In this document: piece by piece, positions 1 to 40,353 of the stretch | Position numbering within the stretch: the first letter of the stretch is position 1 | Layout of the letters: every line of letters begins with the position of its first letter | Origin: a virus | Length of the DNA: 40,353 bases | Direction: 5' to 3' (one strand) | IMG/VR virus record: IMGVR_UViG_3300009553_000047 | Location: 1-40,353 of that record | Translations under genes and position numbers: made by a program | Notes under the pieces: model-generated | What the model was told of the DNA's origin: nothing | The model's input: the letters and a program-made list of their open reading frames with translations, nothing else | The model's database searches: none

Positions 1-2
1 AA

Positions 3-1028
3 GCAGCTAATTTTGCAAAAGAAAAATTTGGAATAGACATCACGGGTTTTGATCCTGATACTCAGAAAGCTTTGCTTGTAGAGGCTTTTAAGCAGCAAGG
101 TCAGAAAGGAAGATTAGGCCAAAAGCAAGATTTTTTAAACCAATTATTTGGCGGGGGACAACAACCTAATGAAGATAGGGGTCAAAGTCTTAGAGGAGAA
201 TTCCAGCAGGATCAAGGAAAACAATTTGATCCATCTCAATTATCTGATGCTCAAATAGCTCAAGTTAGTGCTATGGATCCCAATGTTGGAAGAGCTTTAA
301 TGCATGCTAAAGACGTGGCTTTGAGAGAGAATAGAGCTCAAGAAGAACTTGAATTTAAGAAGATGAAAGAGTCTCCTGAGCATAGGCGTGAAACTCAATT
401 AGAAAGCTCACAAGCGCAAGCTGATGTTAAATATAATCAGACCCTTCAAGAAGCTTCTAAGCAACATGAACTGAAAGAACAGACACTTGATAGACTTGAG
501 GCTTTGAATAAAAAAGGCGTCACAGGAAAGCCCTACGAGAAGCTTTTAGAGAAAATGGGGCTTGTAAACTTAACATCAGAAGGAAGAAGAGAATTCGCTG
601 CCGATGTCAAAAACCTAATTACCGATATTCGTTCTATTCTTGGGGGACAATTCAGTGCCTTCGAATTTCAAACGATCCTTAATGCCTACCCAAGTGCAGA
701 TTTTAGCAAGGGAGCTAACGAAGCAATCATAAAAAACCTTAAGGATTTTCAAGACATCAAGAAAAAGGAAGTTGGATTTGCTCAAGATATTAAAAAACAA
801 AACAAAGGTAAAATTCCTTTCGATTTTCAAGCCTTGGTTAATGAGAAAGTTCGTGAATATGCTGCAACAAAGCTTCCTGAGATTAAGATGAATGCTCAAA
901 AGATAATGAACGAAGAATATGGAATTAAGCCAGGATTCACTCTTATGTTTGACCCAAAGGGGGAACCTTTAAATGTTCCAGAATCGGAAATTGATAGATA
1001 CGAATCATTAGGAGCTACATTACCATGA
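3..1028 (+). CDS. Virion internal/ejection-type protein, 5' end cut by window
   Basis: The frame is open from base 3, so the N-terminus lies outside the window; a start at the internal TTG at 72 is unlikely because the upstream residues read well. The visible about 341 residues are Gln/Lys/Glu-rich and mostly helical, with no membrane segment or enzyme motif. Its position, after the terminase-to-tail genes across the window ends, matches the P22 ejection proteins (gp7, gp20, gp16). The fragment beginning at 40259 is probably its N-terminus. The stop overlaps the next start (ATGA). The role is inferred from position only. Confidence 0.6.
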   Translation, partial: AANFAKEKFGIDITGFDPDTQKALLVEAFKQQGQKGRLGQKQDFLNQLFGGGQQPNEDRGQSLRGEFQQDQGKQFDPSQLSDAQIAQVSAMDPNVGRALMHAKDVALRENRAQEELEFKKMKESPEHRRETQLESSQAQADVKYNQTLQEASKQHELKEQTLDRLEALNKKGVTGKPYEKLLEKMGLVNLTSEGRREFAADVKNLITDIRSILGGQFSAFEFQTILNAYPSADFSKGANEAIIKNLKDFQDIKKKEVGFAQDIKKQNKGKIPFDFQALVNEKVREYAATKLPEIKMNAQKIMNEEYGIKPGFTLMFDPKGEPLNVPESEIDRYESLGATLP

Positions 1029-2335
1029 GCGCTGAATTAGATCCTTTTGCAGCAGTCAGATTTCAACAAATACAACAGCCTGCGCAACAATCACAAGAGA
1101 CCCTACAACAATCTGATGACCCCTTTGGCGATGTCAGGATTAATGAAGTTGAGGGATTTCCTGGATTAAGAGAAATAGGACGTCATGCTGCAAGAACAGG
1201 CTCAAGAATAGCTGAAACAATTGGTGGGATCCCTGGAGATGTTCAGGATATAATTCAAAGTGGAGTTTTTGCAGGCCTAGAAAAGCTAACAGGACACAAA
1301 GCATCCCCTGAAGTAAGGGAAGAGGCGAGAATATTCTCTGAAAGAGCTCCAACTTCAAAGGAATTAAAGAAAATATCTGAAGAGGAGACAGGAGGATTTA
1401 CATCTCCACAAAACGAAACGGAAAAATCTGTCGATGAGTTTATAGAATTGGCTTCTAGTTTGCTTGGACCTATGAAGTTCAGAAAAACTTTAGGGGTAGC
1501 TTTAGGAGCTCAGGGAGCAAAAGAAGGAATTAAAACTTTAGGATTAGGAGAAGGTTCTCAAGAAGCAGCAAAATTTGGGACAATGTTCCTTTTGACCGCT
1601 TTGAATCCTGGGGGTGCTATGAAATATGCTAAGTCACAATATGACAAAGCTAATTCTCTAGCCAAAGGATCTTCAATAAACTCAAGAAATCTTCATACTA
1701 ATCTTTCTGAACTTGAAAAAGATCTACTAAAAGGGGTTTCTACTACAGAAAAGAATACCGTTTTGAAACCTATCCGGGAATTATTAGAAAAGTCAAAAAA
1801 TGGTAAAATTCCAGTTGATGAGTTAACTGAAGCAAAGAGAAGCATCAATGCCATAATGGGGGAGCCTGAAACTCTTAAAGGAGCTAAGAAGCTTCTTAAA
1901 GCTGTTGGCAAGGAAGTTGACATGGCGATTAGGCCATATGAAAAGATTAATCCTGCTTTTGAAAAAGCATATCGCCCAGCTAATGAGATATTCGGTGCTG
2001 TTATGGAAGGAAACAAGGCTTATAATTTTACAAGAAAATTACTTGGAAATAAAACTATTTTGGGTTCTGTAGTAGGTGAGGCTGTTTTGGGACATCCTGA
2101 ATATATTCTTCCCACGGCAGCTGCGGCGGGAGGTGCTTTAGCCACTGCAAAGGGAATAGATTTCTTTGTAAGATTAGCAAAAAGCCCTCAACTTCAAAAA
2201 TATTATACAAAAGCAATGGCAGCAGCAGCGGTAGAAGATGCGGGAGCATTAAGATATTATTCCAATAAGATTGATGATGAATTTAATCATCATAATCCTT
2301 ATCAAGAAAGTAAGTCACCGCTAAGAAAAAAGTAG
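1025..2335 (+). CDS. Putative ejection/internal virion protein, 436 aa
   Basis: ATG at 1025 overlaps the stop of the gene before it by 4 bases and has an AGGAG ribosome site upstream. The N-terminal about 50 residues are Gln/Pro/Asp-rich, followed by Ala/Gly-rich stretches that could be weakly amphipathic or membrane-active (around residues 45-80, 140-200 and 345-385). No catalytic motif is visible. It is the last gene of the rightward virion block, the slot of gp16 in P22, so a role in DNA ejection is inferred, not shown. Confidence 0.55.
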   Translation: MSAELDPFAAVRFQQIQQPAQQSQETLQQSDDPFGDVRINEVEGFPGLREIGRHAARTGSRIAETIGGIPGDVQDIIQSGVFAGLEKLTGHKASPEVREEARIFSERAPTSKELKKISEEETGGFTSPQNETEKSVDEFIELASSLLGPMKFRKTLGVALGAQGAKEGIKTLGLGEGSQEAAKFGTMFLLTALNPGGAMKYAKSQYDKANSLAKGSSINSRNLHTNLSELEKDLLKGVSTTEKNTVLKPIRELLEKSKNGKIPVDELTEAKRSINAIMGEPETLKGAKKLLKAVGKEVDMAIRPYEKINPAFEKAYRPANEIFGAVMEGNKAYNFTRKLLGNKTILGSVVGEAVLGHPEYILPTAAAAGGALATAKGIDFFVRLAKSPQLQKYYTKAMAAAAVEDAGALRYYSNKIDDEFNHHNPYQESKSPLRKK

Positions 2336-2356
2336 ATCCTAATATTAATTCAAACA

Positions 2357-2605
2357 TCACTTCTTCTCCTCTTTAGCTGCCAATTCAGAAGGTAAAATAT
2401 TCTTCATAAGTAGCACTGTTTTTACTACAGCAATTTCTTTTTCGATTTCGCTGATTTTCTTATCAACCTGTCCAAATCTAGTTTGAACATCATTAAATTT
2501 TCCGTTCATCCATGTCATTGACAAGCATATTGCTCCAATGACTGAAATGGCATCTGCATGGGCTTTAAACCAAGAGTATTTATCTTCTTTTTTCTCATTT
2601 TCCAT
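2357..2605 (-). CDS. Small membrane protein with coiled coil, 82 aa
   Basis: A charged N-terminus, one hydrophobic segment at about residues 18-34 and a C-terminal heptad-like helix (about 38-68) are visible. The start overlaps the end of the upstream gene at 2595 (bases ATGGAAAATGA serve both). It is the last of three consecutive minus-strand genes of the same build. Holin, spanin-like or other lysis roles are possible because no other lysis gene is seen, but nothing in the sequence proves this. Confidence 0.55.
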   Translation of the reverse strand: MENEKKEDKYSWFKAHADAISVIGAICLSMTWMNGKFNDVQTRFGQVDKKISEIEKEIAVVKTVLLMKNILPSELAAKEEKK

Positions 2606-2765
2606 AATATTTACCCCAATTAATTTTTAAGACTTCTTTTTCCAATCTTTGAACGTCTCTTTCAAGAGAACGAATATCACTTTTTAGTGTGTAAATATAT
2701 ATTCCTATAATAGCAAATATTGTTATTCCTATTTTTGCTATACATAAAGCATTTTCATCACTCAT
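2595..2765 (-). CDS. Small membrane/coiled-coil protein, 56 aa
   Basis: I chose the ATG at 2765 (protein begins MSDEN) because a purine-rich GGAAAAAT precedes it; an in-frame TTG at 2780 lies inside the upstream gene. Residues about 10-28 form a hydrophobic helix and residues about 29-50 a charged coiled coil (LKSDIRSLERDVQRLEKEV). It has the same build and a similar MSxE start as the neighbouring 53-aa protein, which suggests a duplicated pair. Function unknown; a lysis or membrane role is a guess from architecture. Confidence 0.5.
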   Translation of the reverse strand: MSDENALCIAKIGITIFAIIGIYIYTLKSDIRSLERDVQRLEKEVLKINWGKYYGK

Positions 2766-2773
2766 ATTTTTCC

Positions 2774-2935
2774 TTACCAAATCTTGTTGTCTATAAGTTT
2801 GTCTTCTAGTTTTATAATCTTCTCTCTAAGATTTTTAATATCTTTATTTGCAAAATAAATTCGTTGCCATGTCAATATAAATGCTATAGCTGTAAATTCT
2901 ATCATTACTATCAATATATTATGAATCTCACTCAT
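2774..2935 (-). CDS. Small membrane/coiled-coil protein, 53 aa
   Basis: ATG at 2935, stop TAA at 2776-2774. It begins MSEIHNILIV, has a hydrophobic helix at about residues 5-21 and then a charged amphipathic helix (KDIKNLREKIIKLEDKL). The start overlaps the end of the upstream gene (2932). Its architecture matches the next gene downstream. No family recognised. Confidence 0.5.
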   Translation of the reverse strand: MSEIHNILIVMIEFTAIAFILTWQRIYFANKDIKNLREKIIKLEDKLIDNKIW

Positions 2936-3162
2936 TGTTTTTCCTTATATTCTTTATGAAATTTTTTACCTTTCTCTGTCAATTCATGGAAAACGCAAGT
3001 AAATTTGCCTTGGCTCCAAGTTTCTTCATGCTCAACTTCTTTTATATAGCCTTCTGAGAGAAAGTATTTTGAGGTTGGCTCAGGTAACTGTATCCTGGTT
3101 TTGCATTTAAAAATTTTATCTAGGAAATTGAATCTTCTATATGGTCTCATATATGACCCCAT
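2932..3162 (-). CDS. Hypothetical protein, 76 aa
   Basis: Basic, soluble protein; the C-terminal half (HELTEKGKKFHKEYKEKQ) resembles the end of small winged-helix proteins with a phage-type TEKG(K/R)xF motif, but this is weak. Two starts are possible, ATG at 3162 or at 3150; the first overlaps the end of the HNH gene by 16 bases. It belongs to the leftward gene string 3870-2357. Function unknown. Confidence 0.5.
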   Translation of the reverse strand: MGSYMRPYRRFNFLDKIFKCKTRIQLPEPTSKYFLSEGYIKEVEHEETWSQGKFTCVFHELTEKGKKFHKEYKEKQ

Positions 3163-3671
3163 CTTGCTTTTGTGGCTAATCTAACTATATGGTTAGGAGA
3201 TAAATTGAAGATTTTAGCAAGTTCTTTAGCGTAAATCCCTTCTGAATAAAGCTTTCTTATCAATAGCACATCACTTTCGGTAAGTTTCGATTGATGATTT
3301 TTTTCTCCAGGTTCATAGTTGCTTCCACTTCTTTGTTTTATTTCTCTGTCTCTTGAATTATCACTTGGTGTGCCTAAAAATAAATGGTCAATATTGAAGC
3401 ATCTCGGTTCATCGCAGTGATGGCAGATAAGCATTCCTTTAGGAATCTCTCCATTTGCTAAAGTCCAAATTAATCTCGAAACTCTCCAAGATTTTTTTAC
3501 CTTATTTTCTGTGAAAGTTGTCATGCCATACCCATTTTTATCACCTTTAGCATGCCAAATATAACATCCACTATCATCCCAAAAACCCCTATAAAGCAAT
3601 TGCATCAATTTTTTATAAGGATAATGAATCGGGACAAGAATATTTATTCGCTTTCTGTTCCGCTTTTTCAT
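3147..3671 (-). CDS. HNH endonuclease with C-terminal helix-turn-helix
   Basis: The centre holds a classic HNH_3-type site: CHHCDEPRCFNIDHLFLG (about residues 83-100), with the paired Cys/His for a structural metal and the catalytic His region, followed by the usual GTPSDNSRD. The N-terminal part (about 28-70) has the CYIWHAKGDKNGYG pattern of phage HNH proteins. The C-terminal about 40 residues (AKELAKIFNLSPNHIVRLA) form a helix-turn-helix that should bind DNA. Such proteins are often free-standing homing endonucleases. The start overlaps the upstream gene by 59 bases; ATG at 3605 is an alternative start. Confidence 0.85.
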   Translation of the reverse strand: MKKRNRKRINILVPIHYPYKKLMQLLYRGFWDDSGCYIWHAKGDKNGYGMTTFTENKVKKSWRVSRLIWTLANGEIPKGMLICHHCDEPRCFNIDHLFLGTPSDNSRDREIKQRSGSNYEPGEKNHQSKLTESDVLLIRKLYSEGIYAKELAKIFNLSPNHIVRLATKARWGHI

Positions 3672-3870
3672 CTATAATCTCGTGTAAATTATTCAAAGAC
3701 ATTCTTAAAGTTTCAGATTTAGCAATTCGATAAGAGGAGTTTTTTGCCGTACCAGACTTGAAAAAAGACAACTGTCCTGTTTTTATCATTTTTCTAACTG
3801 TATTTGGATGAACTTGAATATATTCTGCAAACTCTTTCAAAGTCATTATGTCTTTAGGTGAATCTTTCAT
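3613..3870 (-). CDS. Small HTH_17/excisionase-like DNA-binding protein
   Basis: 85 aa. Residues about 9-45 (MTLKEFAEYIQVHPNTVRKMIKTGQL) match the MerR/excisionase-type HTH_17 pattern: LTxxEAAEYLxVxxxTVxxxxxxGxL followed by a basic wing. No integrase is present, so the role is more likely regulator than excisionase. A consensus promoter sits so close (see 3877-3906) that the mRNA would begin at or next to the ATG; no Shine-Dalgarno is visible. Confidence 0.7.
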   Translation of the reverse strand: MKDSPKDIMTLKEFAEYIQVHPNTVRKMIKTGQLSFFKSGTAKNSSYRIAKSETLRMSLNNLHEIIDEKAEQKANKYSCPDSLSL

Positions 3871-3876
3871 GTTATG

Positions 3877-3906
3877 AATATACTATAATCTGTGATACTT
3901 TGTCAA
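3877..3906 (-). promoter_or_regulatory. Sigma70-type promoter, leftward, leaderless
   Basis: On the minus strand TTGACA (3906-3901), an 18-base spacer and TATATT (3882-3877) are seen. Six bases separate the -10 box from the ATG at 3870, so transcription should begin at or next to the A of the ATG. Confidence 0.6.
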
Positions 3907-3932
3907 GCAAGAAAGAAATTTTAATTATTTTC

Positions 3933-3961
3933 TTGACACCTCAAAAAATACTCCTCATATT
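3933..3961 (+). promoter_or_regulatory. Sigma70-type promoter for the fibre operon
   Basis: TTGACA at 3933-3938, a 17-base spacer and CATATT at 3956-3961. It lies 28 bases before the ATG at 3990, whose ribosome site GGAAGG is at 3979-3984. It is back to back with the leftward promoter, so this 120-base gap is a divergent control region. Confidence 0.6.
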
Positions 3962-3989
3962 AAAAATAAAATTAAAAAGGAAGGTTTAT

Positions 3990-6335
3990 ATGGGCATGGC
4001 AGTTGGCTTGGGCGGGTTGATCAGTGTACCCCCAGCAGCAATTAGAGGTCATGGAGCGCCTCCAGCTTCATTTAAAGCTCAACTTGGTCAGATGTATTTC
4101 GATATGGATACTTCACCTCCAACTCTTTACATTTATAACGGTTCAACATGGGATGCAGGCGGAGATACAGAAGCCACAACTACATCTTTCGGAAGCGTTC
4201 AATTAGCAACATTAGCAGAACTTCAAGGAGGATCGGCTCCTGCAGGAGCCTACGTTCCAACTGCAAACGATGTAGCTACCGTTATAGCTGGTGTGGTTGT
4301 AGGAGCTGTTCCAGCCGCTACAGAAACAATCGCAGGTATTGCAGAAATAGCAACAGCAGCAGAAGCGATAACAGGTACTGATGATGCTAGAATTATAACA
4401 CCATTAAAATTAGCTGATGTATTGGCAGCAGGGGTTCCTATTACAGCTGGAGCCATAACAGCAACAACAATCCATGCTACAGGATTAATTACAGGCGATG
4501 CTAGTGCTACTATTACAACAGGTGCAACAGCTCTTAACTTAGCTTCAGATGCATCAACAGGCGCAGTCAATATTGGTACTGGAGCAGGTGCTAGAACTAT
4601 TACGATTGGTAACGTCACAGGAGCTACAGCAGTATCAGTAAATACAGGAACAGGGCATTTCACTGTTACAACAACAGGAACCGGAGACATTATCCTAAAC
4701 TCCGATGACACGATGCTTTTAGACGCAGATGGAGTGCTTGAGCTTAATTCTTCCGCCGGTGCAATTTCGATCGGTAATGATGCAGATGCTCAAGCAATAA
4801 ATATTGGTACTGGAGCGGCAGCAAGAACGATTACTCTGGGGAATTCCACAGGCGCCACAAGTCTTGTTTTAGATGCTGGAACAGGCGCTTTAAACATCGG
4901 AACGAATGCTATTGCTCACACTGTAACAATCGGAAACGGAACTGGAGCATCAGCAGTTGTTATAGAGTCTGGATCAGGAGCTATCAACATAGGGGCAAAT
5001 GCTGTTGCCCATACTGTTACGATTGGTAACGTCACAGGCGCTACAGCAGTAAATATCAATGCAGGGACTGGCGGCTCAACTTGGACAACTACAAATGCAA
5101 CTTTAGCATTAGTATCGGGTACAGGTGCAATAAATATTGGTACTGACGCAGCGGCTCATACAATTACACTTGGAAATAGCACAGGAGCAACAGCAATCTC
5201 ATTAAATGCTGGTACAGGAGCCCTAAACGTTGGTACAAATGCTATAGCGCATACCATTACAATCGGAAACGTTACAGGAGCTACCGCCGTTAACGTTAAT
5301 ACTGGAACAGGTGGTTCAACATGGACTACTACTAACGGGGCATTTGCTCTTGCAACAGGAACTGGAGCTATTAACCTTGGTACAGATGCAGCAGCCCATA
5401 CAATAACAATTGGTAACGTGACTGGTGCTACTAATATCGTTCATAATAGCGGCTCAGGCGCTAATTTATGGACAACAACAAACGGATCATGGTCTTTAGT
5501 AACTGGCACAGGCTCCATAAACATTGGTGCCGATGCTGCTGCAAAGACCATCACCATAGGAAATGCTACTGGCGCCACAGCACTTGTTATGGCTGCGGGT
5601 TCGGGGGCTTCGTCTATAACTACAGCCAATGCTACATTTGCTTTAAATACTGGCACAGGCGCTTTAAGCATAAGTTCAGATGCTTCAGCTACAACTGTAA
5701 ATATAGGAACAGGTGCTGCCGTAGTAAAAACCATAAGCATTGGTGGAACAGGAGCAAACGTTATTTCAATAGGAAACACTCAGACAGCAGGTTCGGTTTC
5801 TATTGGCGATGCAATGACAGGGGGCACAATAGCAATTGGTGGATCAGGTGCTCAAACAGGAACAATGACAATTGCTGGTGGTACTGGCGCACAGACAATT
5901 AACGTAGCTAACTCCACAGGGGGCAAGACAGTCAATATTGCAACTGGTGCAGGTGCAAACGCTGTTACCATTGGATCTACTAGCACAACCTCAGCAACTA
6001 CTATCCAAGCGGGATCAGGTGGGGTTAATCTAACTGGTGATGTCAACTTAACCGCGGTAGCTACTAAAATTAGCATGAACGGTGGTGCAGTAACTGACTT
6101 TATTGGTAGAGCAACTCTAGTTGCAGGTACTGTCACAGTGGCTAATACTAATATAGCAGCGGGGGATAGAATCTTTGTTACTAGATCTGCCTTAAATGCT
6201 TCACCTGCTTTAGGATTCCCTATAACTACAATAAGTGCTGGAGCTTCCTTTACGATTGCATCATATTCAACTACAGGAGCTGCGGCAGTAACAGACGTTT
6301 CAACATTCGACTATGTTATTGTGAGACAGACCTAG
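3990..6335 (+). CDS. Repeat-rich tail fibre/adhesin, 781 aa
   Basis: I start at ATG 3990 (MGMAVGLGG), which has GGAAGG six bases upstream. The N-terminal about 60 residues (GAPPASFKAQLGQMYFDMDT...YIYNGSTW) resemble virion-attachment segments of phage fibres. Residues about 180-680 consist of at least eight imperfect copies of a beta-strand repeat built on GAINIGTDAAAHTITIGN-TGAT, spaced by about 31 or 49 residues, then shorter degenerate copies. Composition is Gly/Ala/Thr/Ser/Asn/Ile with almost no charge, as expected of a long beta-solenoid or beta-roll shaft. The last about 60 residues are a non-repeat cap. Role as a host-binding fibre is inferred. Confidence 0.75.
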   Translation: MGMAVGLGGLISVPPAAIRGHGAPPASFKAQLGQMYFDMDTSPPTLYIYNGSTWDAGGDTEATTTSFGSVQLATLAELQGGSAPAGAYVPTANDVATVIAGVVVGAVPAATETIAGIAEIATAAEAITGTDDARIITPLKLADVLAAGVPITAGAITATTIHATGLITGDASATITTGATALNLASDASTGAVNIGTGAGARTITIGNVTGATAVSVNTGTGHFTVTTTGTGDIILNSDDTMLLDADGVLELNSSAGAISIGNDADAQAINIGTGAAARTITLGNSTGATSLVLDAGTGALNIGTNAIAHTVTIGNGTGASAVVIESGSGAINIGANAVAHTVTIGNVTGATAVNINAGTGGSTWTTTNATLALVSGTGAINIGTDAAAHTITLGNSTGATAISLNAGTGALNVGTNAIAHTITIGNVTGATAVNVNTGTGGSTWTTTNGAFALATGTGAINLGTDAAAHTITIGNVTGATNIVHNSGSGANLWTTTNGSWSLVTGTGSINIGADAAAKTITIGNATGATALVMAAGSGASSITTANATFALNTGTGALSISSDASATTVNIGTGAAVVKTISIGGTGANVISIGNTQTAGSVSIGDAMTGGTIAIGGSGAQTGTMTIAGGTGAQTINVANSTGGKTVNIATGAGANAVTIGSTSTTSATTIQAGSGGVNLTGDVNLTAVATKISMNGGAVTDFIGRATLVAGTVTVANTNIAAGDRIFVTRSALNASPALGFPITTISAGASFTIASYSTTGAAAVTDVSTFDYVIVRQT

Positions 6336-6352
6336 AAAATATTTGAATTAAG

Positions 6353-6383
6353 AATCCGTTTCAGGCATGATCTGGAACGGATT
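6353..6383 (+). terminator. Stem-loop after the repeat fibre
   Basis: A 12-bp stem (AATCCGTTTCAG with CTGGAACGGATT, one G.U pair) with a 7-base loop lies 18 bases after the stop. No clear T-run follows, so it may be a weak terminator or an mRNA-stabilising hairpin rather than a full stop. Confidence 0.45.
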
Positions 6384-6406
6384 AAATTTAAATATAAGGA
6401 TGATAA

Positions 6407-6601
6407 ATGGAATTCAAAAATAAAGTAGAAGTCAGGTTTCCAGGAATCGAAGAGTGCTCTTTAGTTGCTAATTCAGATTGTCCTATGGGAAAAGTCTACG
6501 ATTATGCATGTGCTTTGAGATCATTTGCAGTGCAAAGAATGCAAGATGAAGAGGCTAGGTCTAAATCCGAAGCCGCTAAAGAAGAACCTCCAACTGAGTA
6601 G
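6407..6601 (+). CDS. Hypothetical protein, 64 aa
   Basis: ATG with GGATGATAA upstream. Residues 1-45 look folded and contain two Cys (ECSLVANSDCP); the tail is charged and ends EEPPTE. It is followed after 6 bases by the next gene, and it lies between fibre-type genes, so a virion-linked role is possible. No family recognised. Confidence 0.6.
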   Translation: MEFKNKVEVRFPGIEECSLVANSDCPMGKVYDYACALRSFAVQRMQDEEARSKSEAAKEEPPTE

Positions 6602-6607
6602 GATAAA

Positions 6608-6943
6608 ATGACAGAAGCTAGATTCGATTCGTTAAGGACATTGGGATTTGCCTCCATAACGGCTATTTATCAGCCGTTAGGTACGGCCATCTCTCATAAT
6701 TGGAGAGAATGGAAGCTCACAAATGCAACTAATGGAAACATGCTGATCTCATTTGATGGGATCAATGACAACATGTTTGTCCCGGCAAATTCTTTTACAT
6801 TATTTGACATAACAACAAATTCAAATCAAAGCTCTTCTGTTGGGATGATGATGTCAAGAGGAACTCAGTTTTTAATAAAGTATTCCAGTATACCCACTTC
6901 AGGCTCGGTGTATTTGGAAGGAATTTACGAAAAAGGACAATAA
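6608..6943 (+). CDS. Beta-rich virion-associated protein, 111 aa
   Basis: Ribosome site AGGA six bases before ATG. The sequence alternates hydrophobic and polar residues with Asn/Thr/Ser-rich turns (NWREWKLTNATNGNMLISFDG), typical of a small beta-sandwich of phage tails or baseplates. Its stop abuts the next ATG. Its place between fibre genes suggests a structural or fibre-attachment part. No named family recognised. Confidence 0.6.
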   Translation: MTEARFDSLRTLGFASITAIYQPLGTAISHNWREWKLTNATNGNMLISFDGINDNMFVPANSFTLFDITTNSNQSSSVGMMMSRGTQFLIKYSSIPTSGSVYLEGIYEKGQ

Positions 6944-7462
6944 ATGTCACAAGCTGGATCATTAGGAAGTGGTGGGGGTGGTGGAGGATCTGGAATTCAG
7001 ACCTTGACAGGAGATGTTGGGGGTGCTGTCGGACCTGATGGCTCATCAAATGTTAATGTTGTTGGTGGTGGTTCTATTACTGTCACTGGGACTCCTGGAA
7101 CAAATACTTTAACAATCTCCTCTTCAAATCCATTTTTCATGTGGTTTGTAATCGCATCTTCACAACCAGCAGTTACACAAACTGGATATTTCACAAATGG
7201 AGGATCGCGAGTAGATCTTTCATTGCCTGCGACATCTGTTGTAGGGGATATATTCGCTGTTGCAGATTTGGGTGGAAATAAGTTCCGCATAACTCAAGGA
7301 GCAGGCCAGCAAATCCTGATAGGAAATTCCTCCACAACTCTTGGAGCAGCTGGATATGTGGAATCAATTTTTATAGGGGATTCTATATTTCTTGTCTGCT
7401 GTTCTAATGATGCTACTTGGATGGCAGTTCCCGCTCCAACAGGAAACCTAACAATAGTATGA
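6944..7462 (+). CDS. Fibre-like protein with poly-Gly linker, 172 aa
   Basis: ATG immediately follows the previous TAA. Residues 6-17 are a Gly/Ser-rich linker, then TLTGDVGGAVGPDGSSNVNVVGG (about 20-42), a phage fibre shaft motif, then a C-terminal beta domain. The TLTGD segment plus C-terminal domain recur in the last about 145 residues of the next gene (TLTGDSGGALSP... and KFRI...IGDSI...MAV), so the two proteins are paralogous at their C-termini. Confidence 0.65.
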   Translation: MSQAGSLGSGGGGGGSGIQTLTGDVGGAVGPDGSSNVNVVGGGSITVTGTPGTNTLTISSSNPFFMWFVIASSQPAVTQTGYFTNGGSRVDLSLPATSVVGDIFAVADLGGNKFRITQGAGQQILIGNSSTTLGAAGYVESIFIGDSIFLVCCSNDATWMAVPAPTGNLTIV

Positions 7463-7469
7463 GGAAATA

Positions 7470-8738
7470 ATGGCGACGAAAAATGCGATAAATTTACAAG
7501 ATGTTGGACTTGCCTCATATGATGGAGCCGGAGTATTTTTAGGAAGAACTATAGCTCCTCCCGCAGCTGGAATAACTATATCAAATGGTAATGGTGTCAC
7601 AGGTAATCCAACTCTTGCTCTTGCAGATGATCTTGCGGCAGTTGAAGGTCTATCAACTACAGGATTAGCAACAAGAACGGCTACGAGCACTTGGACAACT
7701 AGAACGCTAACAGCCGGAAGCGGTGTAAGTATTTCTAATGGCGATGGAGTTTCGGGAAATCCCACTATTTCAGCAGGATCATCAACACCTTTGTCATTTC
7801 CAACCGACTCGGGAATGGCAACACTCGCAGCAAATGCTCTTACTTTAGCTGGTTCTGGAAGCATTACAACTACAGGTAGTGGAGCGACTGTTACGACTGC
7901 ATTGACGGGATTGACAAATCACGCCGTTTTAGTAGGGGCAGGAACATCGACTATCACTAAAGTAGGGCCAACGGCTACAGCGGGACAAGTATTGCAAAGC
8001 GCAGGAGCAGCAGCAGATCCTGCTTTTAGCACTGCGACGTATCCTAGCACGACCACCGTTTCGCAAATACTCTATTCAAGCTCAACAAACGTTGTCTCGG
8101 GTCTTGCGACGGCAAACAGAGCTGTCTTAACTACAGGAGCCACCGGAATACCGGTTTTAACCGCTTTAGCAACTGATGGACAATTAATCATAGGTTCAAC
8201 GGCGGGAGTTCCCGCAGCAGCTACTTTGACTGCTGGAACTGGTATCACTATCACAAATGGAAGCAATTCAATTAGCATCGCAGCAAGCGGAAGTGTTGTA
8301 GCTCAGACATTGACAGGGGATAGCGGGGGGGCATTAAGTCCGACGGCAGGGAATTTTAATATTCTTGGGCTTTCAGGAAGCAAAACAAGTGGATCAGGCT
8401 CTACAATAACCATTAAAAGCCCTCCCTTTTCCCAAGTTGGCGGAAGTGGAACAAGTGCTTTAAATACTGGAGAGATTGTTACTGCTACAGCAACAAGGAC
8501 TATGCCTGCATCTGCTGGATTGGCCGATGGTGATCTTTTCATTTATGTATGTACAACAGCGAACGTTCTTACTCTTCAGGCTGTCGGAACACAGAAATTT
8601 AGAATTGGGGCTCAGTTAAGCTCAGCAGCGGGAACATTAGTTTCTACCGCAATAGGAGATAGTATCACGCTTAGATTTGATGCTACTCAAGGATTCTTTA
8701 TGGCCGTATCAATGATTGGAAACTGGACGTTTACATAA
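7470..8738 (+). CDS. Tail fibre protein, 422 aa
   Basis: AGGA ribosome site, ATG at 7470. The N-terminus is folded (residues 1-35), then come long Ser/Thr/Gly/Ala-rich repeats such as GITISNGNGVTGNPTLALA and GVSISNGDGVSGNPTISAG (about 37-110), further low-complexity beta repeats, and a TLTGDSGGALSP shaft motif with a C-terminal cap (about 280-422). This build is standard for trimeric phage fibres. It overlaps the next gene by one base (TAATG), implying coupled translation. Confidence 0.65.
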   Translation: MATKNAINLQDVGLASYDGAGVFLGRTIAPPAAGITISNGNGVTGNPTLALADDLAAVEGLSTTGLATRTATSTWTTRTLTAGSGVSISNGDGVSGNPTISAGSSTPLSFPTDSGMATLAANALTLAGSGSITTTGSGATVTTALTGLTNHAVLVGAGTSTITKVGPTATAGQVLQSAGAAADPAFSTATYPSTTTVSQILYSSSTNVVSGLATANRAVLTTGATGIPVLTALATDGQLIIGSTAGVPAAATLTAGTGITITNGSNSISIAASGSVVAQTLTGDSGGALSPTAGNFNILGLSGSKTSGSGSTITIKSPPFSQVGGSGTSALNTGEIVTATATRTMPASAGLADGDLFIYVCTTANVLTLQAVGTQKFRIGAQLSSAAGTLVSTAIGDSITLRFDATQGFFMAVSMIGNWTFT

Positions 8739-9394
8739 TGGTTACGAATAATAGCAAAAATCAGCCCACCGGAGCATCTGGAAAGGTAATGCAGGCGCAA
8801 GGAATTGGAACGGCTTGCAATTTATCCACCGCTACTTACCCCTCGACGGCTACAGGAACAGGAAATATTCTAAGGGCCGATGGCACTAATTGGGTAGCCA
8901 GCACAGCGACTTACCCTGATACAGCAGGATCGAGCGGTAACGTTTTGACTTCAGATGGTACGAATTGGTCTTCTAGCGCACCAGCGGGAGGAAATGGATT
9001 TAACTGGTGGTTTTATGCTCAATCAGGAAACCCCGCAGATTCAACAACATATTATTTATCTCCTGGGAGGGCATTTACTACTTTTACCACAGCTGTTTCA
9101 GGGACACGAATATATGTGGCTTCTGCATACACATTAAATACTGTTTATGGAGCTTTTGGAGTAGGAGGCACCCTTGGATCAAATGAAAATTGCACTTTTT
9201 TTATTCGTAAAAACAACACATCGAATACCAATATAACCACGACCTTACAACTTACTTCTACATTTGTTTCATTTAATGCCACATCTCTTGGTTTGTCATT
9301 AGTTGCTGGAGATTATATAAGTTTTGGTTTTACAGGGCCTGCGTGGGGAACAAATCCTACAACTGTAACAGCATCAATATCCTGGAGTAGCTAA
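8738..9394 (+). CDS. Tandem tip/receptor-binding paralogue 1, 218 aa
   Basis: First of three consecutive paralogues. Residues 1-85 (STATYPSTATGTGNILRAD, GTNWVASTATYPDTAG, NVLTSDGTNWSSSAP) are nearly the same in all three. The C-terminal about 130 residues diverge but keep a beta-sandwich pattern (TLGSNENCTFFIRKNNTSNTN...GDYISFGFTGPAWGTNPT). A constant N-terminal attachment part with a variable head is what is expected of alternative receptor-binding or collar proteins. Binding role is inferred. Confidence 0.65.
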   Translation: MVTNNSKNQPTGASGKVMQAQGIGTACNLSTATYPSTATGTGNILRADGTNWVASTATYPDTAGSSGNVLTSDGTNWSSSAPAGGNGFNWWFYAQSGNPADSTTYYLSPGRAFTTFTTAVSGTRIYVASAYTLNTVYGAFGVGGTLGSNENCTFFIRKNNTSNTNITTTLQLTSTFVSFNATSLGLSLVAGDYISFGFTGPAWGTNPTTVTASISWSS

Positions 9395-10047
9395 TGGTTA
9401 CAAATAATAATTGCGATGAAAGTACAGCGGCAAGCGGTAAAATCCTCCAAGGGCAAGGAATTGGCACAGCTTCTAACTATAGCACGGCCACATATCCTTC
9501 GACAGCAACAGGAACAGGAAAAATTTTGCGTGCCGACGGAACGAACTGGGTAGCCTCAACAGCCACATACCCAGATACTGCGGGAACAAGCGGAAACGTT
9601 CTTACCAGTGATGGAACTAACTGGTCATCATCAGCACCGGCAGCTTCTGGCTCTCCATTTGGAACAATGATTACAACTGAATTCAATCCTACCGACGGGT
9701 CAACAAATTTCCTGATAAATGGTCAAGGAACAAATCCCACAGCTACAGCAATCAGACAGAGAACTTTTGTAACAAAAGCAATGACCTTAAATAAGGTCTA
9801 TGGAACAGTTGGAGTTTCTGGCACTCTTGGGTCAAACGAAAATGTAACCTTTTTAATACGTGTCAACGACACAACAAATACAAATATTTTAACTACATTG
9901 AAATTTAGTGCAGCAACGAATAATTTCAGCATTACAGGAATTGGGTTGGCTTTGTCAGCAGGGGACTTTTTTTGTTTTGGATTTACCGGGCCTACTTGGG
10001 CAACAAATCCAACGGGCGTTTCATTTTCAATAGCATGGAGTAGCTAA
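9394..10047 (+). CDS. Tandem tip/receptor-binding paralogue 2, 217 aa
   Basis: Starts inside the stop of paralogue 1 (TAATGG) with GGAG just upstream. The N-terminal block matches its neighbours (GKILRADGTNWVASTATYP). The C-terminal head is the most different of the three in its first 50 residues, but the strand pattern TLGSNENVTFLIRVNDTTNTN and GDFFCFGFTGPTWATNPTG is conserved. It is best explained by tandem duplication followed by divergence. Confidence 0.65.
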   Translation: MVTNNNCDESTAASGKILQGQGIGTASNYSTATYPSTATGTGKILRADGTNWVASTATYPDTAGTSGNVLTSDGTNWSSSAPAASGSPFGTMITTEFNPTDGSTNFLINGQGTNPTATAIRQRTFVTKAMTLNKVYGTVGVSGTLGSNENVTFLIRVNDTTNTNILTTLKFSAATNNFSITGIGLALSAGDFFCFGFTGPTWATNPTGVSFSIAWSS

Positions 10048-10709
10048 TGGTTACGAATAATGGTTGCGATGAACCTACGGCAGCTTCAGGAAAAGTTTTG
10101 CAAGGCCAAGGAATAGGGACTGCAAATGCTTTTAGTACAGCAACCTATCCCAGTACAGCAACAGGAACAGGAAAAATCCTGCGCGCAGACGGCACTAATT
10201 GGGTTGCAAGCACGGCAACTTACCCAGATACTGCAGGCACCTCGGGAAATGTTCTAACAAGTGATGGTACTAACTGGTCTTCAAGTGCTCCTGGAGCGTC
10301 TTCTAATACAGGATCATGTCTTTTTACTGCCGCAACTATAGGCGATCCATTAGATTCAACAACTTATTATATGGTGTCTTTACAATCATTTGTTAATACT
10401 AGTACTTCATCTAATGTAATGGCTAGAATTTATGTAACTACGGCTTTTACTCTTACAAAAGTTTACGGAGCCATTTCTGTTGATGGTACGTTAGGCTCTG
10501 CTCAAAACTGCACGCTTTTTATTAGAAAGAATGACACATCGAATACCAATATAACCACGACTTTGCAGCTTACATCGGCAATAAACACTTTTAATAATAC
10601 TGCGCTGAGTATTTCATTAGTTGCTGGAGATTTTATTTCAATTGGTTTTACAGGGCCAGCATGGACGACTAACCCGACGAGTGTTTCGTTACAATTAACC
10701 TATGCATGA
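10047..10709 (+). CDS. Tandem tip/receptor-binding paralogue 3, 220 aa
   Basis: Again overlaps its predecessor by TAATGG with GGAG upstream. It has the shared N-terminal block and a distinct head. A 28-base stretch (10534-10561) is identical at DNA level to 9216-9243 of paralogue 1, while flanking DNA differs, which suggests recent exchange between the copies. It ends the adhesion operon; a long inverted repeat follows. Confidence 0.65.
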   Translation: MVTNNGCDEPTAASGKVLQGQGIGTANAFSTATYPSTATGTGKILRADGTNWVASTATYPDTAGTSGNVLTSDGTNWSSSAPGASSNTGSCLFTAATIGDPLDSTTYYMVSLQSFVNTSTSSNVMARIYVTTAFTLTKVYGAISVDGTLGSAQNCTLFIRKNDTSNTNITTTLQLTSAINTFNNTALSISLVAGDFISIGFTGPAWTTNPTSVSLQLTYA

Positions 10710-10713
10710 AAAA

Positions 10714-10769
10714 GAGAGCCCTCAGAATTCGTCTTGGTTTTTTATTTCAGAGAAAAAAGAGGGGCTCTC
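10714..10769 (-). terminator. Long-loop inverted repeat, possible bidirectional terminator
   Basis: GAGAGCCC (10714-10721) pairs with GGGCTCTC (10762-10769). Runs of A flank both arms, so on the minus strand the stem is followed by TTTTT. The loop is about 40 bases, which is long for an intrinsic terminator. Confidence 0.35.
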
Positions 10770-10787
10770 AAAAAAAAAGGATATCAA

Positions 10788-10952
10788 ATGCCACTAGTTA
10801 AAGGCAAGAGCAAAAAAAGTATTTCTAAGAATATAGCTACAGAGATCAGGGCTGGCAAAAAGCCCGCTCAAGCCGCTGCAATTTCTTTCTCTATAGCCAG
10901 AAAAGCAGGCGCACGCATCCCAACAGCCGCAAAAGCAAAAAGAAAAGGATAA
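10788..10952 (+). CDS. Lysine/alanine-rich phage mini-protein, 54 aa
   Basis: I start at ATG 10788 ([16 protein letters not shown]) with AAGGA upstream rather than at the TTG-type start at 10734 that lies in the inverted repeat. The protein is very basic, with a central helix ([26 protein letters not shown]). Small proteins of this pattern are common in phage genomes and have no established role that I can name; nucleic acid binding is plausible from charge. Confidence 0.65.
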
Positions 10953-10955
10953 GGT

Positions 10956-11084
10956 ATGTCACATAAGAAAAAAGCAAATATGAAAAAATCTAAAGTCATG
11001 AAACATCTTTCTGAGGACATTAAAGAGTCTAAGGAAATGATCAAAGATGATAAAAAGCTTAGAAAAGATCTTAAGAAAAAGTAA
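10956..11084 (+). CDS. Very basic mini-protein, 42 aa
   Basis: ATG at 10956 with AAGG five bases upstream, four bases after the previous stop. The composition is mostly Lys, Glu, Met and Asp in one amphipathic helix (MSHKKKANMKKSKVMKHL). It pairs with the basic gene before it. No family known to me; a DNA- or RNA-associated accessory role is a guess. Confidence 0.5.
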   Translation: MSHKKKANMKKSKVMKHLSEDIKESKEMIKDDKKLRKDLKKK

Positions 11085-11088
11085 ATTC

Positions 11089-11115
11089 GAGCCGGTTACT
11101 AAATGCAACCGGCTC
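11089..11115 (+). terminator. Perfect 9-bp hairpin after the basic mini-genes
   Basis: GAGCCGGTT (11089-11097) pairs perfectly with AACCGGCTC (11107-11115) over a 9-base loop. It sits just after the stop at 11084, where rightward and leftward gene blocks converge. The T-run is weak. Confidence 0.5.
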
Positions 11116-11128
11116 ATCCGATTTACGT

Positions 11129-11200
11129 ACGGGTACCGTCTATGCAAACCCTACAACCACAATAGAGAGTGCTTTTACGCATAAGAGATGCGGAAACTCT
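11129..11200. other. Gene-free convergent gap with nested stems
   Basis: Between the stops at 11084 (+) and 11233 (-) no gene is seen. It holds ACGG/CCGT (11129-11139) and a nested hairpin: AGAGT (11166-11170) with ACTCT (11196-11200) enclosing CGCAT (11178-11182) with ATGCG (11188-11192). This could be a bidirectional transcription end. I found no tRNA fold here. Confidence 0.3.
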
Positions 11201-11232
11201 AGCTTCAAATTAATATATAACTCATTTTCGAA

Positions 11233-11571
11233 TTATTGTCCAACTAGAAATAAATGCACCTTTTTTATGTATTCTTTTGCATCTTGAACTGTCTCAAATT
11301 CACCCAAAAGATCGAATGTATCTGAAGCAACTAAAAACTTGTTTTTAGATTCAACATTTCCATTTTCTTGAATTCTTATTGCAGTGAAACTATTTAAGTC
11401 CACAAGTTCCTCACGTAAAGTTAGAAACCACTTTTTGTGAGAAATTGGAGTCTGGTAAGTAAACATATCATCCTTTTCATTTAAGAGAGATTCAATAATA
11501 AAGTCTTCATTTTGTCTCATTACCGCGGAGTTCAATCTTGAAAGTTCAAGGCCATCCATTTCAGAATCCAA
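11233..11571 (-). CDS. Hypothetical protein, 112 aa
   Basis: Last gene of the leftward early operon; the start overlaps the preceding gene by 11 bases. Acidic, mixed alpha/beta pattern, with EFETVQDAKEYIKKV near the C-terminus (about residues 91-105) typical of a small alpha/beta domain that ends in a helix. No catalytic residues or metal site stand out. Not recognised. Confidence 0.55.
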   Translation of the reverse strand: MDSEMDGLELSRLNSAVMRQNEDFIIESLLNEKDDMFTYQTPISHKKWFLTLREELVDLNSFTAIRIQENGNVESKNKFLVASDTFDLLGEFETVQDAKEYIKKVHLFLVGQ

Positions 11572-11818
11572 AATACCCTATCATATTTGACATTGCTTTT
11601 CCTGTCGAATTGTAGAGATAACCGCATTTCATGCATGTTACTATGCACCGGAAATGACCGTTAGATTTTATGCACGATACTGATTTAAGCAGATAGTTCG
11701 AATGGCTGCAACCTTCCCCGAGTTTATAGGCTGCATCATGGGCGACAAGGCTCCAAAAAGGGGATTCGACATGGTTTAGATAGCAGGGGGTGGTTAGTAA
11801 TCTATTGTGATAGGTCAT
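11561..11818 (-). CDS. Hypothetical Cys/His-rich protein, 85 aa
   Basis: Six Cys and several His occur; CIVTCMKCGYLY (about residues 58-69) looks like half of a zinc knuckle, with CSHSNYLLKSVSCI before it possibly giving the other ligands. It overlaps both neighbours by a few bases, so it is translated within the early operon. Function unknown. Confidence 0.5.
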   Translation of the reverse strand: MTYHNRLLTTPCYLNHVESPFWSLVAHDAAYKLGEGCSHSNYLLKSVSCIKSNGHFRCIVTCMKCGYLYNSTGKAMSNMIGYFGF

Positions 11819-12051
11819 TTCAATCTCTCAAAGCTAGTTTTATAAAAGTTTTCGTCAGCATCAATGTACAAGGATCCTGTTTTAGATTCATAGATATTAT
11901 CTCTTGTAAGACTATGAAGTGTAGATTCCCATGTGGTCATTATCTTCATATCTTCTGGATATTCTTTAAGAATTTCAATTAGTTCTTTAACGGTGATAGA
12001 TTCATCTTTTATCCATTTTTCTTTTTCATATAGATAGTCTGTTTCACTCAT
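11815..12051 (-). CDS. Hypothetical protein, 78 aa
   Basis: The segment ESITVKELIEILKEYPEDMKI (about 17-37) matches the small phage pattern VxELIexLkxyPxdxxV seen in many short phage proteins of unknown role that are predicted to be alpha/beta. It overlaps both neighbouring genes by 4 bases, so translation is coupled. Function unknown. Confidence 0.6.
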   Translation of the reverse strand: MSETDYLYEKEKWIKDESITVKELIEILKEYPEDMKIMTTWESTLHSLTRDNIYESKTGSLYIDADENFYKTSFERLK

Positions 12052-12215
12052 TTCTTTTCCTTATGGAATTCCTCAAAACACTTTTTTATATAGCATTCAA
12101 TATGAGATGACTCATTGTGATTCATAAATGTGAAAGCCCTTATCTCATCGTTATTATTGAAGTTAACTCGCTCAAGATTTATTTCTTCTCCACAAAATAC
12201 GCAGATTTTATCCAT
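12048..12215 (-). CDS. Zinc-finger-like mini-protein, 55 aa
   Basis: I chose ATG 12215 (MDKICVFCGEEI): the longer frame to 12263 runs into the upstream gene. CVFC at residues 5-8 and HIEC at about 38-41 give a likely CxxC...HxxC zinc site. The start overlaps the end of the upstream gene inside a repeated GGATCCAATG motif. Function unknown. Confidence 0.55.
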   Translation of the reverse strand: MDKICVFCGEEINLERVNFNNNDEIRAFTFMNHNESSHIECYIKKCFEEFHKEKK

Positions 12216-12372
12216 TGGATCCCTCCAACTTCTCAACCCTTTCCTTAAGTCTCTTAATCTCATCCCATAATTGCTCTAAATGCCTGTAAACAGGTCCTTC
12301 GACTTTAGTTAATTCGTTAAATTCTCTTGGGAAAAAATTAGGTGTGATATGATATGGGGTTTCAGGTTTCAT
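12208..12372 (-). CDS. Coiled-coil mini-protein, 54 aa
   Basis: ATG at 12372, stop TAA at 12210-12208. The N-terminus MKPETPYHITPNFFPREF is proline-rich; the C-terminal half is a heptad helix (EIKRLKERVEKLEGSNG). The last nine residues copy the end of the upstream gene product (RVEKLEGSN), see the repeat at 12213-12399. It overlaps both neighbours. Function unknown. Confidence 0.55.
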   Translation of the reverse strand: MKPETPYHITPNFFPREFNELTKVEGPVYRHLEQLWDEIKRLKERVEKLEGSNG

Positions 12373-12399
12373 TGGATCCCTCTAGCTTCTCAACTCTTT
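12213..12399. repeat. Direct repeat of a gene junction (12213-12242 and 12370-12399)
   Basis: Two 30-base copies with 27 matches lie 157 bases apart. Each encodes VEKLEGSN at the end of one gene and the ATG of the next. The second gene end plus junction was probably duplicated. Confidence 0.6.
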
Positions 12400-12598
12400 T
12401 TAGCAGTTCAACCAAAGAAGTGCCAAAAACCTCCATAAAGTCCCTGCAGATCTGAACTTGCATCTCGATATCTTTGTTTTTCCCAAAGATGCACTTTTGC
12501 GTAGCGCGATGGGATTCCTTAAGCTTAGCCATATCTTCCTTGAGCTCGGTAATGGCTATGTCTTCAAATAGGTCAAATTGTGGGGCTAATGCCATCAT
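12362..12598 (-). CDS. Helical/coiled-coil protein, 78 aa
   Basis: Two ATGs stand side by side (12598 and 12595) with AAGGATGA upstream; either may be used. The protein is nearly all helix with charged heptads (ITELKEDMAKLKESHRATQK and LLKRVEKLEG). The start overlaps the previous stop and the stop overlaps the next start. No family recognised; an oligomeric accessory protein is likely. Confidence 0.55.
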   Translation of the reverse strand: MMALAPQFDLFEDIAITELKEDMAKLKESHRATQKCIFGKNKDIEMQVQICRDFMEVFGTSLVELLKRVEKLEGSNET

Positions 12599-12864
12599 TC
12601 ATCCTTTGGCGGTTCAGGAGCTTTCATCCAATGGCTAGGCCCCAAATATGGATAAGGATCGCAGGGGCCAATATAAGTGCCTTTAGGCTGGATTCCCATT
12701 AATTTCGATTCATCATTGAAGTAAACCAAAACACCTTGGTCTTGCTCTTCTCTTGTAGGAAAACGTTCACTTGTTTTAATCCAATTCCAAGTTATCTTAA
12801 TCTCTGAAGGGATATCCGAGGTAATAGGAATAGGATACTTATTGTTACATTTTTCATTATTCAT
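12595..12864 (-). CDS. DUF551-like protein, 89 aa
   Basis: Residues about 26-86 follow the DUF551 pattern common in phages: WNWIKTSERFPTREEQDQG...VLVYFND at the start and PSHWMKAPEPPKDE at the end. The biochemical role of this family is not established. ATG overlaps the end of the exonuclease gene by 8 bases, placing it in the recombination operon. Confidence 0.7.
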   Translation of the reverse strand: MNNEKCNNKYPIPITSDIPSEIKITWNWIKTSERFPTREEQDQGVLVYFNDESKLMGIQPKGTYIGPCDPYPYLGPSHWMKAPEPPKDE

Positions 12865-13735
12865 CAGTCGACTCCTTCACCTGCCAATAGGTCGTTCCAG
12901 GTTTTCTATATTCTTCAAGGTCAATAGTTTTTAAAATAGGAATATTTTTGTAGTCTATAATACCTTTCTTTTCTACTTTTGTCAAGATAATTCCATTACC
13001 CGTTGCATTTTCTTCCTGTGATATTTGCACTAAGTAATCTCGTATTTCTTCCTTACGCTTAGCCGAACGTTTTTCCACTTGATCACATGTCTTGTATTCT
13101 TCCGTTAGAAGCTTCCAAACGTCAGATTCTATTGATTTTAAAGCCTTTGGATTATTTGGGGGAACACCTCTTAGCATGTGATCGAAATAAAAATCCGTTT
13201 CTTTTTTAAGCATGTCTTCGATGAATTCTTCATCTCGTTTTACAATCTCAAAGTACAGCGGCTTAGGTTCATATTCAGGCCTATAGCTACAAAAATAGAT
13301 TTCTTCTAACTCTGCCACGTACATTTGGTGTTGCATTTGGGCGATATAGTATTTTGGAATTTCACCATGAATTGCTTGCAGGTGAGCTTTCTGCCCACTG
13401 CATTTAATCTCAACGGCACATTTACCGTCTATTTCGAAACCATCGAAAGAAGCCATAGCAAACGAGGTTAAATCACTTATCATAACTTTAGGCGACATGA
13501 GATATCCTGTTTCTGCTTCGAACGCTCTTAACGCTTCCGGCTCAAGATCAATCCCTCTTTGCATCCATGGGTTTTTAGGTGCTTCTTCAACATACGGCGA
13601 AATCTTCTCATTAAAAACGTCTAACGCTGATTTCCAGGGACTAATCCCCAAAATTGGGGCTATGTCTGATCCTCCCAAGTGTTTTTTTCTGATTTCGTGC
13701 CATTCCGCGCTCCTCTGCTCGACTTGTATTTCCAT
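12857..13735 (-). CDS. YqaJ-type phage exonuclease, 292 aa
   Basis: Expected to degrade one strand of double-stranded DNA to leave 3' tails for the annealase encoded just upstream, as lambda Exo does for Bet. Conserved family features are visible: the N-terminal RxxxxGGSDIAPILGISPW (about residues 16-34), the catalytic EIKCSG (about 108-113, Glu and Lys of the PD-(D/E)XK site), and IAQMQHQMYV (about 130-139). The size is close to the family norm. ATG follows the annealase stop directly. A charged C-terminal helix ends the protein. Confidence 0.88.
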   Translation of the reverse strand: MEIQVEQRSAEWHEIRKKHLGGSDIAPILGISPWKSALDVFNEKISPYVEEAPKNPWMQRGIDLEPEALRAFEAETGYLMSPKVMISDLTSFAMASFDGFEIDGKCAVEIKCSGQKAHLQAIHGEIPKYYIAQMQHQMYVAELEEIYFCSYRPEYEPKPLYFEIVKRDEEFIEDMLKKETDFYFDHMLRGVPPNNPKALKSIESDVWKLLTEEYKTCDQVEKRSAKRKEEIRDYLVQISQEENATGNGIILTKVEKKGIIDYKNIPILKTIDLEEYRKPGTTYWQVKESTDE

Positions 13736-14479
13736 CTATTCCGCCTTTGTCATAAAGTTTTGATGTTCTTCACTCTTAGTGGTCAAACTTTTCTTAATTG
13801 GAGCGTAGCATTCCAAAGGAAGCTGATAAAAGCTATTGATTCCTTTTCCTTGTAGATAGGCGTTCATCTTTTCTTGGTTCTCTGAAGAACATTTATCCAA
13901 AAGATCTTGAAGCTCTTGCGCTTGCTCTTCACTTACGATCATTGGAGTTTTAACTTGCGTATTCTGCGCTTGATCCATTTCTTCAGTCGTGTATAATCCG
14001 CTTAGCTCATTAGGGAATGCTTTTCTTAAAGCTAAAGCCTCGGCGCATTTAGCTAACATAACATGAGGCTTAGTATCCCAAAACTGGTTCGGGTAAGTAG
14101 GCTTATACTCATCAAAGTGAGCGGAAACAGAAACTTCGTGCCAAGTACCATCTTTGGTTTGTTTTTTAACGTAAGAAGTGGCGCTAAAGACGCGATCGTT
14201 CTTGTAAACGAATGTTGACTCCCTTCCAGGTGCATAACGTCCTGTACGCTCAGCAATTAGCCTATAACCATCGATTGACGTTTGTATTGTCATCTGGTCT
14301 TTACGCTTGACGGCATAAATCTGCTTCATGAAAGGATCAAGTCCTGTCTTTTTACATACAGCCGCGAATAAATGTAACTCATCATCCGTTATGTTTTTGC
14401 AAAGTTGCTTCTTAATTAGCTCATTTTGCTCTGGTGAGAATGCGGTGATCTCATTTTTTTGTTTGATTGCTACGGTCAT
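13736..14479 (-). CDS. bet: Single-strand annealing protein, lambda Bet family (RecT superfamily)
   Basis: 247 aa from ATG 14479, preceded by AGGAG; an upstream ATG at 14503 would read into the previous gene. The family pattern is clear: FAAVCKKTGLDPFMKQIYAV (about 41-60), SIDGYRLIAERTGRY (about 71-85), then the WDTKPHVMLAKCAEALALRKAFP block (about 131-153). The product anneals complementary strands during phage recombination and acts with the exonuclease encoded next. The C-terminal 80 residues are variable, as usual. Confidence 0.92.
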   Translation of the reverse strand: MTVAIKQKNEITAFSPEQNELIKKQLCKNITDDELHLFAAVCKKTGLDPFMKQIYAVKRKDQMTIQTSIDGYRLIAERTGRYAPGRESTFVYKNDRVFSATSYVKKQTKDGTWHEVSVSAHFDEYKPTYPNQFWDTKPHVMLAKCAEALALRKAFPNELSGLYTTEEMDQAQNTQVKTPMIVSEEQAQELQDLLDKCSSENQEKMNAYLQGKGINSFYQLPLECYAPIKKSLTTKSEEHQNFMTKAE

Positions 14480-14480
14480 T

Positions 14481-14807
14481 TTAAATTTCTCCTGTTTTTT
14501 CAATGCAAAGTTTTAAAAATTGTGCAAGATAAGGCTTGCACATTATCCTGATTTCTTTAGGACATTCTATAAGTTTTTTCCCAATCGTTGAAGTTGAGAA
14601 CTCTACGCCTTGACCTCTCCATAAAAGTCTTTTCCCTTCTGCTACTTGAAGGAGAACGATTTCTTTTGAAACATGACCACTAAGTAATTTATCTAAGGCT
14701 CTTATATCCGAAGAAAGGTCATTTAACATTTCAGTATTCCAATTTAAAACGTGTCCATATTGTAAATATACGTCCTGAAGATCTTCATCTTTAAATGTGT
14801 TAGTCAT
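14481..14807 (-). CDS. Hypothetical early protein, 108 aa
   Basis: Start at ATG 14807 (MTNTFKDEDLQDVYL), which has GAGGG six bases upstream; the longer frame begins with TTG. The stop is one base before the Bet start and contains the Bet ribosome site AGGAG, so the two are coupled. Mostly helical with a small beta part (VAEGKRLLWRGQGVEFST). No family recognised; its place suggests an accessory of recombination. Confidence 0.6.
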   Translation of the reverse strand: MTNTFKDEDLQDVYLQYGHVLNWNTEMLNDLSSDIRALDKLLSGHVSKEIVLLQVAEGKRLLWRGQGVEFSTSTIGKKLIECPKEIRIMCKPYLAQFLKLCIEKTGEI

Positions 14808-14883
14808 TTTTCCCTCTTGATTTATTTTTTTGTTTTTCTTACTATCCAAATCGCATTACGTGTACTAAGTGTTAAGTCTGGAG

Positions 14884-14906
14884 CCCCCTAGCACAGGGCT
14901 AAGGGG
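14884..14906. terminator. GC-rich hairpin within the early operon
   Basis: CCCC-C-TAGC (14884-14892) pairs with GCTA-A-GGGG (14898-14906), eight pairs and one mismatch, loop 5. Rightward it is followed by TTCTTTT; leftward it lies between two genes of one operon, where it could reduce read-through or stabilise mRNA. Confidence 0.4.
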
Positions 14907-14911
14907 TTCTT

Positions 14912-15055
14912 TTAATAGTGCCATGAAGCAATTGCCTCTTGTTGATCCGCTATTCTTAACTTTCTATGCAGCTCTTCTTCCTCATCACACTCTGTGCCTC
15001 TTTCATAAGCCTGGGACATTTCTGCGTAATCTTCTTCGTCTAAATAGAAACTCAT
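14912..15055 (-). CDS. Acidic mini-protein, 47 aa
   Basis: ATG 15055 with AGGAG ten bases upstream, stop TAA at 14914-14912. The protein begins MSFYLDEEDYAEMSQAYERG and is one acidic helix. The start overlaps the previous stop (ATGA). Function unknown; kept because of the ribosome site and coupled overlap. Confidence 0.5.
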   Translation of the reverse strand: MSFYLDEEDYAEMSQAYERGTECDEEEELHRKLRIADQQEAIASWHY

Positions 15056-15207
15056 TTTAGATACTCCTTGCACCACATGTTAAACTCATTCCTTTTGGCC
15101 ACTTTTTCTTGATGATCTTTATAGATGCCCTCAAGTTCCTCATCCGTGTATATGATCTCATCATCGATATGGAGATCGTCCATGTAAATCTGCTTGACAT
15201 AGCTCAT
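15052..15207 (-). CDS. Acidic mini-protein, 51 aa
   Basis: ATG 15207 overlaps the stop of the gene before it (ATGA pattern, as for its downstream neighbour). It begins MSYVKQIYMDDLHIDDEIIY and is charged and mostly helical. The codon-by-codon overlap chain of these three mini-genes supports real coding. Function unknown. Confidence 0.5.
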   Translation of the reverse strand: MSYVKQIYMDDLHIDDEIIYTDEELEGIYKDHQEKVAKRNEFNMWCKEYLK

Positions 15208-15374
15208 GCAGCCCTCGCTATTCTTTCGATCTGGTTTAGTCTACGATCTAGATACGCTCGGGCAATAGCGATCTCACAGTATTGCTTTTTTTGTATTTCT
15301 TTTAGCTTAGAAACTTCATCAGCTTTACTGACTAAGCTTTGAAGGCCCTCGATTAGTGTTTTGATGTCATCCAT
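15204..15374 (-). CDS. Coiled-coil mini-protein, first gene of the leftward early operon, 56 aa
   Basis: ATG 15374 with AAGGAG seven bases upstream. It begins MDDIKTLIEGLQSLVSKADE and is helical and charged. It is the promoter-proximal gene of the recombination operon; a short hairpin GCTCG/CGAGC (15388-15400) lies in the leader just before its ribosome site. Function unknown. Confidence 0.55.
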   Translation of the reverse strand: MDDIKTLIEGLQSLVSKADEVSKLKEIQKKQYCEIAIARAYLDRRLNQIERIARAA

Positions 15375-15425
15375 ATTTTTCTCCTTGCTCGTTTCGAGCT
15401 TTTTTGTTATCGTGTTTATGAATCT

Positions 15426-15454
15426 AACATAACGAATTTGCAGAATTTATGCAA
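15426..15454 (-). promoter_or_regulatory. Leftward early promoter overlapped by a palindromic operator
   Basis: On the minus strand TTGCAT (15454-15449), a 17-base spacer and TATGTT (15431-15426) precede the operon. The -35 box lies in the palindrome TTGCA-GAATTTA-TGCAA (15438-15454), a plausible operator for the repressor-like protein encoded rightward at 15496. Confidence 0.5.
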
Positions 15455-15495
15455 GCGATTTGTGAAAAAAACAAAATAAATTAGGAAAACACGAG

Positions 15496-15741
15496 ATGAA
15501 GCTCGAAAAATACATGAGAGATATGTGCGTTAACAAAAACGAATTTAGCAAAAAACTGGGTGTTTCTTACCCAACGATGACGAATATCGTTCAAGGTAAA
15601 GGGGATATACACCTAAGCACGGCTGTCAGAATTGAGGAATTGACTGAAGGTAAAGTTACCTGTAAAGACCTTGTCAACCCATTAGCGGTTAAGAATTTGG
15701 AGTTGAAAGCTCAGTTTTTGATGAAGAATGGAGGAGCGTAA
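15496..15741 (+). CDS. Cro/CI-like XRE-family HTH regulator, 81 aa
   Basis: Residues about 12-50 form an XRE-type helix-turn-helix: NEFSKKLGVSYPTMTNIVQGKGDIHLSTAVRIEELT, with the recognition helix around SYPTMTNIVQG. The length fits a Cro-type protein without a cleavable dimer domain. It lies opposite the leftward early promoter, separated by 121 bases that contain a palindrome it may bind. It overlaps the next gene by one base. Confidence 0.75.
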   Translation: MKLEKYMRDMCVNKNEFSKKLGVSYPTMTNIVQGKGDIHLSTAVRIEELTEGKVTCKDLVNPLAVKNLELKAQFLMKNGGA

Positions 15742-16049
15742 TGAAAAGTAGTGATGAATTCCCACCTCTCATGACAATAACTCAATTTTGTGAAAGATAC
15801 TCTTGGCCTACAAAAAGTGCTATCCATTCCTACATTTTCAGAAGAGAAAGTAATGGTTTGAAAGAGGCTTTTTTTCATGTCGGATCAAGGGTTTTAGTTG
15901 ATCCTAAAAAATTCTTTGAGTTGATTAAAAATCATTCGGCAGTATCCAAACCTAAAAAGGGGTCTAATGGAAGAAAAGGGAAAAAACTAAAAGATTGCAA
16001 AAGAAAAAGAGCCCCGGATCTAGGAACCGAGGCTCAGTCTTATCTTTAA
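15741..16049 (+). CDS. Putative small DNA-binding protein, 102 aa
   Basis: The N-terminal 60 residues (MTITQFCERYSWPTKSAIHSYIF...VGSRVLVDPKKFFELI) resemble the HTH_17-type fold used by small phage regulators: helix-turn-helix, then a wing with a VGSRxLVD motif. The C-terminal 35 residues are very basic (KKGSNGRKGKKLKDCKRKR). It starts in the stop of the Cro-like gene, so both are coexpressed. Its mRNA ends in a GAGCC...GGCTC stem within the coding end. Confidence 0.6.
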   Translation: MKSSDEFPPLMTITQFCERYSWPTKSAIHSYIFRRESNGLKEAFFHVGSRVLVDPKKFFELIKNHSAVSKPKKGSNGRKGKKLKDCKRKRAPDLGTEAQSYL

Positions 16050-16061
16050 AAACAAAATTCA

Positions 16062-16097
16062 AAGGAGGAAAGGGATGCTTGACTACCTTTCCTCCTT
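16062..16097 (+). terminator. Perfect 12-bp hairpin after the regulator pair
   Basis: AAGGAGGAAAGG (16062-16073) pairs with CCTTTCCTCCTT (16086-16097) over a 12-base loop. A short AT-rich tail follows. The left arm is itself a perfect Shine-Dalgarno-like sequence but no start codon uses it. It is probably a partial terminator between regulators and replication genes. Confidence 0.5.
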
Positions 16098-16185
16098 CAA
16101 ATTATTTGTTGAAAGGATTTTTTGCAAGAAAAGACTTGCAGCGCATTTTGAAAAAAGGTAAAAAGGAGCTTTTCCTTAGGGACTT

Positions 16186-16407
16186 ATGAAACTTATTTAC
16201 GATAAAGAAATGTTAGAGAAAGCCAAAAGAGAAATCGACATGTGGCGTCGACGTGAAATTGACAACATGCTTTTCGTTGATACACCTGAGGAAGAATGGT
16301 TTAGAGAGATTTTATTAAGCAAGCCTGTCGGTCTTTTAGATGTGGACGGGTTTGCAGATTTTATGCTGAAAGGCTACCGCAAGACACATCCGCAGGAAAT
16401 TACATGA
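16186..16407 (+). CDS. Hypothetical protein, 73 aa
   Basis: ATG 16186 is preceded by AAAGGAG about 20 bases away and AGGG nearer. The protein is charged and helical (EKAKREIDMWRRREIDNMLF), then has VGLLDVDGFADFML. No family recognised. It lies between two hairpins in the leader of the replication genes. Confidence 0.5.
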   Translation: MKLIYDKEMLEKAKREIDMWRRREIDNMLFVDTPEEEWFREILLSKPVGLLDVDGFADFMLKGYRKTHPQEIT

Positions 16408-16422
16408 GACTTATAGAAATAG

Positions 16423-16450
16423 AAAGGGCAGCCTGCGAAGCTGCCCTTTT
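16423..16450 (+). terminator. Strong hairpin upstream of the replication gene
   Basis: AAAGGGCAGC (16423-16432) pairs perfectly with GCTGCCCTTT (16440-16449), 10 bp with a 7-base loop, and T follows. It can act in both directions. It stands between the regulator genes and the replication gene, where lambdoid phages keep antitermination-controlled stops. Confidence 0.6.
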
Positions 16451-16548
16451 CTGGAGACCTAAACAAAGATCTGACGAACGATATTCTAGTTCACATATTA
16501 TGGGTTTCCAGGTTTTTTTCGCAACAACAAAAAAACAAGGAAAATCCT

Positions 16549-17349
16549 ATGCATATTGCTGCCCCAACTTTCACACAAACCCCTAATGATCTTTTCGATC
16601 ATTGGCTTCCAAAATTATGCGAATCAGAATTAAAGGTTCTGCTTATCATTCTAAGAAAGACCTTTGGATGGCATAAAACACGTGATTATATCAGCATTTC
16701 CATGCTTGCAAAGAAGACCGGAATGATGGAAGAAACTGTCATAAAAGCTACTAAATCTCTTCAGAAAAAAGGTCTAATCTTAAAAGAAGTAATTGGGCCA
16801 AATGGCAAACAACAGACCTTTTACGAATTGATTGTAGAAGAAGATTCAAATAATTCATACCCCTCGGCTGAACCGAGGGGACCCCTCGGTTCAGACCCGG
16901 GGGTTTCAACCGAGGCACAAAACAAATCTTCTTTCTTAAAAGAAAAACAACAACAGAAAAAGGTCGCTAAAGCGCCCGTTGTTGTTTCTTCTTCTATCGA
17001 AGAAAAAGACTATTCGGAGTGTGATGCAGCCGCCAGGCAATGGATGAAAAAGCTTGATGAGTCTGGAACTTCTTACACAGAAAAGGCGGTCATTAAACAC
17101 TTTAGGAATAACGCTTGTAAACCCAATCAAAGCACTTCCAAAGAAGATTTAATTAAAGCTTTCAAAAACGGAAGCCTTTATGAAGGGAAAGGAGGAGAAT
17201 ATGAATGCATCAAAGATGATTTAGGCATAGGATTTTTGCCCGTTGATTATTATGCTCCTCAGCCCTATACCGTCTACTTTAAGTCTAAAACTTTTAAATG
17301 CGATTTAGATAAACTCTTAGAAAAACTGCTGATAAAGCCGATCGGCTGA
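16549..17349 (+). CDS. Replication initiator, phage O-like (winged-helix N-terminus)
   Basis: 266 aa. The N-terminus follows the Rep_O pattern: FTQTPNDLFDHWLPKLCESE, then KVLLIILRKTFGWHK and a helix-turn-helix ISISMLAKKTGMMEETVIKA (about residues 50-70) with a wing (KGLILKE). Members bind origin repeats and recruit the host helicase. A polar, Ser/Pro/Gly-rich linker (about 104-150) is encoded by GC-rich palindromes, as origin repeats are in lambda O. The C-terminal part (from about 157) is a conserved-looking alpha/beta domain that may bind a helicase loader. AGGA precedes ATG. Confidence 0.75.
   Translation: MHIAAPTFTQTPNDLFDHWLPKLCESELKVLLIILRKTFGWHKTRDYISISMLAKKTGMMEETVIKATKSLQKKGLILKEVIGPNGKQQTFYELIVEEDSNNSYPSAEPRGPLGSDPGVSTEAQNKSSFLKEKQQQKKVAKAPVVVSSSIEEKDYSECDAAARQWMKKLDESGTSYTEKAVIKHFRNNACKPNQSTSKEDLIKAFKNGSLYEGKGGEYECIKDDLGIGFLPVDYYAPQPYTVYFKSKTFKCDLDKLLEKLLIKPIG
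16860..16915. repeat. GC-rich palindrome cluster, candidate replication origin
   Basis: Four CCTCGG/CCGAGG units: CCCCTCGG (16860-16867), CCGAGGGG (16873-16880), CCCCTCGG (16882-16889) and CCGAGG (16910-16915), with CCCGGGGG between the last two. They form overlapping palindromes, including CCGAGGGG-A-CCCCTCGG. They lie inside the initiator gene in otherwise AT-rich DNA. Confidence 0.55.
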
Positions 17350-17409
17350 AATTAACAACGTTGTTACAGATTTGGTGCAACTTGAACATGACACAAATAT
17401 GGAGCAGGA

Positions 17410-17628
17410 ATGCATTGCTACGAGACAAACAATCGATTTAAGGCGATAAAAGCTAAGGCCCTTTGGGAGTCTCATTTCGATAGGGGATTTAACATGCTGG
17501 TCAATGACTCGTCGACCTTGATCATGGTCAAAAGCAATAGATCTTGGAGACTCATAGATCTTCAGTCGCACGATTTTTCCGAGCAACTCGAAAGTTGGAT
17601 CGATGAAATTAAGCAGGCCATAGCATGA
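17410..17628 (+). CDS. Hypothetical protein, 72 aa
   Basis: ATG at 17410 with GGAGCAGG just upstream. The protein has an alpha/beta pattern (HFDRGFNMLVNDSSTLIMVKSNRSWRLIDL), then a C-terminal helix (EQLESWIDEIKQAI). It may be coupled to the replication genes. Not recognised. Confidence 0.5.
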   Translation: MHCYETNNRFKAIKAKALWESHFDRGFNMLVNDSSTLIMVKSNRSWRLIDLQSHDFSEQLESWIDEIKQAIA

Positions 17629-17710
17629 AATTCTCTCACGTGGTATATAAAAATTCTTTCCAAAAAAACTTTGGAATTTATTTGCATTTTATTCGATAAA
17701 GGAGTAAAAT

Positions 17711-17839
17711 ATGACTACACAAACGATTGAAAGAGAACGAGTTAAATATACAGATGAGTTTCTTGAAAGACTGAAAAGCATGGGTATTGAGATCCCGAAA
17801 TTTTGCTTGTATGTCAGGAAGAATGACGATGACGAGTGA
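17711..17839 (+). CDS. Mini-protein, 42 aa
   Basis: ATG 17711 has a strong ribosome site AAAGGAG eight bases away. It begins MTTQTIERERVKYTDEFLER and ends in an acidic tail (RKNDDDE). The 80 AT-rich bases before it could hold a promoter, but I see no good box pair. It overlaps the next gene. Confidence 0.5.
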   Translation: MTTQTIERERVKYTDEFLERLKSMGIEIPKFCLYVRKNDDDE

Positions 17840-17921
17840 TTTTTGGATGGGGACTTGCATCGGAGTTGTGATTGGGTTTTGTATAGCTAGATTAACGGAG
17901 CTTATGAGTTGGGATGAATAA
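17823..17921 (+). CDS. Single-helix membrane mini-protein, 32 aa
   Basis: ATG at 17823 or 17829 inside the end of the previous gene. After a short polar start, residues about 8-24 (TCIGVVIGFCIARL) form a hydrophobic helix with a Gly-x3-Gly spacing that favours packing. The stop overlaps the next gene start. Real coding is suggested by the overlap chain only. Confidence 0.4.
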   Translation: MTMTSDFWMGTCIGVVIGFCIARLTELMSWDE

Positions 17922-18075
17922 GAGCTTGAAAGAACAGTTGGAGTTTTTGTGGTGTGCAACTGGTGAAGTTGAAGAACCTATCGTAAAACCTACAGAAATG
18001 AGCCGCAACGCGTCAAACGACATCAACCCGACACAAGATAGGTTAAACTGTGATGAGGGCTTAAATGGAAGATAA
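17914..18075 (+). CDS. Mini-protein, 53 aa
   Basis: ATG 17914 overlaps the previous stop and its own stop overlaps the next gene (18065). It begins MNKSLKEQLEFLWCATGEVE; the rest is polar (PTEMSRNASNDINPTQDRLN). Function unknown. Confidence 0.45.
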   Translation: MNKSLKEQLEFLWCATGEVEEPIVKPTEMSRNASNDINPTQDRLNCDEGLNGR

Positions 18076-18391
18076 TGAGCTTTTAGGAAGCGTTCCCGAT
18101 TACATAAAAAGAGCAATGGATAAATCTGAATTGGAGATCGCTCTTCAGGCTGTAATCGATGCTGGGCTTATTAAAGAATTTGAGGAATTTGTAAATAATG
18201 GTGAATTTGGTTACATGGATGAATACTTTTCTGAATTTGGAAAACTTTATCCTGATAAGTTCTACATTGTTCCGGAAGATAAAAGATACTCTAAAACTTT
18301 TTTTGTAGAGGGCTCAAAACGCGAAAGAATACCGTTAGATCTAGATCTTCAATGCCAAAATCCTAAGTGTCGGGGCGGTAAGTGGGAATAG
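18065..18391 (+). CDS. Hypothetical protein, 108 aa
   Basis: Acidic and helical in the first 75 residues (SELEIALQAVIDAGLIKEFEEFV). The last 12 residues CQNPKCRGGKWE carry a CxxxxC pair that could bind zinc with a partner. Overlaps genes on both sides. No family recognised. Confidence 0.55.
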   Translation: MEDNELLGSVPDYIKRAMDKSELEIALQAVIDAGLIKEFEEFVNNGEFGYMDEYFSEFGKLYPDKFYIVPEDKRYSKTFFVEGSKRERIPLDLDLQCQNPKCRGGKWE

Positions 18392-18561
18392 ACGATCCTT
18401 GGCCAGTTGACTTCGACGGAAACCCTTGGTCCATAAGCAAATTTAATAACTATATCCAAAGACTACAGCTTTGCTCATGTGACTTATGTAAAATCGCAGT
18501 TATAAAGGCGAAAAAAAAGTTAAAGAATCATCAGGATTCGAATGAATTGGATAAATGTTAG
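18382..18561 (+). CDS. Mini-protein with CSCDLC cluster, 59 aa
   Basis: GTG start at 18382 within the end of the previous gene, with GGGGCGG upstream. It begins GIDDPWPVDFDGNPW and holds CSCDLC at residues 31-36, a possible metal site, then a Lys-rich helix. The frame stays open across the full interval between neighbouring genes, which supports coding. Confidence 0.45.
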   Translation: MGIDDPWPVDFDGNPWSISKFNNYIQRLQLCSCDLCKIAVIKAKKKLKNHQDSNELDKC

Positions 18562-18742
18562 GGTAAAAAAGCCAAGAATTTGGAAATGGGTTTATGTAAA
18601 ATGCCACTTCCACGAGGAACACTATTACTTGGCATATAGGACGATTTTCGGAAGATGGAAATTTAAATCAGGGTTCACGACAAAAATGGTTCAGCAAAAC
18701 TTTTGGTGTCCTATACACAGTTATAGCAGAAAACAGCTATAA
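18542..18742 (+). CDS. DUF551-like short protein, 66 aa
   Basis: Begins MNWINVRVKKPRIWKWVYVK and ends with FWCPIHSYSRK, the W-I-x-V...P...VyVk...W-x-P layout of DUF551-type phage proteins (compare the 89-aa protein at 12595). Aromatic and basic. The role of the family is not established. Confidence 0.5.
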   Translation: MNWINVRVKKPRIWKWVYVKCHFHEEHYYLAYRTIFGRWKFKSGFTTKMVQQNFWCPIHSYSRKQL

Positions 18743-18765
18743 GTGGATATAACTCGGAATAACTT

Positions 18766-18954
18766 ATGAATGAGCAAATAGAAAAAAAATCATGCATTAC
18801 TTGGGAGGAATGGGAAGACGGAGAAGTTTTAATTCTTAGACAATATGATGAAGATGGTGAAGAAATTGGAGATATTAGAATGACTCGAAATGTTGCTATT
18901 TTTCTTGCCAAAGAATTTTTAAAAAACCTTGAAGATCCAGAAGAAAATGATTAA
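18766..18954 (+). CDS. Acidic hypothetical protein, 62 aa
   Basis: ATG 18766. Strongly acidic with a beta-like first half (DGEVLILRQYDEDGEEIGDIRM) and a C-terminal helix (VAIFLAKEFLKNLED). It overlaps the start of the RusA gene (ATGATTAA). Not recognised. Confidence 0.55.
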   Translation: MNEQIEKKSCITWEEWEDGEVLILRQYDEDGEEIGDIRMTRNVAIFLAKEFLKNLEDPEEND

Positions 18955-19612
18955 AATAACGCTTCCAGGCGAGCCTATTTCCAAAGATCGTCCTCGTTTC
19001 TCAAAGTTTGGGACTTATGACCCTCAGAAACCACAGAAACATGCTTGTAAGTTCCAAATTTTAGACCAGGTCCATCAATATAAGAATTTGCCTTTTCCTT
19101 CTGATATTTCTATTGAAATCCATATGAATTTTTATTTTAGCATCCCAAAAGGGTTAGAAAATCTAAACTCGTGGGGCTTGCTAGATCATGCTAAAAAACC
19201 AGATTACGACAACGTTGAGAAATTTATTTTGGATGTTTTGAGCGGAGTAGTCTATGAAGATGATCGACAGGTATACAAAGCTCAAGCTAAAAAAGAATAT
19301 AGCGAAAACCCCCGAACGGAAATATTTATCATGCCTAAAAATCCCGAATGCTCAGATCAAGTCAAAGAAGTGCTTTCTATGCTTCCAACCGAAACTTTCG
19401 TTGATATAGCCACACAGCTTTCGAATATCGTTGAGCTTGATCTGGCTATGTCAAATCCTTATCACATGCAAAAGACAATCCATACCGACTACGAAGAGAT
19501 AGCCTATCTAATCCTTGAATTCGCAGAAAAACATGCTGATATTCTAAAAAAGATTAACAAGAAATTTCCTGGATTGGCTAAAGTGCTGAAAGACAAGATG
19601 GAGAATAAATAA
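18947..19612 (+). CDS. rusA: RusA-family Holliday junction resolvase with C-terminal extension
   Basis: 221 aa from ATG 18947; the ribosome site lies in the end of the upstream gene. The resolvase core has the N-terminal ITLPGEPISKDRPRFS (residues 2-17) and the catalytic stretch KKPDYDNVEKFILDVLSGVVYEDDRQ with the Asp and Lys residues of the RusA active site (about residues 79-104). It cuts four-way junctions made during replication or recombination. The family core is about 120 residues; the extra about 90 residues here are acidic and helical with no known motif. Confidence 0.85.
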   Translation: MIKITLPGEPISKDRPRFSKFGTYDPQKPQKHACKFQILDQVHQYKNLPFPSDISIEIHMNFYFSIPKGLENLNSWGLLDHAKKPDYDNVEKFILDVLSGVVYEDDRQVYKAQAKKEYSENPRTEIFIMPKNPECSDQVKEVLSMLPTETFVDIATQLSNIVELDLAMSNPYHMQKTIHTDYEEIAYLILEFAEKHADILKKINKKFPGLAKVLKDKMENK

Positions 19613-19789
19613 ATGCTTTATGTCGTCGTAACATATATCACAGTGATTTTTATCGCTTTCGTTTTCCTTCCAGAACATGTTCCAGCAGGAAAAAGACCTT
19701 CAACGAAAATTGAGAAGAAAGAGGTAAAACACCCTTGCGATGACGACGATATTGATAAATTAGTCGACGAGTTACTAAAAGACGTTTAA
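19613..19789 (+). CDS. Small membrane-anchored acidic protein, 58 aa
   Basis: ATG 19613 directly after the RusA stop. Residues 2-19 (LYVVVTYITVIFIAFVFL) form one membrane helix; the tail after it is basic, then strongly acidic (DDDDIDKLVDELLKDV). Could be a membrane accessory or lysis-linked protein; followed by another membrane-targeted gene. Confidence 0.5.
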   Translation: MLYVVVTYITVIFIAFVFLPEHVPAGKRPSTKIEKKEVKHPCDDDDIDKLVDELLKDV

Positions 19790-19803
19790 AAAAGGAAAAA
19801 ATT

Positions 19804-20007
19804 ATGATTTTATTTATTGTTTGGGGCGCCATCGCAATCGGTGCTGTTGTTGCATCGACCACATCATGCTCGATAAGCTATCAAAACATATCTACTCACG
19901 GAACAGCCGAAGACTTAGTCGATGAGACCCAAACATCTAGTCCTGACATTAAAGCAGACGCAACCGCAAACGTTTCAGCAGTACCGAAAGTTCCGCTATT
20001 AAAATGA
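19804..20007 (+). CDS. Putative lipoprotein or small secreted protein, 67 aa
   Basis: AGGA precedes ATG. The hydrophobic N-terminus (about residues 1-18) runs into ASTTSCSIS, where Cys22 could be a lipobox Cys, although the -3 to -1 residues are not ideal. The rest is a polar tail (NISTHGTAEDLVDETQTSS) ending in Pro/Val residues. A small lipoprotein next to a membrane protein recalls spanin pairs, but the membrane partner here lacks a clear coiled coil. Role uncertain. Confidence 0.5.
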   Translation: MILFIVWGAIAIGAVVASTTSCSISYQNISTHGTAEDLVDETQTSSPDIKADATANVSAVPKVPLLK

Positions 20008-20162
20008 AAATGAAAGAGCTTTTAATTTTACTGAGACAACTTAAAAAAGATAGGTCTCAGTTTGTTTCTCATGGAGAACTTGGAAAAATTGTCGAGATGG
20101 TTTTGCTTGCTCTCGATCCTGAAAAGGTAGATGAAGCACAGAGAAAGTTAAACACGGAATGA
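20004..20162 (+). CDS. Helical mini-protein, 52 aa
   Basis: ATG 20004 overlaps the previous stop (ATGA), and its own stop overlaps the methyltransferase start (AATGA). It begins MKMKELLILLRQLKKDRSQF and is an all-helical charged protein. Tight overlap on both sides supports coding. Function unknown. Confidence 0.5.
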   Translation: MKMKELLILLRQLKKDRSQFVSHGELGKIVEMVLLALDPEKVDEAQRKLNTE

Positions 20163-21172
20163 TTATCCACGGCGATTGTCTTGAAGAAATGAGAAAGATG
20201 GAAGATAATTCCATTGATTTTATTGTCTGTGACCCTCCCTATGCATTAAATTTTATGGGTAAAGACTGGGATAATGAAATACCTACTATAGAAGTTTGGA
20301 AAGAAGCTCTTAGAATCTGTAAGACTGGATCTTGGTTAGCAGCATTTGGGGGGACTAGAACTTTTCATCGTTTAACTTGCTCAATCGAAGATGCTGGCTG
20401 GACGATCAGAGATTGTATTTCCTGGATATATGGATCGGGGTTTCCCAAAGGCAAAGGATGTCTAAAGCCTGCTTGGGAACCTATCATTTTGGCAAGAAAA
20501 GACGGTCCTAATCCAAGTTTAAATATTGATGAGTGTAGAATTAATTCCGTGCCTAGAACAACCCATAAAGATGGAAATCATAAGGGAAAGGGAAATAATC
20601 TTTATGAATTGGGATTAAAAGAAGGATATTTTTCGGAAGGATCAAAAGGTCGATGGCCCGCAAATCTAATCCTAGACGAAGAAAGTGCTATGATGCTCGA
20701 TCAGATGACGGGGAATCTCGGTATTTCTAAGGGAGGTAAATCAGGAAATGAAAATGCTTATTCTAAAGGTTTTGGATTAGAATGTTATAAAGGTGAAAAA
20801 CCTGGTTTTGGCGATTCCGGCGGTGCAAGCAGATTTTTTTATTGTGCGAAATCTTCAACTCGAGAAAGAAATGAAGGACTTGATAAACCCTCATCTCATC
20901 CAACGGTTAAGCCCCTTTCACTTATGCGGTACATAATCAAACTACTCGCTCCTCCTGGTGACCCTTTAATGCTTGATTGTTTTGCGGGGTCGGGAAGCTC
21001 CTGTATAGCCGCTTTACAACTAGGAATAAGATCAATCGGTATTGAAAAAAATGCAGAATACTGCGAAATTGCTAAAAAAAGGTTAGAATATCATGGACAA
21101 GCAAATATCAAAAATCGCCAAAGAGAACAAAGATGTTGGCAAGAAACTTTCGACTTTGAAGAAGATGGATAA
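20159..21172 (+). CDS. DNA methyltransferase (N6-adenine or N4-cytosine type, beta order)
   Basis: 337 aa. The catalytic DPPY motif is at residues 25-28 (FIVCDPPYALNFMGKDWD) and the AdoMet-binding motif DCFAGSGSSCIAALQLG lies near the C-terminus (about 271-287), followed by GIEKNAEYCEIAKKRL. DPPY before FxGxG is the beta-class order. WIYGSGFPKGKG (about 96-107) is typical of phage and type II enzymes of this group. The middle 110 residues hold the target-recognition region. No restriction enzyme gene adjoins it, so protection of phage DNA or regulation is more likely than a full R-M system. Confidence 0.88.
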   Translation: MIIHGDCLEEMRKMEDNSIDFIVCDPPYALNFMGKDWDNEIPTIEVWKEALRICKTGSWLAAFGGTRTFHRLTCSIEDAGWTIRDCISWIYGSGFPKGKGCLKPAWEPIILARKDGPNPSLNIDECRINSVPRTTHKDGNHKGKGNNLYELGLKEGYFSEGSKGRWPANLILDEESAMMLDQMTGNLGISKGGKSGNENAYSKGFGLECYKGEKPGFGDSGGASRFFYCAKSSTRERNEGLDKPSSHPTVKPLSLMRYIIKLLAPPGDPLMLDCFAGSGSSCIAALQLGIRSIGIEKNAEYCEIAKKRLEYHGQANIKNRQREQRCWQETFDFEEDG

Positions 21173-21230
21173 AAAAAGAGACCCGGCTTGCGATATGGGA
21201 AAGAAAATGATGGCAAAGAAAAAAAAGTGA
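21093..21230 (+). CDS. Lysine-rich mini-protein overlapping the methyltransferase end, 45 aa
   Basis: ATG 21093, 80 bases inside the methyltransferase gene in another frame, with AAAGG upstream. It begins MDKQISKIAKENKDVGKKLS and contains KRDPACDMGKKMM. Its pattern resembles Lys-rich small phage proteins that contain a D-K-K-R-D segment. The stop overlaps the next gene start (GTGA). Confidence 0.5.
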   Translation: MDKQISKIAKENKDVGKKLSTLKKMDKKRDPACDMGKKMMAKKKK

Positions 21231-21388
21231 AGTCCTGGGAATTCCAGTGTCCAAAATGCGCCTTTTTTGAGCTCGTTCGAGAATATGAAAAGGCTAGCCC
21301 ATTTTGTACTAGGATGAGAGATAATGAGCTTGATGATCTCATTGAGAAATATTTAAGAGAAAGATTTCAAGACTATTTTCCTGACTGA
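21227..21388 (+). CDS. Small Cys-containing protein, 53 aa
   Basis: I take GTG 21227 (GTGA overlap with the previous stop) as start; an ATG at 21188 would add 13 residues. CPKC at residues 8-11 and a later Cys suggest a zinc site; the C-terminal half is an acidic helix (DNELDDLIEKYLRERFQDYF). Function unknown. Confidence 0.45.
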   Translation: MKSWEFQCPKCAFFELVREYEKASPFCTRMRDNELDDLIEKYLRERFQDYFPD

Positions 21389-21673
21389 CTACCATTTTCC
21401 ATGTTTACCTTTTTTCGGCTTCCATCTTTCTTTTGGGATTTTTTTCGCCTTTGTGGGTCTTCCAGTAAATTTTGGATTTGAGGCGCTTCTCACATCGTTT
21501 TCCTCTAGCCATTTTTCAAGATAGTCTTCTCTAAGAAAGACACGATTTCGCTTTCTATAGATTACTTTATAAAGACCATTTTCGCTGGGCTTTCGTAGAG
21601 CAAATTGGAATTTGGAAATGTTTAGACCGTATTTTTCTATTGCTTCGGGAACAGTCAGGAATTTCTCAGACAT
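21389..21673 (-). CDS. Helix-turn-helix protein with basic tail, 94 aa
   Basis: Residues about 5-55 (LTVPEAIEKYGLNISKFQFALRK...VFLREDYLEKWLEEN) follow the HTH_17/excisionase-like pattern with a wing ending in the usual (D/E)YLEKWL helix. The C-terminal 30 residues are strongly basic (TGRPTKAKKIPKERWKPKKG). The start ATG 21673 has its ribosome site AGGGG inside a hairpin (21677-21701). Probably a regulator of the adjacent genes. Confidence 0.6.
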   Translation of the reverse strand: MSEKFLTVPEAIEKYGLNISKFQFALRKPSENGLYKVIYRKRNRVFLREDYLEKWLEENDVRSASNPKFTGRPTKAKKIPKERWKPKKGKHGKW

Positions 21674-21676
21674 AAT

Positions 21677-21706
21677 GCCCCTTCAGTGTATCGAAAGGGG
21701 CTTTTT
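21677..21706 (+). terminator. Hairpin with T-run; also covers a leftward ribosome site
   Basis: GCCCCTT (21677-21683) pairs with AAGGGGC (21695-21701) and TTTTT follows on the plus strand, a standard intrinsic terminator for rightward mRNA. Read leftward, the same stem hides AGGGG, the ribosome site of the gene starting at 21673. Confidence 0.6.
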
Positions 21707-21709
21707 AGG

Positions 21710-21856
21710 TCAATTATTTTGGATCATGAGCTTTTCTTTCACAATTAGCACTATAAATTCTTGTAGTGTCATTCCAGTTTTATAAGCTTCGAGTTTTGCT
21801 AGATTGTGAAGGTCTTGAGGCATTCGAATTGAACAGAATTTACTTTTCTTGTCCAT
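21710..21856 (-). CDS. Ribbon-helix-helix (Arc/CopG-like) regulator, 48 aa
   Basis: ATG 21856 with AAGGGG six bases upstream; the longer frame to 21895 has no ribosome site. Residues 5-45 (KFCSIRMPQDLHNLAKLEAYKTGMTLQEFIVLIVKE) show the RHH pattern: a beta strand with alternating residues, then two helices with GMTLQEFI between them. Expected to bind DNA as a dimer, possibly at the palindrome 30 bases upstream. Confidence 0.7.
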   Translation of the reverse strand: MDKKSKFCSIRMPQDLHNLAKLEAYKTGMTLQEFIVLIVKEKLMIQNN

Positions 21857-21884
21857 AAAACCCCTTTTTTGTAAATTATCATGC

Positions 21885-21896
21885 ATTGTGCACAAT
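21885..21896. promoter_or_regulatory. Perfect 12-bp palindrome ATTGTGCACAAT, candidate operator
   Basis: It lies in the gap between the leftward RHH gene and the rightward collagen-like gene. Rightward, TTGATT followed 17 bases later by ATAAAT could be the collagen gene promoter. A symmetric site here is what an RHH dimer would bind. Confidence 0.4.
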
Positions 21897-21978
21897 AATT
21901 ACCTTTTTATTATGCTTGATTTTTAAATTAAGTAAATATAAATCTTAGGACGTGGATAAACCACGAAGGAAGGTGAGT

Positions 21979-22662
21979 ATGTGTGATGAACATAAAAAAA
22001 ATTGCTGCTGCTGTATCCAAGGTCCGCAAGGCGTTCCTGGATTACAAGGCGAACAAGGTATTCAGGGTGTCCCAGGCCCTCAGGGAATTCCGGGACAGAC
22101 AGGCGCTCAAGGACCTCAGGGATTGCAAGGACCTCCAGGAGTATGCTCAGATGAGCAATGCAAAGGAGGTAGCGGATGCGAATCGTTTTGTAACGTTTTC
22201 GCTAACCCTCCTCAATTGCTTGCTGCTTTTGGTACTGGTTTGGATGCTGTGCTCTTTCAGGGACAAAATGCTGTTTCTGTAGCAGATTTTGACCTGTCAC
22301 AAATGGGTGTGGATGGATCGGTTAAGTTTTTAAAATCTGGTACTTATTCTATAAATTGGGGTGCTGAAGCTAAGGTGGAACCTCCAGTTCCTAGCCCAAC
22401 ACCAAGCTTTAGCTTTGGTCTTTGGGTAAACAACATTATTGTTCCAGGATCCACTTTATCAGGATATACTCAAGCTCCGAATGACGATACGCTTCACATT
22501 TCCGGTGAGGTCACGATCGTTATTAATGCAGGAGACGTCCTCAAATTGAGAAACGCCTCTGCATTAGTGGTTAATATGAACCCAAACACTATTGGTATAC
22601 AGTTCCCTGTTACCGTGGCTTCTCTCAATATGCATTGTGTTAAAGGTCCGATGATTCCTTGA
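21979..22662 (+). CDS. Collagen-like protein with globular C-terminal head, 227 aa
   Basis: ATG 21979 is preceded by GGAAGG; a GTG at 21952 would add nine residues. Residues 1-13 hold a CCCC run. About 14 uninterrupted Gly-X-Y triplets follow (about 15-56, [19 protein letters not shown]), then a short CxxxC/C-rich hinge ([17 protein letters not shown]), then a beta-rich head of about 140 residues (residues about 77-227) resembling BclA/C1q-like trimer domains (ADFDLSQMG...[12 protein letters not shown]...FSFGLWVNN). It should trimerise through the triple helix. It is outside the tail operon, so it could be a virion fibre or a protein made to alter the host surface. Confidence 0.75.
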
Positions 22663-22678
22663 TTATTCTCCAAGCGTG

Positions 22679-22705
22679 CCCGTTCGCATCATAAACGGGA
22701 TTTTT
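22679..22705 (+). terminator. Intrinsic terminator of the collagen-like gene
   Basis: CCCGTT (22679-22684) pairs with AACGGG (22694-22699), loop 9, followed by ATTTTT. It lies 17 bases after the stop. Confidence 0.7.
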
Positions 22706-22725
22706 AAGTCATTTTTTTCAAAACT

Positions 22726-22753
22726 TTGCTTATTTTCATGTTTTAGGTATAGT
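22726..22753 (+). promoter_or_regulatory. Sigma70-type promoter, leaderless
   Basis: TTGCTT (22726-22731), a 16-base spacer and TATAGT (22748-22753). Only six bases (ATACTT) separate it from the ATG at 22760, so +1 should fall at or next to the start codon. Confidence 0.5.
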
Positions 22754-22759
22754 ATACTT

Positions 22760-22918
22760 ATGAATCCTATCCCTCAAAATATCCAAGAACCTGTGGCTAT
22801 ATTTCCTGAAGAGAAAATCCGACTCGTTTGTGACGATCCAGGAATACAAGAGCCGCCTTTCCCTGAGCCTTCTATTCCATATGGTTACGAGGACACAAAA
22901 GAGTGGTCTTGGCGCTAA
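22760..22918 (+). CDS. Proline/acid-rich mini-protein, 52 aa
   Basis: I start at ATG 22760 because the frame upstream runs through the terminator and promoter. It begins MNPIPQNIQEPVAIFPEEK; Pro and Glu rich with PPFPEPSIPYGYEDTKEWSW near the end, probably disordered. No ribosome site is visible, in line with the leaderless promoter. It converges with the gene at 22915. Function unknown. Confidence 0.5.
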   Translation: MNPIPQNIQEPVAIFPEEKIRLVCDDPGIQEPPFPEPSIPYGYEDTKEWSWR

Positions 22919-23289
22919 CGCTTTGTTTTTAGAATAAGGCTAAGTAGAGAGATCAAAGCTTGCAGATCATATTGATTTACTGGATTAAACTTAGCGTGAG
23001 AGGGGAGAGCTTCAATATTGTTAGACATCTCATCTAGCATCTGAATGAGATCTTTTTTTGTGGGTTTTGTTTCATTGTCAAGCGGCTTTACATCTTCTCC
23101 TTCTTTTACAACGATCTCATTTCCTTCATCATCTATTCTCAAAAAGTTATTGATATCTTGATAGGAGACGTTGTAGTTGTCTGGGCCGCCCCATATTGAG
23201 ATTGCTCCGCATGAGCATTCCACATAGTCATCTCTATGAAAACTTTCGATTATAGATTGACAAATTTTACATTTAGCTCGATTTTTCAT
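22915..23289 (-). CDS. Zinc-ribbon-type phage protein, 124 aa
   Basis: The N-terminus carries CKICQS (residues 7-12) and CSCGAISIWGG (about 25-35): four Cys in a CxxC...CxC zinc ribbon. This CKxCxxxxES...CSCGAIxVDGG layout is familiar from small phage proteins of unknown role. The C-terminal half is helical (KKDLIQMLDEMSNNIEAL). It sits between two rightward genes, divergent from the terminase operon. Confidence 0.65.
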   Translation of the reverse strand: MKNRAKCKICQSIIESFHRDDYVECSCGAISIWGGPDNYNVSYQDINNFLRIDDEGNEIVVKEGEDVKPLDNETKPTKKDLIQMLDEMSNNIEALPSHAKFNPVNQYDLQALISLLSLILKTKR

Positions 23290-23325
23290 TTAAACTTATG
23301 TTTTGAATATGCTACAAATAGGATT

Positions 23326-23799
23326 ATGACTGAAGAAACAAAAGAAAAAAAGAAAAAAGGCGGCGCTCCAAAGGGACATCCTCCTTATAATGTAAATGGC
23401 GAGGGTGGTAGGCCAACTATCTATACAAAAGAAGTCATTGAAAACTATGCGGATGAGTTTGAAAAATGGCTTGAAGATGATGAAAACTTCTGGTTTAAAG
23501 ACTTTGCAATAAAAAACAAATTCTCTCCTGATCTATTTCATCGTTGGGCTGAACAAAATGAAAGGTTTTCGCGAGTTTTAGAACAAGCTAGACATAAACA
23601 AGAATCAAAGTTGTTTAAATGTTCTCTAACTAATACTTATAATGCAAATATGGTGAAGTTTGCTTTAAATGTCCATCATGACTGGATTGAGAAGAAGCAG
23701 GTCGTACATTCTAATGATCCTAATTGCCCTGTTCCAGAGTGGATTATGAAACAAGAAGGAACGTCAAAAGACCTTGTGAGCGATGACAAACAATGTTAA
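23326..23799 (+). CDS. terS: Terminase small subunit, P22 gp3-like
   Basis: 157 aa (P22 gp3 is 162). ATG 23326 with AGGA six bases away. After a basic, disordered start (GGAPKGHPPYNVNGEGGRP), residues about 40-75 form helices with a helix-turn-helix-like segment (KDFAIKNKFSPDLFHRWAEQ), then ERFSRVLEQARHKQESKLF typical of the family. The C-terminal tail probably contacts the large subunit, whose gene overlaps by 17 bases. It should recognise phage DNA for packaging. Confidence 0.8.
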   Translation: MTEETKEKKKKGGAPKGHPPYNVNGEGGRPTIYTKEVIENYADEFEKWLEDDENFWFKDFAIKNKFSPDLFHRWAEQNERFSRVLEQARHKQESKLFKCSLTNTYNANMVKFALNVHHDWIEKKQVVHSNDPNCPVPEWIMKQEGTSKDLVSDDKQC

Positions 23800-25258
23800 T
23801 CCTCTTGCAGATCCATTTTGGAGAATAAACAATCTCTATTATATAGTAGATAAGCGAGGGAAAAAGACTCTTTTTAAGCTTAATTGGGCGCAAGAAGAGC
23901 TTTATCGAAACATGTGGTATTGCAATGTAATACTAAAAGCGAGGCAGCTTGGTATTTCTACATTTGTGTGCTTATTGTTTCTTGATCGTTGTCTTTTTAA
24001 TCCTGATCAGTCTGCCGGTATTATTGCCCACACGCTCGAAGATGCTCAGCAGATGTTTAGAAGAGTTAAAATCGCTTATGATTCACTTCCTCAACAAATA
24101 AAATCTGTAATATCGGCGGACAATGATACGTCACAAATGCTCAAGTTTAGCAATGGTTCTTCTTTACGCGTCGGAACATCCCTTAGATCAAGTACCTTCC
24201 AGTTTTTACATGTATCTGAGTTCGGGAAAATCTGTGCGAAATATCCCGACAAAGCACAAGAGATCGTTACGGGCTCTCTCAATACAGTTGAAGCAGGACA
24301 ATATATCTTTATTGAATCTACTGCGGAAGGTCGATCAGGCTATTTTTACGACATATGCAAGCATGCAGAACAGCAAAAGAAAGAAAAAAAAGAGCTTAGC
24401 AAACTGGACTTTCGTTTTAATTTCTTCCCGTGGTGGAAAGAGCCATCTTATCGCATTGGCAATACTTTTCCGATTAACGATGAGATGCAAAAATACTTTG
24501 AGCATCTAAAAGGGTTAGGGATAGAACTAGATGAAGAGCAAAAAGCTTGGTATGTCTCCAAAGAAGTTATGCAGAAAGAGGATATGCGGAGGGAATTCCC
24601 CTCTACTCCTGAAGAAAGCTGGGAAGTCTCTAATGAAGGACTATATTATGGTAAATACCTTACTATTATTAGAGCTGAGAAAAGGATCGGGTTTATCCCC
24701 TACGATGAAGAATTGCCAGTACATACAGCATGGGATTTGGGATATAACGATTCGAATGCAATTTGGTTCTTCCAGATCTACAAAAAAGAAATACGTCTCA
24801 TCGATTATGAAGAGGGTAGCGGAGAATCTCTCTCCTACTGGCTTGGTGTATTAAGAAATAAAGGGTATGTCTACGACAAACACATAGCTCCACATGATAT
24901 AATGGTTCACGAATATAGCTCTGGTATGACAAGACAAGCAGCAGCCCGTAAGATGGGATTCAATTTTCTTCCTGCTCAAAAAGTTGATATTATCCCTGGA
25001 ATAGATGCCGTGCGTGCAATCCTTAATAGATGCTGGTTTGACGAGAAGAAGTGCGAGAAAGGCATTAAAGCTTTAGATGCATATAAGAAGGATTGGGACG
25101 ATAGAAACGGCTGTTGGAGATCTCAACCACTTCACAATTGGGCTTCACATGGTGCCGATGCATTTAGAACTTTAGCTACAGGTTTACATTATGTCGAGCC
25201 TAAATCATACAATACGCAACACAACCCACAACAATATATTCAATCTAGGTTTGGGTGA
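23783..25258 (+). CDS. terL: Terminase large subunit (ATPase/nuclease)
   Basis: 491 aa (P22 gp2 is 499). Walker A-type loop KARQLGISTF (about residues 52-61), a coupling segment AHTLEDAQQMFRRVK, the Walker B/catalytic carboxylate stretch QYIFIESTAEG (about 172-182), then the RNase H-like nuclease domain with TAWDLGYNDSNAIWFFQ (first Asp at about 316), DIMVHE, and HGADAFRTL (last Asp at about 461). It drives DNA into the prohead through the portal and cuts the concatemer. It begins inside the small subunit gene. Confidence 0.93.
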   Translation: MTNNVNPLADPFWRINNLYYIVDKRGKKTLFKLNWAQEELYRNMWYCNVILKARQLGISTFVCLLFLDRCLFNPDQSAGIIAHTLEDAQQMFRRVKIAYDSLPQQIKSVISADNDTSQMLKFSNGSSLRVGTSLRSSTFQFLHVSEFGKICAKYPDKAQEIVTGSLNTVEAGQYIFIESTAEGRSGYFYDICKHAEQQKKEKKELSKLDFRFNFFPWWKEPSYRIGNTFPINDEMQKYFEHLKGLGIELDEEQKAWYVSKEVMQKEDMRREFPSTPEESWEVSNEGLYYGKYLTIIRAEKRIGFIPYDEELPVHTAWDLGYNDSNAIWFFQIYKKEIRLIDYEEGSGESLSYWLGVLRNKGYVYDKHIAPHDIMVHEYSSGMTRQAAARKMGFNFLPAQKVDIIPGIDAVRAILNRCWFDEKKCEKGIKALDAYKKDWDDRNGCWRSQPLHNWASHGADAFRTLATGLHYVEPKSYNTQHNPQQYIQSRFG

Positions 25259-25319
25259 TTGATTAAATCTTCACTTTATTGTAAAGTCTAATTTTGATCA
25301 CTCGAGAGCGGAGGCCGTC

Positions 25320-27476
25320 ATTTCGTACTATCCCACCCCATGGAACAGTAATTTAGAGCCTAATTCTGGTAATGTAAGAAGCTGGCTTGACAATCTCTAC
25401 TCGCGTTTTCAGCCCATAGAACAAGCTAGGTGGTCACAAAGTAATATCGACACTTTATTTTATGCCGGAAACCAAACCTTTATCAATAGAAACCTAAGCT
25501 TCTCTCCTGGAATAACGTCTCAGCAATACTATTTCAATCTAGTCCAGCAACCGGTTAACATGGTAACTGGCTTTCAGCGTCAGCACAGGAAATCCATCGT
25601 TTATCAAGCCTCAGATGGTGCAGATCCTCACACTACAGATCAATACACGCGACTCATAATGAATGTATGTCAAAAAGAGGGGATACATGAGCAATATTCA
25701 AAATCTTGTGAATTAGCCGCAGTAGCCGGTATGAATCTTATGCAACCATATCTTGACTTTACTGGTGATGATCCTGCGCAAGGCCAGTTAAAGGTTAAGA
25801 TATGGGAGTATAATTCTTTTCTTGTTGATCCATTCTTTCGTAATCCTGATATGTCAGATGCTCAATTTGTTTGGTGTCAGGAATACATTACAAAGAGAGT
25901 TGCGGAGGAGAGATTTCCTGGTCAATTATCTAACATTAGACCCATGATGGGAACGCCTCAACGCTATGGTAATTTCTACTTCCTTCCTGAAAACTATAAC
26001 ATGTCACGTAACGATTTAATGGTGCTCAGCTATGTGTGGTACAGATGGACCAAGAAAAGACAAAGACTCTATTCCCGTAAACTTAATTTATTCTTTGACT
26101 TTGTTAAAGGGAAAGAAAACCTGGAAGCTATCCTTTATAATATACCAGACATGGAAGTCGTAAATGTTGATTCGCCGTGCTGGAAAGTAGCTGTCGTTTT
26201 AAATGATCAGCTTATGTTTCAAGGAGATAACCCGCTTTGGGATGGTCCAGAATGTCCTTTTATTCCTAACTATTGGAACTATGACCCTCATATTAATCAG
26301 TTTGAGTTAAGGTCTAGGTCTCTAATATTTCCTATGCGTTCTTCTCAATTCCTCATGAATTACAAGATAATCAATAATAATGATATTGCAGCGGCTACAA
26401 TTAACGCAGGATGGAAGCGTAAGATTGGTGCTGTGGCTAACGAGGACAATCTTAAAAAGGCTGGTCAAGGATGGGATGTGATCATCAACGAAGGTTATGA
26501 AATGACTGATGTTGAGAAAATCATTCCTTCTGCTGTACCTGAAAGCGATCTTGCACTTGCTGATCAAATGATGTCATTGATATTTAAAACGTCTGGTATT
26601 GATCTTGAGAACTGGTCTGGGCAGAATGAGAAGCAGATATCCTCTCTAACGCTATTAATGAAACAGGCAGCTAATCTATTACCATTTCAAAAGTATTTCG
26701 ATCAGTGGGATATGGCTTTAAAACTGGTTGGAGAACGTAGTCTTCAAATTCTTATGCAGAATTGGAGCCCTGAAAAAGTAGAGATTATGCTTGGTGAGGA
26801 GCCCTCAGAGCATTTTTACAGTAAGATCTTTGCTAAATATAATACTGTGGTTGAAGAGGGATTGCTTACAGCTACACAGAAGAACTTACAAGCTCAGCAA
26901 ATGCTTGATATCAATACTACATTTGGAAGAGAGGTTATTCCTCCAAGCATGATTATCAAGGATATGAATATTCAAGGTAAAGCTGAAATAATGCAATTCT
27001 TGCAGCAACAAGAACAGCAGGCCTCTACAATGCAGCAACAACAGATGGAAGTGCAACATGCGTTTGAGCATGCAAAACTTCAAGAATTGATGACTAAAGC
27101 AGCTGCAAATATAGCTAAAGCGCGCGAAGATCATTCAAGAAGTGAATCTAATCTAGGTCTTTATGAAGAAAGATTAAGCATGATAGAACGAAATAGAGCG
27201 ATGTCGCTAAAAGAAAAACAATCGGCTCTTAATCAACTTCTTGAAAGCATACAGAAATATGGACAAATCGAAACAGAATATGCCGAGAACAAGCTTAAAA
27301 TAGATGAATTCCATATTGAGGCTGAAGAAGAAGCAGAAAAAAGAGACGTAGAAAGAAGAACTCAAGCAAATAAGTTTTTGATGGAGATCCTCAAAGGAAT
27401 ACCAATGATGGATGAAAATCAAGGAAATATGTTACAACAAAATCAACAACAACAGCCAGAAATGGCGATGAGGTAA
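25320..27476 (+). CDS. Portal protein, P22 gp1-like, probable ATT start
   Basis: The frame is open from 25263, and clear portal sequence (YYPTPWN, then NVRSWLDNLYSRFQP) precedes the first in-frame ATG at 25560. The only start that fits is ATT at 25320, five bases after a perfect GGAGG. This gives 718 aa (P22 portal 725). The C-terminal about 170 residues are a long Gln/Glu/Lys helix region (from about residue 550), like the P22 portal barrel. It forms the 12-mer DNA channel at the head vertex and docks the terminase. The downstream gene follows after two bases. Confidence 0.85.
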   Translation: MSYYPTPWNSNLEPNSGNVRSWLDNLYSRFQPIEQARWSQSNIDTLFYAGNQTFINRNLSFSPGITSQQYYFNLVQQPVNMVTGFQRQHRKSIVYQASDGADPHTTDQYTRLIMNVCQKEGIHEQYSKSCELAAVAGMNLMQPYLDFTGDDPAQGQLKVKIWEYNSFLVDPFFRNPDMSDAQFVWCQEYITKRVAEERFPGQLSNIRPMMGTPQRYGNFYFLPENYNMSRNDLMVLSYVWYRWTKKRQRLYSRKLNLFFDFVKGKENLEAILYNIPDMEVVNVDSPCWKVAVVLNDQLMFQGDNPLWDGPECPFIPNYWNYDPHINQFELRSRSLIFPMRSSQFLMNYKIINNNDIAAATINAGWKRKIGAVANEDNLKKAGQGWDVIINEGYEMTDVEKIIPSAVPESDLALADQMMSLIFKTSGIDLENWSGQNEKQISSLTLLMKQAANLLPFQKYFDQWDMALKLVGERSLQILMQNWSPEKVEIMLGEEPSEHFYSKIFAKYNTVVEEGLLTATQKNLQAQQMLDINTTFGREVIPPSMIIKDMNIQGKAEIMQFLQQQEQQASTMQQQQMEVQHAFEHAKLQELMTKAAANIAKAREDHSRSESNLGLYEERLSMIERNRAMSLKEKQSALNQLLESIQKYGQIETEYAENKLKIDEFHIEAEEEAEKRDVERRTQANKFLMEILKGIPMMDENQGNMLQQNQQQQPEMAMR

Positions 27477-27478
27477 AT

Positions 27479-27736
27479 ATGGCAGGTAGCGGACAAAGAG
27501 CCAGAGGCCAAGAGTCTGGCGGTATGAAAATTGATGACCACTCATTTTGGGGTGGGGGACCATCGGCTGATTCAGTGCTTGCGAAAGGCGCTAAATCAAA
27601 GTCAGTTCCTTCATGTGAAGGTGGTGGTAGTCTAATGAAATACGAGGATACTAATGAACGTATCGTTGATACTCAAAACGATAGTATTAAGAAGATCAAG
27701 TCACATCAGGGTAGATTGCCTGAATGGCGTAATTAA
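27479..27736 (+). CDS. Hypothetical protein, 85 aa
   Basis: GAGG ribosome site, starts two bases after the portal stop. Low-complexity Gly/Ser/Lys start (MAGSGQRARGQESGG), then KIDDHSFWGGGPSADSVL and a charged tail. Small, polar and probably disordered; a minor head protein or assembly factor would fit the place, but nothing proves it. Confidence 0.55.
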   Translation: MAGSGQRARGQESGGMKIDDHSFWGGGPSADSVLAKGAKSKSVPSCEGGGSLMKYEDTNERIVDTQNDSIKKIKSHQGRLPEWRN

Positions 27737-27741
27737 TTTTG

Positions 27742-27844
27742 AAAGATTGATTGAGAAAGGAGCCGCGGTTAAGAGCCAGCCCGTTAACGAGGCGTTGGAG
27801 AAATCCTAAATCAAATATCGTTGCAGGCAGTCTCTTCAATCTTT
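27742..27844 (+). ncRNA. Candidate structured leader RNA A (103 nt)
   Basis: A perfect 9-bp closing stem, AAAGATTGA (27742-27750) with TCAATCTTT (27836-27844), is extended by GAGA/TCTC. Inside are a GCC-GTTAA...TTAAC-GGC hairpin and a GGA-GAAA-TCC tetraloop hairpin. T-run TTTTTATTT follows. It may be a terminator, processing site or regulatory RNA; it matches no RNA family I know. Confidence 0.35.
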
Positions 27845-27861
27845 TTATTTAAAGGATTAAC

Positions 27862-28119
27862 ATGAAAAAGCCTTTCAAAGACCCTATTGCGATTAAGTCG
27901 CAGCATCCTAAAGACAAGCCTGTTGATGGCAAGCCCTATCCTCTTGGGTGGGATCATAGATGCCCTCAATATGATCAAAGACACAGCATATATACATATG
28001 CAGGAACCGATTACGGCGTAGGACATAATCAACCAGTAGGGCATAAAGGAAATCCAAAATCAGCAGAATCAATACTGCCTCATGGTACGAAAGGATTCGA
28101 TGCAAAAGTCAAGTATTAA
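27862..28119 (+). CDS. Hypothetical protein, 85 aa
   Basis: AAGGA eight bases before ATG. Rich in Gly, Pro, His and Tyr (HPKDKPVDGKPYPLGWDHRCP, YTYAGTDYGVGHNQPVGHKGN), with little regular structure predicted. It lies in the head operon after structured RNA A. Could be a small virion part. Not recognised. Confidence 0.5.
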   Translation: MKKPFKDPIAIKSQHPKDKPVDGKPYPLGWDHRCPQYDQRHSIYTYAGTDYGVGHNQPVGHKGNPKSAESILPHGTKGFDAKVKY

Positions 28120-28276
28120 GACTAAGATAAAGCAAAGGAATACTCCTCAATCTAAGATTGGTATGGGCGACTATAATGGAACAGCAATCAAGCAGAAGAT
28201 TGGTCGCCCTATTTCTATTATGACTGAGACTCCTGCGAAGAAGAAAATGGGGAAGCCGCCTAGGGCTTTAGCTTAG
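28100..28276 (+). CDS. Basic mini-protein, 58 aa
   Basis: ATG 28100 has AAAGGA upstream and overlaps the previous gene; an alternative ATG at 28082 is less well placed. Very basic and polar (SIKTKIKQRNTPQSKIGMGD, AKKKMGKPPRAL). Converges with the leftward gene at 28268, overlapping by 9 bases. Function unknown. Confidence 0.5.
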   Translation: MQKSSIKTKIKQRNTPQSKIGMGDYNGTAIKQKIGRPISIMTETPAKKKMGKPPRALA

Positions 28277-28783
28277 GATTAATCCTTGAGCGTTCTTCTT
28301 TCGTCTAACTTCTTGTTTATGCTCATTTAAAATCTTTTCAAAGATTAGTATTGATCTCTCTTCCGGAAAATCTTCAGGATGAGGTTTCTCTAATTCATTC
28401 CTATTATTATCAAAAAGATCTACTGAATAATTAACCAATTCATTCTCTGTTATTTTCCCTTTCTCATACTGAGGCCAAAGATGTCGCTCCGGAATAATCC
28501 AAACCACTTCTATAGAGTCCGTATTGCTTTGTGCTCTAAATAAATAGGAGTTTGTCTGTGCTTTAGGCTTAGAAATCCTTGGCTGCCAAAGTAAACGCTT
28601 AGTTACTCCGTCTTCTGCGGTTCGGGTATGAGCGAAAATATAGACATAAGGACATTTCTCTTGTATTGCTAAGCTGAGAGGGTTAAGTTTTAGGCATTCC
28701 TCGGCTCCTTTAAAGACATTATCGCTTTGATCTTTTACTAAATGCTCTAAACGATCATGAGTTTCTAATCGATTTAGCTTCAT
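28268..28783 (-). CDS. Hypothetical protein on the opposite strand of the head operon, 171 aa
   Basis: Ribosome site AGGCAAGAA before ATG 28783. Alpha/beta pattern: CPYVYIFAHTRTAEDGVTKRLLWQPR (about residues 44-69), then YLFRAQSNTDSIEVVWIIPER (about 79-99) and a charged C-terminus. No motif or family recognised. It is the only leftward gene with its own promoter room inside the rightward packaging/head cluster, so it may be a moron-type insertion. Confidence 0.6.
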   Translation of the reverse strand: MKLNRLETHDRLEHLVKDQSDNVFKGAEECLKLNPLSLAIQEKCPYVYIFAHTRTAEDGVTKRLLWQPRISKPKAQTNSYLFRAQSNTDSIEVVWIIPERHLWPQYEKGKITENELVNYSVDLFDNNRNELEKPHPEDFPEERSILIFEKILNEHKQEVRRKKNAQGLILS

Positions 28784-28786
28784 TTC

Positions 28787-28815
28787 TTGCCTCTAAAGGT
28801 AAAATTTAGTTTAAT
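28787..28815 (+). promoter_or_regulatory. Possible promoter for scaffold and capsid genes
   Basis: TTGCCT (28787-28792), a 17-base spacer and TTTAAT (28810-28815), 49 bases before the scaffold ATG and just after the start of the leftward gene. A local promoter would make sense because the leftward gene interrupts the operon. Confidence 0.35.
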
Positions 28816-28864
28816 ATGGTTAATCCTAACCGCATGCAGCGTTAAGCATATCTACAAGGATAAT

Positions 28865-29518
28865 ATGACAACTCCACAAGAAACTCAAGAAGTACAGCAA
28901 CAAGTAAGCAACAAAGAACTCAATTTTCGAGCCCTGGAACAGAAATACCAGCAACAATTGGCACAAGAGAGGGCAGAACGAGAAAGACTCTCCCAAGAGC
29001 TTGAAAAGGCCCATAATATAAGAAGCAATAGAGATGATGAAGAAGATGATAGCGAGCCATATGTTGATCACAAGAAATTACGACGCGAGCAAGCTAAATT
29101 TGGGCAACAAATCAAGCAAGAAACTCAATCTGAAATTAATAAAGCGGTGCAACATGCACTAAAAGAAGAACGAAAGCAGACTTGGTTAAAGAGTAATTCA
29201 GACTTCTATGATGTCATGCAACACGCAGAGAAATTCGCTCAATCCGATCCTGAATTAGCCGAAACTATTCTTGAAATGCCAGATACTTTCGAAAGACAGA
29301 AGCTCGTTTATAAGAACATAAAAGCCCTTGGTCTTCATAAACCACCAGTTCCTCAGCAATCTATCCAAGATAAGATAGACTCAAATAGAAAAGCTCCTTA
29401 TTATCAACCTACGGGCGTATCTTCTTCTCCCTACAATCATCAATCTGATTTTAGTCCTCAAGGACAGAAAGAAGCCTATGAGAAGATCAAAGCTCTTAAG
29501 TCTAGATATGGAATGTAA
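28865..29518 (+). CDS. Scaffolding-type protein, 217 aa
   Basis: ATG 28865 with AAGGA upstream. Almost entirely charged helix: Gln/Glu coiled coil (NFRALEQKYQQQLAQERAER, about 22-41), an acidic stretch DDEEDDSE, and a C-terminal segment ending in YEKIKALKSRYGM. Its slot between portal and coat is that of P22 gp8, and the basic C-terminus recalls the coat-binding end of scaffolds. Function is inferred from place and composition. Confidence 0.65.
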   Translation: MTTPQETQEVQQQVSNKELNFRALEQKYQQQLAQERAERERLSQELEKAHNIRSNRDDEEDDSEPYVDHKKLRREQAKFGQQIKQETQSEINKAVQHALKEERKQTWLKSNSDFYDVMQHAEKFAQSDPELAETILEMPDTFERQKLVYKNIKALGLHKPPVPQQSIQDKIDSNRKAPYYQPTGVSSSPYNHQSDFSPQGQKEAYEKIKALKSRYGM

Positions 29519-29840
29519 AATTATTTGCCCTAAATGCAAAAATGAAATGGAAAAATTCGATCATGCAATGATAGGAGTAGATTTAATTTGTTTTGATTGT
29601 GAAATAAAATGGAGTGAAAAATTAGGGTTTTTTCACCTAATTGATTGGAGTAAGTTTGAGAAGAAAAAAAATAAAATCTATAAAAAACATGATTGTCCTG
29701 ACTGTAAAAAAGAAATGTTTGACATAAGATTTGCTAAACTTAGATTTGATGAAGTCTGTTTTGATTGCGATATGAAATGGAATCAGGACATAGGATTTCA
29801 TAGGTATACTTTATTGGATTTTTGTCCTTGGTTGACATGA
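29508..29840 (+). CDS. Tandem zinc-ribbon protein, 110 aa
   Basis: ATG 29508 overlaps the scaffold stop. Two similar halves each have two Cys pairs: CPKCKNEMEKFD...VDLICFDCEIKW (about residues 6-35) and CPDCKKEMFDIR...DEVCFDCDMKW (about 63-91). This suggests an internal duplication of one CxxC...CxxC zinc ribbon with a conserved (E/D)xKW end. It is unusual in a head operon; it could regulate transcription or have been inserted. Role unknown. Confidence 0.6.
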   Translation: MECKIICPKCKNEMEKFDHAMIGVDLICFDCEIKWSEKLGFFHLIDWSKFEKKKNKIYKKHDCPDCKKEMFDIRFAKLRFDEVCFDCDMKWNQDIGFHRYTLLDFCPWLT

Positions 29841-29853
29841 ATTAACTAAAATA

Positions 29854-29947
29854 ATATCTTGAAGTTTCGCCTCCCTTGCGTTAATGGGATATCGCTTAGC
29901 AGCGTTAAAGCCAATTCTTCGTAGAGGAGTTCGAACCCTCAAGATAT
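29854..29947 (+). ncRNA. Candidate tRNA-like structured leader RNA B (94 nt)
   Basis: A perfect 9-bp closing stem, ATATCTTGA (29854-29862) with TCAAGATAT (29939-29947), encloses CCC...GGG, CGC-TTAGCA-GCG and GAGG-A-GTTCGAAC-CCTC. The last arm resembles a T-arm and adjoins the closing stem, as in tRNA, but the loops do not fit a working tRNA. It lies 71 bases before the capsid gene. Confidence 0.35.
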
Positions 29948-30018
29948 GAATGAGAACGGATGTAGTACGTTTCGTCCACGGATCACCATATCAATATAAA
30001 ACCTAATTCAAGGTTTAT

Positions 30019-30507
30019 ATGACTATTACAACTACTGGTTCCTTGGGTCCTATGATCCTCCAGTCACTAGCGCCGTCGATGTTATATACCCCGACGCCTG
30101 GTATGCCTTATATTATCGTGGCGGATAAAATTTCCATGCCACCAAATGGCGGTACAACATGCCGTTTTATGAGACCTAGAGCACTAACACCCCCAACAGT
30201 GCAACTTGGTAATAGTGGTATTGATCCACCAGCACAAGTTCCACAACGGGATATCATAGACGCTCAAATGGCCTTCTTCGGTACTGGATGTATCATCAAT
30301 GAACAGGTTATTTTACAGGACCAAGAGGGTGTATTAGCTTGGGTCTCTGATAGACTGGCTGTAGCAATGAGACAGGCAGAAGATTTAATTTTAAGAGATT
30401 ATATCTTATCTGCTGCTTCACAGATTAATGCTGGCGGAGGATCCAATGGCTTCAACCCGACCAATCTAGGTCTAACAGACTTTAGCTTGGTTGCTACAAC
30501 ACTCGAT
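30019..30507 (+). CDS. Major capsid protein, exon 1 (residues 1-163)
   Basis: ATG 30019, ribosome site in AAGG upstream. The reading frame otherwise runs to a stop at 30564, but from 30508 it is intron. The exon covers MTITTTGSLGPMILQSLAPS and VPQRDIIDAQMAFFGTGCIIN, typical of HK97-fold coat proteins of the P22/N4 gp56-like group, with the AMRQAEDLILRDYI helix. It ends in ...ATTLD in phase 0. Together with exon 2 it gives 326 aa, about 100 shorter than P22 coat, possibly without the extra insertion domain. Place after the scaffold supports the call. Confidence 0.85.
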
Positions 30508-31577
30508 AAACTTTGTGTCGAGTATAAATCTTTGGTAATTGACTTGGAGTGCCTGGCTGCGTAAGCGGAGGTTAACAAGGCGGAAGGCGAAAGCCACCGT
30601 GAGAGACTAAATCCAGAGACCCGAAAGGGATGCGATAGTCCGACCCATGAATATATATGAAATCATGGAGACTAGCAGAAATGACTAGTCCGCTTAAATA
30701 ATAGGTTGGTTGAGTTGACGAGCTTTTTGATAAATTTCTTCTCTTCCAGAGAAATCTTTGGAAAGAACTTTTTCCCTAAGTTTCATCAATTCAGCGCAAA
30801 TAGGTTTTTTGTGAACCAGAAAAGGAAAAATACCTTGAAGAATAGGATCAAGTTGCAAATTTGCAATTCTCCAAAGCATTTGGTTTCTACAATTAGGAAG
30901 ATGACTTTTGTCCAAAAAATGGAATTGTCCTCCAAATTTCCTAGAAGCCCAGTAAAAAAATGGAGACTTGGAATTATTACATTGCAATTGAGCACGATAA
31001 GTGGGAGTTTTTCCCCTTTTTTGAATTACTTTGTTAATGTCGAGACTACACTCTGCATCAATAAATCCTGCAAGATAAGCAAAATCTTCTTCAGTAGGTT
31101 TAAGTGTATTTCTAACCGATTCAATCTCTTCTTTAAGAGAATTTTGAATGAGATAAGTTTCTTCTTTAAGTATTTTCATAGCCTTAACAAGGGATTTCCT
31201 AGAATCTTTAAAGTTAAGGGATCTGAAGTTAAGGAAAACATCGCATTCTTTAGATTTCTCGATAAGATAAGGTTTTATTCGTGCAAGAAATTTGTATCCT
31301 TCTTTGGTAAACACAAAATGATAGGATGGAACTCTGTTTTTTTGTTTTGTTTTTTTAACTTGAATCGTTCCTTCGAAATGATCGTTGAACCATTCAATGT
31401 TATCAAGATGAGTAGAAATAATAGAGAAGGTGTCTTGAAAAAATGGAGAAGTTTTAATTTCTCCAATATAAAAACACCCATCTCCATCGATATAACCTGC
31501 TGCGTATGCTAACCATGTTTCATTCATGAAAGAATGATAACATTTATGCATTATTTGAGTCAATAAGTAACAGTAAG
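30508..31577 (+). ncRNA. Group I intron in the capsid gene (1070 nt)
   Basis: P1: exon end CUCGAU (30502-30507) pairs with the guide GUCGAG (30517-30522), giving the U.G pair at the cut. P10: UUUGU (30512-30516) pairs with 3' exon ACAAA (31578-31582). The intron ends in G (31577). The core shows P6-type GGC-GAAA-GCC (30586-30595), P7 GACTA/TAGTC (30605-30609 and 30636-30640), P8 CCC-GAAA-GGG (30620-30629), and P9-type hairpins (30646-30667 and 30670-30690). Exon join keeps phase 0. Exact boundaries are my prediction; the core match to the group I pattern is seen directly. Confidence 0.88.
30694..31551 (-). CDS. LAGLIDADG homing endonuclease, antisense within the intron
   Basis: 285 aa from ATG 31551 (or 277 from 31527); a TTG start at 31581 would cross the splice site and is less likely. 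Two LAGLIDADG motifs, LAYAAGYIDGDGCFYI (about residues 14-29) and FAYLAGFIDAECSLDI (about 156-171), show a monomeric two-domain enzyme. In the second motif the usual DG pair is EC; Glu may still serve as the acidic catalytic residue. It should cut intron-less capsid genes and spread the intron. It is read against the capsid gene, so it needs its own promoter. Confidence 0.88.
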   Translation of the reverse strand: MHKCYHSFMNETWLAYAAGYIDGDGCFYIGEIKTSPFFQDTFSIISTHLDNIEWFNDHFEGTIQVKKTKQKNRVPSYHFVFTKEGYKFLARIKPYLIEKSKECDVFLNFRSLNFKDSRKSLVKAMKILKEETYLIQNSLKEEIESVRNTLKPTEEDFAYLAGFIDAECSLDINKVIQKRGKTPTYRAQLQCNNSKSPFFYWASRKFGGQFHFLDKSHLPNCRNQMLWRIANLQLDPILQGIFPFLVHKKPICAELMKLREKVLSKDFSGREEIYQKARQLNQPII

Positions 31578-32069
31578 ACAAATAACGCTTATAAATTTAT
31601 GAGCGGTATCGAGGGAATGGATCGATTTGGTACAGGCCCTATAAGAAGCGCTTATTTCATGATTAGCTCAACAGAGCTTCAATCTGATTTTGACGCGCTT
31701 GTAGGTCAGGGTGTATTAAACAACTGGAATTATCCTTCAAATGCGTCTGCATTACCTCTAGAATGGGGTTCTGTATACAACATTAGGATTTTAACTAGTT
31801 CCGAAGCGCCTGTGGCTAGAAATGCTGCTATTGATAGCGACGGTGATGTAGCCGACGTTTATTATAATGCTGTGATGGGCAAACAAGCTGTGACACACAT
31901 ATCTCAAGATGGTTTTTCCATGAACTTGATTTATCGTGGTCCAGAGTTTAGCGGTATGTTACAACAGAATTGTACTCTTGCAGTTAAGTTTGCTCAATCG
32001 CAAGCGTTAACACAAGACACCGCGATCCGTAACCTTGTTTGCACTAGAAATAGTGCTTTGGGGGTGTAA
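31578..32069 (+). CDS. Major capsid protein, exon 2 (residues 164-326)
   Basis: From the predicted splice point the frame reads TNNAYKFMSGIEGMDRFGTGPIRSAYF, continuous with exon 1, and ends at TAA 32069. The region MSGIEGMDRFG...SEAPVARN...AVTHISQDGFSMNLIYRGP is the conserved C-terminal half of this coat family. An apparent ATG at 31599 lies inside the exon and has no ribosome site, so it is not a separate gene. The next gene starts two bases after the stop. Confidence 0.85.
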   Translation, partial: TNNAYKFMSGIEGMDRFGTGPIRSAYFMISSTELQSDFDALVGQGVLNNWNYPSNASALPLEWGSVYNIRILTSSEAPVARNAAIDSDGDVADVYYNAVMGKQAVTHISQDGFSMNLIYRGPEFSGMLQQNCTLAVKFAQSQALTQDTAIRNLVCTRNSALGV

Positions 32070-32070
32070 T

Positions 32071-33207
32071 ATGGCTGAATATTCAAAAATTGCTAGAGGT
32101 AGTTTTACCTCAACGGGTCAAGCGCAAATTATTAATTTGCCGTTTCAACCTAGCTATGTTCAATTTACTAACTACACAAACGCTTTTACAGCTGCGGCAG
32201 CAAGCCAAGTTGTATCAGCTGAGTGGTATGCTAGTATGGGACAAGGTTTTGCAGTACAGACCGTATATGATGCAACACCTGACCTAGTAACGGATGCTGT
32301 TATTACCGGTGGTATTAGCACATTCTCAGCGGGTCAATTGCTTCAGTTTGGTCCTACGATGACTGTAACAGATATAACAAAGGCAGATCCTGCTCAAGTT
32401 ACTGTAACAGCACACGGACTTAAAAGTGGAGATGTAGTTATTTTGATGGGGTTATTTGAGACTGCTTCAACAGGCATGTCTCAGATAGATGGTATTCCTT
32501 TCACGGTAACTGTCATTGATGCAAACAATTTTACTATACCATGGAACACCAACCAGTCTAATTACACTGTAATAAGTGGAGCTGCGACAGGAACTCCTCG
32601 TATGAAAAAAGTGTTGTATCCTTACATTTATTTCCCTGGAGTCTCATTTATCACTGATATTGATCTTAACACTCCAACAGGATACACAACTATCAGCACA
32701 ACAGATGCTCATAATTTTGTGGTTGGACAGGAAGTTGCATTCAGGATTCCTGATCAATGGGGTACAGTGGAATTAAATTCGTTGCCAAATACACTCGTTC
32801 CTGGTTCTCCAGTTTATGGGTATGTGGTTTCGGTGACGGATTATAATACTTTTGTGGTCAATATCGACTCAACTGCATTTACGGCATTTAATACCAACCA
32901 AACGGTAGCAAGTGTTCCTGGGCTTTCATATCCTCAGGTAGTGGCTGTAGGTGATGTAAATACTGGTGGAGTTCAGATCTCTGCTGGTTCTCAGTTGTAT
33001 CCTCCTCCTTATTTTGTGCCTATTGGCACAACTAGGATTAATACCATCAACGGACCTGCAATCCAAGGCGCTTTTGTGAATAACACAAGCCAAGGATTTA
33101 TTATCGGTTCTGGCGCTGGTGTTAATGTGACAGGATCAGTTCTTGTTGGAGCTGAAGGCGATGTCATTCATTGGATGGCAATCTATCCAGATATGGTGTT
33201 GCCTTAA
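32071..33207 (+). CDS. Virion decoration/fibre-type protein with repeated beta domains, 378 aa
   Basis: ATG 32071 with GGGGGTG upstream. Two copies of a beta module occur: VTVTAHGLKSGDVVILMG (about 112-129) and ISTTDAHNFVVGQEVAFRIP (about 203-222), each followed by a short V-x-V/N-x-F strand pair. The pattern T-x-x-x-H-x-(L/F)-x-x-G-(D/Q)-x-V recurs in other virion proteins of this phage. The C-terminal part continues with PQVVAVGDVNTGGVQI. Following the coat gene, a capsid decoration or head-fibre role fits. Confidence 0.6.
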   Translation: MAEYSKIARGSFTSTGQAQIINLPFQPSYVQFTNYTNAFTAAAASQVVSAEWYASMGQGFAVQTVYDATPDLVTDAVITGGISTFSAGQLLQFGPTMTVTDITKADPAQVTVTAHGLKSGDVVILMGLFETASTGMSQIDGIPFTVTVIDANNFTIPWNTNQSNYTVISGAATGTPRMKKVLYPYIYFPGVSFITDIDLNTPTGYTTISTTDAHNFVVGQEVAFRIPDQWGTVELNSLPNTLVPGSPVYGYVVSVTDYNTFVVNIDSTAFTAFNTNQTVASVPGLSYPQVVAVGDVNTGGVQISAGSQLYPPPYFVPIGTTRINTINGPAIQGAFVNNTSQGFIIGSGAGVNVTGSVLVGAEGDVIHWMAIYPDMVLP

Positions 33208-33242
33208 TTAGAGTTGAATTTAAAACTTTAATTATGCAAATT

Positions 33243-33277
33243 AGGGGTAGGATTAACATTCTACCCCTTTGGTTTTT
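33243..33277 (+). terminator. Intrinsic terminator just before a start codon
   Basis: AGGGGTAG (33243-33250) pairs perfectly with CTACCCCT (33261-33268), followed by TTGGTTTTT. It would end the coat/decoration transcript. The ATG of the next gene stands directly after the T-run, so that gene depends on read-through. Confidence 0.65.
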
Positions 33278-33715
33278 ATGGCACAGCAGGAAGGCGTTTT
33301 AACGTACCCAATACCAGCTTGGCAAAACACTGTTCCTGAACCGGAATTTTATCAGCCATCCCGCTTTGTTATAGATGATATAGATTTAGGTCAGACAACG
33401 ACTGTAACTACCACTGAAGACCATAATTACGTGATAGGCCAAGAGTGCCGCTTATTGATCCCTGCGCCATTTGGATGCTTTCAACTTAATGAGGTGATAG
33501 GAAATGTTTTATCAATTCCTGCATCAGATCAAGTGGAACTATCTATTGATTCCTCACGAAATGTTGACGCATATATTGCTTCTAGCGTTACTTATCCTAG
33601 TGTGGCGCAAATTATTGCAGTAGGAGATTACAATAGCGGGCAACAGAACACAAATGGAAGAACAAACCAGTTAACATATATCCCTGGGTCATTTATTAAC
33701 ATATCACCTCAATAG
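33278..33715 (+). CDS. Shortened paralogue of the preceding decoration protein, 145 aa
   Basis: ATG 33278 (MAQQEGVLTYP); no clear ribosome site apart from the hairpin. It aligns by eye with the C-terminal half of the protein at 32071: IDLGQTTTVTTTEDHNYVIGQE against IDLNTPTGYTTISTTDAHNFVVGQE, and YPSVAQIIAVGDYNSG against YPQVVAVGDVNTGG. It therefore looks like a partial gene duplicate that is either a second virion protein or decaying. Confidence 0.6.
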   Translation: MAQQEGVLTYPIPAWQNTVPEPEFYQPSRFVIDDIDLGQTTTVTTTEDHNYVIGQECRLLIPAPFGCFQLNEVIGNVLSIPASDQVELSIDSSRNVDAYIASSVTYPSVAQIIAVGDYNSGQQNTNGRTNQLTYIPGSFINISPQ

Positions 33716-33722
33716 GTAAAAC

Positions 33723-34301
33723 ATGGCAGACAAACCAAAATTGAACTCAGCAGGCGACAAAGAACTACAGAAAGCAGAACAACAATTTAAAGCTTTTGAT
33801 GAGAATGTCCAAACTTTAACAATGGACAGAATGAATCAGGCCCCTAAATTAGAAGTAGAGCCTCAGACTAGGTTATCTCAAAGCGAAATAGCAGATTCTA
33901 AAGATGTACACCTTAAGCCTCATAGAAGCATCTCAAGTAGAGAAAAGTTCAACGAAGATTATAGGAGCGAATATAACTTTGCAAAAGAGTATGTGTACTT
34001 TATTGCAGAAAACAAAGAAATCATTGGCGAAGACATTGATATCTGGACAAAACCTTTTGCGGGATTGCCTGCGGAGTGGTGGAAGGTGCCGGTAAATAAG
34101 CCTGTATGGGGTCCAAGATACCTTGCAGAAAGAATTAAAGGGTGTAAGTATCATAGATTGACCATGCAAGAAAGTGTTACTCAGGTAAGTAGAGAAGGAC
34201 AGTTCTTTGGTCAAATGGTAGCGGATACAACAATTCAAAGGCTAGACGCAATGCCAGCCACTAAAACTAAATCTATTTTCATGGGAGCACACGCATTCTA
34301 A
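33723..34301 (+). CDS. Hypothetical virion-region protein, 192 aa
   Basis: ATG 33723 with AGG upstream. N-terminal 70 residues are charged helix (KELQKAEQQFKAFDENVQTL), the rest is mixed with Trp/Pro-rich WTKPFAGLPAEWWKVPVNKP (about 101-120) and RLTMQESVTQVSREG. It sits between decoration and adaptor genes, so a head-completion or minor structural role is likely. No family recognised. Confidence 0.55.
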   Translation: MADKPKLNSAGDKELQKAEQQFKAFDENVQTLTMDRMNQAPKLEVEPQTRLSQSEIADSKDVHLKPHRSISSREKFNEDYRSEYNFAKEYVYFIAENKEIIGEDIDIWTKPFAGLPAEWWKVPVNKPVWGPRYLAERIKGCKYHRLTMQESVTQVSREGQFFGQMVADTTIQRLDAMPATKTKSIFMGAHAF

Positions 34302-35507
34302 ATGAATTTCGTCAGTAATGTCTTAACATACATGAGAAGATATCTTAAAACGCCTTCAAACCAGTCTATAACAGATGATCTACTTATTGATTATCTGAAT
34401 AGGTTCCTTCTTTTTGATGTTGACGCTAGAATGCAACTTTTCGATTTTAAGAAGACATATACTTTTGAAACACAACCTGGTGTTGATCGCTACAATATGC
34501 CTCTTTATGATCCTCAGATTGAGAATGCGTCAACAAACCCATCTACAATTGGCTTATATCCCGTTTATCAAGGGTTTTTGGATAATGTTTATGTAAATGG
34601 GTATAGGGTTCAATTTACTACATTACGTGATCAATTTAATACTATATGGCCTCCTTGGGTACAGCAAAACTTAGTTGTAGGTCAAGGAGATGGTACCGCA
34701 GGACCATATACTCTTCAAATTCCATTGTCTCCAGGAAATTCTACAACCCCTCCAATAAATCCTCCCATCCAGTGTTTATTGAGAGGGCACGTAGACATGC
34801 AAGGCATTATTGCTTCTGGAAATAATATCGATCCTCCTTTAGGCAATACTCTAAATACGAATATTCCCGTAACAAGCATCTCTCCAGCGGTTTATTTTGT
34901 ATCGTCGGATGCATCGGGGGCTAATGTTGTCGTTCAGGACAGTGGAACATTCTTAACTAGCAATGTAAACTATGGACTGCTAATGGCTCCTGGGAATGCC
35001 CCGAACAGCTATTCGACGCTATCAGGTGGTTATAGTACCACATTAAACACCGTGAACTATTTGACAGGGCAGGCCGTTGTGACTTTTCCGTCAGCTATTC
35101 CATCGGGCGTTAATATTACTGCCCAGTGTTCATATTTTCAATGTGGATTACCTAGATCGATTTTGTATTACAACAATACATTAACTCTTAGAAGCCCTCC
35201 TGATAGGCAATATTTAGTTTCATTGGACGCCTACATGTCGCCAGCTGCTTTCTTGAATTCTGAAGCTGCTTTACCATTCGCATACATGGGAGAATATTTG
35301 GCCCTGGGCAGCGCAAGAAAAGTAATGTATGACACTCAAAACGATGAAATGTTTCGATTTTACGAACCTATATTTAAAGAGCAGGAGCTTTTAGTTTGGA
35401 AAAGAAGCCAAAGGCAATGGACTGCTACAAGAACACCCACAATCTATTCTCAAGGAATGCCAGGATATCAATCAGGCTGGAATAACCAAGGATCTAATAT
35501 TATATGA
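34302..35507 (+). CDS. Head-tail adaptor-type protein (gp4 position), 401 aa
   Basis: Starts on the base after the previous stop. The N-terminus is helical (VSNVLTYMRRYLKTPSNQS...LLIDYLNRFLLFDVDARMQLF), as in head-tail connector proteins that dock below the portal. A large beta-rich insert (about residues 110-280) follows, and a helical part returns near the C-terminus (YMGEYLALGSARKVMYDTQ). P22 gp4 has 166 aa, so this one is much larger. Position and N-terminal pattern support the call. Confidence 0.55.
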   Translation: MNFVSNVLTYMRRYLKTPSNQSITDDLLIDYLNRFLLFDVDARMQLFDFKKTYTFETQPGVDRYNMPLYDPQIENASTNPSTIGLYPVYQGFLDNVYVNGYRVQFTTLRDQFNTIWPPWVQQNLVVGQGDGTAGPYTLQIPLSPGNSTTPPINPPIQCLLRGHVDMQGIIASGNNIDPPLGNTLNTNIPVTSISPAVYFVSSDASGANVVVQDSGTFLTSNVNYGLLMAPGNAPNSYSTLSGGYSTTLNTVNYLTGQAVVTFPSAIPSGVNITAQCSYFQCGLPRSILYYNNTLTLRSPPDRQYLVSLDAYMSPAAFLNSEAALPFAYMGEYLALGSARKVMYDTQNDEMFRFYEPIFKEQELLVWKRSQRQWTATRTPTIYSQGMPGYQSGWNNQGSNII

Positions 35508-36085
35508 CAAACGTTGCCTACAATACGAATATTCCTTTTGCAAGCAATAGCCCTTCTCAGGATCAACCGAGGATGCAGGAGAATACTAACTCTTTGAAGT
35601 CGCTTATTGAAATAGATCACGTTGGTTTTGGAAATAATGAGGGAGGATACCATAATGTTATTCATCAACCTCCTCAAGTTGCAGATCCTGCGGCTATTGT
35701 AGGAATTGGACAGACATATGTTAAAACCACAAATGGAGACCAACAGCTCTTTTTTGAAAGTGGCTTAGGAGTTGTTTCGGCCATTTCAAATAGATCTGGA
35801 AATGGCACTGTTGCGGTAGCATTAATACCTACAACTGTTGTTACAGTTCCTAATGATTGTATTGGATTTGTGAGCATAGAAACAAATATTACCGGATATG
35901 TATGGGGACTTACATTTTTTAGCATTGCGGGAACTGTATATGTAAATTGGACTCCGAACACAGTTGTAGGGATTACACAGCCAACAAAAATCTTTCTTAC
36001 AGTTAGTGGATTAGATATCCAGGTATCTAGAATAGACGGCGCAAATTACAATGCTAAATTCAAATATATCCTTTGGGGAAATTAA
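35504..36085 (+). CDS. Hypothetical virion protein, 193 aa
   Basis: Start overlaps the adaptor stop (ATGA). Begins MTNVAYNTNIPFASNSPSQD, then a helical HVGFGNNEGGYHNVIH segment and a beta-rich C-terminal half (VVTVPNDCIGFVSIETNITG). The combination (short peptide, GGYHNVIH-like motif, beta domain) is common in phage tail or fibre proteins. It overlaps the gp10-like start by one base. Confidence 0.55.
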   Translation: MTNVAYNTNIPFASNSPSQDQPRMQENTNSLKSLIEIDHVGFGNNEGGYHNVIHQPPQVADPAAIVGIGQTYVKTTNGDQQLFFESGLGVVSAISNRSGNGTVAVALIPTTVVTVPNDCIGFVSIETNITGYVWGLTFFSIAGTVYVNWTPNTVVGITQPTKIFLTVSGLDIQVSRIDGANYNAKFKYILWGN

Positions 36086-39000
36086 TGGGGGAAAAGTTAA
36101 TCGTTGGCCCTATCATGAAAGGTTTGAAAAGCAATTTAAAACCTTTTTCTATTGATAACGATTCTTTTCCTGTTCTTGAAAACGCTTACCAATGGCGTGG
36201 ACGGATCAAAAGAAAGCGTGGAACTAGGTTTTTAACTCGTTTAAGGCGTTATTTTAATTCGGCAAGTACGGCATATGGAAGCACTACATCTTTTGTGCTA
36301 GTAGCAGGAGACGGTAATTTAATCACAGCTTTTGGACTTCCTGCAAATAGTCAAATTATACCTGGAACAGTAACTCTTACTGACGCAACCGCAGTAAATA
36401 CTTATACCGACCCTGCTTCCGACGGAATCCTTGTCGGTGTTCCTGGTGGAACTGGAAAGATAAACTATGCTACGGGTGCCATTACAATTGCATCAGGAGC
36501 AGGAAATACAATAAATGCGGTTTCTTTTAGCTTTTATCCTAGCCTTCCGGTTATGGGGTTTAGAGATTTTGCTGTAAATTCCTCACAATATCCTGGAAAC
36601 TTAGCTTTTGACACTAAGAAAGCTTATAATGTCTTAGTTGCCTTTCCATTTACGGCTTATGATGTCAGCTTCTATAAAAATCCGCCGGCAGATGCAACAA
36701 ATTTACCTAATTATGTACCTAAATCCGTTTGGACTTCAGTTAGTTGGAACGGTCAAAATTACCAGCAGTTTTATACAATCAACTATCAGGGTGCTTTATG
36801 GGCCACTAATGGGATTACGGTTCCTTTTACGACGACAAACATAGGGATGCAGTTTAAGCAGATTTCTGGTGTTGCTAATATAGTTGCGGGAAATGGTACA
36901 ACAGTTGTTTCAACAGCTGACTTAACGATTATAGGACATGGATTGGTGGTAGGTGATTTCATTTATGTGAATGAAGTCAATGGTGTTACAGGAATTAATT
37001 TTCAAACTGGATATGTTACAGCCGTCATTGACCCCAACACAGTAACAGTTACATTCCCTTTTGCTATCCTTGGAGGAGCCTACACCTCTGGCGGTATAGC
37101 TCAATATCTTACAAGTAATGCCAATCCCGCATTAGACTGTATTCGATGGTATGATGGGGATCCTACAGATGGAGTAATAACAACTCCTGGTTTTGTTCAA
37201 GGTAAAGGATGGGTTAACTTCATGCCTCCTTTATCACGAGATGTATTTTCTATAGCCGATCTTCCAGCACGTCAATATTATCTTGTTGGAGCTAAACTAA
37301 TAGCTAATTTCAAAGATCGACTCATATTTTTCGGTCCAGTAGTTCAAGCATCAACTGGAAGCCCTATTTATTTGCAAGATACTGCTATATTTAGCCAAAA
37401 TGGAACTCCTTATTATACATCCTCTTTTGCCTACAAAGCAGCAGCTCCAACAGATCCTACTTTAACGGAATTTGGCTATCATTCTGTTTTAGTTCCTGAA
37501 AATCAAACTGCAACGGCTCCAGCATGGTTTGAAGATCAAACAGGATTTGGTGGATTTCTTTCCGCTGGTTTGGACGAGCCTATATTTACCGTGGGATCAA
37601 ATGAAGATGCCCTTATTGTAGGTTTTGATTCCACACAGACACGCTTCATGTATACCGGCAACGATATAATTCCTTTCTTGTTCTACATAATCAACTCTGA
37701 ATTAGGGGCTGGAAGCACATTTTCAACTATTCAGATGGATCAGGGGGTTATTACTAGAGGGGATAGGGGTATAACTATTACGGGTCAAACGCAATCACAG
37801 CGTATCGACCTTGATATCCCAGATGAGAACTTTGAAATAAAGTTGGTGGACAATGGAGCAGAAAGGCTATGTTCGCAGAGAGATTTTATTAACGAATGGG
37901 CATATTTTACTTATCCTGTTAACAATATTAATTACGTATTTCCAACTCAGACTTTACTATACAACTATCGTGATAACTCATGGGCCATCTTTCGCGAATG
38001 TTATACTTGTTATGGACAATTTAATCCTATAACTGGATTTATCTGGTCTACGGTGTATTTTTACTATCCTACCTGGTCAGTATGGACAGACTCGTGGGAT
38101 TCAGGGGAAAATACTAGACTACAACCTCAAGTCGTAGGAGGAAATCAACAAGGATTTCTTATATCTAAGGATGTAGGAACAGGCGAAGGGACTTCTCTTT
38201 ATATCCAGAGCTTTAGTGGAACGACTATAACATCCCCAGATCATTGCCTCAACAGTGGGGATTTCATTATCATTACTGGAGTTTTAGGATCAATAGGAGC
38301 TCAAGTAAATGGAAGAATATTTCAGATATACAACACAACCATTAATTCTTTTCAAATTGATCCCTCAATCACTTCAGGAACATATTCTGGAGGTGGTCTA
38401 ATCATAAGGCTATACAAGCCTTTTATACAGACTAAGCAATTTCCAACATATTGGGGAGATGGAAGAAAAACAAGAATAGGACAACAGCAATACCTTTTAG
38501 ACACTACTTATAATTCCCAAATCACCTTACAGATATATCTAAGCCAAGATTCTGATAGTTCTTATAACGAGGGAAGGATAGTTCCTGTTCCTTTTCCTGA
38601 TAATAGTAGTTTAACATTTAGCACAGTGCTTTTTACATGCCCTGAGAGCTACAATCTTGGACTTACTCCATATACAACAAACCTGCAAATGCCCACAGCA
38701 TTACAGCAAAACCAGATTTGGCATAGGATTAATACTTCGCTTATTGGCGACACTGTTCAGTTAGGGTTTACGATTTCTGATGAGCAAATGAGAGCTTTGG
38801 TTGATTCACCGATTGTTTTTGCAATCACTAACGCAACACAAACAAGCCCCTTAGTTTTAGATAGCTTGGGAGAGTTTGGAGCAGATACGCTTATTAGAAT
38901 CGATGGGGTTTTAGGGATGACAGAATTGAACGGGAACGTTTATAGGGTTATTTCTTCTACGGACACTCAAGTAACTATTGAAGTGGATGCGACCGGGTTT

Positions 39001-39114
39001 ACTCCTTATATTTCTGGGGGTAGGGCAACACAGGTATCATACTTCCACGCAACCGCTGAAGTAGTTTTACATAGTTTTATTCTCGATTTAAATCCAAGCT
39101 ACATGCTTTCTTAA
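36085..39114 (+). CDS. Tail stabilisation/plug protein, P22 gp10-like, 1009 aa
   Basis: I start at ATG 36085 (MGEKLIVGPIMKGL), in the previous stop, with TGGGGA upstream. The opening GLKSNLKPFSIDNDSFPVLENAYQWRGRIKRKRG is the hallmark of gp10-like packaged-DNA stabilisation proteins. FGPVVQASTGSPIYLQ, FAYK and DQTGFGGFL lie in the middle. Two inserts carry the H-x-L-x-x-GD module (IIGHGLVVGDFIYVNEV, DHCLNSGDFIIITG). It is about twice the length of P22 gp10 (472 aa), owing to such inserts. It probably closes the portal and joins it to the tail. Confidence 0.7.
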   Translation: MGEKLIVGPIMKGLKSNLKPFSIDNDSFPVLENAYQWRGRIKRKRGTRFLTRLRRYFNSASTAYGSTTSFVLVAGDGNLITAFGLPANSQIIPGTVTLTDATAVNTYTDPASDGILVGVPGGTGKINYATGAITIASGAGNTINAVSFSFYPSLPVMGFRDFAVNSSQYPGNLAFDTKKAYNVLVAFPFTAYDVSFYKNPPADATNLPNYVPKSVWTSVSWNGQNYQQFYTINYQGALWATNGITVPFTTTNIGMQFKQISGVANIVAGNGTTVVSTADLTIIGHGLVVGDFIYVNEVNGVTGINFQTGYVTAVIDPNTVTVTFPFAILGGAYTSGGIAQYLTSNANPALDCIRWYDGDPTDGVITTPGFVQGKGWVNFMPPLSRDVFSIADLPARQYYLVGAKLIANFKDRLIFFGPVVQASTGSPIYLQDTAIFSQNGTPYYTSSFAYKAAAPTDPTLTEFGYHSVLVPENQTATAPAWFEDQTGFGGFLSAGLDEPIFTVGSNEDALIVGFDSTQTRFMYTGNDIIPFLFYIINSELGAGSTFSTIQMDQGVITRGDRGITITGQTQSQRIDLDIPDENFEIKLVDNGAERLCSQRDFINEWAYFTYPVNNINYVFPTQTLLYNYRDNSWAIFRECYTCYGQFNPITGFIWSTVYFYYPTWSVWTDSWDSGENTRLQPQVVGGNQQGFLISKDVGTGEGTSLYIQSFSGTTITSPDHCLNSGDFIIITGVLGSIGAQVNGRIFQIYNTTINSFQIDPSITSGTYSGGGLIIRLYKPFIQTKQFPTYWGDGRKTRIGQQQYLLDTTYNSQITLQIYLSQDSDSSYNEGRIVPVPFPDNSSLTFSTVLFTCPESYNLGLTPYTTNLQMPTALQQNQIWHRINTSLIGDTVQLGFTISDEQMRALVDSPIVFAITNATQTSPLVLDSLGEFGADTLIRIDGVLGMTELNGNVYRVISSTDTQVTIEVDATGFTPYISGGRATQVSYFHATAEVVLHSFILDLNPSYMLS

Positions 39115-39126
39115 TATAGGTGTTTT

Positions 39127-39618
39127 ATTAGCTCAAATGTTGTGAATCAGACAGCCTTTCTAAGAACCGCTAAAGAGTTTCCCGAAGACGTCCACCAGCT
39201 TTCCTTTGAAGTCAACCGTACCTATGTAGATATTGCAAACGCAGTCAATAACCGTACAATAGGAATATACCCCGCTAATCGACCGGCTGTTACAGGAAAC
39301 TCATTCTTTCAAACAACTACCAGAAAGCAAACTTTTAGACAAATTTACACTGTAACGGCGGCAGATATTGCAGCTGGATTCATAAATCACAACATTAAGA
39401 ATGTCTTCGCGGGTCAATTTATCAATTGTTTTGGGTCATATACCGATGGAACAAATACTTTTGGGTTATTCTTCGCTTCATCAGTTGCTATAGTTGGACA
39501 GATTACCTTTTATGTGACGTCCACTCAAATCATTTTACTAGTCGGAGCTGGAGCGCCTGTTTTAACTTCTGGGATTATTGTGCTGGAGTGGATTACTAGT
39601 GGAGGCGCGCAAACTTAA
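39127..39618 (+). CDS. Tail protein after gp10-like gene, probable ATT start, 163 aa
   Basis: The first canonical start in frame is GTG at 39142, with no ribosome site. ATT at 39127 has AGG six bases before it and gives MSSNVVNQTAFLRTAKEFPED, which reads as a natural N-terminus. The protein has helical FEVNRTYVDIANAVNNRT, then a beta-rich C-terminal part (ITFYVTSTQIILLVGAGAPV). In P22 the tail needle gene 26 is at this place, but no long coiled coil is seen here. Confidence 0.65.
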   Translation: MSSNVVNQTAFLRTAKEFPEDVHQLSFEVNRTYVDIANAVNNRTIGIYPANRPAVTGNSFFQTTTRKQTFRQIYTVTAADIAAGFINHNIKNVFAGQFINCFGSYTDGTNTFGLFFASSVAIVGQITFYVTSTQIILLVGAGAPVLTSGIIVLEWITSGGAQT

Positions 39619-39671
39619 ACTATTTAAAATATTCCCTATAAGGGATATTCTAAAGAAAAAGAGGTAATGAT

Positions 39672-40259
39672 ATGTCTTACGGAATGGCTTCAACAGGAAT
39701 TCCCCCTAACACTACCGGCACAGGTCAAATGCAAGAAAAAATACCCTCGGGATATAAGAAGGGATCGATTCAACAATTTACACCCGAACAAATGCAGTTA
39801 TTTCAACAGCTTTTCAGCCATGTTGGGCCGGAAAGCTTTCTTTCTAAGCTTGCAGGAGGTGATGAAGAAACTTTTGGACAAATTGAAGCACCGGCATTAA
39901 AGCAGTTTAATGCCCTTCAAGGTCAATTAGGATCACGTTTTAGTGGAATGGGAACAGGGGCAACAAAAAGCAGTGGTTTTCAAAACACAATGAACTCAGC
40001 TGCTCAGGATTTTGCAGGACAGTTGCAATCACAACGGCAATCGCTTCAGCAACAGGCTCTAAATGATCTTATAGGCTTTAGTGGTCAGTTGCTTAATCAG
40101 AAACCTTATGAGAATTTGTTGGTTAAGAAAGAACATAAGGAACCATTTTGGAAACAATTATTAGGTCTAGTTTCTCCTGCTGGCGGTGATACGTTATCTG
40201 GTGATACTGGAAATACTCAAAACATCTTTAATCTTTTGAAAATGCTTGGTGGTGGGTAA
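39672..40259 (+). CDS. Ejection-type internal virion protein, 195 aa
   Basis: GAGG ribosome site before ATG 39672. Gln/Gly/Ser-rich helical protein: QQFTPEQMQLFQQLFSHVG, then FNALQGQLGSRFSGMGTGATKSSGFQNTMN, with a C-terminal WKQLLGL. Low-complexity Gln/Gly proteins of this kind at the end of the tail genes are typical of P22 gp7-like DNA ejection proteins. The stop overlaps the next start (TAATG). Confidence 0.55.
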   Translation: MSYGMASTGIPPNTTGTGQMQEKIPSGYKKGSIQQFTPEQMQLFQQLFSHVGPESFLSKLAGGDEETFGQIEAPALKQFNALQGQLGSRFSGMGTGATKSSGFQNTMNSAAQDFAGQLQSQRQSLQQQALNDLIGFSGQLLNQKPYENLLVKKEHKEPFWKQLLGLVSPAGGDTLSGDTGNTQNIFNLLKMLGGG

Positions 40260-40353
40260 TGATTCAAGTTTTAGATGAGAACAGAAAAAGAACTGCAGGG
40301 GAAAATTTTGCTCAGGCATTTGGTGGATTGATTAATCAGGGCGCGCAATTTAT
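40259..40353 (+). CDS. N-terminal fragment of internal virion protein, cut by window end
   Basis: ATG in the previous stop; 31 residues are visible (MIQVLDENRKRTAGENFAQA). It is probably the start of the gene that continues at position 3. A direct join of the last and first base would shift the frame and hit a stop, so about two bases (or 2 mod 3) are missing between the ends. Confidence 0.55.
   Translation, partial: MIQVLDENRKRTAGENFAQAFGGLINQGAQF

Follow-up and report, generated by a model that had tools for sequence, protein, structure and literature searches.

The late genes of a soil-type bacterial virus raise the question of where translation of its portal gene begins, and whether the start codon used there limits how much portal protein is made. 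The window, meaning the whole stretch of DNA analysed, is a virus record of 40,353 bases with a P22-like late gene block, in which a gp3-like packaging gene and the gene for the terminase large subunit (TerL) are followed by the portal gene and two further small genes, then by a coat gene that is split in two and by genes for neck and tail (Table 1). A gene with collagen-like triple-helix repeats (PF01391) lies just 5' of the packaging genes, at 21952-22659. TerL gave PHROG terminase matches, with E values to annotated terminases as low as 7e-29. The portal protein matched PF16510 (P22_portal) with an E value of 3.7e-47 across profile positions 45-594 of 594, and phrog_156 (portal) with an E value of 1.6e-34. 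Its PF16510 score of 161.6 bits lies over the curated cut-off of 26.1, most of the protein is covered, and the two packaging genes lie directly upstream. The window portal and its relatives have the protein family and the TerS-TerL-portal gene order in common with P22-like portal genes, but differ from them in that 84% of members have non-AUG starts. A tblastn search of INPHARED, a collection of sequenced phage records, returned no match to the window portal family.

Table 1. Features of the portal region and late gene block (window coordinates)
Feature	Coordinates	Strand	Details
gp3-like packaging protein	23236		upstream of TerL
Terminase large subunit (TerL)	23783..25258	+	ATG start, TGA stop 25256-25258; PHROG matches, read from sequence
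Predicted hairpin in TerL-portal gap	25260..25301	+	outer stem TGATTAAA/TTTGATCA, inner stem ACTTTA/TAAAGT; RNAfold model
Shine-Dalgarno (SD) sequence GGAGG	25310..25314	+	5-nt spacer CCGTC before ATT
ATT start codon of portal	25320..25322	+	aligned codon of start type in all 152 distinct homologs
P22-like portal protein	25320..27476	+	718 codons counted from ATT
Hairpin-insert site of relatives	25428..25433	+	AGG-TGG (Arg-Trp), no insert
Major capsid (coat) gene, 5' part	30019..30564	+	ATG start, control gene
Probable head-to-tail adaptor	34302..35507	+	401 aa; ATG start in window; AlphaFold model and structure comparison

Start site of the portal gene

In the window, the open portal reading frame spans 25263-27473, and the in-frame stop that precedes it (TGA, 25260-25262) lies 60 nt before the start. 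The first-pass annotation had proposed that the gene starts at ATT, because no in-frame ATG, GTG, TTG or CTG lay between this stop and the clear portal sequence. Direct reading of the codons from 25263 to 25319 (TTA AAT CTT CAC TTT ATT GTA AAG TCT AAT TTT GAT CAC TCG AGA GCG GAG GCC GTC) bore this out; AUG, GUG and UUG are unavailable at the portal N-terminus. The first ATG, GTG or TTG of the frame is the ATG at 25560, 80 codons 3' of the ATT at 25320. The GGAGG described as lying five bases before ATT-TCG-TAC is also in place, a strong SD at a fixed short spacing, and the sequence encoded after Met is S-Y-Y-P-T-P-W-N. The other in-frame ATT upstream, at 25278, is without an SD.

Viral contigs were scanned with portal, adaptor-like and DNA-pattern queries, and genome contigs were scanned once. 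This yielded 315 loci with a portal match, from which 152 distinct portals were retained after removal of duplicates and two misanchored loci. The comparison of homologous portal starts suggested by the first-pass annotation was carried out on this set, and the same codon position was the N-terminus in all 152. The codon aligned to 25320 was ATT in 43, TTG in 34, ATG in 25, ATC in 23, ACG in 14, GTG in 11 and CTG in 2, so that every portal had a start-type codon in this column (the ATG lies one codon up in L150 and two codons down in L165). The near-cognate codons ATT, ATC and ACG, the class that IF3 discriminates against, account for 80 of the 152 (53%). None of the neighbouring columns had such a make-up, and the codons just upstream were unconserved and frequently included stops. 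The composition of the column and the lack of conservation upstream fix the start site without the use of any start-codon rule.

Two near relatives, L002 (93% identical in protein sequence) and L003 (91%), both have ATT behind GGAGG, and the site is shared by the other relatives, which excludes a sequencing error that destroyed an ATG. A tree of 141 portals, constructed with the start codon left out, indicated at least 74 changes of the codon and at least 39 switches between the near-cognate and the other state, with start function retained; changes in such number likewise argue against a sequencing error. The weak class is conserved in about half of the family and the exact codon is not. An AUU start is therefore an apt description for the window, but too narrow a label for a family that drifts among AUU, AUC, ACG, UUG, GUG and AUG.

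It is exceedingly unlikely that translation begins elsewhere, either at ATG 25560 to give a short portal or through readthrough or frameshift entry from the terminase. Although ATG 25560 is the first canonical start, the 80 residues 5' of it are conserved family-wide, in agreement with the first-pass reading of them as portal sequence. Entry from the terminase is opposed by an in-frame stop 0-5 codons before the start in many relatives (such as L005, L009 and L019), and readthrough or frameshifting was excluded by these upstream stops and by gaps of varying length. Initiation at ATT is supported by its position, by the SD spacing, by the family-wide start column and by the immediate upstream stops, and comparison across the family indicates that portal translation almost certainly starts at ATT 25320.

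Start codons and inserts of the late genes

Other genes of the same phages served as controls. TerL and coat starts were called under scoring that favoured ATG, and short families were covered by anchored surveys. TerL started with ATG in 72 of 79 cases, with TTG in 4 and with GTG in 3. Coat starts were ATG in 50 of 51 under the ATG-favouring scoring and in 84 of 86 and 88 of 90 in the enlarged set; neither gene had a near-cognate start. Families 33723, 35504 and 36085 had ATG only, wherever a start was found. When the ATG-favouring scoring was applied to portals, 59 of 110 were still near-cognate. Because the controls are mostly ATG, the habit is specific and is not a decoding property of the host, and genome-wide use of odd starts was ruled out. 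Unusual decoding in host or phage, such as an altered initiator tRNA or a lax IF3 that made AUU an ordinary start, might be entertained for a family with no INPHARED record, but is very improbable given that in these genomes ATG starts nearly every coat and TerL gene, as it does in most of the remaining late families, and that no tRNA gene was found in the window.

One other gene clearly showed the habit. Among 101 distinct relatives of the gene at 34302, starts were ATG in 60, TTG in 18, ATC in 9, ATT in 8, GTG in 3 and ATA in 3. Near-cognate starts (20/101) were thus a weaker habit here than in the portal; the members that had them carried longer SDs than those with ATG (P = 1.5e-7), and the spacing was mostly 6 nt. 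ATA, present in three of these relatives, was never found in the portal family. The AlphaFold model of the 34302 product (pLDDT 71) had as its best Foldseek match a podophage portal-tail chain, with an E value of 0.011. In VIA-align, the top 18 rows were all phage portal, neck or tail-complex chains (181-243 residues; Z scores of 5.8-9.2). On the basis of this model, 34302 is probably a head-to-tail adaptor. It would then form another 12-copy ring.

Both the portal and the coat gene carry inserts in this group of phages. A hairpin insert of 47-54 nt is present in seven distinct portals (L028:3015-3068, L080, which is identical to L198, L109, L120, L132, L176 and L206, the last listed on the reverse strand). 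It lies about 37 codons into the portal, always between ...QP(I/V)EQ(S/A)-Arg and Trp-Asn-Gln..., and consists of CGG, a GC-rich hairpin of 16-17 bp with one or more in-frame stops, a short linker, and CGA, CGG, CGT or CGC, followed by TGG. Outside the insert the portal ORF is intact, and the L028 insert causes a frame shift. Hairpins of this kind are essentially absent from the rest of the loci, and the insert was gained or lost at least 6 times on the portal tree. It resembles the translational bypass of T4 gene 60, in which a 46-codon ORF1 is followed by a 50-nt gap with a stop and a stem-loop after the take-off codon (PMC11194080). Removal at the RNA level is an alternative to bypass. This insert may prove a greater surprise than the AUU start.

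The coat gene of the window, whose 3' part matches phrog_1357, is split by an insert of about 1 kb (30565-31598) that contains an ORF for a LAGLIDADG endonuclease on the minus strand (30694-31596; PF00961, E value 1.9e-6). The insert has group I intron-like sequence motifs and no Rfam match. Of 49 related loci, about half likewise have a capsid gene broken into two or three pieces, which lie at variable distances from one another. A group I-like insert of some 230 nt, which has motifs in common with the window capsid insert, lies inside or just before the portal in L152 (L152:10200-10420), and group I-like insert sequence is similarly placed in L088, near 10212. At the site of the hairpin insert, L152 has in addition 30 nt of inserted in-frame sequence that includes a TAA.

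Start codon and Shine-Dalgarno strength

The mean SD:anti-SD energy of portals was -5.3 kcal/mol for ATG, -7.5 for NTG (GTG, TTG or CTG) and -8.7 for near-cognate starts. With a strong SD defined as a match of at least 5 placed 5-6 nt from the start, 67 of 80 near-cognate portals had one, compared to 17 of 47 NTG and 1 of 25 ATG portals (Fisher test, near-cognate versus ATG, P = 2.5e-13). The spacing was exactly 5 nt in 64 of the 79 near-cognate portals that have an SD. Across 26 phylogenetically independent pairs, a weak codon coincided with a strong SD in an average of 17.5, with the opposite relation in 2.7 (paired sign test, median P = 0.0013); when SD strength was defined less strictly, the paired result was weaker (median P 0.013 to 0.13). 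In the coat gene, by contrast, ATG with a good SD is common, with an SD of 4 or more in 79 of 90 loci and a strong one at 5-6 nt in 29 of 90, whereas this combination is almost absent in the portal. The strong anticorrelation between codon and SD strength, seen also in the independent pairs, indicates that the portal codon affects a rate under selection. Stabilising selection for a low rate of initiation would be expected to produce such a trade-off, although a lower bound on the initiation rate combined with drift would explain part of it too.

Structure in the initiation region bears on whether the codon matters at all. Across the family, the 38 nt before the SD, folded together with the start region of the portal, were 3.8 kcal/mol more stable than shuffles (P = 6e-14), and the same type of region in the coat gene (about 29980-30030 in the window, and homologs) lay 2.7 kcal/mol below shuffles (P = 2e-10). 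In six other genes, the excess was weak in one (27479) and not significant in five. The predicted window hairpin, 42 nt directly after the terminase stop, has its exact form in common with L003 only. Since hairpin shapes differ among relatives, the hairpin was given no role and no RNA family was built; an Rfam scan of the window returned no match. The unpaired probability of the portal SD was barely different from that of shuffles. Sequestration of the SD as a means of attenuation in strong-codon members was rejected, as this probability was equal by class (0.26, 0.25 and 0.25).

These data were weighed against a relaxed constraint, in which another step, RNA structure at the ribosome binding site or coupling to the terminase, limits portal synthesis and the codon drifts freely. 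The excess of structure just described fits this explanation, as do the rapid turnover of the codon and counts that lie near those expected from composition except for ATA and CTG (ATT 43 versus 39, ATG 25 versus 19, GTG 11 versus 10). It does not account for the codon-SD anticorrelation or for adjoining genes in which no such drift occurs, and a median TerL-portal gap of about 71 nt (65 measurable loci) indicates that tight coupling is not general. Tight coupling of the ATG portals to the terminase was likewise rejected: gaps of at most 15 nt occurred in 4 of 11 ATG and 3 of 39 near-cognate portals, and the gaps were not significantly different. We consider relaxed constraint unlikely.

Portal dosage and known weak starts

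The reading we favour, to which we assign a probability of roughly three in four, is that a near-cognate start behind a strong SD weakens initiation and so sets a low dose of portal. Sequence comparison shows that the ribosome is positioned on AUU by the strong GGAGG exactly 5 nt upstream. The fMet-tRNA would pair poorly with AUU, AUC or ACG, IF3 would reject most such complexes, and the initiation rate would be kept well under that of AUG with an identical SD. Selection would then keep portal synthesis in a low band, within which codon, SD strength and spacing drift against one another. The device probably serves stoichiometry, with a dodecameric portal and hundreds of coat subunits encoded in one late gene block; in related phages the portal is present in 12 copies and the coat protein in far more. 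The first-pass suggestion of a dosing device is strengthened by the portal being an outlier among the genes tested, by the ATG of the coat gene, by the codon-SD trade-off and by the probable adaptor sharing the habit in part of the family; the effect on dose itself is one that we infer.

Some observations weigh against or qualify dosing through the start codon. Gene 33723 of the neck region (192 aa) has ATG at every start found. ATA was the portal start in 0 of 152, compared to about 37 expected from base composition, about as common as ATT was expected to be, an absence for which the dosing reading does not account. In TerL an SD is present in 15 of 79 loci and the AUG starts are mostly without one; TerL presumably reaches a low output in this way, so that a near-cognate start is not the sole low-dose solution. 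More tentatively, the output of portal-vertex genes may be held in a narrow low band by drift on a surface of equal rates defined by codon, SD strength and spacing, on which codons that IF3 discriminates against are the most frequent solution; the ratio of neck to coat proteins, and perhaps also the moment at which capsids nucleate, would then in effect be set by host initiation factors.

Codons such as AUU, AUC and ACG are discriminated against by IF3 (PMC4611024, PMC5472188), and the near-cognate start of ccpN varies in efficiency with growth medium (PMC13009471). From these reports one might suppose a regulatory switch, in which the same codons tie synthesis of the portal, and of the adaptor, to the level of IF3 or to initiation fidelity and so time neck assembly. 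About half of the family uses AUG, GUG or UUG, which are discriminated against little or not at all, so that such sensitivity is not conserved, and an IF3-like gene was not found among the window proteins scanned; a switch of this kind is improbable.

Low dosing by a weak start has parallels in bacterial genes. AUU limits translation of E. coli infC, where IF3 discriminates against it (PMC5472188), and of E. coli pcnB, as reported in work cited in PMC13009471. These are host regulatory genes with one conserved codon, whereas the portal gene is a structural gene of phages, in which codons turn over fast within a conserved weak class. Like the portal, ccpN of S. aureus and B. subtilis (AUA) and cvfC1 of S. 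aureus (AUU) combine a non-canonical start with an extended SD, and in poor medium the S. aureus starts reached roughly 10% of the AUG level (PMC13009471); both are bacterial genes, and the AUA of ccpN is the codon never used in the portal family. The GTC start of Streptomyces sigR, behind the SD AGGAGGTG, limits SigR relative to RsrA and thereby sets stoichiometry against a partner protein (PMC5472188). That case is confined to GTC or GTT in one genus and is experimentally proven and IF3-dependent, while the portal case is comparative only. On the features compared in sequence, the portal start belongs with the attenuated non-canonical starts of infC, pcnB, sigR and ccpN.

A search of the open-access literature for AUU or ATT starts in phage genes returned no phage portal case. 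Within that literature, and as far as shown here, a viral structural gene family with weak starts as the commonest solution is new, as is quick codon turnover inside the weak class together with co-variation of the SD. Known bacterial near-cognate starts are mostly isolated genes, whereas in the portal family a single start site comes in about 150 natural versions, which allow a direct test of how an evolved expression level depends on start codon, SD and IF3 together. Gene callers restricted to ATG, GTG and TTG would shorten or miss the portal in roughly half of such phages. The findings further imply that low-copy parts of the capsid may be dosed at initiation.

Follow-up and report, generated by a model that had tools for sequence, protein, structure and literature searches.

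The window analysed here is an uncultivated virus record of 40,353 bases, in which terminase and P22-like portal genes lie upstream of a predicted major capsid gene. The capsid frame starts at position 30019 on the plus strand, runs into a TAA stop at 30562-30564 and resumes at 31578. Eighty related contigs were fetched, a protein profile of 322 columns was built from 30 intronless ones, and a spliced aligner was written for this profile, with bonuses for junctions carrying T before the 5' cut and G as last base of the insert. With a minimum insert of 24 bases the aligner resolved the junctions around codons 88-105, which a minimum of 100 bases had misplaced. In the window it placed a single intron at exactly 30508-31577 (1070 nt), after codon 163 and in phase 0, between exon 1 (30019-30507, codons 1-163) and exon 2 (31578-32069, codons 164-326 plus stop), all on the plus strand. 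The join TTLD/TNNAYKFMSG is identical to that of intronless relatives, among which hardly any of these residues vary, and the joined protein across the junction, TTLDTNNAYKFMSG, is the same as in these relatives. Intronless alleles of the codon-163 site occur among the relatives. The spliced product matched PHROG 1357 (major head protein) at 8.8e-14, compared to 0.017 and 5.9e-5 for the separate halves, and it is this match, together with the gene order, that suggests the capsid identity of the gene. Neither the capsid DNA nor the capsid protein had a match among isolate phages, a PDB sequence search with the protein was likewise negative, and AlphaFold prediction of the protein from a 23-row alignment reached a pLDDT of 31. 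Just 5' of the capsid gene, positions 29859-29946 of the plus strand can adopt a tRNA-like fold with a 7-bp acceptor and a GTTCGAACC T-loop (z -3.3), on which ARAGORN makes no call; some relatives carry real tRNA-Thr, tRNA-Asn or tRNA-Gly genes at this upstream place, and the fold is perhaps a decayed tRNA.

The exon and intron ends pair as in group I introns. The last seven bases of exon 1 (ACTCGAT, 30501-30507) form a 7-bp P1 with the guide GTCGAGT (30517-30523), so that the exon-final U is paired with a guide G as U.G at the 5' cut, and the TTTGT at 30512-30516 forms a 5-bp P10 with ACAAA (31578-31582), the first five bases of exon 2. The last base of the intron is G31577. Both helices covary among relatives with an intron at the same site: P10 is TTGGT/ACCAA in L078, and position -7 of P1 is U-A in L065 and L071 and A-U in the window. 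The boundaries favoured by the junction bonuses of the aligner are thereby fixed independently through P1 and P10.

Within the intron, the short introns of relatives and the window intron were aligned and folded with RNAalifold, which returned P3 (30529-30535/30613-30619), P4 (30543-30546/30576-30579), P5 (30551-30553/30570-30572), P6 (30580-30583/30597-30600), P8 (CCC-GAAA-GGG, 30620-30622/30627-30629), P9 (30645-30650/30663-30668) and P9.1 (30670-30675/30685-30690) with heavy covariation; P7 (30605-30609/30636-30640) was then added as a pseudoknot. Across 21 family introns 95.9% of cells were paired, compared to 37-43% when the partners were slid, and 34 of the 40 core pairs covaried. P7 was paired in every sequence (100%), with covariation in three of its five pairs, and the P3-P7 pseudoknot of group I introns is therefore present with covarying pairs. 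R2, a covariance model from which the window had been left out, located the catalytic core at 30525-30693 (131.9 bits, E 6.9e-31) and gave no other convincing match in the window; it also matched the core of the capsid intron of mycobacteriophage LittleE (40 bits, E 1.3e-9). Taken together, the spliced alignment, the covarying pseudoknot, the score of the window-free model, the covariation of P1 and P10 and the match to LittleE confirm the insert as a group I intron, the window copy of which is predicted to splice.

A preliminary description of this DNA had already proposed that a group I intron interrupts the major capsid gene, and our spliced alignment, covarying core and window-free model bear this out. 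Its two splice sites, with P1, the U.G at the cut, P10 and the final G, agree with ours, and P1 and P10 covary at this site in relatives; the in-phase join it postulated agrees with phase 0 and with a spliced protein equal to that of intronless relatives; and P7 and P8, which it named, are present in the core at 30529-30690, P7 as a pseudoknot and P8 with a GAAA loop. Of the checks it had suggested, a search with the Rfam group I models gave no match at the gathering score or even at E<=10. The Rfam library misses the intron subtype of the window and its relatives, and an Rfam match is not part of the biochemical definition of group I introns.

Downstream of the core, the minus strand encodes a LAGLIDADG homing endonuclease of about 285 aa (30694-31551, from an ATG at 31551) that is antisense to the capsid gene, with the two motifs AGYIDGDG and AGFIDAEC in one open frame and matches to Pfam LAGLIDADG_1 (1.4e-6, above the cut-off) and PHROG 5046 (2.8e-29). 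A 10-bp peripheral helix read from the sequence (30693-30702/31550-31559) closes the loop that contains the gene; at the place of this helix the short introns have a small hairpin. An antisense endonuclease is present in all five codon-163 introns (window, L016, L065, L071 and L078) and in the long introns at codons 144/145, while at other sites the gene is in sense orientation and placed in the P1 loop. Homologues of the endonuclease in isolate phages were only about 25-33% identical, and a search with the P1-loop endonuclease of a relative found its own contig only.

The preliminary description had considered the location in a coat gene notable. The capsid gene was correctly recognised, but a bare intron of this kind is already known from LittleE: its group I-type intron likewise lies in the major capsid gene, has a related core and carries a bottom-strand LAGLIDADG gene, and RT-PCR and N-terminal sequencing have proved its splicing; the same paper also shows that the related Baka intron is spliced and cites a capsid-gene intron of lactococcal phage Tuc2009 (PMC3706429). 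The LittleE and Baka cases differ from the window in capsid gene and host, each phage has a single site, and the Baka/Optimus intron resides in a minor tail gene; coreless companions of the kind described below are not known for either. More surprising than the coat-gene location are the in-frame Leu-Ala-Ala-stop and the intron load of the relatives. The preliminary description had mentioned neither the LAA codons in frame ahead of the stop at 30562 nor the many relatives with introns, nor the antisense endonuclease frame. The intron load, the LAA-stop read-through and the coreless companions in relatives are new. The introns of T4 td, nrdB and nrdD and of the SPO1 type share P1, P10, P7, a final G, an early in-frame stop and a homing endonuclease with the window intron, but interrupt non-structural genes and mostly carry sense endonucleases (in part PMC3984707).

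In the first set of relatives, at least one full intron was found in 44 of the 79 capsid genes with a readable start and none in the other 35, with up to four elements per gene. All 88 core-model matches in 80 loci fell inside the capsid gene. Both sets together define about 25 intron sites, at codons 10, 21, 28, 33, 69, 77, 78, 90, 92, 96, 98, 101, 116, 120, 122, 123, 144, 145, 163, 167, 179, 181, 184, 215 and 300. Many introns of 350-500 nt (L005:3382-3850, L027:3571-4000, L158:547-981 and others) contain a small sense ORF of 55-130 aa devoid of a LAGLIDADG motif, and some of these ORFs start overlapping the LAA stop (GCATGATGG), which makes translational coupling possible.

In unspliced mRNA of the window, exon 1 continues in frame into the intron as the tail KLCVEYKSLVIDLECLAA (30508-30564), ending ...CLAA-stop; the TAA at 30562-30564 lies within the loop of the P5 arm. 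The product end is thus an ssrA-like Leu-Ala-Ala. The same property recurs across the relatives, whose sequences were counted separately, so that the counts overstate the number of independent events. Among the first-set inserts at codon 69 or beyond, the exon frame led into Ala-Ala-stop in 49 of 85; neither of the two remaining frames did so (0 of 170), and the background rate among stops was 0.43%. When a coreless element with the following full intron, or a lone full intron, was taken as one unit, the first element ended in AA, VA, TA or SA in 52 of 55 units, and in one further unit (L003, codon 114) the LA is supplied by the exon. Such ends were found in only 3 of 30 second (full) elements of pairs and in none of the eight introns at codon 33 or before. 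In the second set (50 loci) all 20 first elements ended in AA, one of them as ...AEQYALAA-stop. Of 78 cases of GCNGCN-stop, 68 were in frame with the exon, with both phase 0 and phase 2 introns represented, and 46 codon spellings were used for the tags. Inserts at codon 88 that are coreless and have no stop of their own were 2 mod 3 long in 9 of 9 cases; a ribosome would therefore enter the next exon in a shifted frame, where it meets LAA- or VA-stop. The experimentally spliced introns of LittleE (JF937101, 8872, L090) and Baka (JF937090, near 28216, L170) share the property, their read-through frames closing with ...ATAAA-stop and ...LAAAAA-stop. The T4 td intron, by comparison, has an immediate stop and no known Ala-Ala tail. 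These patterns provide good support for selection on an Ala-Ala C-terminus across the relatives.

In E. coli the ssrA tag reads AANDENYALAA, with the terminal Ala-Ala as the key element for ClpXP (PMC7652416). The window tail resembles tmRNA tagging in placing a (Y)ALAA-type C-terminal degron on an incomplete protein, but is written in the mRNA's own intron whereas the ssrA tag is added by tmRNA. Because GFP with a YALAA end is degraded by ClpXP and GFP with a bare LAA end is not (PMC7652416), the efficacy of such a tag depends on an accessible tail. It is known that group I introns can carry in-frame stops close to their beginning, which have been interpreted as a means to prevent ribosomes from entering the ribozyme (PMC3984707); Ala-Ala is no part of this explanation. 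Among open PMC papers we found none on intron-written degrons or on phage group I introns and ClpXP, and the consulted passages on LittleE and Baka do not mention a degron (PMC3706429). We infer degradation as the reason for the selection on the C-terminus: that the tag occurs on long stubs, is absent from tiny ones and appears once per unit fits the removal of capsid stubs that would poison assembly.

From the intron with its boundaries and core, the endonuclease gene and the strong Ala-Ala selection that these sequences establish, we consider it quite probable that the window holds a mobile self-splicing intron whose unspliced capsid product is LAA-tagged and likely destroyed by a ClpXP-type protease of the host. 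The RNA core would excise itself in the two-step guanosine reaction at 30507/30508 and 31577/31578, and the endonuclease encoded on the opposite strand would presumably spread the intron by homing into intronless capsid genes. On mRNA that is unspliced, or not yet spliced, a ribosome would translate 18 intron codons and halt at LAA-TAA before entering most of the core. The resulting truncated capsid stub of 181 residues would carry the ssrA-like C-terminal degron, and a host ClpXP-type protease would most likely remove it before it poisons assembly.

An unlikely alternative is that RNA structure produces the LAA-stop incidentally, a GCUGC-GUAA-GCAG-like arm happening to read as Ala-Ala-stop while the stop serves only to guard the core. 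Positions 30551-30572 of the window are able to form such an arm; the AAA-stops of LittleE and Baka likewise fall within a hairpin; and since the GC-rich LAA codons of full introns are often also part of a hairpin arm, part of the signal in these introns could be RNA structure. However, a mere stop does not need Ala-Ala, and the motif keeps mostly to the exon frame through its many spellings. It also occurs in the mini-inserts and in inserts with a P1-loop endonuclease, both of which have no such hairpin, is sometimes exon-encoded in a shifted frame, and is missing from tiny-stub sites and from the second elements of pairs.

That the intron is an ordinary homing intron and its tag an inconsequential relic, splicing being so efficient that little unspliced product arises, appears very unlikely to us. 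Capsid protein is abundant, and splicing in LittleE was presumed by its authors to be extremely efficient (PMC3706429), yet the fact that Ala-Ala is retained across many sites, in differing codons and at differing lengths, argues for current selection. A broken capsid gene, yielding two separate proteins or being degenerate, would account for the open reading frames that flank the insert on both sides, but it is hardly credible given a spliced product equal to the protein of intronless relatives, two conserved exons and a covarying core.

In contrast to the window, the capsid genes of relatives also contain short coreless inserts at codons 88, 91, 104 and 114. These are 30-79 nt long, have a P1/P10 guide and a degron tail (L071:2240-2295, L067:3415-3444, L077:2976-3010, L014:2974-3039 and 20 more), and in every case a full group I intron follows directly downstream. 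Longer inserts of 946-976 nt at codon 104 (L031:2619-3590, L032:2640-3589, L035:1976-2951, L065:1540-2513, L068:2654-3606 and L074:2656-3601) carry a sense LAGLIDADG gene in the P1 loop and a guide 16-18 nt from the 3' end. The core model detected no core in any of the coreless inserts, short or long. All 24 distinct mini-inserts of the first set had a P1 of 6-8 bp with U.G, a contiguous P10 and a terminal G, and their P1 and P10 pairs summed to 300, compared to 130 +/- 8.5 after shuffling. As shuffle p-values for a 3' helix are weak on such short, AT-rich stretches, own and swapped exons were compared instead: at codons 88 and 104, P10 and a further 3'-exon helix tracked their own exon (permutation p <= 0.0005), while no extra 3'-exon helix was found by this comparison for the mini-inserts at codon 91. 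Coreless elements occurred in 31 of the 44 genes with a full intron and in 0 of 35 without one (Fisher 6e-12), and the next element downstream was a full intron in 30 of 30 cases. Translational bypass was also considered for the mini-inserts and rejected: the take-off codon is GGT (codons 88 and 104), while the landing triplets (TAG, GCG, AAG, ATG, TTG, ACG and AGG) are never GGN.

We infer that the mini-inserts are spliced by the core of the downstream intron. Their nearest precedent is provided by the PaSSU introns of fungal rDNA, 56-81 nt long, which have a G.U in P1, form P10 and pair a mid-intron segment with the 3' exon (PMC3160393), and are reported to splice in vitro given enough flanking RNA (PMC3160393). 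By these features, and in having no normal core, the mini-inserts resemble small degenerate group I introns. The fungal introns, however, end in U, possess P7 and interrupt rRNA (PMC3160393), whereas the phage elements have a final G and a degron tail, measure 30-79 nt and always precede a full intron; their length leaves little room for P7, judged here by the core model only. Engineered spliceozymes likewise remove a coreless insert between two splice sites by means of a group I ribozyme, but act in trans, whereas the phage elements carry their own guide (PMC4094466). The scheme as a whole, in which the intron-written degron acts as capsid quality control and coreless guide/degron modules are spliced by the next core, one core serving two introns, is one towards which we lean by a small measure. 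To our knowledge, a group I intron that borrows the catalytic core of a neighbour has so far existed only as an engineered idea.

Since Rfam misses this whole family, more cases are likely to be unannotated. From introns in highly expressed structural genes one would expect a leakage of truncated protein that poisons assembly, and a degron reached by read-through would be a simple and general answer to how a coat gene tolerates them, making the intron sequence itself a selected proofreading device. The coreless companions, if truly spliced in this way, would be natural group I introns dependent on the core of a neighbour and would represent a route by which a dependent splicing system can arise.
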